This document shows positions 1 to 64,000 of a DNA stretch of 64,000 nt, one piece after another. Made by a program: the position numbers and the translations under genes. The DNA lies in assembly GCA_949285785.1 (NCBI GenBank), contig CASEAG010000031.1, forward strand, positions 62,001 to 126,000, written 5' to 3'. How positions within the stretch are numbered: position 1 is the first letter of the stretch; each line of letters starts with the position of its first letter. The notes below the pieces were generated by a model. It had not been told where the DNA came from. It saw nothing but the letters and a program-made list of their open reading frames with translations, and did no database searches. Source of the DNA: an uncultured Spirochaetales bacterium (lineage in GTDB: Bacteria > Spirochaetota > Spirochaetia > Sphaerochaetales > Sphaerochaetaceae).

Positions 1-1227
1 GAAAGAGGCCATGCCGTCATAAGCCTGGCTGGCAAGGATGCGGCCTTCGAGCTGGTCGGGACGGACCAGGGCTGGAGGGCGGCGACGTTCGGCCTGATTT
101 TGAACGCCTTCGTCCAGGCGGGAAGCCTTGCACCGACGATCGTCTTCGACGAGCTGGACAAGGTCGGCACGAGCGATGTGCACGGAAGAGCGGATGCGGC
201 CTTTCTTGATCTGCTGCAACCCGAGCGGGCACAGATGTTCACAGACTCCTTCATGGCTCTCCCGATAGACGTGTCGAAGGCCTGGTTCATCTTCACGGCG
301 AATACGCTGGAGGGAATCCCGGCTCCTGTGCTGGACCGCCTGTCGGTCTTCCGGATGGAGGCATACACCTTTGGCGACATGGAGCGGATCGTGCGCAAGG
401 TCATAGCCGGACGCAATGCCCTCTCGTCATGCGGCCTGAGGTTCACGGCAAAGGCCGTAAGCCGTCTGGTCATCTCACGCTGTCATGCCACATGGTCGAT
501 CCGACCCATGGTGGAGGCGGTCGAGAGGGTGTTCGCATCCAAGGCCGCGATGCTGCTTGAACATGATACGGGAGAGTCTGTCGTGGTAGACGAGGATGAT
601 GTCGTGGAGGCGCTTGGAGATACCGGGTACGATTTCGACCTGGTGCGCGACTTCCGCTATGGATGCGGTGTCGTCACCTGCATATGTCTCGGACCTGCAG
701 GAGGCTTCCTGTTCCCCGTCGAGGTGAAGAACAGGCCGTCGACATACAGGGAGGTCAAGGTCACCGGGCTTGTGGAGGACATCATGCTGGAGAGCGCCAA
801 CATAGCATACGACCTCGCGGACAGCTATCTGGAGCGGAACATGATGACCAGTCTGGGAAGCGTCACGGTCAACTACACCTACAGCTTCCACAAGGGAGGT
901 GACTCGGCGTCTCTCGCGACCGCCCTCGCGATCGTGTCGGAGGTGACGGGAAGGGCGATTCCCAAGACCAGTGCGGTGACCGGTGCCGTGTCGCTGAAGG
1001 GCAATGTCCTGCCGGTGGGTGGAGTCGTAGCCAAGATCCTCGCCGCCGAACGCCAGGGTGCAGAAGAGGTCATCCTTCCCTGGGTAAACCGGGAGGAGGC
1101 CGCCCAGATCCCGGCTTCCATCTCCTCCAGGATCAGGCTCACGTTCGTCAGGACGTTCGACGAGGCGGTGGACCATGTCATGCCACCGGTACGTCCCAAA
1201 GAGGTCGATCTGTCCAGAGGTGCGTGA
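1..1227 (+). CDS. lon: ATP-dependent Lon protease, C-terminal part (5' end outside window)
   Basis: The reading frame is open from base 1, so the N-terminal domain and Walker A lie before the window. What remains starts in the AAA+ domain: Walker B TIVFDELDKVG, then sensor-like FTANTLEGIPAPVLDRL, both close to LonA. The C-terminal third is the Lon S16 protease domain. The nucleophile is the Ser at 904-906 in GDSAS and its partner the Lys at 1033-1035 in VVAKILAA, followed by EEVILP. LonA enzymes usually have PKDGPSAG around the serine, so GDSAS looks more like the LonB type on a LonA-like ATPase. Lon degrades misfolded and regulatory proteins in the cytoplasm. The family assignment is secure; the subtype is less so. 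Confidence 0.93.
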   Translation, partial: ERGHAVISLAGKDAAFELVGTDQGWRAATFGLILNAFVQAGSLAPTIVFDELDKVGTSDVHGRADAAFLDLLQPERAQMFTDSFMALPIDVSKAWFIFTANTLEGIPAPVLDRLSVFRMEAYTFGDMERIVRKVIAGRNALSSCGLRFTAKAVSRLVISRCHATWSIRPMVEAVERVFASKAAMLLEHDTGESVVVDEDDVVEALGDTGYDFDLVRDFRYGCGVVTCICLGPAGGFLFPVEVKNRPSTYREVKVTGLVEDIMLESANIAYDLADSYLERNMMTSLGSVTVNYTYSFHKGGDSASLATALAIVSEVTGRAIPKTSAVTGAVSLKGNVLPVGGVVAKILAAERQGAEEVILPWVNREEAAQIPASISSRIRLTFVRTFDEAVDHVMPPVRPKEVDLSRGA

Positions 1228-1326
1228 GATTCCATGACATCCACAGCGCAGCGGATAGGCATCCTGCCAGGTCCTCTGGAACAGTTATGACCAGACTGTC
1301 GGCATCGTCGCCGGCAGCCTGGCTTG

Positions 1327-2007
1327 TCATTCGAAGACCTTCCTGAAGCCCAGTCCGTCGACGAAGTCGAAACGTCTGTCGAACCAGCTGGTGCACCGTC
1401 CGATCAGCCAGCCGTTGAGCAGGGCGCAGAACACCGTTCCCAGCTTGACGCCCTCGAAGCGGCCGAAGCCGATGAAGATGAACGACATGGCGATCGCCAC
1501 GAGACAGCTGCAGCAGTCGTAGACGGTCTTGGTCCTGCTTATGTTCCAGCCGTACTTCGAGGACAGCTCCTTCACGAACAGCTCGTATGCCTCGGGCGAG
1601 ATGTAGGTCTTGAACAGGAGCGACACCCCGGTTGCACACACCAGCATGCCGACGAGGTAGAATGCCGTTCTGGCGGCGATTCCCTCACCGGGGACCATGG
1701 CCACCAGGGCGATCATCAAATCCAGCACGGTGCCGTATATGAATGCGGTGATGAAGGAGAACAGATATCTTCGGCTGAAGTGGTGCATCACAAGCGCCAG
1801 GACGATGATCAGCAGAGCCTGGAGGCAGTATTCGGCCATCCCGAACGAGAACCAGCCCAGATACTGCGATACCTTCAGATGGACCAGATAGGCCGGGGCG
1901 ACCACCATCGACATCCCATAGTCGGCCCTTTCCATCAACGCCGTACCGAGTGCGAGCGCCACAATGCCGAAGGCATATGCCGCCTCCGTGAAGAATCTCC
2001 TCTTCAT
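1327..2007 (-). CDS. YczE/YitT-like (DUF6198-type) integral membrane protein
   Basis: A 226-residue protein with about five hydrophobic segments (near residues 8-25, 60-78, 82-105, 110-130 and 165-185). The N-terminus carries LGTALMERADYGMSM, resembling the start of YczE/YyaS/YitT-family proteins, where a G-x-x-L-x-x-x-A-x-x-G pattern is usual. An AGGAGG ribosome-binding site lies 8 nt before the ATG. Function is unknown in the family; some members sit near transporters or regulators. It faces the Lon gene tail to tail, with about 100 bases between the stops and no clear terminator there. The membrane location is well supported, the family moderately. Confidence 0.7.
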   Translation of the reverse strand: MKRRFFTEAAYAFGIVALALGTALMERADYGMSMVVAPAYLVHLKVSQYLGWFSFGMAEYCLQALLIIVLALVMHHFSRRYLFSFITAFIYGTVLDLMIALVAMVPGEGIAARTAFYLVGMLVCATGVSLLFKTYISPEAYELFVKELSSKYGWNISRTKTVYDCCSCLVAIAMSFIFIGFGRFEGVKLGTVFCALLNGWLIGRCTSWFDRRFDFVDGLGFRKVFE

Positions 2008-2186
2008 CGACGGATCCTCCTGAAAACTGACGTTTGGTACAGAAACGGCAAAAGATGAGATTCACAGGTGGACGGAACGTGCACTCCGGATGGTTCCAGC
2101 CTGCTGTTCCACCATGACTGGAAGATAGCATGCAAGGCTGGATCGAATCCATATCGATCCGGGCTTCTGATGGTCAGAACAGGTCA

Positions 2187-2454
2187 CTATGGGTTCCTTG
2201 TCCTGATCAGTTCAAGAATGAGCCTATCATATGCAATCCGGTATATCAGAAGCCAGTCAGGTTCTATATGACACTCTCTCATGCCCTTGTAGTTTCGTGA
2301 ATTCTGCAATTGATGATCCCGGAATCTTTCGGGAAGAGGTTTCTCCTCACATAGAAGGGTGATCACCTCTTCCAGGCTTCTCCGGCCTGCAGTCTCTCTT
2401 TACGGCGAGTTTGTAATCCTTCTAGAACTGACCCGTGAATTCCGGCTTAAGCAT
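2187..2454 (-). pseudogene. YafQ-type RelE-superfamily toxin, broken by a stop and a frameshift
   Basis: Translation starts at an ATG overlapping the relB stop (as in dinJ-yafQ pairs) and reads MLKPEFTGQF, then hits TAG at 2422-2424 as codon 11. It continues KDYKLAVKRDCRPEK, then an extra base near 2376 shifts the frame. The rest reads LEEVITLLCEEKPLP, RDHQLQNSRNYKGM, RECHIEPDWLLIYRI and ends ELIRTRNP before a stop at 2187-2189. Restoring both lesions gives about 88 residues, the normal YafQ length, with the His, His and Asp residues of the mRNase site (DHQ, ECHIEPDW) still present. The toxin is almost certainly inactive. A sequencing error could explain one lesion but hardly both. Confidence 0.85.
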
Positions 2455-2722
2455 CGAGAGCCTCCATCAGCTCCTTCACGCTGTTGTATGGGCCATACAT
2501 GTCTCTGCCGTTTTCTGCGTCATCCATTGCCTTGTATTTGATCTCATTGGGTTCATCCAACTTGACTTCAAATGGAAGTCCATGGCACCTGAGAGCCTGA
2601 CGATAGAAAATGCCGGTTGCCGTGCTCAGATCCAGTCCTAAAGATCTGAAGAGAGTAGAAGCCTCTTCTTTGAGCTGTGGCTCTATACGAATCGTAAGAT
2701 TGTGGCTCTTCTGCGTCTGCAT
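2447..2722 (-). CDS. relB: RelB/DinJ-family antitoxin
   Basis: A 91-residue protein starting MQTQKSHNLTIRIEPQLKEEA. The N-terminal part has the ribbon-helix-helix pattern of RelB/DinJ (NLTIRIEPQLK, then LGLDLSTATGIFYRQALR), and the C-terminus would wrap the toxin. The start was chosen at 2722 because AGGAGA lies 7-12 nt upstream; an ATG 60 nt further out has no support. It overlaps the broken yafQ-type toxin gene by 8 nt. An inverted repeat CAATAT...ATATTG (2741-2746 and 2761-2766) lies just upstream and is a candidate autoregulatory operator. With the toxin dead, this is an orphan antitoxin that could still neutralise related toxins elsewhere. Confidence 0.85.
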   Translation of the reverse strand: MQTQKSHNLTIRIEPQLKEEASTLFRSLGLDLSTATGIFYRQALRCHGLPFEVKLDEPNEIKYKAMDDAENGRDMYGPYNSVKELMEALDA

Positions 2723-2886
2723 ACCATTCTCTCCTGAGCACAATATGGCATTGTTTATGGATATTGCAAATGCAATGCACATAAAAGTACGCTTCGATGT
2801 TTATTGAGAAATCGTAATTCTTGATAATCGATGATGACTTTCCTATTCAGGTAGATGGAGATGGGAACGCCTTAAGAGTCAACCAT

Positions 2887-3111
2887 TCAGTCCATATCAT
2901 ATTCGACTACGCAGGTTCCGCTATCCAGCTTCTTTGCTCTTGTCACAATCTTGTCGATATCCTGCATGACCTCGTCGGTATAATATTTCTCTCCGCATTG
3001 AACGCATTCCAGACAAGGAACATTCTTTATGATGATTGTATAATCACCAAGTGCTGCTACATATGTTGTTGTAGACTCCTTGAGTTCTTTTCCGCGGCAA
3101 TATGGGCACAC
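2887..3111 (-). CDS. YgiT-type zinc-ribbon protein (MqsA-like antitoxin N-domain)
   Basis: About 74 residues with two CxxC knuckles (CPYC near the start and CVQC around residue 36) and the family pattern GDYTIIIKNVPCLEC followed by GEKYYTDEV. The GTG at 3111 was chosen because AAGGAGG sits 7 nt upstream and family members typically start M-x-CPxC. An upstream ATG at 3129 has no ribosome-binding site. Related proteins are antitoxins, normally paired with an MqsR or DUF4258 toxin, or with an HTH fused at the C-terminus. Here the HTH is absent and no DUF4258 gene is seen; the gene directly follows RelE in the same operon. Its role as third member of this module is inferred. Confidence 0.75.
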   Translation of the reverse strand: MCPYCRGKELKESTTTYVAALGDYTIIIKNVPCLECVQCGEKYYTDEVMQDIDKIVTRAKKLDSGTCVVEYDMD

Positions 3112-3139
3112 TTTGGTTCCTCCTTCCAATGAAGTGCCA

Positions 3140-3394
3140 TCAATAGATATCCTTTCTGTGGCCTATCTTGAGTACGGAGATCAAAATCCTCTCATCCTGA
3201 ATCTCGCAGATCACCCAGTAATCGCCGACACGATAGCGCCATAGGCCACGCATGTTCTCGACAAGAGCTTTTCCTCGGCTTCTGGGATTTCCAAGAAGAG
3301 AGACTTCATCCATGTAATCCAGAATCCTCTTCTGCATGGTCTTGTCGAGTTTCCTGAGCTGTTTTCTCGCCGTTTCGGTGTACTCGATTCTCAT
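3140..3394 (-). CDS. relE: RelE/ParE-superfamily toxin
   Basis: An 84-residue protein, MRIEYTETARKQLRKLD at the start and VLKIGHRKDIY at the end, both hallmarks of RelE/StbE toxins. The middle has LWRYRVGDYWVICEI, with the conserved Arg of the mRNA-cleaving fold. RelE toxins cut mRNA in the ribosomal A site. Its ATG overlaps the stop of the upstream RHH antitoxin gene by 4 nt (ATGA), so the two are translationally coupled, in the usual antitoxin-toxin order. No lesion is visible, so this toxin is probably functional. Confidence 0.88.
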   Translation of the reverse strand: MRIEYTETARKQLRKLDKTMQKRILDYMDEVSLLGNPRSRGKALVENMRGLWRYRVGDYWVICEIQDERILISVLKIGHRKDIY

Positions 3395-3624
3395 AGACCA
3401 AGCTCTTTCCTGATCTCATCGGACGAGTAGGTCTTTTCCTTGCCTGCCCTGACACGTTCCCTTATGTCTACAGCATCGTATATGTCTTCTATATCCGAGA
3501 GGTAATCCTCCAGAAGAGTATTGTAGTAGAAACCAGAGCTGCGTTTTGTCCTCCTGGCCAATTCGTCGACTCTCGCTTTGAGTTCCGGTGTCGTTCTGAA
3601 TGTGACGGTTGCAGTCAATGCCAT
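3391..3624 (-). CDS. Ribbon-helix-helix (RelB/CopG-like) antitoxin
   Basis: A 77-residue protein starting MALTATVTFRTTPELKARVDELA, a classic beta strand plus helix RHH DNA-binding start, followed by an acidic tail (YLSDIEDIYDAVDIRERV) that would clamp the toxin. AGGAG lies 8 nt before the chosen ATG; an ATG 48 nt upstream lies inside the probable operator. It forms an operon with the overlapping relE and the zinc-ribbon gene. The palindrome at 3641-3668 just upstream is the likely binding site for autoregulation. Confidence 0.86.
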   Translation of the reverse strand: MALTATVTFRTTPELKARVDELARRTKRSSGFYYNTLLEDYLSDIEDIYDAVDIRERVRAGKEKTYSSDEIRKELGL

Positions 3625-3640
3625 GATCCCATCTCCTGAA

Positions 3641-3668
3641 TACAATGTAATACATAGTGTGCATTGTA
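3641..3668 (-). promoter_or_regulatory. Candidate RHH operator/promoter of the TA operon
   Basis: TACAATG at 3641-3647 and its reverse complement CATTGTA at 3662-3668 are separated by 14 bases and lie 17 bases before the antitoxin ATG. On the minus strand, TACAAT at 3663-3668 could also serve as the -10 element, so bound antitoxin would block RNA polymerase. The operator role is inferred. Confidence 0.5.
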
Positions 3669-3776
3669 TCAAGAAAGCTAATGTTCAAAAGTTTCGAAAA
3701 GCCGGATCCGGACGTCTTGCGGGTGCTGTCGTTAGCCGGTTCAAAAGCGCTACTAAGCTTCCTGAATTAAAGAAAA

Positions 3777-3797
3777 CCAGCCGGTTTTCCCGACTGG
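3777..3797 (-). terminator. Rho-independent terminator after tRNA-Ile
   Basis: On the minus strand CCAGTCGG, loop GAAAA, then CCGGCTGG forms an 8-bp stem with one G-T pair, followed by TTTTCTTT. It lies 27 bases past the 3' end of the tRNA and would also separate it from the toxin-antitoxin operon. Confidence 0.8.
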
Positions 3798-3824
3798 CTT
3801 CCGTATCAATGATGTGGCGTTGTA

Positions 3825-3897
3825 TGGGCCCAGGTGGATTTGAACCACCGACCAACGGGTTATGAGTCCGCGGCTCTGACCGCTGAGCTATAGGCCC
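3825..3897 (-). tRNA. tRNA-Ile(CAU), to be lysidine-modified
   Basis: A complete cloverleaf: acceptor GGGCCTA pairs with TGGGCCC (one G-T), D arm AGCTCAGCGGTCAGAGC, anticodon loop CTCATAA, T arm GGTGGTTCAAATCCACC, discriminator A. The CCA end is not encoded. The anticodon CAT alone would mean Met, but the body (CTATAGCTCAG, ACTCATAA, TTGGTCGGTGG) matches the minor isoleucine tRNA whose C34 is converted to lysidine by TilS. One A-C mismatch sits at the top of the anticodon stem. An elongator Met tRNA is the alternative. Confidence 0.85.
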
Positions 3898-3970
3898 GAT
3901 ATGACAGACAGGATTCTAGCCTGAAAGCATCATCAGATGCAAGAAGGCCGAATCCCGCTTCTGCCGATGC

Positions 3971-4534
3971 TTACTTGTTGACCCTCTCCAGGTACTCCTT
4001 CGTCTCCGTGTTGACGCGGATCTTCTCGCCCTGCTTGATGAAGATGGGCACTCTGACGCGAAGGCCGGTCTCCGTGGTGACGTACTTGGTGGCACCCTGG
4101 ACGGTGTCGCCCTTGACGGCCTCTTCGGCCTCGGCGACGGTGAAGACGATCTTTGCCGGGATGAGGATGTCCAGCAGCTGGTCCTCCCAGAACGTCGCCC
4201 TGTAGGTCTCGCCTTCCTTCATGAAGTACTCGTAGTCGGGGAAGTTGGCCATCGGAACCTCCATCTGGTCGAACGTCTCGACGTTCATGAAGGAGAAGTT
4301 GGTTCCATCATTGTAAAGATACTGGATGTCCCTGTCCTCGACCGTGATGTCCTCGGCGTTGTCTTGGCTCTTCATGGTCTCGGAGAGGACCTGGCCGGTG
4401 GAGGGGCTCTTCAGCTTGAGCCTGACGAATGCAGAACCCTTGCCGGGGTTGACGAACTCCCTCTCGATGCAAATGAAGGGCTGTCCCTTGATGAGGAGGG
4501 CGGTACCCTTGTCGATCTGACCTGCTTTGATCAT
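3971..4534 (-). CDS. efp: Translation elongation factor P
   Basis: A 187-residue protein of standard EF-P length. Domain I (KOW-like) holds the modification loop FVNPGKGSAFVRL; Lys32 in PGKG corresponds to the lysine that receives beta-lysine in E. coli. Domain II spans roughly residues 65-125, and the C-terminal OB domain ends with LRVRVPIFIKQGEKI, the EF-P signature region. EF-P relieves ribosome stalling at polyproline stretches. The modifying enzyme EpmA is encoded just upstream on the same strand, which supports lysylation. AGAGGT precedes the ATG by 7 nt. A separate promoter can be read between epmA and efp. Confidence 0.97.
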   Translation of the reverse strand: MIKAGQIDKGTALLIKGQPFICIEREFVNPGKGSAFVRLKLKSPSTGQVLSETMKSQDNAEDITVEDRDIQYLYNDGTNFSFMNVETFDQMEVPMANFPDYEYFMKEGETYRATFWEDQLLDILIPAKIVFTVAEAEEAVKGDTVQGATKYVTTETGLRVRVPIFIKQGEKIRVNTETKEYLERVNK

Positions 4535-4586
4535 TGTCTATACCTCTGAAATGTCGTTTTATGTCGAAATGGCCTGGGCCACAAGT

Positions 4587-4615
4587 ATGATATAGAAAGC
4601 GTGCACAAAAGTAAA
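4587..4615 (-). promoter_or_regulatory. Probable efp promoter
   Basis: On the minus strand TTTACT (4610-4615), a 17-base spacer, and TATCAT (4587-4592), giving a leader of about 45 nt before the efp ATG. The -35 is weak, so confidence is moderate. Confidence 0.45.
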
Positions 4616-4645
4616 GAATGCCGTTAGTTCTTCACTGGCAACGAC

Positions 4646-5632
4646 TTACTCCCTCATCAGACGGTCGAACGGGAACAGCAGCACGTCCCTTATGTCCTTC
4701 CTCCCGGTCAGACACATCAGCAGCCTGTCCAGCCCGATGGCCACTCCGGAGGAGGGCGGCACCGCAATAGTCGGGAACCTGTCGGACACGTCCGGTATCG
4801 GAAGGCCGGTACCGGCCCTCTGGGATACGAGCCTGGCGTACTCCTTCTCGTAATACGCCTTCGTCACCTCCACATCGGTCTCCTCGCTGTAGCAGTTGGC
4901 CACCTCGATGCCTGCGATGTACATCTCCCAGCGGTTGCGCCAGGGAGTGCCGGGCCTCCTCTGTGCAAGACAGTCGATCTGGTACGGGTAGTCGGTGAGT
5001 ACAACGATGCGGTCCCTGGGAAGCTCCGGCTCGACGTAGGTGATGAATATCCTGTTGAAGATGTCGTCCCATGCCTCGTCCGGTGCCGGACTCTGCCCCA
5101 GCTCCTCGGCCCGCCTTGCAAGCCGCCTCCTGTCCTGGTGCTCCTCCAGGTCCGTGCCGGCCCAGCGGATCATGGCCTCGTTGACGCTCATCACGAGGAA
5201 GTCCTCCTTCATGAATGACGGGCACCCATCCGTCAGGAGCGCATCGATCAGCTGACGGGTGAGGGTGATGGAATCCTTCTCGTCGAAGCCGAGGGTGTAG
5301 TACTCCAGCATCGTGAACTCGGGGTTGTGGATGCATCCCAGCTGTTCGCTGTTGCGGAAGCACTGGCTGATCTGGTAGACGGAGGGGCTGCCACAGGCCA
5401 GCACCTCCTTCATGAATATCTCGGGCGAAGGGATCAGATAGAAGTCCCTGTCGCCGACGAACTCGTTGACGAAGCGTGTCTCGAAGTCCTGGATCGTGGG
5501 CTCCGGGATCAGCGTCGGGGAGAGCGTGGGGGTGAATATCTCGAGGTAGCCGCGTCCGTCGAAGAAGTCGCGGATGCGCCTGTACATCATGCCTCTCTGC
5601 TTCTGGCTTTCAAGATCGAACATGGGCAACAT
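4646..5632 (-). CDS. epmA: EF-P--(R)-beta-lysine ligase EpmA (GenX/PoxA)
   Basis: A 328-residue class II aminoacyl-tRNA-synthetase-like protein of the same length as E. coli EpmA. It has only the catalytic core and no anticodon-binding domain. Motif 2 is seen as QCFRNSEQLGCIHNPEFTML, motif 3 as GVAIGLDRLLMCL. EpmA attaches lysine (R-beta-lysine when EpmB is present) to EF-P, and the target gene efp lies directly downstream. No EpmB (lysine 2,3-aminomutase-like) gene is in the window. The start ATG at 5632 has a poorly placed GGA-rich stretch; MFDLESQ, nine bases in, is an alternative. It is divergent from mnmE, with 43 bases between the starts. Confidence 0.93.
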   Translation of the reverse strand: MLPMFDLESQKQRGMMYRRIRDFFDGRGYLEIFTPTLSPTLIPEPTIQDFETRFVNEFVGDRDFYLIPSPEIFMKEVLACGSPSVYQISQCFRNSEQLGCIHNPEFTMLEYYTLGFDEKDSITLTRQLIDALLTDGCPSFMKEDFLVMSVNEAMIRWAGTDLEEHQDRRRLARRAEELGQSPAPDEAWDDIFNRIFITYVEPELPRDRIVVLTDYPYQIDCLAQRRPGTPWRNRWEMYIAGIEVANCYSEETDVEVTKAYYEKEYARLVSQRAGTGLPIPDVSDRFPTIAVPPSSGVAIGLDRLLMCLTGRKDIRDVLLFPFDRLMRE

Positions 5633-5675
5633 ATTATTGCCAGCCGTCCTTTTTGACTATATCCTTGTGCAGCAT

Positions 5676-7001
5676 ATGGAGAACTACAGCGTAGACGAAC
5701 CGATATACGCCCTGGCGACGGCCTATGCGCCAAGCGCGCTGGCTGTGGTGCGCACCAGCGGAAAGGGCAGCATAGGGATGCTTGCCGGAGCATTCAGTTC
5801 GTCTTCCCGTCTTGTCCGGGCGGCGAACGGCACGCTCGTGCATGGACATGTCCTCGACGAGGACGGCGCCACGATCGACGAGGTCGTGCTGTCTGTCTAT
5901 CGCGAAGGCCATGGCTATACCGGGGAGGAGGCAGTCGAGATCTCCACGCACGGCTCCCTCATGGTCCTCAGGCGGCTGTCCGCCAGACTCGTCCAGCTGG
6001 GCTTCAGACCGGCTCTCAGGGGTGAGTTCACCTTCCGCGCCTTCATGCACGGAAGAATGGACCTCACGCAGGCAGAGGCCGTCGAGGAGATCATAGGCTC
6101 CAGAAGCGTCAAAAGCCAGGAGAAGGCGATGGACCGCCTGGCCGGACAGCTCAGGGAAGCCATGGGTTCCATCCGCACCCGTCTGCTGGACATCCTGGCC
6201 TCGCTCGAGGTCCAGCTGGACTACGCCGAGGACGAGATTCTTGAGGACTGGGTGTTTCCTGATGACGAAGTCGACGACATCATCGCCTCCCTGCGCTCCC
6301 TCGTCTCCACATACGATGCAGGACGCATCCACCGCGACGGTGCGAAGGTCGTCCTGGCCGGTAAGGCCAACGCCGGAAAGAGCTCGCTGTTCAACCTGCT
6401 GGTCAAGGAGGACAGGGCAATCGTCTCGCCGGTGCCCGGGACCACACGCGACTTCATAGAGACCTGGATAGACCTCGGCGGCATTCCAGTCAGGCTGTAC
6501 GACACCGCAGGCCTGCGCTCCAGCGACGACGAGGTCGAGAGCGAAGGCATCAGACGCAGCGCCTCGCTCATGGCACAGGCCGACCTGGTTGTCTACCTCG
6601 TCGACCCGGACGACGATGTGCCCCTCGACGAGCTCGATGAGGCGAAGACCATCCTGGTCTATTCCAAGAGCGACAGGAGAAGGGTGGAAGGCGCCCTGTC
6701 CATATCATCCCTCACAGGTGAGGGCGTTGGCGATCTCGTGGCAAGCATAGTCGCCAGACTGTCATTCGGTACCGAGGCACTTCAGGACGATACACCTGTC
6801 ATAGACAGCCGACGCCAGCGCGACAGCCTGATTGCATGCATCGAGGCCCTCGAGAACGCCAGGGCCTCTCGTGGCCAGAGCGTCGACATCATGGCACTCT
6901 TCTTCCAGAGGGCCCTCGAGGAGATCGGCCTGATCACGGGGGAAGTGACAAACGAGGAGCTTTTGGATACGCTTTTCTCACAATTCTGTCTTGGGAAGTG
7001 A
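5676..7001 (+). CDS. mnmE: tRNA uridine-34 modification GTPase MnmE
   Basis: A 441-residue protein, slightly shorter than the usual 450. The N-terminal formyl-THF-binding domain begins EPIYALATAYAPSALAVVR. A helical domain surrounds the G domain with P-loop GKANAGKSSLFN (near residue 230), DTAGL and the specificity motif SKSD. The C-terminus FCLGK is the conserved CxGK active-site end. With MnmG it makes 5-(carboxy)aminomethyl-uridine at the wobble position. The start ATG at 5676 was chosen because homology begins there; there is no good ribosome-binding site. mnmG follows 6 nt after the stop. Confidence 0.96.
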   Translation: MENYSVDEPIYALATAYAPSALAVVRTSGKGSIGMLAGAFSSSSRLVRAANGTLVHGHVLDEDGATIDEVVLSVYREGHGYTGEEAVEISTHGSLMVLRRLSARLVQLGFRPALRGEFTFRAFMHGRMDLTQAEAVEEIIGSRSVKSQEKAMDRLAGQLREAMGSIRTRLLDILASLEVQLDYAEDEILEDWVFPDDEVDDIIASLRSLVSTYDAGRIHRDGAKVVLAGKANAGKSSLFNLLVKEDRAIVSPVPGTTRDFIETWIDLGGIPVRLYDTAGLRSSDDEVESEGIRRSASLMAQADLVVYLVDPDDDVPLDELDEAKTILVYSKSDRRRVEGALSISSLTGEGVGDLVASIVARLSFGTEALQDDTPVIDSRRQRDSLIACIEALENARASRGQSVDIMALFFQRALEEIGLITGEVTNEELLDTLFSQFCLGK

Positions 7002-7007
7002 ATACCG

Positions 7008-8804
7008 TTGAGGGACTACGACATAATCGTCATCGGAGGTGGACATGCAGGCATAGAGGCTGCATGCGCCGCGGCGCGTGAGGGCTTCGCCACGCTGATG
7101 GTGACCCAGTCTCTCGACGCGATAGGACGTCTGAGCTGCAATCCCGCGATAGGCGGTCTGGCAAAGGGCAATCTCGTGCGCGAGATAGACGCTCTTGGCG
7201 GCGTCATGGGCCATCTGATCGACTCGTCCATGATCCAGTACAGGATACTCAACCGCAGGCGCGGGCCCGCCGTGCAGGCCCCCCGGGCCCAGGCGGACAA
7301 GTTCACCTATTCGAGGAACGCCAAGCAGCTTCTAGAGCATACCGCGAACCTCTCCCTCTTCATGGACACCGTCGTCGACCTCATGGTGGAGGATGGACGG
7401 GTCATCGGGGTTGTCACCGAACGCGGCTGGCGCATCAGCGCACGCGCCGTGGTGCTTACCACGGGCACGTTCATGGACGGCCGGATCTTCATCGGCGAGT
7501 GGGATGCCCCATGCGGACGCCTTGGCGAGAGCGCCGCACTCGGGCTGGGCGACAGCCTCAGGCGCATGGGCTTCTCTGTCGGCCGCCTCAAGACCGGAAC
7601 CCCGGCACGAGTACGCCGATCGTCTCTGGACTTCGACGAGCTCGAGGTCCAGAAGGGTGACGATCCCATGCGGCCCTTCAGCTTCGACTACGACGAAATG
7701 GACCGCCCCCAGATGGACTGCTACGTCACCTGGACGAACGAGGAGACCCATTCGATCATCAGGGAGAACATACACCGCTCGCCGCTGTATGGCGGAAAGA
7801 TCGTCGGCAGAGGGCCGCGCTACTGCCCGTCGATCGAGGACAAGGTGGTGCGATTCCCCGACAGGGACCGCCATCAGATCTTCGTCGAACCAGAGGGCGT
7901 CGAGTGCGAGGAGATGTATCTCAACGGGCTTTCGTCGTCGCTTCCAGAGGACGTCCAGCACCGCTTCATAAGGACGCTGCCCGGCCTGAGGCACTGCGAG
8001 ATCATGCGCCCGGCCTACGCTGTGGAGTACGACTACCTCGATCCGATGGACCTCTTTCCGTCTCTCGAGTCGAAACGGCTGGAGAACCTTTTCATCGCAG
8101 GACAGACCAACGGCACCTCCGGCTATGAGGAGGCGGCGGCACAGGGCATCGTCGCCGGCATCAACGCCGCGCTGAAGCTGCGTGGAGAGTCCCCCCTTGT
8201 CCTCAGACGCAACGAGGCGTACATCGGGGTCCTGATCGACGATCTGGTCACCAAGGGCACAAAGGAGCCGTACAGGATGTTCACCAGCCGAGCCGAGTAC
8301 AGGCTCTGCCTGCGTCATGACAACGCCGACCAGCGACTGGTCCCCCTTGCCTACGAAAAGCACAGCGTCGGGGAGGCCAAGCTCCGGAGACTGGAGGAGA
8401 AGGTGTCCAGGATGAGCGACCTCAGGGCGACGCTGAAGGCATACCGCGAGCGCGGCAAGAACGGCCTGGAGCTCCTCAAGGAGCCGGAGATAACCATGGA
8501 CGTGCTGGGCGCCGGATGCCCGGCGATCCTGGAATACCCTGCGCCTGTCAGGGACGAGGTCGAGCTGGACGTGAAGTACGAAGGCTACCTCAGACGGCAG
8601 GAGAGCGAGGCCGAGGCCTTTTCCAGGCGGGAGGCTATGGCGATTCCCGTCGACATGGACTATGATGCCATCAAGGGCCTGAGCAGCGAATCGAGGGAGA
8701 AGCTGAAGCTCGTCCGTCCGGCGAGCATAGGTCAGGCCCAGAGGATATCGGGGCTCAGGGTGAGCGACATAGCTCTCATCATGATGGCCCTCAAAGGTGT
8801 GTGA
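7008..8804 (+). CDS. mnmG: tRNA uridine-34 modification enzyme MnmG (GidA)
   Basis: A 598-residue FAD protein. The N-terminal dinucleotide-binding motif is YDIIVIGGGHAGIEAA; signature regions LSCNPAIGGLAKG and TGTPARV follow, and a second FAD motif reads NLFIAGQTNGTSGYEEAAAQG. The C-terminal MnmE-interacting domain ends GLRVSDIALIMMALK. Homology begins immediately at the TTG start at 7008, so this rare start codon is accepted. The gene is downstream of and nearly touching mnmE, its partner in tRNA wobble modification. It is followed 3 nt later by rsmG, an order common near replication-origin clusters. Confidence 0.96.
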   Translation: MRDYDIIVIGGGHAGIEAACAAAREGFATLMVTQSLDAIGRLSCNPAIGGLAKGNLVREIDALGGVMGHLIDSSMIQYRILNRRRGPAVQAPRAQADKFTYSRNAKQLLEHTANLSLFMDTVVDLMVEDGRVIGVVTERGWRISARAVVLTTGTFMDGRIFIGEWDAPCGRLGESAALGLGDSLRRMGFSVGRLKTGTPARVRRSSLDFDELEVQKGDDPMRPFSFDYDEMDRPQMDCYVTWTNEETHSIIRENIHRSPLYGGKIVGRGPRYCPSIEDKVVRFPDRDRHQIFVEPEGVECEEMYLNGLSSSLPEDVQHRFIRTLPGLRHCEIMRPAYAVEYDYLDPMDLFPSLESKRLENLFIAGQTNGTSGYEEAAAQGIVAGINAALKLRGESPLVLRRNEAYIGVLIDDLVTKGTKEPYRMFTSRAEYRLCLRHDNADQRLVPLAYEKHSVGEAKLRRLEEKVSRMSDLRATLKAYRERGKNGLELLKEPEITMDVLGAGCPAILEYPAPVRDEVELDVKYEGYLRRQESEAEAFSRREAMAIPVDMDYDAIKGLSSESREKLKLVRPASIGQAQRISGLRVSDIALIMMALKGV

Positions 8805-8807
8805 GAA

Positions 8808-9443
8808 ATGGATCGTCTTGAGAAGGGACTGGAAATGCTTGGTCTCGGATGTGCGCCTCGTGTCGTGGACAGGCTGAGGACGTACGTCGACGAGATAATG
8901 CTCTTCAATCCCGCATATGGACTGGTGTCCGTCTGTGGCATGGACGAGCTGGTGACGAGGCACATCCTTGACTGCGCAGGCGGCGCCTCCGTGATCGCCG
9001 GCTGTCTTGGCGCCGATTCCCGCGTTGCAGATCTGGGAAGCGGTGCGGGGCTTCCGGGCGTCGTGCTCGCGATTCTCATGCCAGATGTGCACTTCGTGCT
9101 CATAGAGAGAATGAAGAGGCGCGTGGACTTCCTGAACAACGTCGTCGCGCGCTGTGCACTGGACAACGTCGAGATCGTCCAGGAGGACATCTCGAGGACC
9201 GATGACGCATTCGGATGCATCACGATGAGGGCGTTCCATCCCGTGGGCGACATCATCCGTGACGTGTCCCGCCTTCTGGCCCCTTGTGGCAGGGTGTGTG
9301 CCTACAAGGCCCAGAAGTCATATGTCGAGAAGGAGATGGAGGGCGTCGACGGCTGGCAAAGCCGCCTCGTGCCGCTGTCCATCCCGTTCCTGGAGGAGGA
9401 GCGCACCATGCTCGTCCTCTCCAGAATAGGAGATCCGCTTTGA
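8808..9443 (+). CDS. rsmG: 16S rRNA (guanine-527-N7)-methyltransferase RsmG
   Basis: A 211-residue SAM-dependent methyltransferase (GidB). Motif I is VADLGSGAGLPGVVLAI near residues 67-83, followed by FVLIERMKRRVDFLN, the RsmG acidic-loop region. FNPAYGLVSVCGMDELVTRHILD before it is typical for the family. It methylates G527 in the 530 loop of 16S rRNA. It sits in the mnmE-mnmG-rsmG-ftsK operon. Its last codon overlaps the TTG start of ftsK. Confidence 0.95.
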   Translation: MDRLEKGLEMLGLGCAPRVVDRLRTYVDEIMLFNPAYGLVSVCGMDELVTRHILDCAGGASVIAGCLGADSRVADLGSGAGLPGVVLAILMPDVHFVLIERMKRRVDFLNNVVARCALDNVEIVQEDISRTDDAFGCITMRAFHPVGDIIRDVSRLLAPCGRVCAYKAQKSYVEKEMEGVDGWQSRLVPLSIPFLEEERTMLVLSRIGDPL

Positions 9444-12400
9444 AGAATAGATCCGACAACAAGGTGAAGAGGTCCGGCAAGGGCGGCAGGCTGTCCCTGC
9501 TGATTGCCCTTGTACTCATGCTCGCCGCCGTGGCGCTTGCGGCGATGCACTTCCTGGCATACCCGCAGCTCGAGCCGGTGAAGGCCGCCGTCGTGAAGTA
9601 TGCAGCGATCGCGGGGGAGACGATCTCTCCCGCCGTTCTCGCGGCCGTACTCTCGCTTGTGGTGTTCACCTCTCGCAGAAGGCGTCCGTTCAACTACGTC
9701 TTTCTGCCGATGGCCGTGGTCTTCTACTACACGTTGCTGTGTGCCGTACATCTGATGACAGGCGATCCGGAGCCGGCCTTCCTGATGAGCCGCGTCTCGA
9801 GCACAAGGACGTCGCTCGTCATCCTGCTGGCGGTGCTGGAGGTCCTGGTGTCGATCATCCTGGCCATAATCAACAGTTCTCTCAACGGTCTTTACAGAAA
9901 GCATCGCGCGAAGAAGGACGCCCTGGCCGCGAAGAAGGCCGAACTCGAGGCAGGACAGGAGGCTGTGTCGAAGCCTTCACGCAGGGATCTCAAGCGCCAG
10001 GAGAAGGAGGCCAGGAAGGCCCGAAGGCTTGCAGAGAAGCAGGCGGCGAAGGCCGCCAGAGGCCGCAAGGGCCCCACAGATGCCGGGGATAGAGGCGATG
10101 TTCAGGAGCATGCCGACGACCAGATGCCTGTAGATGAGGTATCCATCGGGACGGCCACGCCGGATCCCGCATCCCCGATATCCTTCCCGGAGACGTTGCA
10201 TGTGCCCGATTTCGACACGATACCCCGTGGCGAGGACCATGTGATCTCCGCCGATGTCCAGCCCAGGCCGGCCAAGGACCCGGACCACATCTTCGGCGTC
10301 CATGAGAACAACGTGATCAGCATGTCCGCGCTGGAGAACAGCGCCCGCAACGTCGAGCGCATGCTGGCCGAGCAGGAGGCGAAGAAGAAGCCTGAGACGT
10401 CCACCTCGATGTTCCGCAAAGGCGGCATGCTCGAGAGCGCGATAGAGGCCACCAGCCGACCTGTGCAGGGACCTTCCGGGCCCAATCCGAATCCGATCAT
10501 AGGCTACAGCGACAGGCGCAGGGAGAACGTGAAGCAAACCACCTCCTTCGCACCGTCCAACCTCTCCCCGGACCATCCGCGCTACAAGCTCTTCGAGTCG
10601 CTCAGGCGCAGGAACGATGCCCAGAGCCCCGCGGCTCAGGAGGTGGATGTCACCCACTTCCCGTCCAGGACGTTCTCCCCGTCCTCCGCCCCCGCCGAAG
10701 AGGAGAAGGGCGGCGTGAGCATAAACCTGAAATCGCGTCCGGTCGAGGAGGCGACGGCAGTCCATGAGGCAATGGCTTCACAGCCTGTGCCGGAACCTGT
10801 CGAGCCGGCACCCGTGCCGGTCAGCAAGACCCCTGTCGAGATGCCCAGGGCGCAGCATCATGCGAAGAAGGCGGAGACGGAGGCTCCTCAGCCCTTCATC
10901 GGCGAAGAGGAGGACATCCTCGACGATGAGGACGAGAGGCCGGCGGAAGCGCCCGCACCGGAGCCTGCTCCCGTCAGGCCCGCCGCATCCCGTGTGGGGA
11001 GCGTCGTCAAGCCTGCGCACCACGAGAGTGCCGAGACGAAGGCCGAAGAGGTGGAGGAGAACAGCAGCCAGATCGAGTTCAAGGTCGGCATAAGCGGCCT
11101 GGAGAGCAACAACGAGGGCGAGAAGGCCATCATCAGGAGACAGAGACGCAGCTACAACCCGCCTTCGCCGGATCTGCTGCAGGATTTCCCCCAGACCAGC
11201 TATGAGGTGGGCGATGCCGAGATGCGCACAGGCCAGCTGATCGCTTCCGTGATGCATGACTTCAGGGTCGAGGTGGAACTCGCCGACATCGTCAAGGGAC
11301 CGACCGTCACACTTTACGAGTACACGCTCGCCCCGGGTGTCCTGGTCTCCAAGGTCATGAACCTCGAGAAGAACATCGCCATGAGGATCGGCGGCCAGAT
11401 GATCCGCATCCTCGCCCCCGTGCCGGGCAAGAGCGCCGTGGGCATCGAGGTGCCGAACGCCAAGCGCGTGACGGTCGGCTTCAAGGAGCTTCTCGATCCT
11501 CTGAAGAAGAGCAATCTCAGCGTCCCGATGATTCTCGGACGCGACATCCAGGGGGATGCCAAGCTGCTCGATGTCGCCAAGTGTCCCCACCTGCTGATCG
11601 CCGGTACCACCGGAAGCGGAAAGAGCGTGTGCATCAACGGCCTTGTCGCCTCTATCCTGTATACGAAGAGCCCCAAGGACGTCAGGCTCATCATGGTCGA
11701 CCCGAAGGTCGTCGAGCTGAACGTCTACAACGGCATCCCGCATCTGCTCACCCCTGTCATCACGGAGCCCAAGAGGGTTCTCAAGATGCTCAACTGGCTC
11801 GTCGAGGAGATGGAGAGGCGCTTCAGGGTCTTCGGCCAGTGCGGGGCCAGGAACATCGAGGGCTTCAACAGCCGCATAAGGGAGTTCGGCTATGCGACGG
11901 AGAAGATGCCCTACATCGTCCTGATCATGGACGAGTTCGCCGACCTGATGACCGTCATCGGCAAGGACATCGAGGACTACATCAGACGTCTGATGGCCAA
12001 GGCCCGCGCCGCAGGAATCCACGTGGTCATGGCCACCCAGCGCCCGAGCGCCGAGGTCGTCACCGGCACGATCAAGAACAACATCCCGACGCGCATCGCA
12101 TTCGCCGCGTCGTCCGTAGTCAACAGCCGCATCATCCTGGACGAGGCTGGAGCCGAGAACCTGCTGGGCAAGGGCGACATGCTGCTGTCCACGCAGTCGA
12201 CCAGCGGCCTGACCAGAATCCAGGGCGCCTTCCTCTCGGACGAGGAGGTGGACAAGATCGTATCCTTCGTCAAGACGCAGGGCGAGCCGGACTATCTGGA
12301 CGAGGCCATCTTCGAAGACGAGCCGGAACCCGAGAGCTGCGACTTCCCGGAGGACGACGAGGGTTCGGACGCCGATCTCTACGAGAAGGCGAAGCAGATC

Positions 12401-12556
12401 TGCTTCGAGCGCAAGGGCGCCTCGGCGTCCTATCTGCAGCGCCGTCTGTCGATCGGCTACAACAGGGCCGCGCGTCTGGTGGAGCAGATGGAGGACGAGG
12501 GCATCGTCGGACCGGCCAACGGCTCGAAGCCCAGGGAGATTCTGCGCTACGAATGA
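9440..12556 (+). CDS. ftsK: DNA translocase FtsK/SpoIIIE
   Basis: A 1038-residue protein starting at TTG 9440 (AGGAG 7 nt upstream, overlapping the rsmG stop). Four hydrophobic segments fill residues ~15-40, 53-75, 85-105 and 120-140. A long charged, Pro/Ala-rich linker follows to about residue 560. The motor domain carries LIAGTTGSGKSVCINGL (Walker A, ~720) and YIVLIMDEFADLM (Walker B, ~830). The last ~65 residues form the gamma winged helix (SYLQRRLSIGYNRAARLVEQ), which reads KOPS-like sequences. FtsK pumps the chromosome termini through the septum. Its place behind rsmG, where parAB often sits, is notable. Confidence 0.96.
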   Translation: MKNRSDNKVKRSGKGGRLSLLIALVLMLAAVALAAMHFLAYPQLEPVKAAVVKYAAIAGETISPAVLAAVLSLVVFTSRRRRPFNYVFLPMAVVFYYTLLCAVHLMTGDPEPAFLMSRVSSTRTSLVILLAVLEVLVSIILAIINSSLNGLYRKHRAKKDALAAKKAELEAGQEAVSKPSRRDLKRQEKEARKARRLAEKQAAKAARGRKGPTDAGDRGDVQEHADDQMPVDEVSIGTATPDPASPISFPETLHVPDFDTIPRGEDHVISADVQPRPAKDPDHIFGVHENNVISMSALENSARNVERMLAEQEAKKKPETSTSMFRKGGMLESAIEATSRPVQGPSGPNPNPIIGYSDRRRENVKQTTSFAPSNLSPDHPRYKLFESLRRRNDAQSPAAQEVDVTHFPSRTFSPSSAPAEEEKGGVSINLKSRPVEEATAVHEAMASQPVPEPVEPAPVPVSKTPVEMPRAQHHAKKAETEAPQPFIGEEEDILDDEDERPAEAPAPEPAPVRPAASRVGSVVKPAHHESAETKAEEVEENSSQIEFKVGISGLESNNEGEKAIIRRQRRSYNPPSPDLLQDFPQTSYEVGDAEMRTGQLIASVMHDFRVEVELADIVKGPTVTLYEYTLAPGVLVSKVMNLEKNIAMRIGGQMIRILAPVPGKSAVGIEVPNAKRVTVGFKELLDPLKKSNLSVPMILGRDIQGDAKLLDVAKCPHLLIAGTTGSGKSVCINGLVASILYTKSPKDVRLIMVDPKVVELNVYNGIPHLLTPVITEPKRVLKMLNWLVEEMERRFRVFGQCGARNIEGFNSRIREFGYATEKMPYIVLIMDEFADLMTVIGKDIEDYIRRLMAKARAAGIHVVMATQRPSAEVVTGTIKNNIPTRIAFAASSVVNSRIILDEAGAENLLGKGDMLLSTQSTSGLTRIQGAFLSDEEVDKIVSFVKTQGEPDYLDEAIFEDEPEPESCDFPEDDEGSDADLYEKAKQICFERKGASASYLQRRLSIGYNRAARLVEQMEDEGIVGPANGSKPREILRYE

Positions 12557-12565
12557 TGATGAGAA

Positions 12566-12591
12566 AGGGGCGGGCGAATGTGCCGGCCCCT
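12566..12591 (+). terminator. Probable terminator after ftsK
   Basis: AGGGGC and GGCCCCT form a 6-bp outer stem, extended inside by 3 bp after one mismatch, and are followed by the pyrimidine-rich CTTCCTCTCC. The T-run is weak. Confidence 0.5.
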
Positions 12592-12657
12592 CTTCCTCTC
12601 CTGACGGTGCATGCACATGTTGTTGTGAAGCATCAAAAACGATAATATGTGCCTGTC

Positions 12658-13452
12658 ATGCATAGACACGCCATAAGAAACGGCGTCCTCATCGGCCAGG
12701 ATGAGGCGCTTGTCCCTGTAACGGATAGAGCAGTGCAGTCGAGCTTTTCGGTCTACGAGGCCCTCAGGGTCGTCGACCGTCATGTCGTCCACCTTGACGA
12801 CCATATCTCGCGCATGGAGTACTCTGCATCGGCCATAGGGCTCAGGCTTCCCGATGCCGACTGGCAGACCTGGATCGATATGCTTGTTGTGGCCGACGAC
12901 ATAGTCGACGCCACGATGCGGATCACCGTGTATGGGACGGCACAGCCTCTGGCCTTCATCACCTGGCAGGATCTGCTGACGTACCCGGACGAGTACTACG
13001 ACAAGGGCATCGCCGTCACCACGTTCCATGGCGAGCGCTTTCTTCCGACATGCAAGACCGGCAATCTGCTGCTGAGCTATCTTGCACTTGAGGATGCGCA
13101 CTCCAAAGGGGCATTCGAATCGTTGCTCGTCGACCGTGAAGGAAGGGTGCTCGAAGGCTCCAGGAGCAACTTCTATCTCGTCCGCGGCAATGTGATGTAC
13201 ACGGCGGCGGACGAACTGGTACTGGGTGGTGTGACGAGGAAGTCGGTACTGCGCGCTGCATCACAGCTTGGTCTGGAGACGGTGATGCAGGCCGTTGGGG
13301 AGGATGAGCTGCTTGCAGGCGACACGATGTTCATCAGTTCCACCAGCATGGCCGCCATGCCGGTGACGAAGGTGGACGGGCATGACGTGCCCTGCGATAT
13401 CGACCTGGTCGCCTCGATATGCGCCCTCGTCAGGAAATGGGAGATCGAATGA
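12658..13452 (+). CDS. Class IV aminotransferase (IlvE/D-amino-acid aminotransferase-like)
   Basis: A PLP-dependent fold-type IV enzyme of about 264 residues. The catalytic lysine is in CKTGNLLLSYLALEDA, and the cofactor-binding stretch reads VLEGSRSNFYLVRG. The C-terminal half has LGGVTRKSVLRAA and FISSTSMAAMPV, as in branched-chain and D-amino-acid aminotransferases and aminodeoxychorismate lyases. The exact substrate cannot be told from sequence alone. No ribosome-binding site is visible. GTG at 12649 is an alternative start, but an AT-rich -10-like stretch (GATAATAT) at 12641-12648 argues for the ATG at 12658 with little or no leader. Confidence 0.85.
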   Translation: MHRHAIRNGVLIGQDEALVPVTDRAVQSSFSVYEALRVVDRHVVHLDDHISRMEYSASAIGLRLPDADWQTWIDMLVVADDIVDATMRITVYGTAQPLAFITWQDLLTYPDEYYDKGIAVTTFHGERFLPTCKTGNLLLSYLALEDAHSKGAFESLLVDREGRVLEGSRSNFYLVRGNVMYTAADELVLGGVTRKSVLRAASQLGLETVMQAVGEDELLAGDTMFISSTSMAAMPVTKVDGHDVPCDIDLVASICALVRKWEIE

Positions 13453-13503
13453 TATGCCGTACAGGCATGGACATATATACGATACGTTGAAGAGAGGAAT
13501 GGA

Positions 13504-15240
13504 ATGAAGTTCTCCGCTCTGGGGCTCAATGAAGCCACCATGAAGGGCCTGGCAGAGGCCCGTTTCACGGACTGCACGCCGGTTCAGGAGCTCGTGCTCC
13601 CATATTCGCTTGCCGGCAAGGATGTGATGGTGCAGTCGAAGACAGGATCGGGAAAGACCGCAGTATACCTGCTGACGATCATCGAGAAGTACATGAAGGC
13701 CCATCTTTCCAGGACCAACCTCCCAGTGGCGCTCGTCGTGGCGCCGACCCGCGAGCTCGCGCTCCAGATAGAGGAGGATGCACAGCTGCTCTCGCGCCAT
13801 GTGCCCGACTTCAGGGTGGGATGCTTCTACGGTGGAGTCGGCTACGGACAGCAGACGGAGGAGCTCAAGGAGGGCCTGAGCCTGTATGTGGGCACCCCCG
13901 GTCGTCTGATAGACTTCGCCCGTTCCCACAAGATCGACTTCAGGATGTTCTCCACCGTCGTCCTGGACGAGGCCGACAGGATGTTCGACATGGGCTTCTA
14001 TCCCGATGTGCAGAAGATGTTCTCGATGATGGTCCGTCCGACCGAGAGACAGACGATAATCCTGTCCGCCACGCTCTCGACGAAGGTGCGCAACCTTGCC
14101 TGGGACTACATGAACGAGCCTCTCGAGCTGGAGAGCCAGCCCGAGGAGATCACGGTCGACAAGATAACCCAGGAGCTGTTCCACGTCACGAGGGACGAGG
14201 AGTTCCAGCTGCTTCTCCAGCTGCTGAAGAAGCTGTCTCCCAAGAGCGTCCTGATCTTCACCAACACCAAGGACCGTGCGGTCGAGGTGTCGGACAGGCT
14301 GAAGCTGAACGGCTACAGGAGCGCCTACCTGATGGGCGACATGAAGCAGAGCGAGAGGCTCAAGGCCCTCGACAGGCTGAAGAACGGAGAGCTGACGATC
14401 CTCGTGGCGACCGACGTCGCGGCCCGCGGACTCCAGATAGACGACCTGGAACTGGTCGTCAACTACGACCTTCCGGAGGACTACGAGAACTACGTGCACC
14501 GCATCGGACGCACCGCCCGTGCCGGAAAGGCCGGTCGTGCCGTCTCGTTCGCAAGCGAAGAGTACGTGTACTCGCTCGAGGCCATCGAGGAGTACATCCA
14601 CATGAAGATACCCGTATGCTGGCCTGACGAGTACGGTCTGGAGGAGGTCGAGGACAAGAGCGGCGACTACGTGAAGAGACACAGGAGAGGTTCCAGGGGG
14701 GACTCCAGGCGCACCGGTGACAGACGCACCGGACGCAGGTCGTCCGGCGGCACATCCCGTGCCTCCTCATCCCGCTCCTCCGGCTCCAGACGCGATGACA
14801 GGGGTGCGGACAGACGCGAAAGGAAGAGTGAGGACAAGGTCAGGGTCGCAAGGCCCAGGAAGCTGTCCGACGACGAGTACAACAGGCTTGCCTCGATGTC
14901 CTTCGAGGACAGGATGAAGTACTACACGGACGAGTTCGAGTCCGCAGGGGCATCCGGACGCACGGAAAAAGGCGCAAAGGACGGCTCCACCCGGAAGGGG
15001 AATGGTGACAGGAACCAGAACAGGAGAAGGTCCGGTGCAGACGACCGGAAGCGTCCCCAGAGCAGGACGAAGGCCGGAGACGGACAGAGGAGGACAAAGG
15101 CATCGGGCCCGGCTCCTGCCCCCAAGAGCGCTCCGACCGCATCGGTGGCAAGCGCCCCCAGGCATGTAAGCGTCGAGCCTGAGAAGAAGCGCGGCTTCTG
15201 GGCCAAGGTCAGATCCATCTTCACCGGCGAGGACGCCTGA
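13504..15240 (+). CDS. DEAD-box ATP-dependent RNA helicase with long basic tail
   Basis: A 578-residue protein. The Q motif region is CTPVQELVLP, motif I SKTGSGKT (~residues 45-52), Ia PTRELALQI, Ib TPGRLIDF, II VLDEADRM (~154-161), III SATLS, and VI HRIGRTARAGKAG. The helicase core ends near residue 380. The remaining ~180 residues are Arg/Ser/Gly/Lys-rich and of low complexity, as in RNA-chaperone tails of CsdA/RhlE-like helicases. Likely roles are ribosome assembly or mRNA turnover. A good ribosome-binding site (AGAGAGGAATGG) precedes the ATG. The stop overlaps the next ATG (TGATG), starting a five-gene coupled run. Confidence 0.93.
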   Translation: MKFSALGLNEATMKGLAEARFTDCTPVQELVLPYSLAGKDVMVQSKTGSGKTAVYLLTIIEKYMKAHLSRTNLPVALVVAPTRELALQIEEDAQLLSRHVPDFRVGCFYGGVGYGQQTEELKEGLSLYVGTPGRLIDFARSHKIDFRMFSTVVLDEADRMFDMGFYPDVQKMFSMMVRPTERQTIILSATLSTKVRNLAWDYMNEPLELESQPEEITVDKITQELFHVTRDEEFQLLLQLLKKLSPKSVLIFTNTKDRAVEVSDRLKLNGYRSAYLMGDMKQSERLKALDRLKNGELTILVATDVAARGLQIDDLELVVNYDLPEDYENYVHRIGRTARAGKAGRAVSFASEEYVYSLEAIEEYIHMKIPVCWPDEYGLEEVEDKSGDYVKRHRRGSRGDSRRTGDRRTGRRSSGGTSRASSSRSSGSRRDDRGADRRERKSEDKVRVARPRKLSDDEYNRLASMSFEDRMKYYTDEFESAGASGRTEKGAKDGSTRKGNGDRNQNRRRSGADDRKRPQSRTKAGDGQRRTKASGPAPAPKSAPTASVASAPRHVSVEPEKKRGFWAKVRSIFTGEDA

Positions 15241-16967
15241 TGGGCCTCTATCGGAGATTCTTCTCGTATTACCGCCCGCACATGGGCCTGTTCGTCCTGG
15301 ACATGGTCGTCGCGGTGATCTCGTCGTTCCTGTCGGTCCTCTTCCCCCTGCTGACCAACTACCTGCTGGAGGGGCCGGTCGCCGACGGGAACGTGAGACT
15401 GATGGTCGCGGTGTTCTCCGTGATGCTGGCCGTATACGTCTTCCAGGCGGTGAGCACATACATCCGAATCCGCTGGGGACACATCCTGGGCGTCAGGATA
15501 GAGAACGAGATGAGGCAGGACCTGTTCAACCATCTCCAGGACCTCTCGTTCAGCTACTTCGACAGGACCAAGACGGGAACGATCATGAGCAGGATCACGA
15601 ACGACCTGTTCCAGATCGCCGAGATCGCCCATCACGGTCCCGAGGACTTCCTGATAAGCATCCTGACGATAGCTCTCGCCTATGTCTTCATGTTCCGCGT
15701 CTCGGTGCCCCTTGCACTCGTTTCGCTGATTCCGCTCCCGATAATGCTCTTCTACGGCATCGTGTTCGGCAACAGGATGAAGGAGCGCAACAGGGCGGTC
15801 AGGAAGACCATAGCCGACGTCAACGTCGACGCCGAGAACTCCATACAGGGCATAAGGGAGGTCAAGTCCTTTGCCCAGGAGGACTTCCAGGAGAGGAAGT
15901 TCAGCCAGTCGAACACCAGGCTGAAGAACTCGCGCGAGCAGATGTACAAGCAGATGGCCAACTACCAGTCCGGCATCGGCTTCATGAGGGAGATCTACTA
16001 CCTGGTCACCGTGGCCGGAGGCGCCGCGCTGATCGCGGCGGGCATGGCCGACCTGACCACGCTGGTCACATTCACGCTGTACGTCTCGGTCGTCGTGTCC
16101 CCGATCGACAGGCTGATCAACTTCACCGAGCAGCTGCAGCAGGGCATCGCATCCTTCGAGCGTTTCACCGAGGTCATGGACATCGAACCGGAGATCACCG
16201 ACAGCCCGGATGCGAAGGACATCGAGATCCACGAGGGCAGGATAGAGTTCCGCGACGTGGACTTCAGCTACGACGAAGGCGACGGCCAGGTGCTCGGACA
16301 TCTGAACCTCACCATAGAAGGTGGCGAGAACGTCGCCCTGGTCGGCGAGTCCGGTGCGGGCAAGACGACGATCGTCTCTCTGCTCTCGCGCTTCTACGAG
16401 ACCACCCATGGCCGGATCCTCATCGACGGGCAGGACATAACCAAGGTCACCCAGTCGTCGCTTCACAAGGCGATCGGCTTCGTGCAGCAGAACGTCTTCC
16501 TCTTCGATGCGTCGATCAGGGAGAACCTGCGCTACGGCAAGAGCGATGCCACCGACGAGGAGCTGTGGGAGGCCTTGAAGGCAGCAAGCCTGTACGACTT
16601 CGTCGCATCGCTTCCTGCCGGACTCGACACCGAGGTCGGCGAGCGTGGCACCAGGCTCTCCGGCGGTCAGCGCCAGCGCCTGTCGATTGCACGCGTGTTT
16701 CTGAAGAACCCTCCGATCATAGTGTTCGACGAGGCCACCAGCAGTCTGGACACGGAGAGCGAGGCCTTGATCCAGGAGGCGTTCAGGCGTGTGGCCAGGG
16801 GCCGCACCGCCATAGTCATAGCCCATCGCCTGTCCACCATCGTCGACAGCGACCGCATCTTCGTCCTGGAGGGCGGCCACATCGTGCAGGAGGGGACCCA
16901 CGGATCCCTTCTGGCGCAGGACGGGGTGTATGCTAAACTGTATTCCATCAAGAAGGACATGATCTGA
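15240..16967 (+). CDS. ABC exporter, fused permease-ATPase (MsbA/multidrug type)
   Basis: A 575-residue half-transporter. The first ~310 residues hold the six-helix type I exporter membrane domain, with FSYFDRTKTGTIMSRITNDL as the usual first coupling region. The nucleotide-binding domain has Walker A GESGAGKTT (~369-377), Q-loop FVQQNVFLFDASIREN, signature LSGGQRQRLSIA and Walker B IIVFDEATSSLDTESE. It would act as a homodimer. Its coupling to plsC downstream is compatible with a lipid-linked substrate, but drug export is just as possible. Start and stop both overlap neighbours by one to four bases. Confidence 0.93.
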   Translation: MGLYRRFFSYYRPHMGLFVLDMVVAVISSFLSVLFPLLTNYLLEGPVADGNVRLMVAVFSVMLAVYVFQAVSTYIRIRWGHILGVRIENEMRQDLFNHLQDLSFSYFDRTKTGTIMSRITNDLFQIAEIAHHGPEDFLISILTIALAYVFMFRVSVPLALVSLIPLPIMLFYGIVFGNRMKERNRAVRKTIADVNVDAENSIQGIREVKSFAQEDFQERKFSQSNTRLKNSREQMYKQMANYQSGIGFMREIYYLVTVAGGAALIAAGMADLTTLVTFTLYVSVVVSPIDRLINFTEQLQQGIASFERFTEVMDIEPEITDSPDAKDIEIHEGRIEFRDVDFSYDEGDGQVLGHLNLTIEGGENVALVGESGAGKTTIVSLLSRFYETTHGRILIDGQDITKVTQSSLHKAIGFVQQNVFLFDASIRENLRYGKSDATDEELWEALKAASLYDFVASLPAGLDTEVGERGTRLSGGQRQRLSIARVFLKNPPIIVFDEATSSLDTESEALIQEAFRRVARGRTAIVIAHRLSTIVDSDRIFVLEGGHIVQEGTHGSLLAQDGVYAKLYSIKKDMI

Positions 16968-17749
16968 TGCTCAAGTTTCTCAGAATCCTCATCGGCGCAG
17001 TATTCGTATTGCCACTGCTGATCGTCACATACGTCATGTACCCGGTCGTGATGCTGCTGAAGAAGGGCGGCCACGAGAAGGCGGCACAGGGCATCACGTG
17101 GTGCATCCTGCGCTTCCTGGTGCACGCGATAATGTTCTTCTTCGGGGCGAAGATGCACATCGTCGGAGAGGAGAACATCCCCAGGACTCCTGGAAAGTAC
17201 TGCTACATCGGCAACCACACCTCGATGTTCGACATCGTCGCCCTGATGTGGCCGCGTGGCATGAAGCTGTCGTTCGTGGGCAAGATCGAGATCAGGAAGA
17301 TACCCATCATACGCGGCTGGTTCAAGGCCATCGACGCGGTGTATCTGGACAGGAAGAGCCCCCGCCAGTCGATCAAGGCCATCATAGACGGCTCCAGGAT
17401 GATCGAGGCCGGCACCCCCATGAACATCTTCCCGGAAGGCACCAGGAGCAAGGACGGACGCATACACGAGTTCAAGGCGGGTTCGTTCAAGATGGTCACC
17501 CGGGTCGGCGGCACGATCATTCCGATCGTGTGCAAGGGTCCCAGAACGGTCTTCGAGGACGGCTATTCGCTGCTCAGGCGTCCCGTGTACCTGGCCTTCC
17601 TCAAGCCCATAGAGACGGAGGGCATGAGCGAGGAGGAGCTCAGGGATCTTCCCTCCCGCGTCCAGTCCCTGGTCCAGAAGGCCTACGACGAGCTTCCGCC
17701 CATCAAGGGCCTCGTCATAAGGGAGCATCAGGATGATGCTGAGTCTTGA
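16967..17749 (+). CDS. plsC: 1-acyl-sn-glycerol-3-phosphate acyltransferase
   Basis: A 260-residue protein with two N-terminal hydrophobic stretches (residues ~5-30 and ~45-62), then the acyltransferase motifs: NHTSMFD (HX4D, residues ~83-89), FPEGTRS (~155-161) and GGTIIPIVCKG. It converts lysophosphatidic acid to phosphatidic acid at the inner membrane. The start overlaps the ABC exporter stop (TGATG). Its last 17 bases overlap the ATPase gene that follows, so the three are probably co-translated. Confidence 0.94.
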   Translation: MLKFLRILIGAVFVLPLLIVTYVMYPVVMLLKKGGHEKAAQGITWCILRFLVHAIMFFFGAKMHIVGEENIPRTPGKYCYIGNHTSMFDIVALMWPRGMKLSFVGKIEIRKIPIIRGWFKAIDAVYLDRKSPRQSIKAIIDGSRMIEAGTPMNIFPEGTRSKDGRIHEFKAGSFKMVTRVGGTIIPIVCKGPRTVFEDGYSLLRRPVYLAFLKPIETEGMSEEELRDLPSRVQSLVQKAYDELPPIKGLVIREHQDDAES

Positions 17750-19094
17750 GGACGTCTCGTTCTCATACGGCGAACAGACACGGAGCACGTCGGCTGACGT
17801 GCTCTTCGAACATCTGGACCTGGACATCGCGGATGGCGAGAAGGTCCTCGTCCTCGGTCAGAGCGGGGAGGGCAAGACCACGCTATGCTCCATCATCTCG
17901 CTGATCGCCCCGAAGTACACGGGTGGAAGTCTTGAGGGAAGGATCCTCCATGACGGCAGGCCATACGAGTGCGTCCATGACATGCTGGACTTTTTCTCGC
18001 TGGTTCCCCAGAACCCCGGCGACTGGTTCCTCGAGACCTGCTGCGAGGACGAGATCGCCCTGCCTCTCGAGGCGTTGGGCGTTCAGCGGGACGACATGGT
18101 CCGCCGTGTCGGGAAGGCGCTGGACGAATGGGGACTGGAACGCTACCGGGACAGACCGCTGGGCGGACTGTCTGGAGGCGAGAAGAAGCGCCTCGCCATC
18201 GCCGGGGCGCTCGTGAGCGGACCTCGGCTGTGCGTATACGACGAATCCTTCGACGATCTGGATGCATCCTGGAGGCTTGCCCTCAGGAATGCGATATCGT
18301 CATCCCCTGCAGCTGCGATCGTCACCTCCTGCCGGTTCCTCGACGTGTTCAGGGACCTCTTCGACAGCATATACCGGATACGGGATGGCAGACTTGTGCG
18401 CATCGGCCAGGAGGAGGCCTCACAGGCGGACGTCTTTCCGTTCACGCCTCCTCCCATGCATCCCGACGGCGGGGTGCTGGAGGTGAGGGATCTGGTCTTC
18501 CATCGTGCGGGTTTCTCACTCTCCGTCCCCTCTTTCCGGCTGTGCCGTGGACAGGTCGTATGCCTCAGCGGAGCCAACGGCAGCGGCAAGAGCACGTTCT
18601 CGCGTCTGCTGTGCGCTCTCGAGGACAAGACCTCCGGCTCGATAATGATCGACGGCGTGCTCCAGGACTCCTCCTGTCTTATGAGAAGGGTTGGCTACGT
18701 GTTCCAGAACCCCGACCACCAGATCTTCCTGCCAAGCGTCAGGGACGAGCTGATGTCGTGCCTCGAGCCGCTGGGCATCGACCGTGCGGAGAAGGAGAGG
18801 AGGGTTGACGAAGCCGCATCGCTCTTCGGCCTGGCTGTGGACGAGAGCGCCACGCTGATGTCATACGGGAGGCGCAAGAGGCTGCAGTGTGCGATCTACT
18901 ACCTGCTTGACAGGCCGTACTACATCCTGGACGAGATCGAGGCGGCGCTTCCGGCATCGGATGCCGCCCTCATGGTCCGGCTGCTTGCCGGCCGAGGTGC
19001 CGGGATCCTCGTCATAAGCCATGACGCCATCTTCGCCTCGCGCATCGCGGCCAGGAGATACGAGATCAGGGAGGGGGTGATGCATGAGGTCTGA
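17733..19094 (+). CDS. ECF-type transporter ATPase, two ABC domains fused
   Basis: A 453-residue protein with two CbiO/EcfA-like nucleotide-binding domains. Domain 1 (~1-225) has GQSGEGKTT, LSGGEKKRLAIAG and LCVYDESFDDLD. Domain 2 (~245-453) has GANGSGKST, the Q-loop YVFQNPDHQIFLP and Walker B YYILDEIEAAL, but its signature is MSYGRRKRLQ rather than LSGGQ. ECF modules normally use two ATPases, EcfA and EcfA', which are fused here. They energise vitamin or metal uptake with EcfT, encoded next. No S (substrate) component is seen nearby, so the substrate is unknown. GGGAGC precedes the ATG. Confidence 0.88.
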   Translation: MMLSLEDVSFSYGEQTRSTSADVLFEHLDLDIADGEKVLVLGQSGEGKTTLCSIISLIAPKYTGGSLEGRILHDGRPYECVHDMLDFFSLVPQNPGDWFLETCCEDEIALPLEALGVQRDDMVRRVGKALDEWGLERYRDRPLGGLSGGEKKRLAIAGALVSGPRLCVYDESFDDLDASWRLALRNAISSSPAAAIVTSCRFLDVFRDLFDSIYRIRDGRLVRIGQEEASQADVFPFTPPPMHPDGGVLEVRDLVFHRAGFSLSVPSFRLCRGQVVCLSGANGSGKSTFSRLLCALEDKTSGSIMIDGVLQDSSCLMRRVGYVFQNPDHQIFLPSVRDELMSCLEPLGIDRAEKERRVDEAASLFGLAVDESATLMSYGRRKRLQCAIYYLLDRPYYILDEIEAALPASDAALMVRLLAGRGAGILVISHDAIFASRIAARRYEIREGVMHEV

Positions 19095-19857
19095 CAGCTA
19101 TATCCCTTCCAGTGGGCCTTTCCACAGGTTCGATGTGAGGGCGAAGCTTGTATTCACCATCCTGATGATGGTCTCCATATTCCTCATGCCGACCATCCCG
19201 TGGCTGTACGCGCTGGTGCTTCTGGTCTTCATGGTCGAGTCGCTGGAGAACGGACCGTCCAGGGCGTTCGGAGACGTGGCCATCATAGCTCCGATGATCG
19301 CCGTGATGCTGATCTTCATGCCGCTCAACGCCCGTGACGGGGAGCCTCTCGTGCAGATCGCCTCCTTCACATTGGTGACACGACAGGCCCTTGACGGCTT
19401 CCTGGTCGTCGCCGGACGCTTTCTGGGGATATCCCTCGTGTGCAGTCTGATGATGCATACGACCAGGAGCTTCGAGGTGCTACTGGCACTCTCTTGGTTC
19501 CATCTGCCGCAGGGTGCGGGAGTCGTGATCTCACTTGCCATGAGGTTCATACCCGACATGGCCGCCACGTTCCGCCAGATCAGGGAGAGCCAGAGGCTGC
19601 GGCTTCCCGATCCAGATGAGAAGGACACCAGGCATAGACCGCTCTCCTCGGTCTTCCCGACGCTGGTCAGCCTGATCGTCGGCGCACTGAGGATGATACC
19701 GACCAGTGCCGCCGCAATAGACCTCAGAGGCTACGGGCGTGCGAACCGGCGCACCTCATACAGGAGGCTCGAGACGAAAGGGATGGCCCTCGCGCTGCAC
19801 TTCCTCGTCGCGCTCCTGGTGCCGGCACTGCTGGTCGTCCTTCCCAGGATTGCATGA
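19084..19857 (+). CDS. ecfT: ECF transporter transmembrane component EcfT
   Basis: A 257-residue membrane protein with about five to six hydrophobic segments. The cytoplasmic coupling helices that grip the ATPases are recognisable from AAIDLRGYGRANRR near residue 215 and MRFIPDMAATFRQIRESQRL near residue 152. The start lies 10 bases before the end of the ATPase gene. Together they form an ECF core that would be shared among S proteins encoded elsewhere (Group II style). Confidence 0.88.
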   Translation: MRSDSYIPSSGPFHRFDVRAKLVFTILMMVSIFLMPTIPWLYALVLLVFMVESLENGPSRAFGDVAIIAPMIAVMLIFMPLNARDGEPLVQIASFTLVTRQALDGFLVVAGRFLGISLVCSLMMHTTRSFEVLLALSWFHLPQGAGVVISLAMRFIPDMAATFRQIRESQRLRLPDPDEKDTRHRPLSSVFPTLVSLIVGALRMIPTSAAAIDLRGYGRANRRTSYRRLETKGMALALHFLVALLVPALLVVLPRIA

Positions 19858-19919
19858 GCCTGCCTCTTCCATGGTCGTTTCCCGCCCTCTGACAGGCCGT
19901 CATCACATGCCGGCCGGCC

Positions 19920-19948
19920 TTGCTGAAACGGGCCATTATCATTAATAT
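19920..19948 (+). promoter_or_regulatory. ileS promoter
   Basis: TTGCTG (19920-19925), 17-base spacer, TAATAT (19943-19948). The leader is about 25 nt and contains GGAG before the ileS ATG. No T-box-like leader is present. Confidence 0.6.
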
Positions 19949-19980
19949 CTGTGCAGGTAGACAATTGGAGATCACAAGAG

Positions 19981-22900
19981 ATGTTTCGTCCTGTTAGCAG
20001 CAAGGCAGACTTTGCCAAGATGGAAGAGGGCGTGCTCAGGTTCTGGAAGGAGAACGATATCTTCCAGAAGTCCATCGAGATGCGCTCGAAAGACAATGAA
20101 TACGTGTTCTATGACGGGCCTCCGTTCGCCACGGGACTTCCCCATTTCGGACACTTCGTGCCCGGTACGATAAAGGATGCGGTCCCCCGCTATCAGACGA
20201 TGAGGGGCAGGCGCGTCGAGCGCGGCTTCGGATGGGATTGCCACGGCCTTCCCGTCGAGGGCATCGTCCAGAAGGAGCTGGGCATCTCCGGCCACAAGGC
20301 CATCGTCGACTACGGCGTCGACAAGTTCAACGAGAAGTGCCGCTCGGTCGTCCTGCGCTACACCGCCGAGTGGGAGGAGTGCGTCAACAGGATGGGTCGC
20401 TGGGTCGACTTCCGCAAGGGCTATCGCACGATGGACAAGAACTACATGGAGTCCATCTGGTGGGTCTTCAAGACTCTCTATGACAAGGGTCTGATCTACG
20501 AGGGCTTCAACATCCTCCCTTACTCCCCGGCGCTGGCATGCCCGCTGTCGAACATGGAGGTCAACCTGGGAGGCTATCGCGACGTCACCGATCCCGCCGT
20601 CACCATCCGCTTCAAGGTCGATGGACAGGAGAACACCTATTTCCTGGCCTGGACGACGACGCCCTGGACGCTTCCCAGCAACCTGGCTCTCGCCGTCGGA
20701 CCCGACATCGACTACGTGAAGGTCCAGGACGAGGAGGGCGGAGAGTTCTACTACCTGGCAGAGAAGCTGCTGGGCAAGTACTACAAGGACGGCAAGGGCT
20801 GCAAGGTCGTCGAGCACCTCAAGGGCAGCCAGATGAAGGGCATGACCTATGAGCCGCTCTTCCCGTACTTCGCCGACCTGAAGAGGCAGGGTGCGTTCGT
20901 CGTCGTGTGCGGCGACTACGTCACGACCGAGGACGGCTGCGGCATCGTCCATACGGCTCCCGGCTTCGGCGAGGACGACTACAAAGTCCTCAGAGGCACG
21001 GGAATCCCCACGGTGTGCCCGATCGACGAGGAATGCCGCTTCACGGACGAGGTTCCCGACTGGAAGGGCGTCTTCGTCAAGGATGCCGACAAGCCCATCA
21101 TCCAGTGGCTCAAGGACCACGGCAAGCTTGTCAAGAAGGAGAACTACCTGCACTCGTATCCCTTCTGCTGGAGGACCGGTGCGCCTCTGATCTACCGCGC
21201 GATGAGCTGCTGGTTCGTCGACGTGCCCAGGATCAAGGACATCCTCCTGTCGTGCAACGAGGAGGTCAACTGGGTCCCCGAGCACATCAAGCACGGCCGC
21301 TTCGGCAAGTGGCTGGAGGGCGCTCGCGAGTGGGCCATCTCCCGCAACAGGTTCTGGGGCAACCCGATCCCCGTGTGGAAGTGCGACGGATCCGACCATG
21401 TCGAGGTCATCGGCTCGGTCGCCGAGCTCGAGGCGAAGTGCGGCCACAAGGTCGAGGATCTGCACAAGCATTTCGTCGACGACATCACCTGGCCCAGTCC
21501 CGACGGAAAGGGCACCATGAGAAGGATCCCAGACGTCCTGGACTGCTGGTTCGAGTCGGGCTCGATGCCGTACGCCCAGATGCATTATCCTTTCGAGAAC
21601 AAGGAGCGCTTCGAGGCCCATTTCCCCGCCGACTTCATCAACGAGGGTCTGGACCAGACCCGCGGCTGGTTCTATTCGCTTGCGGTCATCGCCGCCGGTC
21701 TGTTCGAGAAGCCCGCGTTCCTCAACTGCGTGGTCTCCGGAATCGTCCTGGCCGAGGACGGCAAGAAGATGTCCAAGAGCCTGCACAACTACACCGACCC
21801 GATGGAGGTCGTGGCGAAGTACGGCGCAGACGCGCTCCGCTTCGCCCTGCTGAACTCCCAGGTGGTCAAGGCCGAGGACCTGAAGTTCGGCGACGACAAC
21901 GTCAAGGACGTCATCAAGTTCCTCATGCTGCCGCTGTGGAATGCATACAGCTTCTTCGTCACCTACGCCAACATCGACGGCTACGAGCCGTCGGAGAGCG
22001 CGTTCGGCGACCTGGTCAACCCGCTCGACAGGTGGATCGTCAGCGAGACGAACAAGCTCGTCGACGATGTGACCGCCGCATTCGAGGCATATGACATGCA
22101 GGCCGTCTGCCAGCTGCTGCTGGGCTTCATCGACAATCTGAACAACTGGTACATCAGGCGCAGCCGCAGGAGATTCTGGAAGAGCGAGAACGACGGCGAT
22201 AAGAAGATGGCATACGACACCCTTTACAAGGTGCTCATGACCTTCATCAAGCTTGCCTGTCCTCTCATCCCCTTCATGACGGAGGAGATGTACCAGAACC
22301 TCAGGACGCAGGATATGCCGCAGTCCGTGCATCTCAACGACTGGCCGGTCGCCGATGAGAATGGACGTGACCTGGCGCTCGAGAACGAGATGAGGCTGAC
22401 CATGAAGTGCGTCGCGATGGGCAGGAGCCTTCGCGCATCCAGCCAGCTCAAGGTCCGCCAGCCGCTCTCGCGCTATTTCATCGTCGACCGCAACGCCGAC
22501 GAGAGGGCGGTCATCCAGGCCAATGCCGACATCATCAAGGAGGAGCTCAACGTCAAGGAGGTCGACGTCGAGGCTGACGAGTCCAGGCTCGTCAGCTACA
22601 GCGCCAAGGCCAACTTCAAGGTCCTGGGCTCCAGACTCGGCAAGTCCATGAAGGAGGTCGCATCCGTCATCCAGACGTTCACCAGCGACGAGATCGCGTC
22701 GATTCTGGACGGTGAGGCGAAGAGCGTCGCGTACAGTGGTGGCGAGATCGCCATCGGCGCCGACGACATCGTCGTCCAGCGCAGCGAGATGGCCAACGTC
22801 AAGGTGCTCAACGAGGGATCGATCACGGTCGGCTTCGACACCGAGATAACCCGCGAGCTGCTCTACGAGGGAATCGCGAGGGACGTCGTGCGCTGCGTGC

Positions 22901-23109
22901 AGACAAGGCGCAAGGACTCGGGACTGTCAGTCAGCGACCACATCTCGCTGACCATCGCCGCGACCGGCGACGCCGTAGCGGCCATCGAGTCCTTCAGGGC
23001 CTATATCTCGAATGAGACGCTTGCCGACGAGCTCGTGATTGCGGATAACGACGGCGAGGCCGTCGAGATCGGCGACGAGCAGGTGCGCGTCACGGTCAGG
23101 AAGGTCTGA
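19981..23109 (+). CDS. ileS: Isoleucyl-tRNA synthetase, type 2 (eukaryote-like)
   Basis: A 1042-residue class I synthetase. The HIGH motif is LPHFGHF in PPFATGLPHFGHF, and KMSKS is GKKMSKSLHNYTDP. The editing domain has the threonine-rich LAWTTTPWTLPSN. The region after KMSKS, the length and the long C-terminal domain match the type 2 IleRS found in eukaryotes, spirochaetes and some others, which is usually naturally resistant to mupirocin. The ATG at 19981 follows GGAG; an in-frame GTG 30 bases upstream has no such site. It follows its own promoter, not the EcfT operon. Confidence 0.96.
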   Translation: MFRPVSSKADFAKMEEGVLRFWKENDIFQKSIEMRSKDNEYVFYDGPPFATGLPHFGHFVPGTIKDAVPRYQTMRGRRVERGFGWDCHGLPVEGIVQKELGISGHKAIVDYGVDKFNEKCRSVVLRYTAEWEECVNRMGRWVDFRKGYRTMDKNYMESIWWVFKTLYDKGLIYEGFNILPYSPALACPLSNMEVNLGGYRDVTDPAVTIRFKVDGQENTYFLAWTTTPWTLPSNLALAVGPDIDYVKVQDEEGGEFYYLAEKLLGKYYKDGKGCKVVEHLKGSQMKGMTYEPLFPYFADLKRQGAFVVVCGDYVTTEDGCGIVHTAPGFGEDDYKVLRGTGIPTVCPIDEECRFTDEVPDWKGVFVKDADKPIIQWLKDHGKLVKKENYLHSYPFCWRTGAPLIYRAMSCWFVDVPRIKDILLSCNEEVNWVPEHIKHGRFGKWLEGAREWAISRNRFWGNPIPVWKCDGSDHVEVIGSVAELEAKCGHKVEDLHKHFVDDITWPSPDGKGTMRRIPDVLDCWFESGSMPYAQMHYPFENKERFEAHFPADFINEGLDQTRGWFYSLAVIAAGLFEKPAFLNCVVSGIVLAEDGKKMSKSLHNYTDPMEVVAKYGADALRFALLNSQVVKAEDLKFGDDNVKDVIKFLMLPLWNAYSFFVTYANIDGYEPSESAFGDLVNPLDRWIVSETNKLVDDVTAAFEAYDMQAVCQLLLGFIDNLNNWYIRRSRRRFWKSENDGDKKMAYDTLYKVLMTFIKLACPLIPFMTEEMYQNLRTQDMPQSVHLNDWPVADENGRDLALENEMRLTMKCVAMGRSLRASSQLKVRQPLSRYFIVDRNADERAVIQANADIIKEELNVKEVDVEADESRLVSYSAKANFKVLGSRLGKSMKEVASVIQTFTSDEIASILDGEAKSVAYSGGEIAIGADDIVVQRSEMANVKVLNEGSITVGFDTEITRELLYEGIARDVVRCVQTRRKDSGLSVSDHISLTIAATGDAVAAIESFRAYISNETLADELVIADNDGEAVEIGDEQVRVTVRKV

Positions 23110-23113
23110 GGTC

Positions 23114-24034
23114 ATGTCCAGAAGACTTCCCGCCATCATCGTCCTTGTGGGGGCACTCGCATTGACCGGGTGCGTCCACCAGTCTCCGTTCACCGGCGAG
23201 AGTGGATATTTCTTCCAGGCGATGGGACGGGACTCCGAGATCGTCCTCACGGCCGACACCGGCCGCGTGAAGGAGGAGATGCCATCCCTGCTTGCGACGG
23301 GCTCTTCCGTGATGGACGAGCTCTTCGACAGGAGCACCAGGGTCTCGATCGCCTTCTACAAGGACGTCTACGGCGGCGAGGCGGACTATCCTGCCGACCT
23401 TGCCGACTTCGATTACTACGGAGGTCTCGAGGGCAACTACGGTTCCTTCACGATCAACACGGCCCTTGCCTGGTCCAGCCAGTTCCACAAAGAGAAGGTC
23501 GACGGCGTGAAGTACTACACGGACGACGGCCACACGATCGAGCTCGCGGTGCCGGAGTCGGGTCTCCTGCTCTTCGCCTCGCGCGACTACGTCGAGGCCT
23601 ACAGGCAGCTGGTCGAGGAGCGCTTCGTCCTGATTCCGGACGACACGGCGCGCACCATCGCCTCGAGCCTGTTCGGAATCTATGTCAGAAGTCCACAGAC
23701 CATGATCGACCTGGGCTTCGACCTGCCGTATTCGGTCATCGTGAAGATGTCCGATGCGATACTCTACGTCAACGGCACGGCAGATGGAGGCTACGTCCTC
23801 AATGCCGACATCACGATGCAGAGCGAGGACCTTGCCCGGACGCTGCTGCAGCTTCTCCGCCAGCAGGTGCTGGCCGAGCTGAGGCGTCAGGGTGTCAGGC
23901 CGGACTACCAGGCCCTCTCGCAGCAGTACATGAGCGAGGGACGGCTGGTGATGATCAGGGACTTCGGGTTGAGCGAGGAGCAGATGGGCTCACTCTCCTC
24001 GCAGATCACTGCGATAAGCGGAGGTATCATATAG
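23114..24034 (+). CDS. Uncharacterised lipoprotein
   Basis: A 306-residue protein starting MSRRLPAIIVLVGALALTGC, an ideal lipoprotein signal with lipobox LTGC (Cys20). The mature part is rich in acidic and aromatic residues with no domain I can name. Repeated words such as VSIAFYKDVYGGE and LFASRDYVEAYRQLVEERF hint at an alpha/beta fold. It begins 5 bases after ileS and ends 1 base before the FmdB-like gene, so it is probably in the ileS transcript. The first ~25 codons of the longer open frame inside ileS were excluded because the signal peptide begins at 23114. Confidence 0.75.
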   Translation: MSRRLPAIIVLVGALALTGCVHQSPFTGESGYFFQAMGRDSEIVLTADTGRVKEEMPSLLATGSSVMDELFDRSTRVSIAFYKDVYGGEADYPADLADFDYYGGLEGNYGSFTINTALAWSSQFHKEKVDGVKYYTDDGHTIELAVPESGLLLFASRDYVEAYRQLVEERFVLIPDDTARTIASSLFGIYVRSPQTMIDLGFDLPYSVIVKMSDAILYVNGTADGGYVLNADITMQSEDLARTLLQLLRQQVLAELRRQGVRPDYQALSQQYMSEGRLVMIRDFGLSEEQMGSLSSQITAISGGII

Positions 24035-24035
24035 A

Positions 24036-24266
24036 ATGCCTATCTATTCATACAGATGCTCGTCCTGCGGCAGGTCTTTCGACAGGCAGCAGAGCTACAG
24101 CGACGATCCTATAACGGACTGCCCGTACTGCGATGCGAAGGGCAGTGTGAAGAAGGTCTGGGGGGATGTCCCCGTCATATTCCATGGCCACGGCTACTAC
24201 TGCACGGACCATCCGCATGAGGGTGGTGGATGCGACTGCTCCAGCTGCCCGCATCACGACAACTGA
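24036..24266 (+). CDS. FmdB-type zinc-ribbon protein
   Basis: A 76-residue protein beginning MPIYSYRCSSCGRSFDRQQS, with a second knuckle CPYC at about residue 31; the four cysteines would bind zinc. This is the FmdB/CxxC_CxxC_SSSS domain, of unknown role and often called a putative regulator. The C-terminus has extra Cys/His (HPHEGGGCDCSSCPHH), which may bind a second metal. It is nested between the lipoprotein and trpS in an apparent operon. Confidence 0.85.
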   Translation: MPIYSYRCSSCGRSFDRQQSYSDDPITDCPYCDAKGSVKKVWGDVPVIFHGHGYYCTDHPHEGGGCDCSSCPHHDN

Positions 24267-24278
24267 CAGGGGGAGAAG

Positions 24279-25292
24279 ATGAAGAGAATACTCACAGGCG
24301 ACAGGACTACCGGAAAGCTCCATATCGGGCACTACGTGGGCTCTCTGCAGTCACGCGTCGCGCTCCAGGATTCCTATGAGGAGTTCATCCTCATCGCCGA
24401 TGTACAGGCGCTGACGACCCATTTCTCGCACCCGGAGATGATCAACGAGTCCATCTACAACGTGTGCATGGACAACATCGCGGCGGGCCTCGACCCGGAG
24501 AAGGTCACCTTCGTACAGCAGTCCATGGTCCCCTCCATCGCCGAGCTGACCATGTTCTATTCCATGCTCACGACGGTCAACCATCTGCTGATCAACCCGA
24601 CGATCAAGACCGAGGCCAGAAGCTACGGCATGGGCGAGGATGAGGGGGAGTTCTCCTACGACTTCTCCAAGCTGACCTACGGCTTCCTGGGCTACCCCGT
24701 CAGCCAGAGTGCAGACATAACCTTCTGCAATGCCGACCTGGTGCCGGTAGGTGAGGACCAGCTTCCGCACATGGAGTTCACAAGGCGCCTCGTGAGGCAC
24801 TTCAACGAGATGTACGGCACAGAGATCACCGTCCCGCAGACGAAGCTCTCCATGACACCGCGTCTTGCCGGTCTGGATGGAAACGCGAAGATGGGCAAGA
24901 GCCTGGGCAACGCGATCTATCTGTCCGACACGCCTGACGAGGTATGGGACAAGGTGCGCAACGCCGTCACCGACACCAACCGCATCACGGTCAAGACGCC
25001 TGGCAACCCGGATGTCTGTCCGCTGTACAAGTACCACCAGACGTTCAACGCCGGCGAGGCCGAGAACATCGCCTCCATGTGCCGCAGCGCATCGATCGGG
25101 TGCGTCGCCTGCAAGAAGCTGATGAACACCTGTCTCAACGGCCTGCTCGAGCCGATGAGGGAGAGGAGGGCGAAGTATGAGAACGACAGGCCTCTGGTCA
25201 AGGAGATAATCCAGAGCGGCACTGCCAAGGCCAATGCAATCGGCAACGAGAACATAGCGAAGATAAAGGAGAAGATGCACGTCGCGCTGTGA
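24279..25292 (+). CDS. trpS: Tryptophanyl-tRNA synthetase
   Basis: A 337-residue class I synthetase of normal length. The HIGH-like motif is GKLHIGHYVGSL at residues ~12-23. The second signature is NAKMGKSLGNAIYLSD, where KMGKS replaces KMSKS, a change also seen in one branch of bacterial TrpRS. PVGEDQLPHMEFTR is the conserved ATP/Trp pocket segment. GGGGGAGAAG precedes the ATG. A strong terminator follows about 30 bases after the stop. Confidence 0.96.
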   Translation: MKRILTGDRTTGKLHIGHYVGSLQSRVALQDSYEEFILIADVQALTTHFSHPEMINESIYNVCMDNIAAGLDPEKVTFVQQSMVPSIAELTMFYSMLTTVNHLLINPTIKTEARSYGMGEDEGEFSYDFSKLTYGFLGYPVSQSADITFCNADLVPVGEDQLPHMEFTRRLVRHFNEMYGTEITVPQTKLSMTPRLAGLDGNAKMGKSLGNAIYLSDTPDEVWDKVRNAVTDTNRITVKTPGNPDVCPLYKYHQTFNAGEAENIASMCRSASIGCVACKKLMNTCLNGLLEPMRERRAKYENDRPLVKEIIQSGTAKANAIGNENIAKIKEKMHVAL

Positions 25293-25319
25293 GGTGCACA
25301 TTCTTCTTTTCTGGACAAT

Positions 25320-25347
25320 ACAGGACCACCGGCCATGGTGGTCCTGT
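25320..25347 (+). terminator. Rho-independent terminator after trpS
   Basis: ACAGGACCACC and GGTGGTCCTGT form a perfect stem around GGCCAT and are followed by GATTTACTT. It closes the ileS-trpS block and marks the left edge of the AT-rich island. Confidence 0.8.
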
Positions 25348-25352
25348 GATTT

Positions 25353-25367
25353 ACTTATGACATAAGT
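25353..25367. repeat. 15-bp palindrome, candidate operator
   Basis: ACTTATGACATAAGT reads the same on both strands except for the central base. Its right half recurs at the -35 of the promoter at 25457 (ACTGTTGACATAAGT, 13 of 15 identical). A related copy, TCTTATGTCATGACA (27562-27576), precedes the second unit at nearly the same distance from its promoter. Confidence 0.55.
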
Positions 25368-25398
25368 CGTGATTATCTAGATCAGATTACTTGCCACA

Positions 25399-25441
25399 AA
25401 TCATGTGAATCATGTGTGTTCTACAGTAAATCACGTGTGGT
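25399..25441. repeat. Three AATCAYGTG direct repeats
   Basis: AATCATGTG at 25399-25407 is followed immediately by AATCATGTGTG at 25408-25418, then AATCACGTGTGG starts at 25429. The second and third copies are 21 bases apart, about two helical turns, ending 16 bases before the -35. This suggests an activator binding face. The role is inferred. Confidence 0.45.
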
Positions 25442-25456
25442 TCAACATTTGAACTG

Positions 25457-25484
25457 TTGACATAAGTTTGGCCGGGTCTATACT
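25457..25484 (+). promoter_or_regulatory. Promoter of island unit 1
   Basis: TTGACA (25457-25462), 16-base spacer, TATACT (25479-25484): a near-consensus promoter. The -35 overlaps a half site of the upstream palindrome. Confidence 0.7.
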
Positions 25485-25577
25485 TTTTCTGCGATAAAAT
25501 GCTGCTGGTGCTTTCGAGCTGCCAGATGCAGGTGCTGAACATTCAGCTCTTGACTGGATGCCGGATTAGGAGAGTGG

Positions 25578-25691
25578 ATGAAGGACGTCGTCGTGGCCCA
25601 TTTCATTAAGGCAGATGTCTGCAGTTGCGTTCCGCTGTGGCGGAATGCCAGACTTTTCTGTGCATCGCATCTCAATGGAGCCTGCCTATGA
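25578..25691 (+). CDS. Possible 37-residue leader peptide
   Basis: An open frame with AGGAG 5-6 nt before its ATG, beginning MKDVVVAHFIKADVCSC and ending exactly over the next start (ATGA at 25688-25691). It carries four cysteines and has no similarity I recognise. The good ribosome-binding site and stop/start overlap suggest a translated leader coupled to the next gene. Such a short frame could also be chance. Confidence 0.3.
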   Translation: MKDVVVAHFIKADVCSCVPLWRNARLFCASHLNGACL

Positions 25692-26269
25692 GGAAGGTCC
25701 TGATTGCACTTGTGCTGTTCATTGCGACTATTGCCATTGCGTACTCTGCCGACGAGGCGAACTGGTATTATTGGAAAACAGGGAGTATGGAGATAGCGGC
25801 GAACAAGGCCATTGATCCTTCTGTCTCCATAACTCCTATCAGCAGTTCGGAATCTGGTGAAGAAGGTATCCCTGTAGAGCATACTGCGGCAAATATACAG
25901 CCTGATGTTGAAATTTCATCAGCCAGAAAGATAGCCACATGGAAGCTGGATTCCAGCTCAACTGACATAATAATTGACATTGATGCCCAATATCTGACGA
26001 ATGAGGCTTATCCCGGAGTCGAGATAGATTATCTTATTGGATTCCAGTACACGATAGATGGCAAGACAGAGACACTGGAGGTAGGGCCGGAAAAACCATT
26101 GGACAATTCACAGCCGTTCTCTTCTGAAAATGATCATACGGTTCATTTCGAAAACCAACCGATTCGATTCAAGCTGACTGAGAAAGGACTTTCCACGGCC
26201 AACACTGCAGTTGCTGATATGTATACTGCAGATGTGACGATCACCGTGGAAGCAGGAGGCGGGGTATGA
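25688..26269 (+). CDS. Secreted beta-rich protein, island unit 1 (subunit-like)
   Basis: A 193-residue protein with a clear Sec signal peptide (MRKVLIALVLFIATIAIAYS, cut before ADEANWYYW) and GGAG upstream. The mature part alternates polar and hydrophobic residues as in an immunoglobulin-like sandwich and ends YTADVTITVEA, a strand pattern shared with the other small proteins of the island. ARKIATWKL (79-87) matches GRKIAYWTI in the protein encoded at 29074. AT-rich codons set it apart from the flanking housekeeping genes. I recognise no named family; a pilin-like or surface-layer subunit is an inference. Confidence 0.6.
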   Translation: MRKVLIALVLFIATIAIAYSADEANWYYWKTGSMEIAANKAIDPSVSITPISSSESGEEGIPVEHTAANIQPDVEISSARKIATWKLDSSSTDIIIDIDAQYLTNEAYPGVEIDYLIGFQYTIDGKTETLEVGPEKPLDNSQPFSSENDHTVHFENQPIRFKLTEKGLSTANTAVADMYTADVTITVEAGGGV

Positions 26270-27507
26270 AAAAGCTGATCTTCTGTCTTCTGGTCATGGT
26301 GTTATGCAGTACGGTGGCTTTTGCAGGCATTGTCATTTCCAATACTGGAAAGACATTTGACCTGTCGTCTGTGTATCCGGAAGTCGGCGAGCTGACCAGC
26401 GAGGATGAAGTTGAATATGATGCTCGTCAGGTAATAGGCACGATTACAATTGATGACACGACCGACAAGACTGACCTTGAACTGGATTTCAGCAATATGC
26501 AATTTGTGTTTCCCGGACAGGGGGAGTCAACTAGGTCGTATGATATCAATCTTGTCTACAAACAGAAGACGACATTCAGAGGACAAGAGACCAGCAGTTT
26601 CAGACAAAGCGAGATAATACATGATGTCAATGGCAAGCATACTTTCAACATTCCAGCTACAGAAGGGGAAAATGTATCTACGATTGAAGATCTTGAATTG
26701 TCCTGGACGCAGAAATTCTACATCTCTCTTGTATGGTTGTTGGAAGGATACTGCTTTACTGATGAGTACTGGGGAACGGGTATTTTGCATGATGGCCTGC
26801 AACATTTCATAGAAGATTATGCTAGTGCCTATGTTTCGGCTGTCCAGATCGATATTGTTCTTGTGCTTCCTGAACTGACTGCAGAAGAGGAATACAATAT
26901 GGTCAATTCCGACAACGGTTATGTGGGAACATGTAAGCTGTCGACGGGAGAGGAGATCAGGTTTTACGGCAGTTATAAAGGCAAGCCTGAGAATGTAGAA
27001 CTCTCGCTTTCAGTGGCACAGAATGACAATTCTCGGGCAATTGATCTTGATGATACAAGTGTTCAGCCAGATTCTTCCGGACTGGATATCGGAACTTACG
27101 AATATGTTGTGACATACCCGGCAGGATACGATGGCAGTCATGCCTTTTATATCTTCGCCTCCTCATCTGATGATCCGACGACAGCCGGTAAAGCATTCAC
27201 GCTGATACACGAAAACGGCACCAATGCACTGGAATATGAAGTCGGGCTTTCTGGAGGTGGAAGCTCGGAGAAATGGTTCAGTGGCACTGATTCTGTGGCT
27301 ATCGGATCTGGTGTGACCAATGATGAAGCAAAGCTGTTGGCATCTGACAACAATTACAGCAGCTATGCCGTATCTGATAATGGACGTACTACTCGAGGTT
27401 ATGGCGGCTCAATCCTGTTCAGGTTGACGGATGCACAAATGAATGAAGATCCGCTGGCGGGGGACTATAGTTCGACAATCTATTTCCATGTGCTGTCATG
27501 TGAGTGA
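26266..27507 (+). CDS. Large secreted two-part protein, island unit 1 (tip-like)
   Basis: A 413-residue protein with signal peptide MKKLIFCLLVMVLCSTVAFA, its start overlapping the preceding gene (ATGA). It appears to have two beta-rich halves. The first ends near IDIVLVLPELTAEEE. The second contains IFASSSDDPTTAGKAFTL and ends DYSSTIYFHVLSC. Both landmarks recur in the protein encoded at 29814 (DVLLVIPEKV; MFVSSSDNPDASGKPFAL; YYSADVYFHVSC), so the two are paralogues. A subunit gene followed by a double-length gene recalls pilus operons with a tip adhesin. No chaperone or usher is present. Function is unknown. Confidence 0.6.
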   Translation: MKKLIFCLLVMVLCSTVAFAGIVISNTGKTFDLSSVYPEVGELTSEDEVEYDARQVIGTITIDDTTDKTDLELDFSNMQFVFPGQGESTRSYDINLVYKQKTTFRGQETSSFRQSEIIHDVNGKHTFNIPATEGENVSTIEDLELSWTQKFYISLVWLLEGYCFTDEYWGTGILHDGLQHFIEDYASAYVSAVQIDIVLVLPELTAEEEYNMVNSDNGYVGTCKLSTGEEIRFYGSYKGKPENVELSLSVAQNDNSRAIDLDDTSVQPDSSGLDIGTYEYVVTYPAGYDGSHAFYIFASSSDDPTTAGKAFTLIHENGTNALEYEVGLSGGGSSEKWFSGTDSVAIGSGVTNDEAKLLASDNNYSSYAVSDNGRTTRGYGGSILFRLTDAQMNEDPLAGDYSSTIYFHVLSCE

Positions 27508-27561
27508 AATGATGGTTGTATGGTCTTGCACCTGATTTTCCTTTGGGTAAATACGCTTTGT

Positions 27562-27576
27562 TCTTATGTCATGACA
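27562..27576. repeat. Palindrome copy upstream of island unit 2
   Basis: TCTTATGTCATGACA shares the core CTTATGTCAT with the reverse complement of the palindrome at 25353-25367. It lies 103 bases before the unit-2 -35; the first copy lies 104 bases before its own. Confidence 0.45.
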
Positions 27577-27664
27577 ATTGTTTGCAAATACTGGATCCCT
27601 ATGCGATTCTTTAAAGATTTCTTTGTATTATAGGCATTTTGTCATTATGTCGCTAGCAAAACTG

Positions 27665-27692
27665 TTGACATATGTTACCTCAGTCTTAAAAT
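27665..27692 (+). promoter_or_regulatory. Promoter of island unit 2
   Basis: TTGACA (27665-27670), 16-base spacer, TAAAAT (27687-27692). The context ACTGTTGACATATGTT differs at one position from that of the unit-1 promoter (ACTGTTGACATAAGTT), so both are probably controlled alike. Confidence 0.65.
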
Positions 27693-27777
27693 ATTCATGC
27701 AAAGGTGAGATGTCGACCTGATCGATAGGTCTATTGATATGATTGGTAATCTGGATGAGGCCAGGAGGGTTGTTGTG

Positions 27778-28323
27778 GTGTTGAGAAAACTAAGTTTTGC
27801 CATTCTACTTGCCCTATGTGCCATTCTGCCTGTTGGTGCCGATTACAATACTATTCTGAAGAACATTTCCTTCGATTATGTAATTGAAATCTACAATGGA
27901 GTCACTGAGGTCAATTTCGTTGATCGAGATGGAAATCTCATCAATGAAAACAGCGAGCCTGTGTCACTCCAGGTTGCTGGTCAGGAAGGCTATGGATATC
28001 CTCAATATGGCATTCGGTTCCGTTCAAATGAAAATGGGTCGTATTCGCTGAAAATTAAGTTGAATCCGCTGAAGACAACAACGGATCAGTCCATCACATA
28101 TGATGTACAGATTCAGCAGAGGTCTCCATCTGCAATCAAGTTGACAAAAACCATTGAAAATCAAAGTGTTGAAGACCTGTTCGAGCAATCTATTGTCGTT
28201 TCTGACACTTCTATGATTGAGCGTGAATATGATGTCTACTACAAAGTCGGTGTAGAAGATATGAACAGATTTGCAGGGGGCACAGAGTTCTCCTCAGATG
28301 TAACGGTGTATATTGAGAACTGA
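27778..28323 (+). CDS. Secreted protein, island unit 2, first gene
   Basis: About 181 residues. The signal peptide LRKLSFAILLALCAILPVGA begins just after a strong AGGAGG, so GTG 27778 (9-nt spacing) or TTG 27781 is taken as the start. The ATG at 27739 would place charged residues in front of the signal. The mature part (DYNTILKNISFDYVIEIYNG...) is beta-rich and ends TEFSSDVTVYIEN, the same closing-strand pattern as its neighbours. No recognised domain. It leads a four-gene run of secreted proteins. Confidence 0.55.
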   Translation: MLRKLSFAILLALCAILPVGADYNTILKNISFDYVIEIYNGVTEVNFVDRDGNLINENSEPVSLQVAGQEGYGYPQYGIRFRSNENGSYSLKIKLNPLKTTTDQSITYDVQIQQRSPSAIKLTKTIENQSVEDLFEQSIVVSDTSMIEREYDVYYKVGVEDMNRFAGGTEFSSDVTVYIEN

Positions 28324-28324
28324 A

Positions 28325-29077
28325 ATGAAAAAAATCATTCTCCATGTCCTTCTCATTTGTCTTGTTTCTTCAACCTTGTGTGCAGCGAAGAACGGAATAG
28401 GCCGAGAGCTGTCCAGAAGCAGCAGCACATCATTTGAGTTCCAAGCGATTAAAAACGGCCCAATAGTTGATCAGAATTGGGAGTACAAGATTGAAGTGAC
28501 TGATCTGACAGGAAGTGGTAGAATGATTGCTGGTGGAGAGGAACTAAACGTATCAGCAGATATTCTAAGCACCAAGGATTGGTGTGTTTTGTTTGAGATC
28601 AGCTATTCATCGAATTCCCTCAAGTATCCGATACGATTTAATGTCATGCTTTCCATATTCACGAATGGTGATGATGTGATTCCTACTGATGGCAAGATCG
28701 AATCAAAATATGGATTCGAAGAAGATGGATACTACTATTTTGGACCTTGGGGTGTATCAGAGGACAGCTTCAAGGAAAAGTATTTTGGTCAAGGTAGTTC
28801 TATTTCTGATGGAGAACAACAAAAAGGATATGGCGATAGTAGCGACAAAAACCATTTGATATTCAATCCATTGGAAATAAGATCGTCTGAGGATGATGAA
28901 AAGATTACTTTTTTCTATGGCGAGACGTATAATGCTTTGTTCAAATTCAATGCAGTAGTTTCGATTCGACTTGATGAAGATGCTCCACATACAACAGATG
29001 GTCATCTTGACCAGACCGTGTTATCTGGTGGCGAATATAGAATGAATGTCCTGCTGACAGTGGAGGCGGAAGCATGA
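28325..29077 (+). CDS. Secreted protein, island unit 2, second gene
   Basis: A 250-residue protein with signal peptide MKKIILHVLLICLVSSTLCA. The ATG lies 1 base after the preceding stop. Mature sequence features include NWEYKIEVTDLTGSGRMIAGG and LNVSADILST, and it ends GEYRMNVLLTVEAEA, matching the C-terminal strand of the other small island proteins. It is strongly AT-rich with low-GC codons. Not recognised; probably a secreted or surface subunit. Confidence 0.55.
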   Translation: MKKIILHVLLICLVSSTLCAAKNGIGRELSRSSSTSFEFQAIKNGPIVDQNWEYKIEVTDLTGSGRMIAGGEELNVSADILSTKDWCVLFEISYSSNSLKYPIRFNVMLSIFTNGDDVIPTDGKIESKYGFEEDGYYYFGPWGVSEDSFKEKYFGQGSSISDGEQQKGYGDSSDKNHLIFNPLEIRSSEDDEKITFFYGETYNALFKFNAVVSIRLDEDAPHTTDGHLDQTVLSGGEYRMNVLLTVEAEA

Positions 29078-29817
29078 GAAAGAAATTGTTGCTCATATTG
29101 GTATCAGGCTTTGTCCTGATCAGTCCGCTTTTCTGTGATGATGCGATTGCTGTTATAAAGACCAAAGTACCGACTCCAATAATGCGTTCGATGTCGATAG
29201 GCGGTATGGTGGACAACCAGGTATCCGTCAGCGTAAATGTCATCTCTGGAGGCGTCGGATCAGCTGAAGGCAGTCCGTTTGATTTGGCTGGCGATGATGT
29301 CATGTCAGTATCTAATACTGGCGGATGGAATATGGAGGTCGGACGTAAAATCGCCTATTGGACAATAGCCGCAAGAACCTTGCCTGTTTCTGTGACTATA
29401 ACTGCAGATGTCTTGCAGCAACAGGTTGTATACGATAATGAGGTGAAAATCGCAAAGGTCCCATATATCCTGCGTTTTTCATACCGATATGCAAAGTACG
29501 ATGAGATAGGGAAATATGTTGGTGATGAAGTTGGTGCCTTTTTTATCATTTCCCAGGATTTTGAAGCATTGGAATCTGATGGCAATCCTGCTGTTGTTCC
29601 AGAACTTGTGAATACGGTAAATGCAGATAGAGTTGTTGAAGGCAAGTTTACATTCAACAAGACGGATGATATAGATCAGTTCTTCGTCGTTGAAAATGGT
29701 GAGGTTCGAGTATTCATCCCCGAATATGCGTGGGAAGTGGTTAAGAATGATGACTATCGTGTCCCACCTGGTACCTATAACGCTGTCGTCAAGATTTCGG
29801 TGGAGGCTGACGAATGA
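29074..29817 (+). CDS. Secreted beta-rich protein, island unit 2, third gene
   Basis: A 247-residue protein with signal peptide MRKKLLLILVSGFVLISPLF, coupled to its neighbours by ATGA overlaps at both ends. GRKIAYWTI (90-98) is followed by an alternating-strand stretch PVSVTITADVL, paralleling the protein encoded at 25688. The end, PGTYNAVVKISVEADE, has the Gly-x-Tyr turn plus final strand seen in many fimbrial and coat subunits. Family unknown. Confidence 0.57.
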   Translation: MRKKLLLILVSGFVLISPLFCDDAIAVIKTKVPTPIMRSMSIGGMVDNQVSVSVNVISGGVGSAEGSPFDLAGDDVMSVSNTGGWNMEVGRKIAYWTIAARTLPVSVTITADVLQQQVVYDNEVKIAKVPYILRFSYRYAKYDEIGKYVGDEVGAFFIISQDFEALESDGNPAVVPELVNTVNADRVVEGKFTFNKTDDIDQFFVVENGEVRVFIPEYAWEVVKNDDYRVPPGTYNAVVKISVEADE

Positions 29818-30989
29818 AAAAGGCATGTCTTCTGTTTGTTTTAATTCTGTTATGCTCTGCACTGGCTCTTTTTGCTGATACCGTGTACTTCCTGCCATAT
29901 CAAGCCTGCTTCAACGTGGATCTGAAGAATGGGAATTATGACGGATCGTCGAACGGAATATTCCAGGATGCGAATCACACTCATGGGGATTATGTCAATG
30001 AGGATCTAGTAGGTTTGATTGGTGTTGCAACTCCGACTTCAAACAGGACTTATACCATAGATTTTGATATCTCTGACAATGGCTGGTTTTACACCTCTCA
30101 ATCTGATCCTTCGCTCAGAATTCCATTCGGAATCGATCTGGTGATCAGGTATAACGACCATAATGGAATGTCGGAATATGATACTACGTATGGTGATAAG
30201 GTATATCACCTAGGATATAATGACAATAAAAACAATGTCGGCGATGCGACACCGATAACCGTAAATGTTGGAGGCGACTGGCATTCGTTCTGGTGTGATG
30301 TATTGCTAGTGATTCCCGAAAAGGTGAGAGCCGATCTTCAGAGCACAGGAGCTGCGGTTGTAGGGAATGCGAATGATTATACTGCAGCCTTCACTATCAG
30401 AATGACTGATGGGAATAACAATGTCCATTCATATCCAATCAATATCAACGGCTATTACGAAATAAAGTCGGAAGGTACAGGCAATATTATCTTCAATGTC
30501 GTTCCGAATGCACAGGCAACAAGTCTGGATCTTTCCGATAGCATGAAAAATGTAGAAATCGAGATAGGTTCATACTATTATTCAACGGAGGCATTGAGGG
30601 GAACTTATCCTGATCCCGGTTATTCGCCTTTCAAGATGTTTGTATCGTCATCGGATAATCCTGATGCTTCTGGCAAGCCATTTGCTCTTCGGCATGTAAA
30701 TGACATCGAGGAAAAGCTTCCATCCATCCCATTTGAAATCAGGTTGGATGGTATGGTAGATGATAGTAACAATATCGTTTGGTATGACGGAACTGGATCG
30801 AGCAGGGGTGAACAATATACCCAAGGCGGTTATCTGTATACCACAACGCGAGAGAACGGTGTTCAGGCTGTGACTTTCTATGATAAAGGGGATATTTGGT
30901 TCAAAATCAAAAATGATGCGGATTTCTCACAGCTGACTGGTGGATATTATTCTGCTGACGTGTATTTCCATGTGAGTTGCAACTGGTGA
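29814..30989 (+). CDS. Large secreted two-part protein, island unit 2 (tip-like)
   Basis: A 391-residue protein with signal peptide MKKACLLFVLILLCSALALF. It is a paralogue of the protein encoded at 26266: the first half ends DVLLVIPEKVRADLQ, and the second has MFVSSSDNPDASGKPFALRH and ends GGYYSADVYFHVSCNW. It closes the four-gene unit just as its paralogue closes the two-gene unit. Aromatic and Asn/Asp-rich loops would suit a binding surface, but no ligand can be named. No clear terminator was found after it. Confidence 0.6.
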   Translation: MKKACLLFVLILLCSALALFADTVYFLPYQACFNVDLKNGNYDGSSNGIFQDANHTHGDYVNEDLVGLIGVATPTSNRTYTIDFDISDNGWFYTSQSDPSLRIPFGIDLVIRYNDHNGMSEYDTTYGDKVYHLGYNDNKNNVGDATPITVNVGGDWHSFWCDVLLVIPEKVRADLQSTGAAVVGNANDYTAAFTIRMTDGNNNVHSYPININGYYEIKSEGTGNIIFNVVPNAQATSLDLSDSMKNVEIEIGSYYYSTEALRGTYPDPGYSPFKMFVSSSDNPDASGKPFALRHVNDIEEKLPSIPFEIRLDGMVDDSNNIVWYDGTGSSRGEQYTQGGYLYTTTRENGVQAVTFYDKGDIWFKIKNDADFSQLTGGYYSADVYFHVSCNW

Positions 30990-31177
30990 TTTTCAGCGAT
31001 ATTGATGCCGACAACAATCTTACTGTTTTTAAGCCTCCTGAACAGAACCATTCTTCCTACTCAGATGTGTGGTGATTATTGTTCTTATGGATGTCCCAGC
31101 ATTCAGTTTGTGCCGAATTTACAATGTCATAATAGTGGAAGGGCAGGGTGATTATTGACGATTCCACCAGGTGGCCC

Positions 31178-31217
31178 GGTCATGCCAATCTAGGTGATTT
31201 CCTCCCATGGCATGACC
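31178..31217 (-). terminator. Inverted repeat after the Rpn gene, possible terminator
   Basis: GGTCATGCC (31178-31186) and GGCATGACC (31209-31217) are perfect inverted repeats with a 22-base loop, 13 bases past the stop of the minus-strand gene. There is no T-run, so it may instead be a protein site or mRNA-stabilising hairpin. Confidence 0.35.
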
Positions 31218-31229
31218 AGACCACTCATA

Positions 31230-32036
31230 CTATTTGACTGCGTACTTCGCCGCGGCCTCGCTGACCTGTTCGGCACTAAGTCCGGTCATCTTGAGAATCT
31301 CCTCGAGTGAATATCTACCTTCCTTCAGCATCATCGCCGCAAGTTCGGTCTTCCCTTCAACTTTTCCCTCGGTCTTGGCTTCGTTGTAAAGCCTTTCCAT
31401 CTCATCGCTCATATCTCTTGCTCCCTCCTCTCCCATAAGCACATCGAGAGTGCTCCTGACCTCTTCGTTGAACGCCCTTTCAGGGTCGCTCTGGTTCATG
31501 TCAGCCATCAGACGTCCGATGGCATCGTCACTCCTGTACTCTCCGTTGACGAAGATTATACGTCCTCCCTCTTCCAGCTGTCTTCCATCATCGCTCTTGA
31601 AGCTGTAGCTGTACATCGCCTTGCCGCTCATCTCCACATCGCCGTCGCAGATGAAGATGACGCACCTGCGGGGAAGGTCGGCATAGCCATGGCTTCCGGC
31701 ATCCAGACTGTGCACCGTGAGCATCGCCTCGTAGTAGGCGGCCCTGCGGGGAAGGTCGTCGAAGCGGCCCTTCTGGACCTCCACGTCATACATGTTACCA
31801 CAGCTGTCGAAGCAAAGTGCATCGAACACGACTCCCCTGTGTCCTATGCCGGGGACCTTCTCCTGGCATCGCACGTCCGTCACCACCAGGTCATCCTGCG
31901 AGAGGACGGTGCGTATGATCAGTTCGGCGAGGGCCATGGAGTGTCTGATGGCGACGGTGAAGGGCACGTCGTCCATCAGCGTCGGATGGGCGATCACCCG
32001 CCGCTTCATTTCCTCGAATATAATTCTGCTATTCAT
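31230..32036 (-). CDS. Rpn-family PD-(D/E)XK nuclease/putative transposase
   Basis: A 268-residue protein. The nuclease core is seen as VVFDALCFDSCGNMYDVEVQ, with Asp and the E-x-Q of the PD-(D/E)XK fold, followed by LPRRAAYYEAML. The C-terminus has a charged helix (EAKTEGKVEGKTE) and a short LKEGRYSLEEILKMTGLSAE repeat typical of the family. Family members (RpnA-E) promote RecA-independent recombination. The start at 32036 was chosen for GGAGG 8 nt upstream. It sits between the AT-rich island and housekeeping genes, but there are no terminal inverted repeats to make it an insertion sequence. Confidence 0.85.
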   Translation of the reverse strand: MNSRIIFEEMKRRVIAHPTLMDDVPFTVAIRHSMALAELIIRTVLSQDDLVVTDVRCQEKVPGIGHRGVVFDALCFDSCGNMYDVEVQKGRFDDLPRRAAYYEAMLTVHSLDAGSHGYADLPRRCVIFICDGDVEMSGKAMYSYSFKSDDGRQLEEGGRIIFVNGEYRSDDAIGRLMADMNQSDPERAFNEEVRSTLDVLMGEEGARDMSDEMERLYNEAKTEGKVEGKTELAAMMLKEGRYSLEEILKMTGLSAEQVSEAAAKYAVK

Positions 32037-32182
32037 TCCGGACACCTCCGATGAAGTCCTCATGACTCTCATATCCAGGAATGATGGATTCTGTGCACAT
32101 CACATCCGGATAGCCGATACGATGTGTTCATGGACAGCACCTTGAGTGCCGTGAAAGGCCATCCTGCCGCGTCTTTTCCCGA

Positions 32183-32210
32183 TTGCCTATGTCGTGGTTT
32201 TGCTTATATA
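32183..32210 (+). promoter_or_regulatory. Promoter of the hydrolase-yihY operon
   Basis: TTGCCT (32183-32188), 16-base spacer, TATATA (32205-32210), about 40 bases before the ATG at 32252. Confidence 0.55.
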
Positions 32211-32251
32211 GTTTCTAATAGACTCCTGTATTGGAATGAGAGGTTTACGCC

Positions 32252-33166
32252 ATGGTCGAACGCTATCTTGAGATGAAGGATGGACACAGGCTCTTCATGA
32301 GGACCTGGAACGACGTCGACAAGCCCGTCGGCACGCTGCACATCAATCATGGAATGGCTGAACATTCCCTGCGCTATGACGATTTTGCCCGCTATATGAA
32401 CGTCCAGGGCTTCGTCGTCTATGCACAGGACCATAGAGGCCATGGCCTGACCAAGGAAGAGGAGGAGAAGGGCTGGTTCGCCCACGAGAACGGCTGGGAT
32501 GCCGTCGTCAAGGACTCTATCCATGTCGACCAGGTGATCATGGACGAGTGGGAGAATCTGCCTCACTTCATCATGGGTCATTCCATGGGCTCCTTCATAA
32601 CCAGGACGGAGCTGACGCGCATCTCGGACTGCTTCTCCGCAGCCGTGATCATGGGTTCCGGTGCCAGCCAGGGACTGCTTGGCAGAATCGGCAAGGCGAT
32701 CGCCCAGGCGCATGTGAAGAAGTACGGCTCGAAGATGCCGGACCACACGATGACGAAGCTGAGTTTCGGCAACTACAACAAGCATTTCAAGGATGCCAGA
32801 ACGGAGAACGACTGGCTGACCCGTGACGTGGAGGAGGTGAAGAAGTACATCGAGGATCCGCTGTGCGGCTTCGTGTGCTCGTCGCAGTTCTTCATTGACC
32901 TCCTGACGCTCATCGAGATGGCGAACGACCCGGTTCTCGCCAGAAAGGTCTCTCCTGTCCTCCCGATGCTCATCGTCTCGGGAGCGGAGGATCCCGTCGG
33001 AGGTTTCGGCAAAGGCGTGAGGAAGATCCAGAAGCTCTACAGGGATGCCGGCGTCCGCGATGTCAGGATGAGGCTGTTCGAACATGACCGCCATGAGCTT
33101 CTCAACGAGCTTGACAAGGCGGATGTGTACGAGTGCGTCTCGTCCTTCTTCAAGGAGTTCATCTGA
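32252..33166 (+). CDS. Alpha/beta hydrolase, monoacylglycerol-lipase-like
   Basis: A 304-residue serine hydrolase. The oxyanion and cap-start region reads YAQDHRGHGLT, the nucleophile elbow is GHSMGS (Ser at ~112), the acid is in SGAEDPVGG and the histidine in HDRHELLNE. This is the Hydrolase_4/monoglyceride lipase layout, and the lack of a signal peptide means a cytoplasmic enzyme. The substrate is probably a lysolipid or monoglyceride. GAGAGG precedes the ATG. The yihY-like gene starts 1 base after its stop. Confidence 0.88.
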   Translation: MVERYLEMKDGHRLFMRTWNDVDKPVGTLHINHGMAEHSLRYDDFARYMNVQGFVVYAQDHRGHGLTKEEEEKGWFAHENGWDAVVKDSIHVDQVIMDEWENLPHFIMGHSMGSFITRTELTRISDCFSAAVIMGSGASQGLLGRIGKAIAQAHVKKYGSKMPDHTMTKLSFGNYNKHFKDARTENDWLTRDVEEVKKYIEDPLCGFVCSSQFFIDLLTLIEMANDPVLARKVSPVLPMLIVSGAEDPVGGFGKGVRKIQKLYRDAGVRDVRMRLFEHDRHELLNELDKADVYECVSSFFKEFI

Positions 33167-33167
33167 T

Positions 33168-34436
33168 ATGGCTGAAGAGCATGAGAAGACAGGTGTGAAG
33201 TCCCGCTTCGCCGAGGTGATGGAGGACATCGGCCTCGTCGTCTACCGGGCGTTGCAGGGCATGTGGCAGAGCAATGTCACGATCATGGCCTCCGGCCTGG
33301 TCTATTCGACCCTCGTGGCGATTGTTCCCTGCATAACGTTCTTCATGGCCTTTCTGACCGTGTTCGGCCTCATCCAGCCGTTCATGGAGACGCTGGGTGC
33401 GTTCTTCGAGGACATCTTCGGACCTGTGCTGGGCGGCCAGCTGATGGGATTCGTCAACCAGTTCTCAAGCAACGCCATGGGACTGGGCATCTTCGGCCTC
33501 GTGTCGTTCATCATCACGGCGGTGTTCCTGGTCAACAAGGTATACAACGTCCTCAACCAGATATTCCGCACCCAGCCCAGCACCGGCAATTTCAGACGCT
33601 TCACCAACTTCCTGACCTTCCTGATCGTCGGCGTCGTCTTCCTGGCACTTGCATTCGCCCTCAGTTCGTCGGCCATCGGCTTCGTGACCGGCCACCTCAC
33701 AGGAAGCGAGCAGTCCACGAACAGCGTCTCCTCGGCGATCGGGACGCTGGTCAGCATCATCGTCACGGGCTGTGTGCTCTTCCTCGTGTACTACTTCGTG
33801 CCGAACGCCAAGGTGCGTTCACGCTCCGCCCTGCTGGGAAGCGCGATCGCCGCAATCGCCCTTGCCGTGGTCTTCGCGCTGTTCAAGCTCATCGTGGCGA
33901 CCGCGGTGAGCTATTCGGTCATCTACGGCTCGCTTGCCGCCCTGTTCTTCGTCCTGCTGTTCCTGTATGTGTGCTGGTACATCATCCTGACCAGCGCCGA
34001 GGTGATATACGTCCACCAGTTCCGCCCCGAGACCAGCCAGTTGACCGGCGGTCCGGAGAATCCTTCCAGGCAGGTCGCCGATGCCGTGAACATGATGATG
34101 CTCATCGGGCGTAGCTACAAGAACGGGGAGGGGGCCATCAGCCGCAAGAACATCACCCGCCGCCTCGCCATAACCCCGGGCAATCTCACCGGCTACATCA
34201 GCCTGCTGGTCAAGAGCCATCTGATCATCGAGATCAGCGACGGCAAGGCCGCCAGCTATGTCCCTTCGCGGCCCCTTGACCAGATATACCTGCGCGAGAT
34301 CTTCGATGCGATCTACGGATTCGATTCCGACACCGACATAGACACGGCCGGAGAGGCCGTGGCAGAACAGGTGAAGGCGAGCTCGGACAGCGCACTGGCC
34401 TCGCTCACACTTGAAAACCTTCTCGAGAGGATCTGA
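33168..34436 (+). CDS. YihY/BrkB-family membrane protein
   Basis: A 422-residue protein. Six hydrophobic segments span residues ~40-275, with the family pattern MASGLVYSTLVAIVPCITFF in the first and LLFLYVCWYIILTSAEVIYV in the last. The C-terminal ~145 residues are soluble, with a winged-helix-like part (ISRKNITRRLAITPGNLTGY). The family was once misnamed ribonuclease BN; its role is unknown, with export or membrane homeostasis proposed. It is in an operon with the lipase-like hydrolase and the small gene that follows 2 bases later. Confidence 0.9.
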   Translation: MAEEHEKTGVKSRFAEVMEDIGLVVYRALQGMWQSNVTIMASGLVYSTLVAIVPCITFFMAFLTVFGLIQPFMETLGAFFEDIFGPVLGGQLMGFVNQFSSNAMGLGIFGLVSFIITAVFLVNKVYNVLNQIFRTQPSTGNFRRFTNFLTFLIVGVVFLALAFALSSSAIGFVTGHLTGSEQSTNSVSSAIGTLVSIIVTGCVLFLVYYFVPNAKVRSRSALLGSAIAAIALAVVFALFKLIVATAVSYSVIYGSLAALFFVLLFLYVCWYIILTSAEVIYVHQFRPETSQLTGGPENPSRQVADAVNMMMLIGRSYKNGEGAISRKNITRRLAITPGNLTGYISLLVKSHLIIEISDGKAASYVPSRPLDQIYLREIFDAIYGFDSDTDIDTAGEAVAEQVKASSDSALASLTLENLLERI

Positions 34437-34438
34437 CG

Positions 34439-34897
34439 ATGCTTGTAGACATTGACTGTGCAGCACCACTTGGGGAACACGACTTCCCGACACTGGCCAG
34501 GAGCGGATGCAACGTCACCAGACGCTTCCGTGCAGGCCGTCTCGACATACTGTTCGAACAGCTTCCGCCAAGCGCCGGCGGCGAGGACCTGTCGTACATC
34601 CACTGGGCGCTGATCGCCTTGCTGGACGGCCGGAACATGTGCACGGTGTCGGTCGAGTCGCTGGACCTGCGCTCCCTTGCCGCCTCCAGCGGAGTCCCGG
34701 TCAAGGAGCTGCAGAGGGAATACGGAACAAGAGGGTATCTCGCGGAACCCATGCTCTACATATACGGCGATGGACAGCGCGAGGAGTTGGGGCCGGTTCC
34801 GATGGCTCTGGAGGAGGAGCTGCTGCTTCCATACATGATGGACTATCTTCTGGACAGCATGGACGTGGTGGACGAGCTCGTGCCTGTGAAGGAGTGA
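34439..34897 (+). CDS. Hypothetical protein
   Basis: A 152-residue acidic, soluble protein (MLVDIDCAAPLGEHDFPTLA at the start) with no signal peptide, no membrane segment and no motif I recognise. It starts 2 bases after the yihY-like stop, so it is co-transcribed with it. It ends 1 base before the stop of the converging glycosyltransferase gene. Codon use matches the neighbours, so it looks like a real resident gene. Confidence 0.7.
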   Translation: MLVDIDCAAPLGEHDFPTLARSGCNVTRRFRAGRLDILFEQLPPSAGGEDLSYIHWALIALLDGRNMCTVSVESLDLRSLAASSGVPVKELQREYGTRGYLAEPMLYIYGDGQREELGPVPMALEEELLLPYMMDYLLDSMDVVDELVPVKE

Positions 34898-34898
34898 G

Positions 34899-36116
34899 CT
34901 AGACCCAGGGGAAGAGGTCCATGATCCAGTGGTAGAACGGGGAGATGAAGAAGGCGTTGTGCGGCCTGTAGTCCCTGACGGCGTCTTCATAGAGGGCGTG
35001 CACGTCGCGTGCGAACTTCTCGGCTCCGAACTTCTCGACGACCTTGTCCTGGGCTTTGCGTCTGAGCTGTGGCCACAGCTGCCTGTTTGCGAAGAAGTGT
35101 TCCAGCTTGCTGCAGAACTCGTCACGGCTCTCGAACAGGAATCCGTTCACTCCGTCGTCCACGACTCCGTCGAGGCATTTGTCCTTCCTGCATAGGAGAG
35201 GGGTGCCTGCCGCCATGGCCTCTATGTATGTGAGGCCCTGCGTCTCGCTGGTGGATGCCGACACGAACAGGTCGCCCAGCTTGTAGAAAAGCGGGACGTC
35301 CTCCTGGGCGATCATGCCGGTGAAGACGGTCCTGTCTGCTATTCCGCTGGCCTTCACATGCTCCTGGATCTCGGCCCTGTCAGGTCCGTCGCCCACGATG
35401 ACGAACTGGAAGTTCCTGTCGCTGTACGAGGCGAGGTAGTCCACGATCTCGTCCAGGTTCTTCTCCTTGCCCAGGCGTCCGACATACACGATGGTGCTGA
35501 CGTCCGTCCTGATGCCGTAGCGGCTTCTTGCCTCGTCGAGGGCCTGTTCCGATGCCGGTGCCAGGAAACGCTCCAGGTCGAGTCCTGTGGGGATGATCCT
35601 TATCGGGGTCCTGATGCCGTATTCCGTCAGCTGGTGCGCCGTCTTCTCCGTCGGCGAGATGATGTATGTCATGTAGCCTGCGACGTAGCCGATGTAGCGC
35701 TTGAGCAGGAAGCGTCCGAACCTGCGGCTCAGCGCCAGGTAGTGCACGTAGTCCTCATAGTCCGTGTGGTAGGTGAGCACCATCGGACAGCGGCATGCCC
35801 GGTAGATGTGCTTGGCCAGGAAGAAGGTGGAGAACTCCGTGTTGCAGTGTATGACATCGGGCCTCCAGTCGATCAGGCGCTGGATGAACTCCCTGTTCAC
35901 CGGATGCTTGATGCGCACATCCGGATAGATCCTGTCCGCATCGAAGCTTCCGATGTAGACGACGTCATCGCCCATGTGGCTCGTCATCGTGTCGGAGAGC
36001 GTGAGCACGCGCACCTCGTCGCCGGAGGCCTCGAGATGTTTCTTCAGTGTCATCACGCTCGTCACCACCCCGCTGATGGCGGGGTAGTATCTGTCGGTGC
36101 AAAGCAGTACCTTCAT
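34899..36116 (-). CDS. GT4-family glycosyltransferase, glycolipid-synthase-like
   Basis: A 405-residue GT-B enzyme. The N-terminal domain opens MKVLLCTDRYYPAISGVVTS, as in diacylglycerol and phosphatidylinositol glycosyltransferases. The linker has IIPTGLDLERF and the C-domain YVGRLGKEKNLDEIVDYL. The donor-binding EX7E motif is SETQGLTYIEAMAAGTPLL. A basic helical stretch (RRFGRFLLKRYIGYVAGYM) would let it bind the membrane. It probably glycosylates diacylglycerol or another membrane lipid; sugar and acceptor are not certain. AAGGATC precedes the ATG. Confidence 0.87.
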   Translation of the reverse strand: MKVLLCTDRYYPAISGVVTSVMTLKKHLEASGDEVRVLTLSDTMTSHMGDDVVYIGSFDADRIYPDVRIKHPVNREFIQRLIDWRPDVIHCNTEFSTFFLAKHIYRACRCPMVLTYHTDYEDYVHYLALSRRFGRFLLKRYIGYVAGYMTYIISPTEKTAHQLTEYGIRTPIRIIPTGLDLERFLAPASEQALDEARSRYGIRTDVSTIVYVGRLGKEKNLDEIVDYLASYSDRNFQFVIVGDGPDRAEIQEHVKASGIADRTVFTGMIAQEDVPLFYKLGDLFVSASTSETQGLTYIEAMAAGTPLLCRKDKCLDGVVDDGVNGFLFESRDEFCSKLEHFFANRQLWPQLRRKAQDKVVEKFGAEKFARDVHALYEDAVRDYRPHNAFFISPFYHWIMDLFPWV

Positions 36117-36241
36117 GATCCTTCAAACTGAAGTCTACTAGCATTCGGCCTCGTGGAAAAGCCTGAAGGAGCGTGTGAAATCGCATTTGACACCATCCAG
36201 GACACTTCCTCAAGACCTCGAAGAGTCGTACAGTAGGCCTC

Positions 36242-37426
36242 ATGGACACAAGGGAAGAGAAGGTGCAGTTTTGGATGCTCAACGTGGCGAGCTTCCTGGG
36301 ACAGCTCGCAATCAGCATGGTCAATCTCGCGCTGGTATACCACCTGCGCTACACGCTGGGCTCGAGCGCAGGCGTCGTGGGCCTTGCCGCCAGCACATAC
36401 ACCAGCGTCTATCTGGTCTGCTGTCTCACGTTCGGCGGCTTCTATCAGCGCTTCAGACCATACGTCGTCGTGTGCGTCTCCGTGCTGGGCATGGGGGTCT
36501 CGATGATTCTCGTCGCCCTCAGCTCCTCCGTCCCACTGGTATTCGCATTACTCGTGATGTACGGCTTCTTCATGAGCATGCTGTGGCCGCAGGTCGAGGC
36601 CTGGATAACCCGTGGCAGCGAAGGGGAGAAGCTGAACAGGCTCACCAGCGCCTTCAACTTCTCCTGGTCATTCGGCACGGGCGTCTCCCCATACGTCACC
36701 GGCTTCCTGGTGACGTTCTCTCCGGCATTCGCCCTGGGCGCCGGAGCGCTCGTCTTCGCCTTCATCGCCGTCATCGTGGCACTGGGCACGTTGCTTTGCG
36801 CCGGCATCAGGGCGACCGGTCCCGAGCGCGACTACATCCACGATCTGGAGAGGCAGGAGAATGCACAGGACCACAGCACGCCGCTGCGCTACGATTCCTG
36901 GATCGCGATCTTCGTCGTCTACAGTGCACTGTCGGTGGTGCTCAACATCTTCCCGATGTATGCCGGCGAGGTGGCAGGCATGAGCGAGACGACCAGCGGC
37001 TTCCTGCTGCTGCTCAGGGGACTGGCCACATGCGCCGCCTTCATGACGCTGGGGCGTATGCGCTTCTGGCAGTTCAAGGCCTGGATGATATATCTGTCAC
37101 AGGGGCTGTTCATCGTCCTGGCGCTGGTCTTCCACAGGGCCTCGTCACCGCTGGCGACGGGTGTCTTCTTCGTGCTCTTCGGCGTCGTCTTCGCCCTGTG
37201 CTACAGCTTCTCGATCTTCCACAGCGCCGCCGGTGCGATGAACCGCGGCAGGCGCATGGTCATACATGAGTGCGTGCTCACGGTCGGCCAGGTGATCGGC
37301 GCCTCGTTCGGAGGCGGGATCTACCAGAGCATGGGCTACTCGAACGTGCTACTGTTCCTGGCGGCGACGGCATCGCTGCTGCTTGCCGCGCAGCTTGTCG
37401 TGCATGCCGTCAGGAGACGGGGCTAG
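36242..37426 (+). CDS. Major facilitator superfamily transporter
   Basis: A 394-residue protein with about 12 hydrophobic helices, the MFS norm. The first helix pair reads [21 protein letters not shown]; the cytoplasmic loop 2-3 contains [10 protein letters not shown] in place of the classic GxxxDRxGRR. The substrate is unknown. There is no Shine-Dalgarno sequence; TACAGT ends 7 nt before the ATG, so the message may be leaderless. The last 4 bases overlap the converging ftsH gene. Confidence 0.85.
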
Positions 37427-39414
37427 GCCTCCGTCTCCTTGACCGTGTACTCCTGGGCCATCCTGAGGAACTCGTCGCCTTCGATGACCTCCTGCTCGAG
37501 CAGCTTCCTTGCGATCGCGTCCAGCGCCTTCCAGTTCCTCTTCAGGTTCTCCAGGACATGCCCATAGCGCTCCTGGATGATCCGCTCCGACTCCTCGTCG
37601 ATGTACTTCTGGGTGTCCTCGGAATAGTTCCTGCCGCCTCCCACACCGTCGATTCCGCTGTCCTGACGGGGCAGAGTGAGGTTGCGGAACCTTTCCGACA
37701 TCCCGTACTCGCAGATCATCTTCCTGACCTGGTCGGAGGCTCTGGAGATGTCGTTCGAGGCGCCGGTGGAGATGCTGTTGAACGTGACCTCCTCTGCGGC
37801 CCTTCCGCCAAGCAGGACGTCGATGCTGCCCAGCAGCTCGTCCTGGCTGAGCAGGAAGCGGTCCTCCGTCGGGTACTGCAGCGTGTAGCCCAGGGCTCCG
37901 AAGCCGCGTGGCACGATGCTTATCTTGCTGACGGGGGACGAGCCCCTGGTCAGGTAGGCTGTAAGAGCGTGTCCCGTCTCATGATAGGCGACGCGCTGGC
38001 GCTCCTTCTCGTTCATCACCCGGCTCTTGCGTTCCAGTCCTGCAATCGACTTCTCGATCGCCTCCTCGAAGTCCTCCTGCATGACGCTCTTCCTTCCGGC
38101 GCGCACAGCCATCAGCGCGGCCTCGTTGCAGATGTTGGCAAGGTCCGCACCGGCAAGTCCTGCACTGGCCTGTGCTATCCTCCTGAGGTCGACCGAAGGA
38201 TCGAGCTTCAGGTTCTTCGAATGGATCTTCAGTATCGCGAGACGGCCTTCCAGGTCGGGCTTGTCGACAAGCACCTGCCGGTCGAAGCGTCCCGGGCGCA
38301 GCAGTGCCGGGTCGAGGATCTCCGCACGGTTGGTGGCGGCCAGGATGATGACTCCGCTACGCGAATCGAAGCCGTCCATCTCGACCAGCAGCTGGTTGAG
38401 CGTCTGTTCGCGCTCGTCGTTTCCTCCGATTCCCGCCGAGGACCTCTGGCGTCCTATCGCATCGATCTCGTCTATGAAGACTATGCATGGCGCCTTCTCC
38501 CTGGCCTGCTTGAACAGGTCGCGCACCCTGGCGGCTCCGACTCCGACGAACATCTCGACGAAGTCCGCACCCGACATCTTGAAGAAGGGCACCCCGGCCT
38601 CGCCTGCGACGGCCCTGGCAAGCAGCGTCTTTCCCGTTCCCGGAGGGCCGACGAGCAGCACGCCCTTGGGGATCTTCGCACCGATGGCGGTGTATTTCCC
38701 GCTGTTCTTCAGGAAGTCGACGACCTCCTCCAGCTCCATCTTGCTCTCGTCGCAGCCAGCGACGTCCGCAAAGCGCACTCCGGTGTCTCCCTCTGCCACG
38801 ATCTGGCTGCGGTTCTGGTTGAACGACATCACGCCGCCGGCTCCTGCGGAGACCTTCCGACTCATCCAGCGGAAGAAGAATATGAAGATGATCAGAGGCA
38901 GGAACGTGGACAGCAGGGAGAGCAGCAGAGAGGGCCTTGCCGGGGCTGTCGCGTAGTACTCGACGCCCATCTGGTCCAGCAGCGGTACGAACGTCGGATC
39001 CTCGATGACGTATGTGGAGTAGGGAATCACCTTGGACGTGTCGATGTCATGGGGGATCTGCCTGGTGCTGGCGTACTGCGCCAGCAGCGAGCGCGCCTCC
39101 TCCTGCGTGATCGAATAGCCTATGTACTGCTCGTCGGTGAAGGCCACCTGCTGGATCTGCCCTGACCGTATCATTGACTTGAACGTGCTGTACTCCACCT
39201 CCACCGGTTCGATGTTGGATGTGTACAGGCAGGTGTTCACCAGCATCAGAAGGGCGAAGATGATGATGAAGTACAAGAGCGAGTAGAACCACTTGCGCTT
39301 CGTGTCCGGGTTCATCCCGCCTCCTTCGCCCCTGTGCACGCCAGGGGTTCTGCGCGGATCCTGGTCATTCCTCCTCGTCTCGAGGAGCCTCTCGTCTCTG
39401 TCTTCCTGACTCAT
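37423..39414 (-). CDS. ftsH: ATP-dependent zinc metalloprotease FtsH
   Basis: A 663-residue membrane protease. A polar 38-residue N-tail precedes the first membrane helix ([20 protein letters not shown]); after a ~100-residue periplasmic domain, a second helix reads [18 protein letters not shown]. The AAA domain has GPPGTGKT (~residue 255), IVFIDEID and the second region of homology RPGRFDRQV. Zinc binding is at HETGH (~476). FtsH removes membrane and short-lived cytoplasmic proteins. The start at 39414 is preceded by AGAGGA; its promoter is at 39438-39465. Confidence 0.97.
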
Positions 39415-39437
39415 TGCGTATTCCTCTGTCTGGTCAA

Positions 39438-39465
39438 AGATTACAATGGTCCGGCGAATCGTCAA
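39438..39465 (-). promoter_or_regulatory. ftsH promoter
   Basis: On the minus strand TTGACG (39460-39465), 16-base spacer, TAATCT (39438-39443), about 24 bases before the ftsH ATG. Confidence 0.65.
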
Positions 39466-39503
39466 GGCATGGTTTTCCTGCTACGCCCGTCATGGAGGAG
39501 AAG

Positions 39504-39527
39504 GCCCTCCGGCCGTAACCGGAGGGC
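39504..39527 (-). terminator. Terminator after the large lipoprotein gene
   Basis: GCCCTCCGG and CCGGAGGGC form a 9-bp GC stem with a 6-base loop, 33 bases past the stop, followed on the minus strand by the pyrimidine-rich TTCTCC. Confidence 0.6.
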
Positions 39528-39560
39528 GGGGGATGGAATCATGGGATGCATATCCAGGAC

Positions 39561-41612
39561 TCAGGCTTCCGTCCTGATCCTCAGCAGGGCGAACTCGCCG
39601 CCGGTGCCGTATACCGCCATGTAGTCCCCTGCAGGGGAGATGACCGCATCCACCGGGGAGAATCCCAGCTCCGTCATCGCCTTGTATGTCAGCTTGCCTT
39701 CGCTGCCGATCTCATAGGTCGAGACCGACTCGTTGCCCTGGTTGAGGACGTAGAGGAAGGTGTCGGACGCGTTCAGGACGAAGCGTACGGAATCCAGACC
39801 GCTTCCCTCGGGGCGTATCATCGACTCCCTGTAGGTGAAGCCGTCCGTGGCCTTGCCGTTCTTGTCGCCTTCGTAGATGAGGAACCTGTCTCCATCCGCG
39901 ACGAGGATGCGCAGTATGTTCCTTCCAGAGGAGGGCAGCACCGTGACTGCATCCGGATCGGTGAGTTGTGGAAGCTCTCCGTAGATCGTGTCGAACCTGT
40001 CGGCGATCTCGAGATGCTGGAAGTAGGCGAATGCACGTCTCGTCTGTCTGTCGATCATGATCGCATCGTCTCCGCTTGGATGCACGCCGAACACGTCGTA
40101 GCTGTCTGTGACCTTTCCGTCGATCTGCTGGAAGGAGGCCATGAAGTTCTCCGTGTCCTGCCAGTCGTGCAGGGAGAATGCGTTGGTGGGCTTGTCGAAG
40201 TCCACGATCCTCAGGAAGCCGAAGACGGCGAACCTGCCTTCTCCATGCCCCTTCCTGCTGATGCCGTATATCCCGTTGTAGAAGACCTTGCCGTCGCCTG
40301 ACAGGCAGGCGCCGTCTGCAACCTCGCTGAACTTGCCGGTCCCGCTGCTGTAGTCGTACATCGCGACCTTGTTGCCACGGGTGGCGAAGCCGATGTGTGC
40401 GGTGCCGGGTATGGATGCCGCGACCACGATGTCGTCGTCGATCTTCTGGCTGCCGTCGACCCTGAGCGTGTTGCGCACGATGGCGCAGGTCTGGATCCTG
40501 TCCGCATCGTTGTCGATGATCATGAGGTTGCCGTCCACGAGGAAGTCCATGACCATGTCGCCGCTGAGCGAGAGGCCTTCGACGCTGCTCTCCGTGACCC
40601 TGCCACCCATGACGGGGACTCCGGTCTGGCCGAGGAGTGCCGCCTCGAACTTGATCGTCGTCGAGCCGGATGAGCCGAGCTTGTCGGTGGAGGCGACGAC
40701 GTCCAGCCTGTGCTGACCGGGCTGTGGCGTCAGGCTGATGGCCGTCCCCTTGCCGATCGATTCGCCGTCGAGGTACCACTCGACATCCACGGCCATCTCC
40801 TCCAGACCTGCCGTGGCCAGAGACACCTCCAGCTTCTGCTGGGCCTGTACGGTCTGTCCCTCCTCGACGCCATTGATCGTGCAGGAGATGGGGATGCCCG
40901 CCTGGTTCTCCAGCGTGATGCTGCCCGCGGAGGAGGGGAGCTTGTCCAGATTGAACGGGATTTGGGCCGAGACCGTGGCCTTGTCGGAGATCCTCACGGC
41001 CTCCACGCAGCCGGCGACGCCCACACCCTTGTCCATCAGTCTGGCTGTGAGGCGGTACGATCCGCTGGGCAGGTCGTTTGCCGTGAACGTGGCGGAGGAT
41101 CCCGATGTCTCCAGCGTCCTCTCGACCGTCTCGCCCGTCTGACCGTCGATAGGCGTGAGGGTGACGTGTACGGACGGATCCTGGACGAGGGCACCGTCCC
41201 AGGTGAACGTGATCGAGATGTGTCCCGAACCGATCAGCCTGTTCAGCACGATCGTCGCGCTGGTGTTCGATCCTGTCAGGTTGAACTCGCTGCTGCCGCT
41301 GACGATGTCGACTCCGCTCTCGTTGCGGCCCGTGGCGCTGATGTCGTAGGTTCCCAGAGGCAGTCCCTGGAAGACGATCGAGCTGCGGATCGTGTCGAGG
41401 GTGATGGGATCGCCGCCGCTTCTGCTCTGGCAGGTCACCCTGTACTTGACGACCTTGAACTCCTCCGGGTCCTTGGGGACCAGGGTTCTGTCGATGCTGT
41501 CGTCCAGCGTGACGCGGAGATCGGCCGTCTTGCTGGCTTCCTGGCAGCCCGTCGCAAGGGCGAGTGCGACGAGGACGAGTGCCAGGATGGTCGCTGTCTT
41601 GTTTCTCTTCAT
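39561..41612 (-). CDS. Large uncharacterised lipoprotein, Ig-like plus propeller-like
   Basis: A 683-residue protein with signal MKRNKTATILALVLVALALATGC (lipobox LATGC, Cys23) and AGGAG upstream of the chosen ATG. Residues ~30-330 are threonine/valine-rich modules that look like surface Ig/carboxypeptidase-regulatory repeats (PLGTYDISATGRNESG, PSGSYRLTARLMDKG). The C-terminal half has repeated short blades (FLYVLNQGNESVSTYEIG, GDYMAVYGTGGEFALLRI), as in lactonase-like beta-propellers. It is probably on the cell surface or periplasmic face, binding rather than catalysing. Function unknown. Confidence 0.75.
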   Translation of the reverse strand: MKRNKTATILALVLVALALATGCQEASKTADLRVTLDDSIDRTLVPKDPEEFKVVKYRVTCQSRSGGDPITLDTIRSSIVFQGLPLGTYDISATGRNESGVDIVSGSSEFNLTGSNTSATIVLNRLIGSGHISITFTWDGALVQDPSVHVTLTPIDGQTGETVERTLETSGSSATFTANDLPSGSYRLTARLMDKGVGVAGCVEAVRISDKATVSAQIPFNLDKLPSSAGSITLENQAGIPISCTINGVEEGQTVQAQQKLEVSLATAGLEEMAVDVEWYLDGESIGKGTAISLTPQPGQHRLDVVASTDKLGSSGSTTIKFEAALLGQTGVPVMGGRVTESSVEGLSLSGDMVMDFLVDGNLMIIDNDADRIQTCAIVRNTLRVDGSQKIDDDIVVAASIPGTAHIGFATRGNKVAMYDYSSGTGKFSEVADGACLSGDGKVFYNGIYGISRKGHGEGRFAVFGFLRIVDFDKPTNAFSLHDWQDTENFMASFQQIDGKVTDSYDVFGVHPSGDDAIMIDRQTRRAFAYFQHLEIADRFDTIYGELPQLTDPDAVTVLPSSGRNILRILVADGDRFLIYEGDKNGKATDGFTYRESMIRPEGSGLDSVRFVLNASDTFLYVLNQGNESVSTYEIGSEGKLTYKAMTELGFSPVDAVISPAGDYMAVYGTGGEFALLRIRTEA

Positions 41613-41702
41613 GTGTACTCCTGTGTGAAAGTGGCCATAGAATTGACGAAGACGCCTCAAAGATGCAAATTTTCAGCACAGCGTTTTTTTCAGGAGAGAT
41701 AC

Positions 41703-42215
41703 ATGAAGAGAGCAGTCATGCTGGCCATCCCGGCCATACTCGCAGTCATAGTGTTCGTACCGATCGACAACCGCATACTCTACTGGTCGCTGTTCCTGGT
41801 CATGTTCGCTCTCGTGTACGCCTTCCACGTCATGGAGGACGTCGTCCCGATGAAGGACATCGTCGCCCAGCTGGGAGGGCAGGACTTCTTCAGCATGAAG
41901 TGCGGCTATGTAAAGATTATCAACAGCCAGAAGTCGGAGCTGCAGAAGGGGGTCATGGTCATCTATGCACAGACCGTCCTCTTCTATGTCAGGGCGAAGG
42001 CCTCCGGCGGGGCGAAGCTGGTCCAGTCCATCCCCGCGGAGACGATCGACACATACACCCTGTGCAAGGTCGACGGCTTCCACAAAGGCGTCACGTTCAC
42101 CCTCAACGGGGGCGACGAGGTGCACTTCACCGGCAACAGGTTCTCAAGCGTCGAGAGCCGTATGAGAGAGGCGCTCGGATGGCCTGAGGAGGTCAAGACG
42201 CAACCCGAAGGCTGA
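41703..42215 (+). CDS. Membrane-anchored protein with PH-like domain (hypothetical)
   Basis: A 170-residue protein starting at 41703 after AGGAGAG. Two N-terminal helices (AVMLAIPAILAVIVFVPI and YWSLFLVMFALVYAF) are followed by a ~110-residue soluble domain of alternating strands ending in a helix (FSSVESRMREALGW). This layout is like bacterial PH/GRAM domains, a guess from pattern only. It is divergent from the large lipoprotein gene, and a good terminator follows. Confidence 0.65.
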   Translation: MKRAVMLAIPAILAVIVFVPIDNRILYWSLFLVMFALVYAFHVMEDVVPMKDIVAQLGGQDFFSMKCGYVKIINSQKSELQKGVMVIYAQTVLFYVRAKASGGAKLVQSIPAETIDTYTLCKVDGFHKGVTFTLNGGDEVHFTGNRFSSVESRMREALGWPEEVKTQPEG

Positions 42216-42241
42216 CAATGTGCACATCCGGCATGGATCAG

Positions 42242-42275
42242 GACCTCAGGAGAATGCCTCCCGAGGTCTTTTTTT
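42242..42275 (+). terminator. Rho-independent terminator
   Basis: GACCTC...GAGGTC with an inner GGAG/CTCC stem, loop AATGC, followed by seven T residues. It closes the gene at 41703. Confidence 0.88.
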
Positions 42276-42386
42276 CATGTTCCTGCAGGTCCTGCTTCCC
42301 GTTTCCCCCTTCCGGACAACCTCGTGATGCGGGAAGTGGACACACAGGCGGATAAACCACCCGTCGACGGTTCTACGATTGCCATC

Positions 42387-42896
42387 ATGAAGAAGACCAT
42401 GACAGCACTTGTATGCCTTGTATGCCTGTCCCCGCTGGGAGCCGTCTCCCTGTCGCTCGCCTATGGCACGCTGGGCGTCTCTGGCGAGATCGCCGTAGAC
42501 ATCGACGAGCACTTCCGCACGACGCTTGGAGTCGGCTACTACTCGACGCTCGACCACACGGACGATGTCGGTCTGGTCAATCTGGCGCTCGGGGCGGACT
42601 ATATCCCCTTCGACAGGCTCGGCTTCTATGTAGGGGTGAGCCTTGCGGACATGTTCATACCAACCGGTCTGGACGGGGATGGACGCATACGCTTCTCCAA
42701 CCATCTCAGGATCGGCTATGTGTTGAGACTGCCCTGGACGAGTCTGGACTTCAGGCTGAACCTCAGGGACCTGGTCAGTGCCTCGGCCGTGGACGCCGCA
42801 TACCTGGCGGACAAGATCGGCCAGCTGGGCCGCGTGTCCTTCACCTGTCTGGTCAGCTTCCGCTACGACTTCTCGAACACCACTCAGGAGGAATGA
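42387..42896 (+). CDS. Small outer-membrane beta-barrel-like protein
   Basis: A 169-residue protein with signal peptide MKKTMTALVCLVCLSPLGA. The mature part consists of alternating amphipathic strands (LAYGTLGVSGEIAVDID, LGVGYYSTLDH, FSNHLRIGYVLRLPW, VSFTCLVSFRYDF), the look of an eight-stranded barrel, though the last residues (TTQEE) lack the usual terminal Phe. It has no Shine-Dalgarno sequence; TACGAT ends 7 nt before the ATG. Its stop overlaps the next start (ATGATG), so the barrel and the lipoprotein are made together. Confidence 0.62.
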   Translation: MKKTMTALVCLVCLSPLGAVSLSLAYGTLGVSGEIAVDIDEHFRTTLGVGYYSTLDHTDDVGLVNLALGADYIPFDRLGFYVGVSLADMFIPTGLDGDGRIRFSNHLRIGYVLRLPWTSLDFRLNLRDLVSASAVDAAYLADKIGQLGRVSFTCLVSFRYDFSNTTQEE

Positions 42897-43774
42897 TGAA
42901 AATGACGAGAAACGTGTTGACACGGGGCATCAACGTGATGCTCCTGGTATTGATGACGCTCACCACGCTCTTCAGCTGCACGCTGGATGCGGAGGCCGCA
43001 CGCAAGGCGGGGGAGCGGGAGATGTCCAGCCGCGTCGCCAGGCTGATCGACGAGCAGATGACCCGGCTGATGAGCGACAGCGTGGCCTCGCTCCTGTCAC
43101 CGCAGGACATGGAGGAGCTGCGTGCCGTCACGGAGCCCGTGCGCGGTCTGGACGGAAGAAACGTCGTGTCGCGCATGCTGGAGGAGGAGAACGGCCAGGC
43201 CTATCTGGAGTACACCTATACGATCGCGACCAGCAGCGACATGGACGAGATACTCTCCAGCGCGAGACCTCTGATGAGCAGCGAGGAGTTCGGCAGGCTG
43301 GAGGAGCAGGTGGAGCAGCTCGAGTCCCGTTCTGTGCGCTTCTTCGAACAGCGGTCCCGGGCCATGAGCACCGAGCAGCAGAAGAAGTTCTACAAGGAGC
43401 TGCAGTCGCTTGTGGTCAAGGCCGTCGTCCTGCTCACCGCCGCCATCGTGTATGCCCTGGTGCCCAAGGCGGTCGTGTGGGGCAAGGTGTCCGCAGCCTG
43501 CGTGGCCGCGGTCGCCGCAGGAGTGCTGGCCTCGGGAGTGATGACCTTCGTCGGCTACAAGAACTACGGAGGCGAGGACTTCGACTTCGTCAGCTGGCTG
43601 CAGTCCGTCGTCGAGGACTCATATGCCGAGTGGGCGATCGCCGCCTCCGTGATAGCCACGGCCAGCGCCGCCGGACGCAGTCCGCTGATGACGGCCCTGA
43701 TCCTCGTGGCGCTTGCGGCCTACCAGGTCTTCGACGAGGCTCAGGACATGTACAAGATAGTCATGAAGAAGTGA
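42893..43774 (+). CDS. Lipoprotein with coiled coil and internal membrane segments
   Basis: A 293-residue protein with AGGAGG just upstream (starts at 42893, 42896 or 42902 are possible). The signal MLLVLMTLTTLFSC ends in a lipobox LFSC. A helical, acidic region follows (residues ~35-165, SRVARLIDEQMTRLM, RLEEQVEQLESRSVRF), then unexpected hydrophobic stretches: VVLLTAAIVYALVPKAVVWG, VAAVAAGVLASGVMTFVGY and MTALILVALAAYQVF. A lipoprotein with transmembrane helices is unusual. Function unknown; it is paired with the barrel gene before it. Confidence 0.65.
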   Translation: MMKMTRNVLTRGINVMLLVLMTLTTLFSCTLDAEAARKAGEREMSSRVARLIDEQMTRLMSDSVASLLSPQDMEELRAVTEPVRGLDGRNVVSRMLEEENGQAYLEYTYTIATSSDMDEILSSARPLMSSEEFGRLEEQVEQLESRSVRFFEQRSRAMSTEQQKKFYKELQSLVVKAVVLLTAAIVYALVPKAVVWGKVSAACVAAVAAGVLASGVMTFVGYKNYGGEDFDFVSWLQSVVEDSYAEWAIAASVIATASAAGRSPLMTALILVALAAYQVFDEAQDMYKIVMKK

Positions 43775-44186
43775 TGGAGTCCTGGTCCCCGCCCGCCTCG
43801 ACGATGTCGATCACGTCGTCCAGCCGGATGCACGTGTCCGACTCCGTCGTCAGGGTGCGGCGTGTCGCGTCGACCTTCGCTATGGCGGATGTGACGCTCA
43901 TGTACCGTCCTCCGTCCTTCCTGGCGTCTGCGACGAACCAGGTGATGGTGACCGGCCTGTGCGTCGAGAGCGCCTGGCGGAGTCTGGAGTCGAGTATCGT
44001 CTTCATGTCCTCGTCCAGGACGATGCGCCGTTCGGTGAGCCGTCCGGTCTCGGCGATCACCTCCTCGTAGCCCGTGAGGGCCGCGAACGGGGCGAACTGG
44101 GCCGCCCTGTCCAGCCTGTCCATGCGCGCGTATCGCTTCGAGACGTGATGTGGCATGTCGATGATCTGGTCGTATCGTGAGCTCAT
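43761..44186 (-). CDS. YolD-like protein
   Basis: A 141-residue protein, MSSRYDQIIDMPHHVSKRYARM at the start and RAAQFAPFAALTGYEEVIAE next, the YolD hallmark. GGAGG lies 9 nt upstream of the ATG. YolD proteins accompany Y-family polymerases in Firmicutes and their phages and may control them, as UmuD does elsewhere. Its ATG overlaps the polymerase stop by 4 nt, giving an umuC-yolD operon. It ends against the converging lipoprotein gene (14-base overlap). Confidence 0.88.
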   Translation of the reverse strand: MSSRYDQIIDMPHHVSKRYARMDRLDRAAQFAPFAALTGYEEVIAETGRLTERRIVLDEDMKTILDSRLRQALSTHRPVTITWFVADARKDGGRYMSVTSAIAKVDATRRTLTTESDTCIRLDDVIDIVEAGGDQDSITSS

Positions 44187-45670
44187 GCCCTGTGACCTCC
44201 GATCTGCCCGTTGCGCTCGCGGGCCGTCGCACCCTCCTCGTAGCTGGAGAGCCTGAGCAGCGCATTGCCGCCCCAGCGTCGTCTGATCTCCAGCGTGGCA
44301 TCCTGAAGCCTCTGCTCCCTGCGCATCGCGGCCTCCTCCTCTTCCTCTCTTCTGGCCAGTTCCCCGTAGTCCGTGAAGAGGTCGAGCTGGCCGTCTCCGG
44401 ATGCCGCAGGGGCATCCTTCATCGGGATCACGTCGCATGCGGTGATGTTCAGCCTTCTGACCAGCAGCGCCTTGTCCACGACACTGTCATAGGCGTTCCA
44501 TGCCGCCTCCCTGATGGCCGACGGGATGGACGAGTGCCGCCTCAGATGGCATCCTGCATGCACTCCGGAGGGCACCTTGCGTCCGTAATGGTCGCTCTTG
44601 ACCCGTCCCTTGTAGCCGTGCTTCAGATTCTCTATGTCGTATCCGACCGCAACCTCGACATGCCTTGTGACAAGGCCCTTGTCGGCAAGGGACATGGCCA
44701 GTGCGTCCGCCATCTCGCCCAGGACGAGCCTCGCCTTGTCGAAGGAGTAGGGCGCCATGAGCACCTGACCCTGGCTGAGCGACGAAGAGGATGGTCTGTA
44801 GTCGTGTATGTCCTGCATGGTGCAGCTCTCCCAGCCCCAGGCGTGGTCGATCAGGAGCTCCGCGTTGACTCCGAACATGCGGTAGAGCACCTCCTCGTCC
44901 CTGATGGAGCACAGTGCCACGTCCCCCATCGTGTACATGCCGGCCGCGGCCAGCCGTCCGGCATAACCATGGCCTATTCGCCAGAAGTCCGTGATCGGCT
45001 CGTGGTCCCAAAGCAGACGCCTGTACGACATCTCGTCCAGAGCTGCGATCCTCACCCCGTTCCTGTCGGCATCGGCCTTCTTCGCAAGGATGTCCATGGC
45101 GACCTTGCAGAGGTACAGGTTCGTCCCGATGCCCGCCGTGGCCGTGATGCCGGTCTGGTCGTAGACCGCATGTATCATGGTGCGGGCCAGGGCCTCTGCG
45201 TCCATGCCCATCGGCGCCAGATAGTCGGTGGCGTCGATGAAGACCTCGTCTATCGAGTAGACGTGGATGTCCTGCGGCGAGACGAACGAGAGGTATATCG
45301 AGTAGATCTCGGCGCTGAGCTGCATGTATCTGGCCATGTGGGGAGGCTGGATGCGGATGTCCAGCGCCAGGGCGGGGCACTCGGCGAGCCGTCTTGCGGA
45401 AGTCGAGCTGCCCTCGAGCGGTCTTCCGTAGCTGCGTCGTCTTCTCCTGTTGACCTCGTCGACGACCTGTCGCACGGCGAACAGCCTCTCGCGTCCCGGC
45501 ACACCGTATGCCTTCAGCGCCGGCGTGACCGCAAGGCAGATCGTCTTGTCGCTGCGGCTCTCGTCCGCCACGACGAGCATCTCGTCCAGAGGGTCTATGC
45601 CGAGGTCGCGGCACTCTGCGGAGGCATAGAAGGACTTGAGGTCGATCGCGATGTATGTGCGCTGCTTCAT
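44183..45670 (-). CDS. Y-family translesion DNA polymerase (UmuC/UvrX-like)
   Basis: A 495-residue protein. The palm motifs are YIAIDLKSFYASAECRDLG (first metal-binding Asp) and VYSIDEVFID (the SIDE box near residue 140). The little-finger region follows a helix-hairpin-helix (FWRIGHGYAGRLAAAGMYTM). AGGACACAAGG precedes the chosen ATG at 45670. Such enzymes copy past DNA lesions at the cost of mutation. The yolD neighbour and the sequence resemble Firmicutes UvrX rather than proteobacterial UmuC, suggesting transfer. No LexA box of known type is visible upstream. Confidence 0.92.
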   Translation of the reverse strand: MKQRTYIAIDLKSFYASAECRDLGIDPLDEMLVVADESRSDKTICLAVTPALKAYGVPGRERLFAVRQVVDEVNRRRRRSYGRPLEGSSTSARRLAECPALALDIRIQPPHMARYMQLSAEIYSIYLSFVSPQDIHVYSIDEVFIDATDYLAPMGMDAEALARTMIHAVYDQTGITATAGIGTNLYLCKVAMDILAKKADADRNGVRIAALDEMSYRRLLWDHEPITDFWRIGHGYAGRLAAAGMYTMGDVALCSIRDEEVLYRMFGVNAELLIDHAWGWESCTMQDIHDYRPSSSSLSQGQVLMAPYSFDKARLVLGEMADALAMSLADKGLVTRHVEVAVGYDIENLKHGYKGRVKSDHYGRKVPSGVHAGCHLRRHSSIPSAIREAAWNAYDSVVDKALLVRRLNITACDVIPMKDAPAASGDGQLDLFTDYGELARREEEEEAAMRREQRLQDATLEIRRRWGGNALLRLSSYEEGATARERNGQIGGHRA

Positions 45671-45756
45671 CCTTGTGTCCTCCCTCCTTCTGAAAGGATG
45701 CATCAAAGATCGTCTGCGGGCAAGAGCGACTGCTTTTCCACTGTCGCCGTTTGCGC

Positions 45757-45762
45757 TAGACT
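45757..45762 (+). promoter_or_regulatory. -10 element of pepT, probably leaderless
   Basis: TAGACT ends 6 nt before the pepT ATG, with no purine-rich ribosome-binding site between, so transcription would begin at or next to the start codon. Confidence 0.45.
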
Positions 45763-45768
45763 TCAGCC

Positions 45769-47004
45769 ATGAGAGATTTCACAGAAAGCGTCAGCGAACG
45801 CTTCATCCGCTATACGCAGTTCGACACGATGAGCGACCCGTCGCTCGCCGGCAGGAGGAGACCTACCACGGATGGCCAGGTCGTCATGCAGAAGGCCCTG
45901 GTCGCAGAGCTCGAGGAGATGGGACTATGTGTCACCTACGGTCCCGAGTCCGTCGTGCACGGCATCCTCAAGGGCAACATCGAGGGCGTGCCTCCAGTGG
46001 CGTTCATGGCCCATGTGGACACAGCTGACGACGTCATGGGAAACGGCGTCAGGGCACAGGTCCATGACTACATGGGCGGCGACATCGTGCTCAAGGGCAC
46101 CGTGATCCGCGAGTGCGACAACCCGGATCTGGCGCGTCATATCGGAGGACGGATCATAACCTCCGACGGGACGACGCTGCTCGGCTCGGACGACAAGGCG
46201 GGCGTGGCCGAGATCATGGAGGCCGTCCGCTTCCTCGTCGAGAACCCGGATGTGGAGCACGGGCCTGTCGAGGTCTTCTTCACACCTGACGAGGAGACCG
46301 GCTCCGGCATGGACATGTTCCCGTACCACGAGATGATCTCCGACGTCTGCTACACGCTGGACGGCGGTCCGCAGGGAGAGATAGAGACCGAGTGCTTCAA
46401 CGCGGCTACAGTTGACATCGCGGTCCATGGCGTGTCCACGCATCTGGGCAGCGCCCGCGGACGGCTCGTGAACGCGCTCAAGGTCGTCAGCATGATCGCT
46501 GACACGCTTCCCCATGCCGAGAGCCCGGAGGCCACGGACGGCCGCTACGGCTACTACCACGTCGGCTCCATCGAGGGCACGAACGTCGAGGCCCGGATGG
46601 AGGTCTTCATCCGCGACTTCGACGGCGGCTCCTTCGACCATCGGATAGATGCGATCCAGGCGCTCGCGAAGGCCATAGCCGACATCTATGGGGCAGGCAT
46701 AGACATCGACGTGCACATCAGCTACAGGAACATGGCGATGGCCAACGCCAGGCACCCAGAGGCGCTTGCCAACGTCATGGAGGCGGGCAGGGCGATCGGG
46801 ATCGAGCTGCATCAGGAGCTGATCCGCGGTGGCACAGATGGTGCACGCATGGCCGAGAAGGCCGGCATCCCCTGTCCGAACATCTTCACCGGAGGCCACA
46901 ACTTCCATTCGCTGGAGGAGTGGATCCCCGTCGACGTGATGAGTCTGAGCGTGAACCTGGTGCTTGCCATCATCGACCGCCAGGCGAGGTCGGCCAGGGC
47001 GTGA
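45769..47004 (+). CDS. pepT: Peptidase T (tripeptide aminopeptidase)
   Basis: A 411-residue M20B zinc peptidase of normal length. Zinc and catalytic motifs are MAHVDTADD, TTLLGSDDKAGVAEI and FTPDEETGSG; the dimerisation domain carries HGVSTHLGSARGRLVNALK, and the end FTGGHNFHSLEEWIPV has the last metal histidine. It removes N-terminal residues from tripeptides in the cytoplasm. The stop overlaps the next GTG start. Confidence 0.95.
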   Translation: MRDFTESVSERFIRYTQFDTMSDPSLAGRRRPTTDGQVVMQKALVAELEEMGLCVTYGPESVVHGILKGNIEGVPPVAFMAHVDTADDVMGNGVRAQVHDYMGGDIVLKGTVIRECDNPDLARHIGGRIITSDGTTLLGSDDKAGVAEIMEAVRFLVENPDVEHGPVEVFFTPDEETGSGMDMFPYHEMISDVCYTLDGGPQGEIETECFNAATVDIAVHGVSTHLGSARGRLVNALKVVSMIADTLPHAESPEATDGRYGYYHVGSIEGTNVEARMEVFIRDFDGGSFDHRIDAIQALAKAIADIYGAGIDIDVHISYRNMAMANARHPEALANVMEAGRAIGIELHQELIRGGTDGARMAEKAGIPCPNIFTGGHNFHSLEEWIPVDVMSLSVNLVLAIIDRQARSARA

Positions 47005-47975
47005 GAAGACTGCTGCTGTCGGCACTGCCGCTGCTGTTCTTCATGCTTCCGCTGCAGGCGGTGGAGCTGCTGGTCGGGCCCGGTCTCGAGGTCCCTTCCG
47101 CCGTGGTGCTGCGTCTGGGCGAGGCGATCGACAGATACGGGGCCGACGTGATCCCCCCATCCGTGGAGACGCTTGTCATCGATGGCTACGAGGAGCATGA
47201 GGGCTCGGTTCTGGTCAGCGTGTCGGGGTATCGTCTCGCATTCGACGCACTGGACCTGATGGACAGCATCGACGAGGAGGTCGAGGCGTTCTTCACCTAT
47301 CCTGCATGGCTGGATGCGCCCCGGGGACCGGTTCTCGACTACGTATACGGCTCGTCCTACTCCTCGCTCTCGCTGGAGGATGCCCATGAGGGGCAGGTGT
47401 ACGACCTCGTATCGCCGTATTCCGGCTCCCCTGTCGCGCGCTTCATCGTCTCGGATGTGGAGGATGACGGGCTGGTCGAGCTCGACCCCCTGTACATCGG
47501 CAGGGTGCATGCCGGACTGGAGCTTTGCCGCAAGCCGGCATGGACGATCGGGGCCGCATTCTCCCAGATCTTCTTTCCAAGCTACCAGATGTTCGTCACC
47601 GCAAGGGTGAAGAACACCGCTGTGCTGTATCCGTTCAACCCCTCGATCGGCTTCGAGTACGGAGTGGGGGATGACGGCACGCGATACTACCTCGCTCTGG
47701 CCGGCATCGAGTACGTGCTATACCTCGGCGGACTGCTGGAGAGCCCCTTCACCCTGATCCAGGACGGACGGCTGTACGCCGGAGCCGACATCCTGCTCGG
47801 CTGGGGGGAGGGTTTCTGCTGGGGCGCCAGCTGGAGACTGGGCTACCAGCATGCGCTCTCCAGACATCTGTTCTGGTCGGCCGGTGTCGAAAGTGTTATC
47901 CTGAGAAACGAGGATCTGGACCGCGAGGTCCTGAAGCAGTACCGCCTTTCACTGGGCATCGGAGTGTCGTTTTGA
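47001..47975 (+). CDS. Secreted/outer-membrane protein of unknown function
   Basis: About 324 residues, starting at a GTG that overlaps the pepT stop. The signal peptide MRRLLLSALPLLFFMLPLQA is clear. The N-terminal ~160 residues form a soluble part; from about residue 170, amphipathic strands (LELCRKPAWTIGAAFSQIFF, YYLALAGIEYVLYLG, GASWRLGYQHAL) end in LSLGIGVSF, a C-terminal Phe typical of outer-membrane barrels. It is coupled to the lipoprotein gene that follows. No named family. Confidence 0.62.
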   Translation: MRRLLLSALPLLFFMLPLQAVELLVGPGLEVPSAVVLRLGEAIDRYGADVIPPSVETLVIDGYEEHEGSVLVSVSGYRLAFDALDLMDSIDEEVEAFFTYPAWLDAPRGPVLDYVYGSSYSSLSLEDAHEGQVYDLVSPYSGSPVARFIVSDVEDDGLVELDPLYIGRVHAGLELCRKPAWTIGAAFSQIFFPSYQMFVTARVKNTAVLYPFNPSIGFEYGVGDDGTRYYLALAGIEYVLYLGGLLESPFTLIQDGRLYAGADILLGWGEGFCWGASWRLGYQHALSRHLFWSAGVESVILRNEDLDREVLKQYRLSLGIGVSF

Positions 47976-49366
47976 GAAGAGTCCGCATCCTGCTGGCAGC
48001 AGTCGTCATACTGGTACTGTCCTCCTGCTCGTCGCTGACGCAGATGATGAACAGCGGGGCGGAGGCGCCGATGTGGTACCCTGACGGAAGGTCCATCAGG
48101 GGAACCGTCTGCTTCGTCGCCTACGGCTGGGGAGGCAGCCCCGTCGTCAGTAGGGACGCCGCCTACAACGACCTGCTGGACCAGATCTCCGAATACCTGG
48201 GCTACGACGTGGCGGGACGCTATTACCGGGAGCTGAGCGCCAACCAGTCCATCGCCGAGATCGCCCTGGAGATAGACAGCACCTTCACATCCACATCGAT
48301 GGAGGGCGTGAGCCATTATTACCTGATGGCATACGCCGAGCAGCCGGTCATAGACCAGATGCGTTCGCAGGAGCGCATCGTCCAGGCACGCATGGAGGAC
48401 GAGGTCGCACATCTGTGCGCCTCATCGCTGCAGTACTACAAGGACAACAACGACGTGGAGGCCATAAACGAGCTGCTGAGGGCCATCCAGATCGCCGCAA
48501 GGTATGACATAGACGGCGACGGGCACAGCCCCGAGGAGCTCCTGGCGAAGGCGACGGGGTATCTGGAGGACATCAGGATAAGGCTCTCGAGGGAGCACGG
48601 CGAGGATGCCACCGTCAGCGTGCGTGTGGAGCGCGACCGCGGACTGCTGTCGCCTCCGGTGGTCGGGGCCCCTGTCGAGGCATCCTTCACGATCCACACC
48701 CATGAGGACAGGATGGAGACATACAGCGTGCCGTTCGTCACGGGCGACGACGGGCGCTTCGTCTTCGAGGAGTACTACCCGGTCATGACTCAGAGCGGGA
48801 CGGTGGTCTTCTCGATAGACATAGACGATGCGATCGACGAGGCGGCAAAGGAGACAGGGGAGGCCTTCTTCGCACAGTTCAGACAACTTGCAGGAAGCAT
48901 ACGCACAGGCTTCGACTACTCGATCGAGACGACGATGTCGGAAGGCGATGTCCTGGTGATCATGGACGAGTACGACGAGGACGGGCAGATCCTGGAGTCC
49001 ACCTGGGCGAGGGACGCCTTCGTCGGCTACTTCGCCAGGGAGGGCATAGACATGGATGTCGCCTCCGCCCGTGACGAGGGCTTCTCCAGCTCCATCGGGG
49101 ATCTGGTGTCCGGCTATTCGCAGTACGACCGGGTGATCTGGTCCTCCGTCGGGCTGTCGGAGGTCGAGGTCCAGCCCGAGGGCTACACCGTCTACGTCGC
49201 CGAAGGCTACACGATGATGCTGGACCCGCGTACCAGCCAGATAGTGAACCTGGACGAGATCACGCGCTCCGTCGCATGGGGGACGGACAGGGATGAATGC
49301 CTCGAGAGTCTGTTCTCCCGGTACGGTCTGACCGTGGCGGTCAACATGACCCCCTATCTGGATTGA
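47972..49366 (+). CDS. Lipoprotein, LPP20/FlgT-like N-part (unknown function)
   Basis: A 464-residue protein with a TTG start overlapping the preceding stop. The signal MRRVRILLAAVVILVLSSC ends in lipobox LSSC. The following ~140 residues (VSRDAAYNDLLDQISEYLGY, QSIAEIALEIDSTFTSTSME, YYLMAYAEQPVIDQM) follow the pattern of LPP20/FlgT-type domains. Then a middle helical part (DNNDVEAINELLRAIQIAA) leads to an Ig-like section and a C-terminal domain. It probably works with the barrel-like protein before it; the process is unknown. Confidence 0.65.
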   Translation: MRRVRILLAAVVILVLSSCSSLTQMMNSGAEAPMWYPDGRSIRGTVCFVAYGWGGSPVVSRDAAYNDLLDQISEYLGYDVAGRYYRELSANQSIAEIALEIDSTFTSTSMEGVSHYYLMAYAEQPVIDQMRSQERIVQARMEDEVAHLCASSLQYYKDNNDVEAINELLRAIQIAARYDIDGDGHSPEELLAKATGYLEDIRIRLSREHGEDATVSVRVERDRGLLSPPVVGAPVEASFTIHTHEDRMETYSVPFVTGDDGRFVFEEYYPVMTQSGTVVFSIDIDDAIDEAAKETGEAFFAQFRQLAGSIRTGFDYSIETTMSEGDVLVIMDEYDEDGQILESTWARDAFVGYFAREGIDMDVASARDEGFSSSIGDLVSGYSQYDRVIWSSVGLSEVEVQPEGYTVYVAEGYTMMLDPRTSQIVNLDEITRSVAWGTDRDECLESLFSRYGLTVAVNMTPYLD

Positions 49367-49374
49367 GGGTGCGC

Positions 49375-49403
49375 TTGTACATTTGCCTGGTGCGCGCTAT
49401 GGT
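49375..49403 (+). promoter_or_regulatory. Promoter of the M16 peptidase gene
   Basis: TTGTAC (49375-49380), exactly 17 bases, TATGGT (49398-49403). The -10 ends 9 nt before the ATG at 49413, and no ribosome-binding site lies between, so the leader is at most a few bases. Confidence 0.5.
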
Positions 49404-49412
49404 CTTTCCCAT

Positions 49413-52220
49413 ATGACGGCAAGAGGTTTCCAGACCGTCTGCTCACGCCACCTGGGCGACTGGAACGCAGACGGGACGCTTTACAGGCATGTGCGCACGG
49501 GCATGGAGGTGTTCCATGTGGATTCGAAGGACGGAGAGTACTTCTTCGCCTATTCGTTCAGGACGCTTCCGCAGGATTCAAGCGGGGTCTTCCACATACT
49601 CGAGCACACCGTGCTGTCCGGAAGCAGGCGCTATCCGGTGAAGGACCCCTTCAGCATTCTCGATGCCCATTCGTGCAACTCCTACATGAACGCGCTCACA
49701 TGTCCGGACAGGACGCTGTACCCCGCGGCCAGCCCGGTCAGGAAGGACTTCGACAACATCTTCGCCCTCTACACCGACAGCGTCTTCAGGCCCCTTCTAA
49801 GGCGGCAGGACTTCGAGAGCGAGGGCATCAGAGTCGGCAGGGAAGGCTTCGAAGGGGTGGTGTTCAACGAGATGCGCGGCGAGACCAGCCGTAAGGACAG
49901 CATCGTATCCTCGCATTCGAAGAGGGACCTCTTCGAGGGCAGTCCGTACTTCTTCTCCTCCGGTGGTGACGTCATGGCGATGACCGGGCTGTCATACGAG
50001 GAGTACAGGAGGACGTATGAGCGCTTCTACTGTCCGGCCAACTGCAGGCTGTTCATCTACGGCCACGACCTGGACATCGGACGCATCCTCGATGATCTGG
50101 ACAGGGACTATCTGTCGAGCATGGACGGAGGGGCCCCTGTAGCGGACCCGGTGGACCCTCCGCACTGGGATGCACCGCGCAGCAAGGAGATGACATGCCA
50201 GGCGACGGGAGGCGACGACAAGGGCGAGTTCGTCCTGTCGTTCCTCACCTCGGGCCGCGCATGGGACGGCTATGACAACATCTTCGTCTCGGTTCTGGTG
50301 GACGCCCTGCTTGGCGGACCGTCCAATCCGCTGTACAGCGCCCTGCTGGAGTGCGGCCTCGGCGATGACCTGAGCGACAACAGCGGCATGAGCGCGGACT
50401 TCGACCGCATACCGTTCTCTGTCGGCATGGACGGAGTGGATGCCGCCGACGCCTCCCGGCTGGAGTCGTTCATCATGGACAGCCTCGAACGCATCGCCCG
50501 CGAGGGAATAGGGGAGGAGGTCATCGAGGCCGCCATACGTCGTCAGGAATTCCTCCTCCAGGAGGTCTCCGGAGGTATCCCGAACGGCTTGAGGATGTTC
50601 TTCAAGTGCATCCGCGGCTGGGAACGGGGCCTCGACCTGGGCAACGTGCTCGATGCCCGCTCGAAGCTTGCCAGGCTGAGATGCGACCTGGAGGCCAATC
50701 CCCGCTTGTTCGAGGACTGGATGCTCTCGCAGCTCGTGGACAACCCCCATCGTCTCGGCCTGTACGTCAGACCGGTGGCGGACCAGGCCGAGAGACAGGA
50801 GGGCCTTCTGCACGACATCTGGCTCTCCAGACGGGACCGGTGGCACGGGGCGGATGATGAGGACGAGGCGAGGAGCATCGACATTCCGACCCTCACTCTG
50901 GACGACATCCGCGAAGAGGAGGCGTCCATACGACTGGACAGGATCTCCCCCAACGTGCTCTTCGAGGCGGAGGACACCTGCGGCATAACCTACATCAGCC
51001 ATGTCACGGACCTGAGCGATCTGGATGCCTCTTCTCTCGTATATGCGATTCTGCTTTCCCGCCTGATCCTCATCGCGGGGACGCTTGACCATGATGCGGC
51101 CGCATTCCATGGCAGGCTCAGACTGGAGTCGGGCGGCTACTACGCCTATCTTGAGACGGGGAGAGCCGTCGACGGACAGGTGAAGGCATTTTTCGTCGTC
51201 ACCGTGAAGTGCCTGAGCCGCCGTACAAGGACCTGTCTGGACCTCTTGGCGCAGTGGATCCACAGACTGGACATACATGACCGCAAGGCCATCCAGGATG
51301 CGCTCAACGACATCATCGGGGACTACGCCTCATACATAGAGGAGTCGGGTTCCTCGTTCGCATCCTCGCTTGCCGGATCCTCGCTGACGCCATCGTGCTC
51401 GCTTGCCGAGAAGCTGATGGGCATCGGCTGCTGGCAGACGCTGGAGAACCTGTCCGTGGACGAGTGCATCGCCGGTCTCGAGCATCTCATGGCATGCTTT
51501 GAGAACAGAAGACGGGTGACGCTGCATCTGTGCGCACAGGAGTGCGACAGACAGGAGATGTCGGATGCGGCCGGCGCATTCATCGCCTCATACTCTCTAC
51601 ACGAGGATGTGGACCTGGACGTCGTACGGACGGTGGAGGAGGGCGCAAGGCGCATCTGGTGCCTCCTGCCGTCGTCACTTGCGTACAACGCCATCGCGAT
51701 GCCGTCCAGTCCGTTCCTGACCCGACAGCAGGAGGCGGAGGGCATATTCGCCCAGATCTGCTCGTCGACACGGCTGTGGGAGCTGGTGAGGATGGAGGGA
51801 GGCGCCTATGGTGCCGAGGCCTCGCTGGACAGCATGGAGGAGGTCTTCAACGTTTCCACGTACCGCGATCCGCATGTCTCCTGGAGCTTCGATGCCATTC
51901 GCCGGGCGATGGAGGAGGTCGAGATCACCGACGAGACGGTGGACAGCTGCAAGATGATACGCCTCGGCCGTCTGCTCAGACCTCTGTCTCCCTCCCAGAA
52001 GGCCACACTGTCCCTCAGACGGTACATGTACCGCATCGACGACGACATGAGGCGGCTGCGAAGAGAGTACATGCGCTCCGTCACCTGTGCCGAGGTCGAA
52101 AAGGCCAGGGGGCGTCTGCTATCACGCTTCGACGATGCCTGCATGGCGACGCTGTGCAGCAGGAGCCTGTTCTCGAAGGAGGGCGTCGCGCTGATGCAGG
52201 AGAGAAGTCTTCCCAGGTAG
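49413..52220 (+). CDS. M16C zinc metallopeptidase (presequence-protease/insulinase type)
   Basis: A 935-residue protein. The inverted zinc motif HXXEH is HILEH in GVFHILEHTVLSGSRRYPVKD, at about residue 53, with KDPFSILDAHSCNSYMNALT after it; the third ligand Glu lies in EGVVFNEMRGE. This is the M16C pattern of PreP/eukaryotic pitrilysin, with the full four-domain length. There is no signal peptide, so it probably clears short peptides in the cytoplasm. The gene has its own promoter and is followed by glpK with a separate promoter. Its last domain has lower conservation, as is usual. Confidence 0.92.
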   Translation: MTARGFQTVCSRHLGDWNADGTLYRHVRTGMEVFHVDSKDGEYFFAYSFRTLPQDSSGVFHILEHTVLSGSRRYPVKDPFSILDAHSCNSYMNALTCPDRTLYPAASPVRKDFDNIFALYTDSVFRPLLRRQDFESEGIRVGREGFEGVVFNEMRGETSRKDSIVSSHSKRDLFEGSPYFFSSGGDVMAMTGLSYEEYRRTYERFYCPANCRLFIYGHDLDIGRILDDLDRDYLSSMDGGAPVADPVDPPHWDAPRSKEMTCQATGGDDKGEFVLSFLTSGRAWDGYDNIFVSVLVDALLGGPSNPLYSALLECGLGDDLSDNSGMSADFDRIPFSVGMDGVDAADASRLESFIMDSLERIAREGIGEEVIEAAIRRQEFLLQEVSGGIPNGLRMFFKCIRGWERGLDLGNVLDARSKLARLRCDLEANPRLFEDWMLSQLVDNPHRLGLYVRPVADQAERQEGLLHDIWLSRRDRWHGADDEDEARSIDIPTLTLDDIREEEASIRLDRISPNVLFEAEDTCGITYISHVTDLSDLDASSLVYAILLSRLILIAGTLDHDAAAFHGRLRLESGGYYAYLETGRAVDGQVKAFFVVTVKCLSRRTRTCLDLLAQWIHRLDIHDRKAIQDALNDIIGDYASYIEESGSSFASSLAGSSLTPSCSLAEKLMGIGCWQTLENLSVDECIAGLEHLMACFENRRRVTLHLCAQECDRQEMSDAAGAFIASYSLHEDVDLDVVRTVEEGARRIWCLLPSSLAYNAIAMPSSPFLTRQQEAEGIFAQICSSTRLWELVRMEGGAYGAEASLDSMEEVFNVSTYRDPHVSWSFDAIRRAMEEVEITDETVDSCKMIRLGRLLRPLSPSQKATLSLRRYMYRIDDDMRRLRREYMRSVTCAEVEKARGRLLSRFDDACMATLCSRSLFSKEGVALMQERSLPR

Positions 52221-52232
52221 CCGAGCGCGAGT

Positions 52233-52261
52233 TTGCCCTGCATGGCGCCATGGCCTATAAT
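52233..52261 (+). promoter_or_regulatory. glpK promoter
   Basis: TTGCCC (52233-52238), 17-base spacer, perfect TATAAT (52256-52261), about 20 bases before the glpK ATG. Confidence 0.75.
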
Positions 52262-52281
52262 TGTCCCCGAAAGGAGGAAGG

Positions 52282-53772
52282 ATGAGGTACATCGGCGCAA
52301 TCGACCAGGGTACGACCAGCACCCGTTTCATACTTTTCAACGAGGATGGCGAGATCGTCGCCTGGGACCAGAAGGAGCACACCCAGCACTTCCCCCAGCC
52401 GGGCTGGGTGGAGCATGATGTCCAGGAGATCTGGGCCAACACAGTCACCGTGATGAGGAACACGCTGGGCAGGTGTTCCGTGCAGCCGTCGCAGATAGCC
52501 GCGATCGGCATCACGAACCAGAGGGAGACGGTCGTGCCGTTCAATCCCCGCACTGGGGAGGTCTATCACAACGCCATCGTCTGGCAGGACCTTCGCACGA
52601 GCCCGATCGTCTCACGGCTGAAGAAGGAGATGGACGAGGACGAGCTCAGACGCAGGACCGGCCTGCTGTTCTCCCCGTATTTCTCCGCCAGCAAGATGAT
52701 GTGGCTGCTCGAGAACGTCGACGGACTGAGGGCCAGGATGGATGCCGGCGACCTGGTGTTCGCCACCATGGACAGCTATCTGGTGTGGAAGCTCACCGGG
52801 CGTCTTGTGACCGATGTGACCAACGCCTCGCGCTACATGCTCATGGACATCTCCAGTCTCGAGTGGGACGACGAACTGCTCAGGCTGTGTGGAATAAGGC
52901 GTTCTGCGCTTCCCGAGATCGTGCCCTCCATAGGCGAGGTCTACGGCTATACCGACATCCTCGGACCCCGGATCCCCGTGTGCGGCATCCTGGGCGACCA
53001 GCAGGCCGCACTCTTCGGCCAGGCATGCTTCGAGCCGGGCCAGGCCAAGTGCACATACGGCACCGGTTGCTTCATGCTGGTCAACACGGGAGAGCGGCTG
53101 TGCTATTCGACCAAGGGACTCGTGAGCACGGTCGCCTACCAGAGGAAGGGACAGGGCCCGCGCTACGCCATCGAGGGGTCGGTCGCAATCGCCGGCTCCC
53201 TGGTGCAGTGGACGCGCGACAGCCTGAAGATGGTGCGCGATGCACGCGAGCTTGACGAGCTGGCCGCCTCTGTGCCCGACTGCGGCGGAGTGTACATCGT
53301 GCCTGCCTTCTCTGGGCTCTTCGCCCCGCATTGGAGGAGCGATGCGCGCGGGGTCATCGCGGGGCTGACCGCCTACGCGACGAGGGCCCACATCTGTCGT
53401 GCGGTCCTCGAGGCCACGGCTTTCCAGGCCAATGACATCTTCGAGGCCATGAGCCAGGACAGCGGAATCGCGCTGAGCGTCCTGAAGGTCGACGGAGGCC
53501 TGACCAACTCCGCTCCGCTGATGGAGTTCCAGGCGGACATACTGGGCATTCCCGTCATAAGACCGAAGATAACAGAGACGACGGCGCTGGGTGCCGCATA
53601 CGCCGCGGGACTGAGTGCCGGCATTTGGCAAAACGAGGAAAATCTGGCATCATACTGGAAGGAGCAGCTCAGGTGGACTCCCGGCATGGACGAGGAGGAC
53701 AGGAGGAGGCGGATCGCATTCTGGCGCAAGGCCGTCTCCAGGACGCTGGACTGGGCTGAGAAAGAGGACTGA
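52282..53772 (+). CDS. glpK: Glycerol kinase
   Basis: A 496-residue FGGY-family kinase of standard length. The phosphate-binding start is IGAIDQGTTSTRFILFNEDG; TNQRET and the WQDLRT region follow. The FGGY signatures appear as GTGCFMLVNTG, and LKVDGGLTNSAPLMEFQADI closes the ATP site. It makes sn-glycerol 3-phosphate for lipid synthesis or catabolism. A strong AGGAGGAAGG site precedes the ATG. No glycerol facilitator (glpF) is adjacent. Confidence 0.96.
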   Translation: MRYIGAIDQGTTSTRFILFNEDGEIVAWDQKEHTQHFPQPGWVEHDVQEIWANTVTVMRNTLGRCSVQPSQIAAIGITNQRETVVPFNPRTGEVYHNAIVWQDLRTSPIVSRLKKEMDEDELRRRTGLLFSPYFSASKMMWLLENVDGLRARMDAGDLVFATMDSYLVWKLTGRLVTDVTNASRYMLMDISSLEWDDELLRLCGIRRSALPEIVPSIGEVYGYTDILGPRIPVCGILGDQQAALFGQACFEPGQAKCTYGTGCFMLVNTGERLCYSTKGLVSTVAYQRKGQGPRYAIEGSVAIAGSLVQWTRDSLKMVRDARELDELAASVPDCGGVYIVPAFSGLFAPHWRSDARGVIAGLTAYATRAHICRAVLEATAFQANDIFEAMSQDSGIALSVLKVDGGLTNSAPLMEFQADILGIPVIRPKITETTALGAAYAAGLSAGIWQNEENLASYWKEQLRWTPGMDEEDRRRRIAFWRKAVSRTLDWAEKED

Positions 53773-53778
53773 CAGACG

Positions 53779-54582
53779 GTGGATTTGACTCTTGCTATCG
53801 GGCTCTTGAAGGACGTCGTCCAGATATTCATCCTGGCATGGGTGCTCTACAAGCTGTACCTTGCCATAAGGGAGACGAAGATCAGCCAGCTGATCCTGGT
53901 GCTGACGGTCTATGCCGTGGGCTACGGGATCTGCTACGTCCTGGGCTTCGATTTCCTGATGCTGATCTACAGGACGATAACACTGCCGTTCATCGCGTTC
54001 CTGTGCATCATATTCCACTCGGAGTTCCGCCGTGTGATATCGATGATGTTCAGCTCCAGGACCCGCTTCTTCCGCATGGGGCAGCAGACGACTGGCGAGC
54101 AGATAGACTCGATACTCAACGCCTGCGAGTCGCTCGTGTCCGTGAAGAGGGGTGCCCTGATCATCTTCCCCAGGCACATAGACATCAAGACCGTCATCGA
54201 TTCCGGCACCAAGCTGAACGCCGACCTGTCGAGTTCCCTGATCTGCACGGTATTCGACCACGACACCCCGCTTCATGACGGGGCCATGGTTGTGCAGGGC
54301 GGCAAGATCATCGCGGCGGGCTGCTATCTCCCCCTGTCGGCGCAGACGGGTATCAAGGCCAGCTTCGGCACGCGCCACCGCGCGGCGCTGGGACTCGCCG
54401 AGGACAGCGATGCCGTCATCATCATCGTCAGCGAGGAGAACGGTGCCATGAGTCTCGCCTACAACGCGAACATCTACTACGACCTGGACCGCGATTCCAT
54501 CAAGCGTACGATCCTGGCGCTGCTGAGCTACCATGACGTCACGCCGCAGGATGTGAAGGAGGAAGGCGATGAATCAAAATAA
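53779..54582 (+). CDS. cdaA: Diadenylate cyclase CdaA
   Basis: A 267-residue protein with three N-terminal membrane helices (residues ~8-75) and the DAC domain. Catalytic motifs are HDGAMVVQGGKIIAAGCYLP (DGA, ~165-168) and GTRHRAALGLAE (RHR). It makes c-di-AMP from two ATP, a messenger for potassium and cell-wall homeostasis. The start is GTG, 6 bases after glpK. The next gene, the YbbR-like regulator, overlaps by 14 bases, the usual cdaA-cdaR order. Confidence 0.95.
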   Translation: MDLTLAIGLLKDVVQIFILAWVLYKLYLAIRETKISQLILVLTVYAVGYGICYVLGFDFLMLIYRTITLPFIAFLCIIFHSEFRRVISMMFSSRTRFFRMGQQTTGEQIDSILNACESLVSVKRGALIIFPRHIDIKTVIDSGTKLNADLSSSLICTVFDHDTPLHDGAMVVQGGKIIAAGCYLPLSAQTGIKASFGTRHRAALGLAEDSDAVIIIVSEENGAMSLAYNANIYYDLDRDSIKRTILALLSYHDVTPQDVKEEGDESK

Positions 54583-54976
54583 CAAGGGCCTGTCGTCGTT
54601 CATCTCCACCTGGGTGCCCAGGGTCCTGTCCCTCTTCGTCGCCGTGCTCATCTTCGCCTGCGTGCGCTATTTCAATATGGGAAGCCGTGTGGTGACCATA
54701 CCGCTGTCCGTCTCGCTTCCCGATCCGGATGTGGTCGTCGCCGAGAGCCTCGTGCCCGAGTCGATAGACATCGTGATCTCCGGGGACGACAGCCTGATCT
54801 ATCTCGTGGATCCCGACTCCATCTCGGCAAGTGCGGACTTCTCGGACGTCGACGATGCAGGCATCAAGAGGAGGACGGTCGACCTCGTGTATCCCAAGGA
54901 CGTCTTCCAGGATACGGCACTCACCGTCAGGGCGGACCCTGATGTGGTGCGCATACTGTTCGCCGACGCCATATGA
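54569..54976 (+). CDS. YbbR-domain protein (CdaR-like), short
   Basis: A 135-residue protein with an N-terminal membrane helix (VPRVLSLFVAVLIFACVRYF) and a single extracytoplasmic YbbR repeat (SVSLPDPDVVVAESLVPESIDIVISG). CdaR of Bacillus has several repeats; this one is a minimal form. It probably binds and modulates CdaA across the membrane. GGAGGAAGG precedes the ATG, and the stop overlaps acpS (ATGA). Confidence 0.85.
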   Translation: MNQNNKGLSSFISTWVPRVLSLFVAVLIFACVRYFNMGSRVVTIPLSVSLPDPDVVVAESLVPESIDIVISGDDSLIYLVDPDSISASADFSDVDDAGIKRRTVDLVYPKDVFQDTALTVRADPDVVRILFADAI

Positions 54977-55338
54977 TCAGGGGGATAGGGGTGGACATCA
55001 CCCTCAACAGCAGACATGCGGATCTTCATGACGGCACGCTTCGCCATATCCTCAGCCCGGTGGAGCTTGAGGAGCTTGCCTCTCTCTCCGGCCAGGCACG
55101 CATCCAGTTCATCGCCTCGCGCTTCGCGGCCAAGGAGGCGCTGGTGAAGGCGCTTGGAACAGGATTCAGGGCTCTTGCGGCACGGCATGTGAGCGTCATG
55201 CATGACGATTCGGGCAGACCGTTCTTCGCATTCGATTCACAGGTCGCCGCCATCTTCGACGGCGTTAGCGTGCATCTGTCCATCTCGCATGAGAGGGACC
55301 ATTCGGTCGCGATGGTGGTGATAGATGGCCAGAAGTGA
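54973..55338 (+). CDS. acpS: Holo-[acyl-carrier-protein] synthase
   Basis: A 121-residue protein of normal length. The metal-binding Asp8 is in GIGVDITLNS and Glu55 in RFAAKEALVKALGTGF. It transfers 4'-phosphopantetheine from CoA to ACP. VHLSISHERDHSVAMVV at the end is the usual final strand pair. Overlaps on both sides place it in the cdaA-ybbR-acpS-truA run. Confidence 0.94.
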   Translation: MIRGIGVDITLNSRHADLHDGTLRHILSPVELEELASLSGQARIQFIASRFAAKEALVKALGTGFRALAARHVSVMHDDSGRPFFAFDSQVAAIFDGVSVHLSISHERDHSVAMVVIDGQK

Positions 55339-56182
55339 CTGGAAGAGGCCTCCTCTCGTCCCGCTTGCTGACGGGCTCAAGAGGATAAGTCTGACCATCG
55401 CGTACGACGGCAGCCGCTTCAACGGCTGGCAATGCCAGACCAACGGGGTTGGGGTCCAGGATGTGCTCAACGAGGCGCTTGGCGGGATATATGGCGTGAA
55501 GGTGTCGGTCCAGGGCTCGGGCAGGACCGACAGCGGAGTGCACGCACTCGGCCAGGTCTGCCATTACGACGTCCCGCTCGACGCCTCCTCGATAGGTGAC
55601 GACAGGGTGGCGATGGCGCTCAATGCACGCCTGCCCGATTCGATACGCGTCCTTTCCAGCCGGAGGGTGGACGGCTCGTTCCATGCCCGCTTCACCACGA
55701 TGGCGCGCGAGTACTGGTACTTCGTCAAGGCACGGGAGGATGCGCTCCCATTCGACTTCGACCACGTCGGGCTCTACAGGAGCCTGCCGCCCATCCGGCT
55801 GCTTGACGGCTATGCCAGAGTGCTGGAGGGTACCCACGACTTCACGACCTTCGCATGCGCCAGGGATGCAAGCGGCTCGATGACCAGGGACATCTATGAA
55901 TCCCGCTGGTGCGTGACTCAGGACATGTTCTCCCGTCCGATGTACCGCTACACGGTGGTCGGCAACGCCTTCCTGTACCACCAGGTGCGTTCGATGGTGG
56001 GCACGATGATGTGCTTTGCGCTGAAGGGGCGCGGCGTGGACGAGTTCAGGCACATCCTGGAGGCCCGGGACAGGAGCCTCGCGATGACGACCGCTCCATC
56101 GGCGGGTCTTTACCTTTCCCGCATAAGCTACGATAGTGATGAGTACAGCTGGTTCGAGGAGGGGCATGATGGAAAGAGATAG
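55325..56182 (+). CDS. truA: tRNA pseudouridine(38-40) synthase TruA
   Basis: A 285-residue protein. Motif I is IAYDGSRFNGWQCQ; the catalytic Asp (~66) is in GSGRTDSGVHALGQV; the C-domain has GNAFLYHQVRSMVGTMM. It isomerises uridines in the anticodon arm. The N-terminus has an extra ~20 residues before the usual start. Its first 14 bases lie in acpS and its last 17 in the following gene. Confidence 0.95.
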   Translation: MARSDWKRPPLVPLADGLKRISLTIAYDGSRFNGWQCQTNGVGVQDVLNEALGGIYGVKVSVQGSGRTDSGVHALGQVCHYDVPLDASSIGDDRVAMALNARLPDSIRVLSSRRVDGSFHARFTTMAREYWYFVKAREDALPFDFDHVGLYRSLPPIRLLDGYARVLEGTHDFTTFACARDASGSMTRDIYESRWCVTQDMFSRPMYRYTVVGNAFLYHQVRSMVGTMMCFALKGRGVDEFRHILEARDRSLAMTTAPSAGLYLSRISYDSDEYSWFEEGHDGKR

Positions 56183-56924
56183 TGCAGCGGAATACTTCTT
56201 TTCCCTTCTCGATGATGCCGCCAGCGTGATCCTCTCCGATCCGCTGAGACAGACGGTCCCCGTCTACTCGTACAGGATCGAGGACGAGGAGGAGGTCCGC
56301 ATCGACCCGTCCGTCAGCGCGATATTCACACAGCCGTCATCCAGGCAGGAGGAGCAGGGCGGCCCCAGGTCCGTCCAGTCCGGGGCGCTTGGAGTGCTCC
56401 AGCTGTCCGAAATGCTCATGGACTGCCATGAGTGCGAGGCCTGGCTGCAGCGCAACGGCAACACGGTCGCAGGGCAGGGGGCCTCGAAGCCCATCTTCCT
56501 GTTCGTGGTGGACAGGATCGCGCCCGACGGCTCCTTCTTCTCCATGCAGGAGATGGCCTTCTTCGACAAGTGGCTCAAGGGCCTTCACCTGGATGCCAGG
56601 AGGGAGTGCCATTACACTTCTGTGATAAAGTGCCCGACCTCGACCGACTTCATCTTCAAGGGCTGTGAGGACATACTGGCCAGACAGATCGAGGTGCTGG
56701 ACCCCCGCGTCGTCGTCATGCTTGGCAGTGCGGGCTGTTTCATCACCACGGGGGATGGCGACATCTTCAAGGCAAGGGGCAGGGTCCACACGTACCATGG
56801 CTGTCCGACCGTGTGCTCCTTCTCACCGACCCAGGTCCTTGCCGACTACGCCGCGCTGAGGCGCCCCGTCTGGGAGGACCTGAAGCTGGCGGCGAAGGTG
56901 GCCGGCACATTGGTCAGGATCTGA
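56166..56924 (+). CDS. Family 4 uracil-DNA glycosylase-like protein, altered active site
   Basis: A 252-residue protein, with GAGGAGG before the ATG at 56166. Four cysteines placed as in iron-sulfur UDGs are present: the CHEC pair at about residue 87, Cys in TSVIKCPTS and Cys in FKGCEDILARQI. RVVVMLGSAG fits the family core. The catalytic motif I (GEAPG...GxPFVG) is replaced by FVVDRIAPDGSFF, and the usual HP near the end by FSPTQVL. It may be a DNA-binding relative that does not cut uracil, or a different glycosylase. Confidence 0.7.
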   Translation: MMERDSAAEYFFSLLDDAASVILSDPLRQTVPVYSYRIEDEEEVRIDPSVSAIFTQPSSRQEEQGGPRSVQSGALGVLQLSEMLMDCHECEAWLQRNGNTVAGQGASKPIFLFVVDRIAPDGSFFSMQEMAFFDKWLKGLHLDARRECHYTSVIKCPTSTDFIFKGCEDILARQIEVLDPRVVVMLGSAGCFITTGDGDIFKARGRVHTYHGCPTVCSFSPTQVLADYAALRRPVWEDLKLAAKVAGTLVRI

Positions 56925-56925
56925 G

Positions 56926-58884
56926 ATGTTCGCGCGTGTCCTCATTGCAGTCCCCATTGACGAGGAGTTCACCTACCTGATCCCCGAGGACATGGACGTC
57001 GAGGTGGGGCGTCGTGTCATCGTGCCCTTCGGCAGCCGTTCGGTCACGGGCTATGTCGTCGCCCTCGAGGATGAGCATCCTGTAGACTTCCGCATACGCC
57101 CCATAACCCGCTTGGTGGACAGGAAGGAGCCTTCCTTCACGAACGAACTCATAGAGCTGGCGCACTTCGTCTCGCGCATGTACTTCTGCTCGCCCGGCCA
57201 GGCGCTGGGCGCGATGATCCCCTCCGGACGCAGAGAGACGGAGACCTCGCTGTTCGACAGCCAGACGAGCTTCACACCCATCGAGCATCTGAGCGCCCAG
57301 CAGGAGAGGGCGATCGGGACGATACTCTCCGCCAAGGGGATCTACTACCTATACGGCGTGACCGGAAGCGGCAAGAGCGAGGTCTTCCTCCGCGTCAGCG
57401 AGAGCGTGATCGCCGAGGGGCGGCAGGTCATCTACCTGGTGCCGGAGATAACGCTGACCCATCAGCTAAGCGCAGACGTGATGGCACGCTTCTCGGGCCG
57501 TGTGGCCATTCTGCATTCGGCCCTCACCCCGTCGCAGAGGCTCAAGGAATGGTACAGGATACTCCACCACGAGGTGGATCTGGTGATCGGTGCGCGCTCT
57601 GCGGTGTTCGCACCATGCGCCAGGCTTGGCCTGATCATAATGGACGAGGAGCACGAGAACAGCTACAAGAGCGGCTCGAGCCCGCGCTATCATGCCAGAC
57701 AGGTGGCCCAGAAGAGATGCGAGATGAACGGGGTGAGCTTCGTCATGGGTTCGGCGACCCCGTCGCTGGAGGCATGGGCGATGATGGAGCGCTCTCTGGT
57801 CACGCGCATAGACATGCCGCTTCGCGTCGCCGGAGGAAGCCGTCCGCAGATCGAGGTCGTCAGCATGCTCGGCATCGACCGGTGCATATCGCCACGTCTG
57901 GAGGACGAGATCCGCCGTACGCTCATCCAGAGGCGTGGCGTGATACTGTTCCTGAACCGGCGCGGCTATTCGTACTACTACCACTGCGACAACTGCGGCC
58001 ATGTCGTCGAGTGCCCGCACTGTTCGGTTGCTATGACCTACCACAGGGGAAGCGGACGTCTGCACTGCCACTACTGCGGCTACAGCCATGACCTGGTCGA
58101 CGAATGTCCCGAGTGCCATTCCACCAGTCTGTCCGTCGCGGGACACGGAACCGAGAAGGTCGAGGAGGAGGTTTCACGTCTCTTCCCGTCTGCGAGGGTC
58201 GCAAGACTGGATGCGGATGTGGCGTCGCAGGACCGTCAGACCGTCAGGGCGGTCATAGACGGATTCCGTGACGGGGAGATAGACATCCTGCTCGGCACCC
58301 AGATGGTCGCCAAGGGCCTGAACTTCCCGCGTCTGTCCCTGGTCGGCGTCATAAGCGCCGACAGCACGCTTTCCGTGCCCGACTTCCGTAGCGAGGAGCG
58401 GACATACGACCTGCTGGAGCAGGTTGCGGGACGTGCAGGCCGCTATGATTCCTCCGGCAGGGTGCTCATCCAGACCTACAGGGCGTCCAACAAGGCGATA
58501 GTGGCCGTCGAGAGGAACGATGCCAGAGGCTTCTACGCCCAGGAGCTGGAGGTCCGCCGCATGCTTTCGTATCCCCCGTTCTCCAGACTCGTCGTCATCA
58601 CGTTCCGTTCCAGGGACAAGGAGCAGGCGGAGGGCGGCGCCCGTACCCTTGCCGATGTCGTCGGCAGGATAGTCGCCTCCTCCCGGCTGGAGGACCATGT
58701 GTCCATCGTAGGCGTCTCGCCATGCATAATAGAGCGCAAGGCAGGCAGCTGGCGCTACCAGCTGCTTCTCTCCTCGCAGCGCATCCTGATGCTGGAGGAG
58801 GTGCTCAGGAAGGCGCTCTCGCTGTGCAGCTGGCCTTCATCCGTCCATGTGGAGATAGACGTCGATCCTCTCAACCTCATGTAG
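56926..58884 (+). CDS. priA: Primosomal protein N' (PriA helicase)
   Basis: A 652-residue protein. The N-terminal 3'-DNA-binding domain (~1-105) is followed by helicase motifs GVTGSGKSEV (~146), MDEEHENSYKSG and GSATPSLEAW. The zinc-binding insert has eight cysteines from CDNCGHVVECPHC to CPECH (~355-410), and motif VI is EQVAGRAGR. PriA restarts stalled replication forks. The gene starts 1 base after the UDG-like gene and ends about 45 bases before def. Confidence 0.96.
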   Translation: MFARVLIAVPIDEEFTYLIPEDMDVEVGRRVIVPFGSRSVTGYVVALEDEHPVDFRIRPITRLVDRKEPSFTNELIELAHFVSRMYFCSPGQALGAMIPSGRRETETSLFDSQTSFTPIEHLSAQQERAIGTILSAKGIYYLYGVTGSGKSEVFLRVSESVIAEGRQVIYLVPEITLTHQLSADVMARFSGRVAILHSALTPSQRLKEWYRILHHEVDLVIGARSAVFAPCARLGLIIMDEEHENSYKSGSSPRYHARQVAQKRCEMNGVSFVMGSATPSLEAWAMMERSLVTRIDMPLRVAGGSRPQIEVVSMLGIDRCISPRLEDEIRRTLIQRRGVILFLNRRGYSYYYHCDNCGHVVECPHCSVAMTYHRGSGRLHCHYCGYSHDLVDECPECHSTSLSVAGHGTEKVEEEVSRLFPSARVARLDADVASQDRQTVRAVIDGFRDGEIDILLGTQMVAKGLNFPRLSLVGVISADSTLSVPDFRSEERTYDLLEQVAGRAGRYDSSGRVLIQTYRASNKAIVAVERNDARGFYAQELEVRRMLSYPPFSRLVVITFRSRDKEQAEGGARTLADVVGRIVASSRLEDHVSIVGVSPCIIERKAGSWRYQLLLSSQRILMLEEVLRKALSLCSWPSSVHVEIDVDPLNLM

Positions 58885-58915
58885 CCGGGATGTGGATTTA
58901 CCCGCACCGACATGC

Positions 58916-58921
58916 TATATT
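58916..58921 (+). promoter_or_regulatory. Extended -10 element of def, probably leaderless
   Basis: TGCTATATT (TGN plus TATATT) ends 6 nt before the def ATG. There is no ribosome-binding site in the six bases between (TCCATC). Confidence 0.5.
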
Positions 58922-58927
58922 TCCATC

Positions 58928-59434
58928 ATGCTTGATATTTACAGATACGGTGACGAGGTTCTCAGGGAGCCCACAAAGGACGTGACGAAGTTCGACGATG
59001 CGCTGGCGATGCTTGTCGAGGCCATGTTCGACACCATGATCGAGGCCGACGGCGTCGGTCTTGCCGGGCCGCAGGTCGGCGTCGGCAGCCGACTGTTCGT
59101 CGTCGATACCAGAAGGGAGGGCGAACGGCTCGCCTTCATCAATCCCGACATCATTGAGACCAGCGACGACAGCGTCCCGTACGAGGAGGGCTGTCTGTCG
59201 ATCCCCGGCGTCTACCATGACGTCATGCGCCCCTCCCGGATCGTGATCAGGGCACAGGATGTGGAGGGAAGGCACTTCACGCTCGAGGCGGGCGGTCTGC
59301 TTGCCCGTGCAATACAGCATGAATACGACCATCTCCAGGGAAAGCTGTTCATCGACCGGCTGGACGATGCGGAGAGGGCCAAGGTCATCGCCCAGTACGA
59401 GAAGCGGTCCAAGGGCAGGAGAAGGCACAGGTGA
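58928..59434 (+). CDS. def: Peptide deformylase
   Basis: A 168-residue metallohydrolase. All three motifs are intact: GVGLAGPQVG (~residues 42-51), EEGCLSIPG (metal Cys, ~90) and QHEYDHLQGKLF (HExxH, ~131-135). It removes the formyl group from nascent proteins. Its stop overlaps the GTG start of fmt, which adds the formyl group to initiator tRNA. An upstream in-frame ATG at 58892 was rejected because the family starts at MLDIYRYGDEVLR. Confidence 0.96.
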   Translation: MLDIYRYGDEVLREPTKDVTKFDDALAMLVEAMFDTMIEADGVGLAGPQVGVGSRLFVVDTRREGERLAFINPDIIETSDDSVPYEEGCLSIPGVYHDVMRPSRIVIRAQDVEGRHFTLEAGGLLARAIQHEYDHLQGKLFIDRLDDAERAKVIAQYEKRSKGRRRHR

Positions 59435-60363
59435 GGATACTGTTCGCAGGAACCGATGAGATAGCGGTACCCACGCTGGAGGCGCTGGACAGGCACCGCC
59501 TGGTGTGTGCCGTCCTGACCACGCCGGATGCACCTGGCAAGCGGGGTCGTGCGCTTCTGCCAAGTCCCGTGAAGGTCAAGGCGATGGAGCTCGGCATCCC
59601 GGTCATCCAGCCGGACCATCTGGGTTCGAAGGCCCGGGAGGTCGTCTCGCGGCTTGCTCCCGACACCCTGCTGTCGTTCTGCTACGGCAGGATCTTCGGG
59701 CCGAAGTTCCTCGCGCTGTTCCAGCACAGGTTCAACATACACCCTTCGCTTCTGCCGAAATACAGGGGTTGCTCCCCGATTCAGAACACCATACTCAATC
59801 TCGACAGGAAGGGCGGCATCTCGATCCAGGACATCGCCGAGGCCGTGGACGAGGGTGACATCTACATAACGCAGTCGTTCGATCTCGACGGCAGTGAGAC
59901 CACCGAGGGCCTCTCGTCCAGAGTGTCGGTGATGGCTGCGGACCTGGCGGTCAGGCTGCTGTCCAGCCTCGATGTCTTCAGAAGCCGCCCACAGCCAGAG
60001 GTCGGTGCAAGCTACACCGCCATGGTGAGGAAGGAGGACGCGCTGCTCGACTTCCATCGCGACGCGATGAGCCTGCATGCCGCGGTCAGGGCGTACTCGG
60101 TCTGGCCAAAGGCCACCTGCATGCTGGACGGCCAGCCCCTCTATCTTCTAGGGGTCTGGGGCAACGCCTTCGACATCCCGCATGAGGAGTGCGCCGAGGA
60201 ACCCGGCACTGTGGCCGGATACGTCAAAGGACGGGGACTGAAGATCGCGACCGGCGATGGATATCTTTACGTGGACTGCCTGCAGCTTCCCACGAAGAAG
60301 GCCATGGACAGCGCTTCCTTCATAAACGGACGGCGTGACATCATCGGCAAGGTGCTGATGTAG
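59431..60363 (+). CDS. fmt: Methionyl-tRNA formyltransferase
   Basis: A 310-residue protein starting at GTG within the def stop. The N-terminal domain begins RILFAGTDEIAVPTLEAL; the active site has NIHPSLLPKYRGCSPIQNTI (Asn-His-Ser-Leu-Leu-Pro signature). The C-terminal OB-like domain (~residue 205 on) binds tRNA. It formylates Met-tRNAfMet. The def-fmt order is widely conserved. AGGAGAGCGGCG after its stop serves the next gene. Confidence 0.95.
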   Translation: MRILFAGTDEIAVPTLEALDRHRLVCAVLTTPDAPGKRGRALLPSPVKVKAMELGIPVIQPDHLGSKAREVVSRLAPDTLLSFCYGRIFGPKFLALFQHRFNIHPSLLPKYRGCSPIQNTILNLDRKGGISIQDIAEAVDEGDIYITQSFDLDGSETTEGLSSRVSVMAADLAVRLLSSLDVFRSRPQPEVGASYTAMVRKEDALLDFHRDAMSLHAAVRAYSVWPKATCMLDGQPLYLLGVWGNAFDIPHEECAEEPGTVAGYVKGRGLKIATGDGYLYVDCLQLPTKKAMDSASFINGRRDIIGKVLM

Positions 60364-60373
60364 GAGAGCGGCG

Positions 60374-62578
60374 ATGAAGCGGCTGACGTGTGTTCTCGTG
60401 CTTGTCATGAGCTGCCTGTGCCTCTTCGCATCACACAGGCCGGTCGTGGCCCTCGTGCTCTCAGGCGGCGGCGCCAGAGGTTTCGCACATATCCCGATAA
60501 TCGAGGAGCTTGAGAGGCGCGGCATCGTGCCTGACATGGTCATCGGCGCCAGCATGGGCGCCCTGGTGGGCGGCCTGTACGCATCCGGCTATACGAGCGA
60601 GGACATGTACGCGCTGGTCGAGGACACCGACTTCATGAGCATCGTGTTCAACCTCAGCCAGCCTGCCGAGAAGATCCTGGACAGGGCATACGACAGCATC
60701 GGGGACCCGAACTTCTCGATCGACTTCACCGAAGGCGGAATCGGAAGGGCCGATGCGCTGCTGGACGATTCAAGGATCAACCTCCTCCTGCACGAGGCGT
60801 TCTGCCGTGTGGAGGATGTCGACTCGTTCGACGATCTTGCCATCCCCTTCCGCTGCATAGGCACCGATTTCAGGACCGGGGAGGGCATAGTGTTCTCGTC
60901 AGGAGGTCTGTACGACGCGCTCAGGGCGTCCATGTCGATGCCGTTCGTCTTTCCCGTCGTACAGCTGGAGGACGGACGCTACGTGGTCGACGGAGGTGTG
61001 AACAACAACCTTCCCATCGATCTGGCACGCCAGATGGGTGCCGACATCGTCATCGCTGTGGACGTCAACGAGAGCATCAGGCAGGCCGCACAGGACGACG
61101 AGACCTTCGCGACCCTCTCCGGAGCACTGACACAGTACCTGATCCTGGTCGGACAGATAAGAAGCGTTGAGCAGTACGGCGATGCGGACTACGTCATCGT
61201 GCCGGACACCTCAGAGATCGGCGTCGTGGACTTCATGGACATAGACTCGATCCTCGAGTGCGGACGCTCGTATGTACACGACAACCAGGCGCTCTTCGAC
61301 GAGATGGAGGCGGCATTGGACGAGGCGGGGGCCGGGAACAGGTCACAGCCCAGGCCGTATTCGTCATTCCCGCTGTCCACGATCGGGGGCTTCAGGTTCG
61401 ACGGCGATCTTGAACGCTTCCAGGAGCATTTCGACGGGCTGTATGCTGGGCGGGACTATGATGAGGACCTGATACAGGAGCTTGACCGCCGCCTTGGCAT
61501 GGTACGCAGGATGATGAACAAGGCCACGGTCAACTACCGTCTGGATGATGGCGTCGTGCGTGTCTCCAGCAGGGACTACATCGAGCCGACACTGTCCCTG
61601 CAGCTTGGGCTCAGGGGCGGCATCCATTCATACACCGACTTCGGCGAGAAGGACTTCCACATCGCACTGGATCCTGACCTTTCCCTTTCCGTGGACGCCT
61701 GGTTCGATGACATCAGGCTGACCGGTGCACTCGAGATCGGCCAGATGAACACCCTGTCGCTGGACGGGCTGTTCCTCCTTTCGCCCAACTGGGGCGTCGA
61801 GACCTCGGTATCGGGGGCGTTCGGGGGGATGTCGGCGCTGTCGGACAGAGTATACGAGGACCGTTATCCGACACGTGACTGGAAGGCCTCGGGATCCCTT
61901 GGACTCGTGTACTTCAGCGGCATAAGCCACAGACTCGATCTGACATTCGCATACGACTTCCACTATCTGGGACTGATCCAGTCGAGCGCCCAGGTTCCGG
62001 CGGCTGTACGCGACATCTGGCCGGATAGGATCGTGCACCATCCGCACTTCACGCTGTCATACAGACTCGACGGTACGCATCTTGAAAGCGTTCAGGAGAC
62101 CGGTCTGTCGCTGCAGCTGGCCTTCAGCGCCGGATGGGATGGCGAGCCGACGTATTCCCTCCGGGGCGACTTCAGGTCGTCGATCCTCCTGTCCAGCTCG
62201 CACTCCGGGTTCCTTGACACGTCGCTGTCTCTGTTCAGCTCGCGTGGACCATACGAGCTGCTTTCCAGCTATGTGGTCGACACCTTCGGCCGGATCTCGC
62301 CGGACTTCATCTACCTCGACATCTCGTACAGACACTATTTCTTCCCACGCCAGAACGGCCTGTACATCTTCGCCGGCCTCTTCGGCGAGACGTTCAGCGA
62401 TGACGGCATATCGACCTCGGGCCGTGTGGACGACACCATGATCCCGTTCGCGACGCTCGACTCGTTCGAGGCCGGGCTGGTCGCGGGACTGGGCTTCCTC
62501 ACGGACTTCGGAGACATCTTCGCCCGTGTGCACGTCTCGTACACCGGACGTGTCTCGTTCACGTTCGAGGTGCAGTGA
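60374..62578 (+). CDS. Patatin-like phospholipase fused to an Omp85-type barrel
   Basis: A 734-residue protein with signal peptide MKRLTCVLVLVMSCLCLFA. The patatin domain (~25-310) has the oxyanion loop SGGGARGFAHI, nucleophile GASMG (~57-61) and DGG (~206). After a POTRA-like stretch (~335-395), the C-terminal ~330 residues are BamA-like strands ending VSFTFEVQ. This is the PlpD-type two-part lipase of the outer membrane (type Vd), in which the barrel exports or anchors the lipase. AGGAG lies 7 nt before the ATG. Confidence 0.9.
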   Translation: MKRLTCVLVLVMSCLCLFASHRPVVALVLSGGGARGFAHIPIIEELERRGIVPDMVIGASMGALVGGLYASGYTSEDMYALVEDTDFMSIVFNLSQPAEKILDRAYDSIGDPNFSIDFTEGGIGRADALLDDSRINLLLHEAFCRVEDVDSFDDLAIPFRCIGTDFRTGEGIVFSSGGLYDALRASMSMPFVFPVVQLEDGRYVVDGGVNNNLPIDLARQMGADIVIAVDVNESIRQAAQDDETFATLSGALTQYLILVGQIRSVEQYGDADYVIVPDTSEIGVVDFMDIDSILECGRSYVHDNQALFDEMEAALDEAGAGNRSQPRPYSSFPLSTIGGFRFDGDLERFQEHFDGLYAGRDYDEDLIQELDRRLGMVRRMMNKATVNYRLDDGVVRVSSRDYIEPTLSLQLGLRGGIHSYTDFGEKDFHIALDPDLSLSVDAWFDDIRLTGALEIGQMNTLSLDGLFLLSPNWGVETSVSGAFGGMSALSDRVYEDRYPTRDWKASGSLGLVYFSGISHRLDLTFAYDFHYLGLIQSSAQVPAAVRDIWPDRIVHHPHFTLSYRLDGTHLESVQETGLSLQLAFSAGWDGEPTYSLRGDFRSSILLSSSHSGFLDTSLSLFSSRGPYELLSSYVVDTFGRISPDFIYLDISYRHYFFPRQNGLYIFAGLFGETFSDDGISTSGRVDDTMIPFATLDSFEAGLVAGLGFLTDFGDIFARVHVSYTGRVSFTFEVQ

Positions 62579-63573
62579 TGGCAGATCCTGCCAGGCCGGT
62601 GCAGCCGGCATCCCGCCATTGGAACACGTATTCAGGGTACCTGCATGCACGCTACGGACAGAAGGTGTACCGGGTGGGCGTGGACGCCCATCTGTCGTGC
62701 CCGAACCGCGACGGACTGGGCCGGGGCGGGTGCTCGTTCTGCGACGGCACCGGAGCCGTTGCGGTCCATCTGAGGACAGGGGAGAGGAACGTCGCCTCAT
62801 CATCGTCCATTCTGCTTCACGACCGGCGCACTATCGAAGAGCAGATAGAAGCCGGGCTGCGCTTCATCCGCTACCGCTATCACAGCACGCTTGCGATGCT
62901 GTACTTCCAGGCCTGGAGCAACACCAACGCGCCGGTAGAGGTGCTGAAGGGTCTGTATGACAGGGGGCTTTCCTGTCATGACTTCGTCTCCCTGATAGTC
63001 TCCACGAGACCGGACCTCGTCGGCGACGATGTCGTGTCGCTGCTCTCTTCGTACATCACGCCACAGCGGGATGTGTGGGTGGAGCTGGGACTCCAGAGCG
63101 CAAGCGATAAGACGCTGGAGAGGATTGGGCGCGGCCATGATGTCGCCTGCTACGTCGATGCGGTGAAGCGGCTCAGGGAGGCAGGCATCATGGTGTGCAC
63201 GCATGTCATGCTGGTCACGGCCTACGAGGGGCGTGAAGAGGCTCTGGAGACCATACGTCTTGTGAACCGTGTGCACAGCGATGCCGTCAAGATACACGAC
63301 CTTTGTCTTGTGCGCGGCACGAGACTGCTGGACGACTACAGGGAACTTGGGTGCCTTCCATGCGCCTCGCTGCGCCGTCATGTCGAGGACGTGTCCTTCC
63401 TGCTGGCCCACCTGGACAGGAATGTCATCGTCGAGCGGCTCTTGACGGAGATGACGAGCCAGCGTCTTGTACATCCACGTCATTTCCCCGACAAGAGGGA
63501 CGTGCTTGCCATGATAGACGCCCATATGGAGGCGAGGGGATGGGTGCAGGGATGCCTTGCCGCCTCCACCTGA
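62578..63573 (+). CDS. Radical SAM protein, YhcC/TIGR01212 family
   Basis: A 331-residue protein. The cluster-binding cysteines are in CPNRDGLGRGGCSFCDGTG, where the wide spacing before CxxC is specific for the YhcC family related to Elp3. WVELGLQSASDKTLERIGRG is the SAM/glycine-rich region, and KIHDLCLVRGTRL is also conserved. Members are linked to tRNA or sulfur metabolism, but the reaction is not settled. GTG at 62575 is an alternative start; the ATG is spaced better from GAGGTG. It overlaps the patatin gene stop. Confidence 0.9.
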   Translation: MADPARPVQPASRHWNTYSGYLHARYGQKVYRVGVDAHLSCPNRDGLGRGGCSFCDGTGAVAVHLRTGERNVASSSSILLHDRRTIEEQIEAGLRFIRYRYHSTLAMLYFQAWSNTNAPVEVLKGLYDRGLSCHDFVSLIVSTRPDLVGDDVVSLLSSYITPQRDVWVELGLQSASDKTLERIGRGHDVACYVDAVKRLREAGIMVCTHVMLVTAYEGREEALETIRLVNRVHSDAVKIHDLCLVRGTRLLDDYRELGCLPCASLRRHVEDVSFLLAHLDRNVIVERLLTEMTSQRLVHPRHFPDKRDVLAMIDAHMEARGWVQGCLAAST

Positions 63574-63587
63574 TGTGGGCGATGTGG

Positions 63588-63593
63588 TAGAAT
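63588..63593 (+). promoter_or_regulatory. Extended -10 element of the fumarase gene, probably leaderless
   Basis: TGGTAGAAT (TGN plus TAGAAT) ends 6 nt before the ATG at 63600. No ribosome-binding site lies in CCAGAC. Confidence 0.45.
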
Positions 63594-63599
63594 CCAGAC

Positions 63600-64000
63600 A
63601 TGACACTTCAGCAGAGAATCGAGGAGGCCCTGTGCAGCGCCGTCAGGACGCTTCCCGCCCAGTGCGAGGCGCTGATCCGCAAGGCATGCGACGAGGAGAG
63701 ATCCACGGCAGGGCATAGCGTCCTGTCCGCGATAGTGAGGAACATCGACATGGCATCATCCTCCACACTGCCGCTGTGCCAGGACTGCGGGATGTTCCTG
63801 TGCTTCGTCGAGGTCGGCCGTGACAGCCGTGCGGATGTCGGAAGACTCGAGGGCATCATCATCGATGCGTGCAGGAGGGCGGCCCATAGGGCGTACTACC
63901 GCAGCAGCGTGGTCGCCGAGCCGGTGTACGACAGGGTGAACACCGGCGACAATCTTCCGCCGGTCATCCACTGGGAGGTCGTCGACGGCGGGTGTGTAAG
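63600..64000 (+). CDS. Class I fumarate hydratase, alpha part (3' end outside window)
   Basis: 133 residues are visible before the window ends, with no stop. MTLQQRIEEALCSAVRTL, LPLCQDCGMFLCFVEVG and the later NTGDNLPPVIHWEV match the N-terminal part of iron-sulfur fumarases/tartrate dehydratases (FumA, TtdA). The Cys of CQDCG should ligate the 4Fe-4S cluster; the usual sequence is CQDTG, so a second Cys replaces Thr here. It converts fumarate and malate. Whether the beta part is fused or separate cannot be seen. Confidence 0.88.
   Translation, partial: MTLQQRIEEALCSAVRTLPAQCEALIRKACDEERSTAGHSVLSAIVRNIDMASSSTLPLCQDCGMFLCFVEVGRDSRADVGRLEGIIIDACRRAAHRAYYRSSVVAEPVYDRVNTGDNLPPVIHWEVVDGGCV

Follow-up and report, generated by a model that had tools for sequence, protein, structure and literature searches.

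Four sites, arranged as distal-proximal pairs at two promoters (P1 and P2) in the 64,000-nucleotide stretch of Sphaerochaetaceae DNA analysed here (the window), are probably operators of a FadR-type GntR regulator, in this genome the candidate R1, that would control the cell's chaperone-usher pilus genes. As judged from sequence comparison, the same motif is found before the chaperone-usher operon, before the subunit clusters and before R1, and it is paired with homologous GntR-FCD genes class-wide. Through this set of switches, a single regulator of the sugar-acid type appears to govern the hair-like surface fibres of gut spirochaetes. The finding also provides a named, testable candidate regulator for a spirochaete pilus system; our literature search found no paper combining “chaperone-usher” and “Sphaerochaeta”. 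An earlier interpretation made from the letters of the window (the sequence-only reading), in which the two promoters of an “island” share a core and a palindrome whose spacing is kept for DNA looping, is partly supported when taken as a whole.

Paired sites and promoter architecture

P1 lies upstream of A1 and A2, and P2 upstream of B1 to B4 (Table 1). The two promoters have in common ACTGTTGACATAWGTT on the −35 box, and CTTATGWCAT-type sites lie upstream of both; all of the strings and distances given in the sequence-only reading were found, the distal site starting 104 bp (P1) or 103 bp (P2) before TTGACA. The 16-mer ACTGTTGACATAWGTT has exactly two perfect matches genome-wide, at P1 and P2, the next best having three mismatches. 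The shorter pattern CTTATGWCATAAG has one perfect match in the genome (at 25354) and five more with one mismatch, and at up to two mismatches the genome is not enriched for it (29 matches versus 33 for the reversed pattern); its genome signal resides in the best sites. We also scored the window with a matrix of 15 columns, derived from 83 sites at related loci. The window itself was excluded from the matrix, which is nonetheless not fully independent of it, because among its sites are those of the orthologous locus in L114, a close relative. The four best scores in the 64-kb window are the four P1/P2 sites, and a fourth-best score equally high was seen in 0 of 200 simulated (order-1) windows. 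The weakest of the four, the P2 distal site, has one half intact and the other degenerate.

Table 1. Genes, putative operators and predicted promoter elements in the window, and loci of the small secreted protein in related genomes
Feature	Position	Strand	Remarks
P1 distal operator (putative)	25353..25367	.	perfect 7-1-7 palindrome ACTTATGACATAAGT; 26.1 bits, window best
P1 proximal operator (putative)	25453..25467	+	overlaps −35 box; 15.4 bits; lies in ACTGTTGACATAAGTT (25453-25468)
P1 −35 TTGACA	25457..25462	+	predicted by sequence reading
P1 −10 TATACT	25479..25484	+	16-nt spacer; predicted by sequence reading
A1, secreted subunit-like gene	25688..26269	+	E 8e-14 to subunit profile
A2, secreted subunit-like gene	26266..27507	+	E 6e-16 to second subunit profile
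P2 distal operator (putative)	27562..27576	.	degenerate TCTTATGTCATGACA; 8.9 bits
P2 proximal operator (putative)	27661..27675	+	overlaps −35 box; 13.0 bits; lies in ACTGTTGACATATGTT (27661-27676)
P2 −35 TTGACA	27665..27670	+	predicted by sequence reading
P2 −10 TAAAAT	27687..27692	+	16-nt spacer; predicted by sequence reading
B1, secreted protein gene	27739..28323	+	start uncertain, perhaps 27778 or 27781
B2, secreted subunit-like gene	28325..29077	+	E 4e-6 and 2e-5 to subunit profiles
B3, secreted subunit-like gene	29074..29817	+	E 1e-20 to subunit profile
B4, secreted subunit-like gene	29814..30989	+	E 2e-44 to subunit profile
Small secreted protein (TLHLxATVPP...)	L025:3939-4220	-
Small secreted protein (TLHLxATVPP...)	L098: about 2640-2920
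Small secreted protein (TLHLxATVPP...)	L101, L103, L105, L108, L110

After gapped alignment, the P1 and P2 spacers are only 49% identical, which is about the level of unrelated spacers. The earlier description of the intervening bases as otherwise different is thus borne out, as is the view that both promoters kept a site for the same regulator, in a distal copy and in a copy on the −35 box, while the spacer diverged. The idea that selection holds the spacing exactly is not supported. At the orthologous locus downstream of trpS, the distal and proximal sites are 88, 89, 89, 100 and 101 bp apart (with a degenerate 90 in L106), and elsewhere the motif spacings are 30 to 34, 65 to 67, 74 to 76 or 106 to 109 bp. 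In the aligned register, the values for P1 and P2 are 100 and 99 bp. DNA looping is likewise not supported: the spacings vary, and a test for helical phasing at 10.5 bp gave p 0.50 with all spacings and p 0.09 with the promoter pairs, neither of them significant; phasing at 11 bp gave p 0.03, uncorrected for the five periods tried.

The promoters fall into classes according to the position of the proximal site. In class B, which comprises P2 and the locus downstream of trpS (P1 of the window, L099, L111, L113 and L114), the proximal site lies on the −35 box. In class A, found at the subunit clusters of relatives, it overlaps the spacer and the −10 box (TTGAC, about 17 nt, TAAGAT), with the distal site 65 to 67 or 74 to 76 bp above. 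In other genera, the chaperone gene is preceded by TTGACAYAAGT and, 106 to 109 bp further up, by a second site. The promoter hexamers and the operator are nested, such that TTATGACATAA becomes a −35 box with two changes and a −10 box with one change at the end. Most sites read TTAT-GWC-ATAA. The half-site TTATG is commoner than the TTGTG of the FadR consensus, about 24% of half-sites having a G/C box and the rest A/T, and the palindrome has the geometry of TKGT-N3-ACMA.

The most likely mechanism is repression by occlusion of the −35 or −10 box, assisted by a helper site. R1 would bind the sites as a dimer and, because the operator embeds the −35 box (here) or the −10 box (TAAGAT, in relatives), binding at the proximal site would block sigma-70 RNA polymerase. 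The distal site may serve to raise occupancy, and repression would presumably be relieved when the FCD domain binds a small acidic ligand. Alternatively, R1 could be an activator that recruits polymerase from the distal site, with the proximal copy being merely a variant −35 box. Where the chaperone-usher operon of the genus has a site at all, it is a lone one about 88 bp above the predicted start, unaccompanied by a proximal copy (C22, L124, L150 and L151), an arrangement that simple occlusion does not explain; moreover, GntR1/2 of Corynebacterium glutamicum are described as activating ptsG from a site centred at −60 (PMC2230225). Activation is nevertheless rather unlikely, since the proximal copies overlap the −35 box in one class and the spacer and −10 box in the other, which are positions typical of repression, and since the distance of the distal site ranges from 30 to 109 bp. 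The chaperone-usher operons of L145 to L149 have no site scoring 8 or more within 450 bp.

Distribution of the motif and the candidate regulator

Near-perfect sites are few in this genome (P1, C22:22140, C18:14879 and C16:47777). The C22 site, ACATATGACATAAGT, precedes the chaperone-usher operon and the C18 site precedes R1, while a small secreted protein gene on C2 has three weaker sites in the roughly 140 bp before it. A motif common throughout the genome was to have counted against the sequence-only reading, and ACTTRTGWCAYAAGT is rare there. At up to one mismatch, we found 73 sites for ACTTRTGWCAYAAGT in 16 genomes of the genus, compared with 15 for the reversed pattern. By our own reading, about 61 of the 73 are upstream of chaperone-usher, subunit or small secreted protein genes; two are at R1, three are by or after murA, and seven are elsewhere, most of these seven not having been examined in detail. 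The exact consensus occurs 26 times in the genus (in 8 of the 16 genomes) and 3 times in the remaining 123 family members; the reversed pattern occurs 0 and 6 times in these two sets, respectively. From the genome, genus and family counts, we rejected the motif as a general genomic word.

Two further settings of the motif were noted. In three genomes (L117:3550-3930, which is C16 of this genome, G000; L118:3990-4370; and L123:4060-4540), a perfect or near-perfect operator follows murA in a stretch rich in TTTTCCACA and TTTTCAACA repeats, which we take to be DnaA-box-like; the stretch is perhaps a replication origin. Upstream of the gene for a small secreted protein of about 90 amino acids (Table 1) there are several operators, often paired 17 and 34 bp apart, and in L108 and L110 a dnaA-like gene lies beside it.

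R1 is the gene, among the GntR matches in the genus, that lies directly downstream of the C18 site, and both of its domains score over the cut-off (GntR, PF00392, 53.3 bits against 27; FCD, PF07729, 49.6 bits against 24.3). Operators are found at −158 and −4 of the R1 start in this genome and in G011, which makes 2 of the 13 genus R1 genes looked at, two of the others being covered by only 290 to 295 bp of upstream sequence. In four genera (L325 to L328), the gene that the R1 homologue faces was judged by eye to be secreted and subunit-like, and between the two genes lie one or two operator variants, the pairs being about 187 to 189 bp apart; the two of these facing genes that were scanned had no Pfam match. 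Homologues in four other families are 24 to 33% identical to R1 and have near-perfect operators at their start. The four read in detail face carbohydrate-type operons: TRAP transporter genes together with an aldolase-like gene in L321, L323 and L324 (identified by profile in L324 and by eye in the other two), and aldolase-like and ribokinase-like genes in L322. In the L322 genome (G060), a second near-perfect operator, at L322:10791, precedes an ABC amino-acid-type transporter operon.

A class-wide search of 297 genomes, made by pattern so that loci were not chosen by their protein, matched 24 genomes, 5 within the genus and 19 outside the family; the reversed pattern matched 11 times, in 10 genomes. 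In 14 of the 19 outside-family genomes, the motif is at a GntR-FCD gene of the R1 clade, the sites all scoring at least 23 bits, and in the other five (site scores of 16 to 21 bits) no GntR-FCD gene of the clade was found within 1.5 kb. The recognition helix [SGT][ST]RSxREA is common to the R1 orthologues and to 12 of these 14 proteins, and is absent from the more distant GntR proteins included in the alignment.

It could be argued that a different regulator, either another GntR or some other protein, reads the pilus operators, its operator coinciding by chance with that of the GntR-FCD clade. In G008 there are 11 sites but R1 is missing, the best profile match (E 3e-5) being to another GntR, and most R1 genes of the genus lack an operator. 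FUR boxes have a 7-1-7 geometry, similar to that of the sites found here, and the FUR family is present in 15 of the 16 genomes. Set against this are the class-wide pairing of motif and clade, the R1 homologues that face subunit-like genes in four genera, the shared recognition helix, and the fact that a paralogue of R1 on C35 of this genome, rejected as the regulator, has both a different helix and no operator. On balance, we consider a different regulator improbable. As G008 also lacks the neighbouring ABC gene, either loss of R1 or an assembly gap may account for its absence there. R1 is also present in G003 and G006, both of which lack the chaperone. The FUR family was set aside as not discriminating, given its presence in nearly all of the genomes. 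A regulator encoded beside the chaperone-usher operon was likewise rejected, in that the TetR-like gene (13 loci) and the response-regulator-like gene (8 loci) are at loci without good sites; no further gene family recurs as a regulator in these neighbourhoods.

The operator looks older than its pilus use: other spirochaete families have it between a regulator of this kind and operons with TRAP transporter, aldolase-like or ribokinase genes. One tentative possibility, which we put forward with some reserve, is that a sugar-acid-sensing GntR and its operator, both conserved throughout the Spirochaetia, moved from nutrient-uptake operons to the chaperone-usher pili of the Sphaerochaetaceae, where an acid sugar from the host or its mucus would set pilus expression in gut spirochaetes.

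Subunit genes and the chaperone-usher system

A Pfam scan found no family for A1, A2 or B1 to B4. A1, A2, B2, B3 and B4 all match subunit profiles made from genes inside the chaperone-usher operons of other Sphaerochaetaceae genera; B1 matches neither Pfam nor these profiles. The predicted structure of B3 is mostly beta (pLDDT 78); its best PDB match is the FedF fimbrial adhesin, a weak one (E 6e-3), and none of the PDB matches reached E 0.001. Both components required of the pathway, a PapD-like chaperone and an usher, are over the cut-off on C22 (PF00345, PapD_N, 32 bits against 23; PF00577, 33.1 bits against 27.1), and both genes are downstream of an operator.

A2 and B4 are paralogous (E 3e-10), and the similarity of A1 to B3 is marginal (E 0.002). 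The shared spacing of P1 and P2 may thus stem in part from duplication, because both precede paralogous subunit genes. That spacing and core are mere remains of a tandem duplication, with no current regulation, is very improbable despite this paralogy and the near-equal spacing in the aligned register, as the sites persist although only about half of the spacer positions remain identical, and other species have the same site pair at this locus with different spacing.

If “island” is taken to mean a mobile island, the term does not hold, since such subunit genes are also found after trpS in six related genomes. Several further features of these loci were observed. In the window, the subunit operons are followed by an Rpn/PDDEXK transposase-like nuclease gene (31230-32072, minus strand). 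In the genus, several subunit clusters were seen by eye to adjoin a rhomboid-type membrane protease-like gene (L097, L100, L102, L104, L107, L109, L115 and L120), and the trpS locus of G004 (L122:4278-10604) has two full four-gene subunit sets with no recognisable operator.

Comparison with known systems

As with type 1 and P pili, the system has a PapD-like chaperone, an usher and clustered secreted subunits, but the subunits here have no Pfam family and are spread over several loci away from the usher. The putative regulator shares with the FadR subfamily (FadR, PdhR, DgoR and C. glutamicum GntR1/2) a GntR helix-turn-helix with an FCD domain, an odd palindrome, and sites near the regulator's own gene. 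A survey of GntR motifs gives the typical boxes as TKGT-N3-ACMA (PMC4494728, in whose main text “Spirochaet” is absent), whereas here they are mostly TTAT-GWC-ATAA, with G in about a quarter of half-sites, and the targets are pilus genes. One regulator-operator pair would be traceable across many families, with its targets shifting from carbohydrate-type operons to surface fibres.

By analogy, the nearest known parallel is the action of NanR on fimB in E. coli. NanR is also a GntR-FCD protein, is described as affecting type 1 fimbriae via fimB (PMC8777976), and is the best NCBIfam name for both R1 and the L322 homologue. However, these score 77 and 108.6 bits, respectively, against a NanR cut-off of 260, and whereas NanR is reported to bind GGTATA repeats (PMC8012715), the sites here are palindromic and read ACTTRTGWCAYAAGT; on both grounds we rejected the identification of R1 as NanR. 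The two also differ in that NanR acts on a recombinase gene, while here the structural genes themselves carry the sites. If our reading is true, a metabolic signal would be linked to adhesion, as E. coli NanR does by another route, and, under the tentative acid-sugar scenario, the system would represent a counterpart of NanR-fimB with a different operator, wired directly to the pilus genes.

Follow-up and report, generated by a model that had tools for sequence, protein, structure and literature searches.

Six consecutive genes for small secreted proteins, lying where no assembly system is in sight, raise the question of what they build, with which machine, and where they came from. They occur in a draft genome (G000, 2.05 Mb) of the family of Sphaerochaeta, on contig C31, of which a stretch of 64,000 nucleotides (the window) was analysed. 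The genes follow one another on the plus strand at 25,688-30,989 (Table 1), and each of their beta-rich products starts with a basic n-region followed by a hydrophobic core, resembling a Sec signal (6/6, judged by eye). Third codon positions are AT-rich, with a GC3 of 0.38-0.46 vs 0.85-0.88 in the adjoining trpS and ileS. The row of same-strand, signal-peptide-bearing, AT-rich genes described in the initial annotation is therefore present; its start had been set slightly early, at 25578.

Table 1. Features of the six-gene island and its edges (positions within the window)
Feature	Position	Strand	Product	Description	Basis
Promoter, unit 1	25457..25484	+		sigma-70-like, TTGACA-16-TATACT	
C1 (P0001)	25688..26269	+	193 aa	putative single-domain pilin-like subunit, C family	C profile 2.3e-36 and alignments
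D1 (P0002)	26266..27507	+	413 aa	predicted two-domain, tip-adhesin-like protein, D family	
Promoter, unit 2	27665..27692	+		sigma-70-like, TTGACA-16-TAAAAT	
A (P0003)	27775..28323	+	182 aa	putative single-domain subunit, A family; GTG start behind AGGAGG	
B (P0004)	28325..29077	+	250 aa	putative single-domain subunit, B family	
C2 (P0005)	29074..29817	+	247 aa	predicted disordered N-terminal extension and beta-sandwich ending on the last strand	AlphaFold model m07f7503eaf44
D2 (P0006)	29814..30989	+	391 aa	two predicted pilin-like domains, tip-adhesin-like order	AlphaFold model m22979c9d0f2a
Right edge of swapped cassette	31167..31331			DNA identity to G011 resumes, 83-85%	

Coupling by ATGA overlaps, previously ascribed to the whole row, is seen at C1-D1, B-C2 and C2-D2; A and B are separated by a 1-nt gap, and D1 and A by a 267-nt gap with a promoter-like site inside. 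The C-terminal strand motif, likewise reported for all six proteins, can be recognised clearly in C1, B and C2; A and D have a looser form of it. The homology of D1 to D2 covers their second half (27% identity), and C1 and C2 are members of the same family (C profile search and alignments), which gives the layout C1-D1 and then A-B-C2-D2. Profile searches of the genome found a single copy each of A and B and two copies each of C and D, none of them outside the island. The promoters of the two units have a common extended motif, CTGTTGACATA(A/T)GTT, with TTGACA 16 bp from the -10 box in each. As each unit is headed by its own TTGACATA(A/T)GTT promoter, the two units are real, and the earlier picture of short subunits with a double-length protein closing each of them stands. 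In several sister genomes the motif recurs ahead of the module, with very similar sites in G002, G009, G011, G012 and G014.

Sequence searches placed the six proteins in no described family. Pfam and NCBIfam gave nothing real and no pilin family, SCPU (PF05229) did not match up to E 5, and a PDB sequence search with the C, D and usher profiles returned nothing; the HMM comparison with pilin and spore-coat-U families proposed in the initial annotation thus came back empty. Strong hhalign links among the A-D families were discarded, as a chaperone control indicated that they were largely driven by signal peptides; with these removed, weak and mostly short C-terminal matches remained above column shuffles. 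Current family models miss the subunit genes, which would be annotated as hypothetical proteins.

AlphaFold models were used for C2 and D2 (mean pLDDT 78). D2 is predicted to fold into two pilin-like domains (20-217 and 222-391) with no long free N-terminal tail, and its top Foldseek match is a CfaE-CfaB fusion (E 3.5e-7, prob 1.00). Among solved structures, the N-domain is best matched by self-complemented CsuA/B (Z 9.4, 136 aligned, 3.0 A), with CfaE at Z 9.1, and the C-domain matches the pilin domains of LpfD (Z 6.8), PapE (6.3), PapG (6.0) and FimH (5.7). Each domain being matched separately, D has the make-up of a tip protein of two domains, the second one a pilin domain. In C2, residues about 21-48 form a low-confidence, disordered N-terminal extension, a candidate donor strand, and the sandwich behind it gives middling matches to CfaE (Z 5.7) and Caf1 (Z 5.2-5.4), aligned to the very end of Caf1. 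The alignment of the D C-domain reaches the ends of FimH, PapG and PapE. An incomplete Ig-like subunit fold, for which structure prediction had been recommended, is likely in the models, because the alignments extend up to the very C-terminus of C2 or D2 and of pilins without their final strand.

Weak matches to carbohydrate-binding and sialidase-associated beta domains also occur in the fold lists of C and D. Combined with the lack of a pilin family by sequence, they would suit secreted beta-sandwich proteins that do not polymerise, such as binding proteins or enzyme accessories. This is highly improbable given that Pfam, NCBIfam, PDB and fold searches found no enzyme or toxin family for the six proteins, that the C-terminal strand is conserved, that pilin-domain matches top the D list, and that in relatives these genes are linked to, and co-occur with, a chaperone-usher pair.

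The host genome has such a pair. As noted earlier, no chaperone or usher lies near the island; one PapD-like chaperone (P0012, G000:C22:22252-22986; L126:8252-8995) and one usher (P0013, about G000:C22:23052-26354; L126:9040-12363) were found in the genome, scoring 32.2 bits against Pfam PF00345 (curated cut-off 23) and 32.4 bits against PF00577 (curated cut-off 27.1), respectively. They are on contig C22, at least ~84 kb from the cassette, and the two loci are unlinked in the genus outside the array-type loci described below. The assembly machine had been annotated as "different or distant"; it is distant, but a divergent chaperone-usher pair rather than a machine of a different kind. V-type ATPase genes (named by eye) follow the pair, as in most of the family. 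The usher N-domain and barrel motifs are collinear with FimD (hhalign E 0.004, probability only 8%). By sequence, EcpB is the closest solved relative of the chaperone, with marginal similarity, and FimC gave no useful match to the chaperone profile.

Genome searches with profiles built from the array-type chaperone and usher proteins matched a chaperone in 105/139 genomes of the family; many of the records compared are draft metagenome assemblies. On these matches, a divergent chaperone-usher branch is a core feature of this gut spirochaete family, the predicted pair occurring in 15/22 genera. D was found in 60/139 and C in 61/139 genomes by profile searches. In most sister genomes examined, the module occupies the same trpS site. 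A-B-C-D follows trpS immediately in G002, G004 (two in tandem), G007, G009, G011, G012 and G014, and is found at another site in G015. Since the A-B-C-D order is kept across the genus, the gene arrangement is far beyond chance.

The connection between cassette and machine is drawn from relatives. In array-type loci, of which there are about thirty of the Ornithospirochaeta type besides that of G001 and the second system of G011 (both of the host's genus), a single array runs chaperone-usher-subunit-C-D with further secreted, subunit-like genes. The head of the array in the Ornithospirochaeta-type genomes and G001 is a protein of ~245 aa followed by one of ~1,090-1,380 aa, which are the PapD-like chaperone and the usher. 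The types of usher and D go together: G001 has only the array type of each, and G011 both types of each. A survey of spirochaetes for gene order and linked transport genes, as suggested in the initial annotation, thus yields both a recurring order and C and D behind a chaperone-usher pair. Within the genus, the usher is present in 13/13 genomes with D, and usher or chaperone in 0/3 without it; none of D, C, chaperone and usher was detected by profile searches in G003, G005 and G006. In G005 the trpS site is present, with trpS facing the next conserved gene and no module in between. Among the well-assembled genomes of the family (n = 75, counted by hand and uncorrected for relatedness), a chaperone occurs in 36/37 with D vs 27/38 without detectable D. 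Its presence in these 27 indicates that the pair probably has other substrates too. In one draft genome with D (G147), profile searches found neither chaperone nor usher.

The function of the six genes is thus one that we infer from sequence and predicted folds: they very probably encode the subunits of a chaperone-usher surface fibre whose machine is encoded elsewhere in the genome, and A to D would be the substrates of its usher. A, B and C would cross into the periplasm via Sec, where the chaperone may hold them as folds without the last strand. At the usher, donor-strand exchange would then join the subunits, each being completed by the N-terminal extension of the preceding one. D, whose model has two pilin-like domains and lacks a long free N-terminal tail, may serve as the tip or adhesin.

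A donor-strand fibre or tube could also be assembled without an usher, in the manner of archaeal cannulae and threads, and the chaperone-usher pair would then serve other substrates. The top matches of the C model are CanA cannulae (Z 6.1-7.1), which rank above Caf1, and the Sulfolobus 0406 filament is matched at Z 5.0; in addition, the window holds no linkage to a chaperone or usher, and many Sphaerochaetaceae have the pair and lack D. We nevertheless regard usher-free assembly as very unlikely, as some thirty loci have C and D immediately after chaperone and usher, co-absence is perfect in the genus, and D matches tip and pilin domains of chaperone-usher systems at both ends.

Within the chaperone-usher explanation itself, there is a real chance, though somewhat short of an even one, that the product is an amorphous coat or a short adhesive fibrillum of the Caf1 or Psa type and not a pilus rod. 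This sub-case draws on four different subunits with equal gene number and no obvious major pilin, on the fold matches to Caf1 and to PsaA and MyfA, which are also among those of C and D, and on very high sequence divergence, as expected for an exposed antigen; gene order and domain sizes fit thin fibrilla and rods alike.

The comparison with a sister genome bears on the origin of the island. In an ileS tree the host and G011 are sisters (100/98 support). Their TrpS proteins are 100% identical, the chaperones 85% and the ushers 72%, vs 28% for D2. On the left flank, 89% DNA identity extends up to 25,486, two bases past the -10 box of unit 1, and on the right flank identity resumes ~180 bp downstream of the final gene; the DNA between the flanks gives no alignment. 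An AU test rejects a pairing of the host and G011 D proteins (p 0.0002), and D1 clusters with one D each from G004 and G007 (support 100/99). With the flanks aligned and nothing between them, D divergent, and chaperone and usher kept, the subunits have been swapped as a block: module content was replaced between sister species, and promoter and machine were retained. Such a swap would allow the cell to make a different fibre with the promoter, chaperone and usher left in place. As a means of varying surface fibres, it is unusual to keep one conserved machine separate from subunit cassettes that can be exchanged behind a fixed promoter.

Horizontal acquisition, as put forward in the initial annotation, needs narrowing in this light. 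A recent foreign origin of the island would fit its GC3 contrast with the surrounding genes and the different cassette at the same site in G011; it is unlikely, given that site, gene order and GC offset recur (module GC is 0.10-0.18 lower than in the flanks in 8/8 genomes measured), that the promoter is conserved, and that the closest D relatives found are within the same genus. The constant GC deficit in eight genomes argues for exchange among relatives and not for one foreign acquisition, and horizontal exchange within the group is supported because relatives exchange cassette content.

The usher of this family is itself unusual. A canonical usher has its signal peptide directly before the N-domain and ~800-850 residues, an architecture from which the family ushers depart. 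N-terminal hydrophobic segments were found, by hydropathy only, in all 67 full-length family ushers scanned, one in 34 and two to seven in 33, the latter being of the array type. Between the last segment and the usher N-domain lies an acidic linker of 110-435 residues, rich in D/E/P/S/T/N/G/Q, which was measured in those ushers whose N-domain start could be placed (most, not all, of the 67); an outlier of 919 was a false motif match and was left out. The sequences of the multi-segment clade are most simply read as carrying an inner-membrane anchor; the single segment of the other clade, which includes the host, may be a cleaved signal peptide. Tentatively, and at less than even odds, the Sphaerochaetaceae may have evolved ushers that a long disordered linker ties to the inner membrane; one machine would then span both membranes, fed from an expression site that swaps whole pilus-subunit sets as cassettes behind a fixed promoter. 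An extended, possibly doubly anchored usher raises the question of whether an outer-membrane pore can couple to the inner membrane. Searches of open-licence literature gave nothing relevant on ushers with a transmembrane anchor, or on chaperone/usher systems or fimbriae in Sphaerochaeta.

Fimbrial ushers have been reported from Spirochaetae in a survey of TC 1.B.11, with a family mean length of 830 aa (PMC4827864), so an usher in this phylum is not new. In the parts of the survey consulted, there is no mention of extended ushers, distant cassettes or swapping (PMC4827864).

Archaic (sigma, spore-coat-U-type) pili, Csu of Acinetobacter among them, are one of the closest known parallels and share a PapD-like chaperone, an usher, short pilins and a double-length protein with the system described here, and CsuA/B is the best solved match of the D N-domain. 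The two differ in that the six proteins lack SCPU, the subunit genes are unlinked from chaperone and usher in the genus, and the usher is ~250-300 residues longer, with the extra length N-terminal. D resembles CfaE, the tip protein of CFA/I-type (alpha) fimbriae (CfaA-E), as well as the CfaE-CfaB fusion, and the marginal likeness of the chaperone to EcpB points to the E. coli common pilus (Ecp); each of these is encoded in a single operon and has one main pilin. The collinearity of the usher with FimD and the likeness of the D C-domain to the pilin domains of FimH, PapG and PapE are common ground with type 1 and P pili (Fim, Pap); FimD is not known to have a long linker or a membrane anchor. 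Clustering of subunits with chaperone and usher, which is usual but not defining, is seen in the array-type relatives and not in the host genome. Chaperone-usher fibres are known mainly from Proteobacteria. Other Spirochaetia families have ordinary usher genes (786-840 aa) without the N-terminal segments and linker, in a start-site comparison from which two longer usher frames were left out, and other Spirochaetia carry textbook operons with an SCPU pilin, a PapD_N chaperone, an usher of ~800 aa and a double-length protein.

Secreted proteins of approximately 180-230 aa are arrayed behind the usher in the Ornithospirochaeta-type genomes (loci L050-L052, L064, and L065), and many of them have no match to the beta-rich secreted families A-D. 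These array proteins represent a large unexplored repertoire of subunits. At Sphaerochaeta-type loci without family D (L189, L190, L192, and L203), a gene upstream of the chaperone and in divergent orientation fits a crude subunit-like pattern, and may encode another substrate of the same usher.

V-type ATPase genes (named by eye) come directly after the chaperone-usher pair, on the same strand, in most of the Sphaerochaetaceae, as they do at the genome's own pair (L126) and in L127-L141. This neighbourhood is conserved, with no obvious functional reason for it.

Within the window, a strong terminator-like hairpin stands shortly 3' of trpS, between this gene and the cassette promoter. Elsewhere, another low-GC region contains a short RelB/DinJ-like antitoxin gene and few other long frames. 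The swapped cassette is directly adjoined by an Rpn/PD-(D/E)XK-like gene, which occupies the same position in the sister genome G011.

Coordinates of the features (window positions unless a locus is named)
Feature	Position	Strand	Remark
Low-GC region	2000-4000		GC 0.45-0.48
RelB/DinJ-like antitoxin gene	2447-2782		by eye
Terminator-like hairpin	25319-25348		13 pairs
Rpn/PD-(D/E)XK transposase-associated family-like gene	31230-32072	reverse	by eye
Chaperone-usher/V-type ATPase neighbourhood	L126:9025-13924
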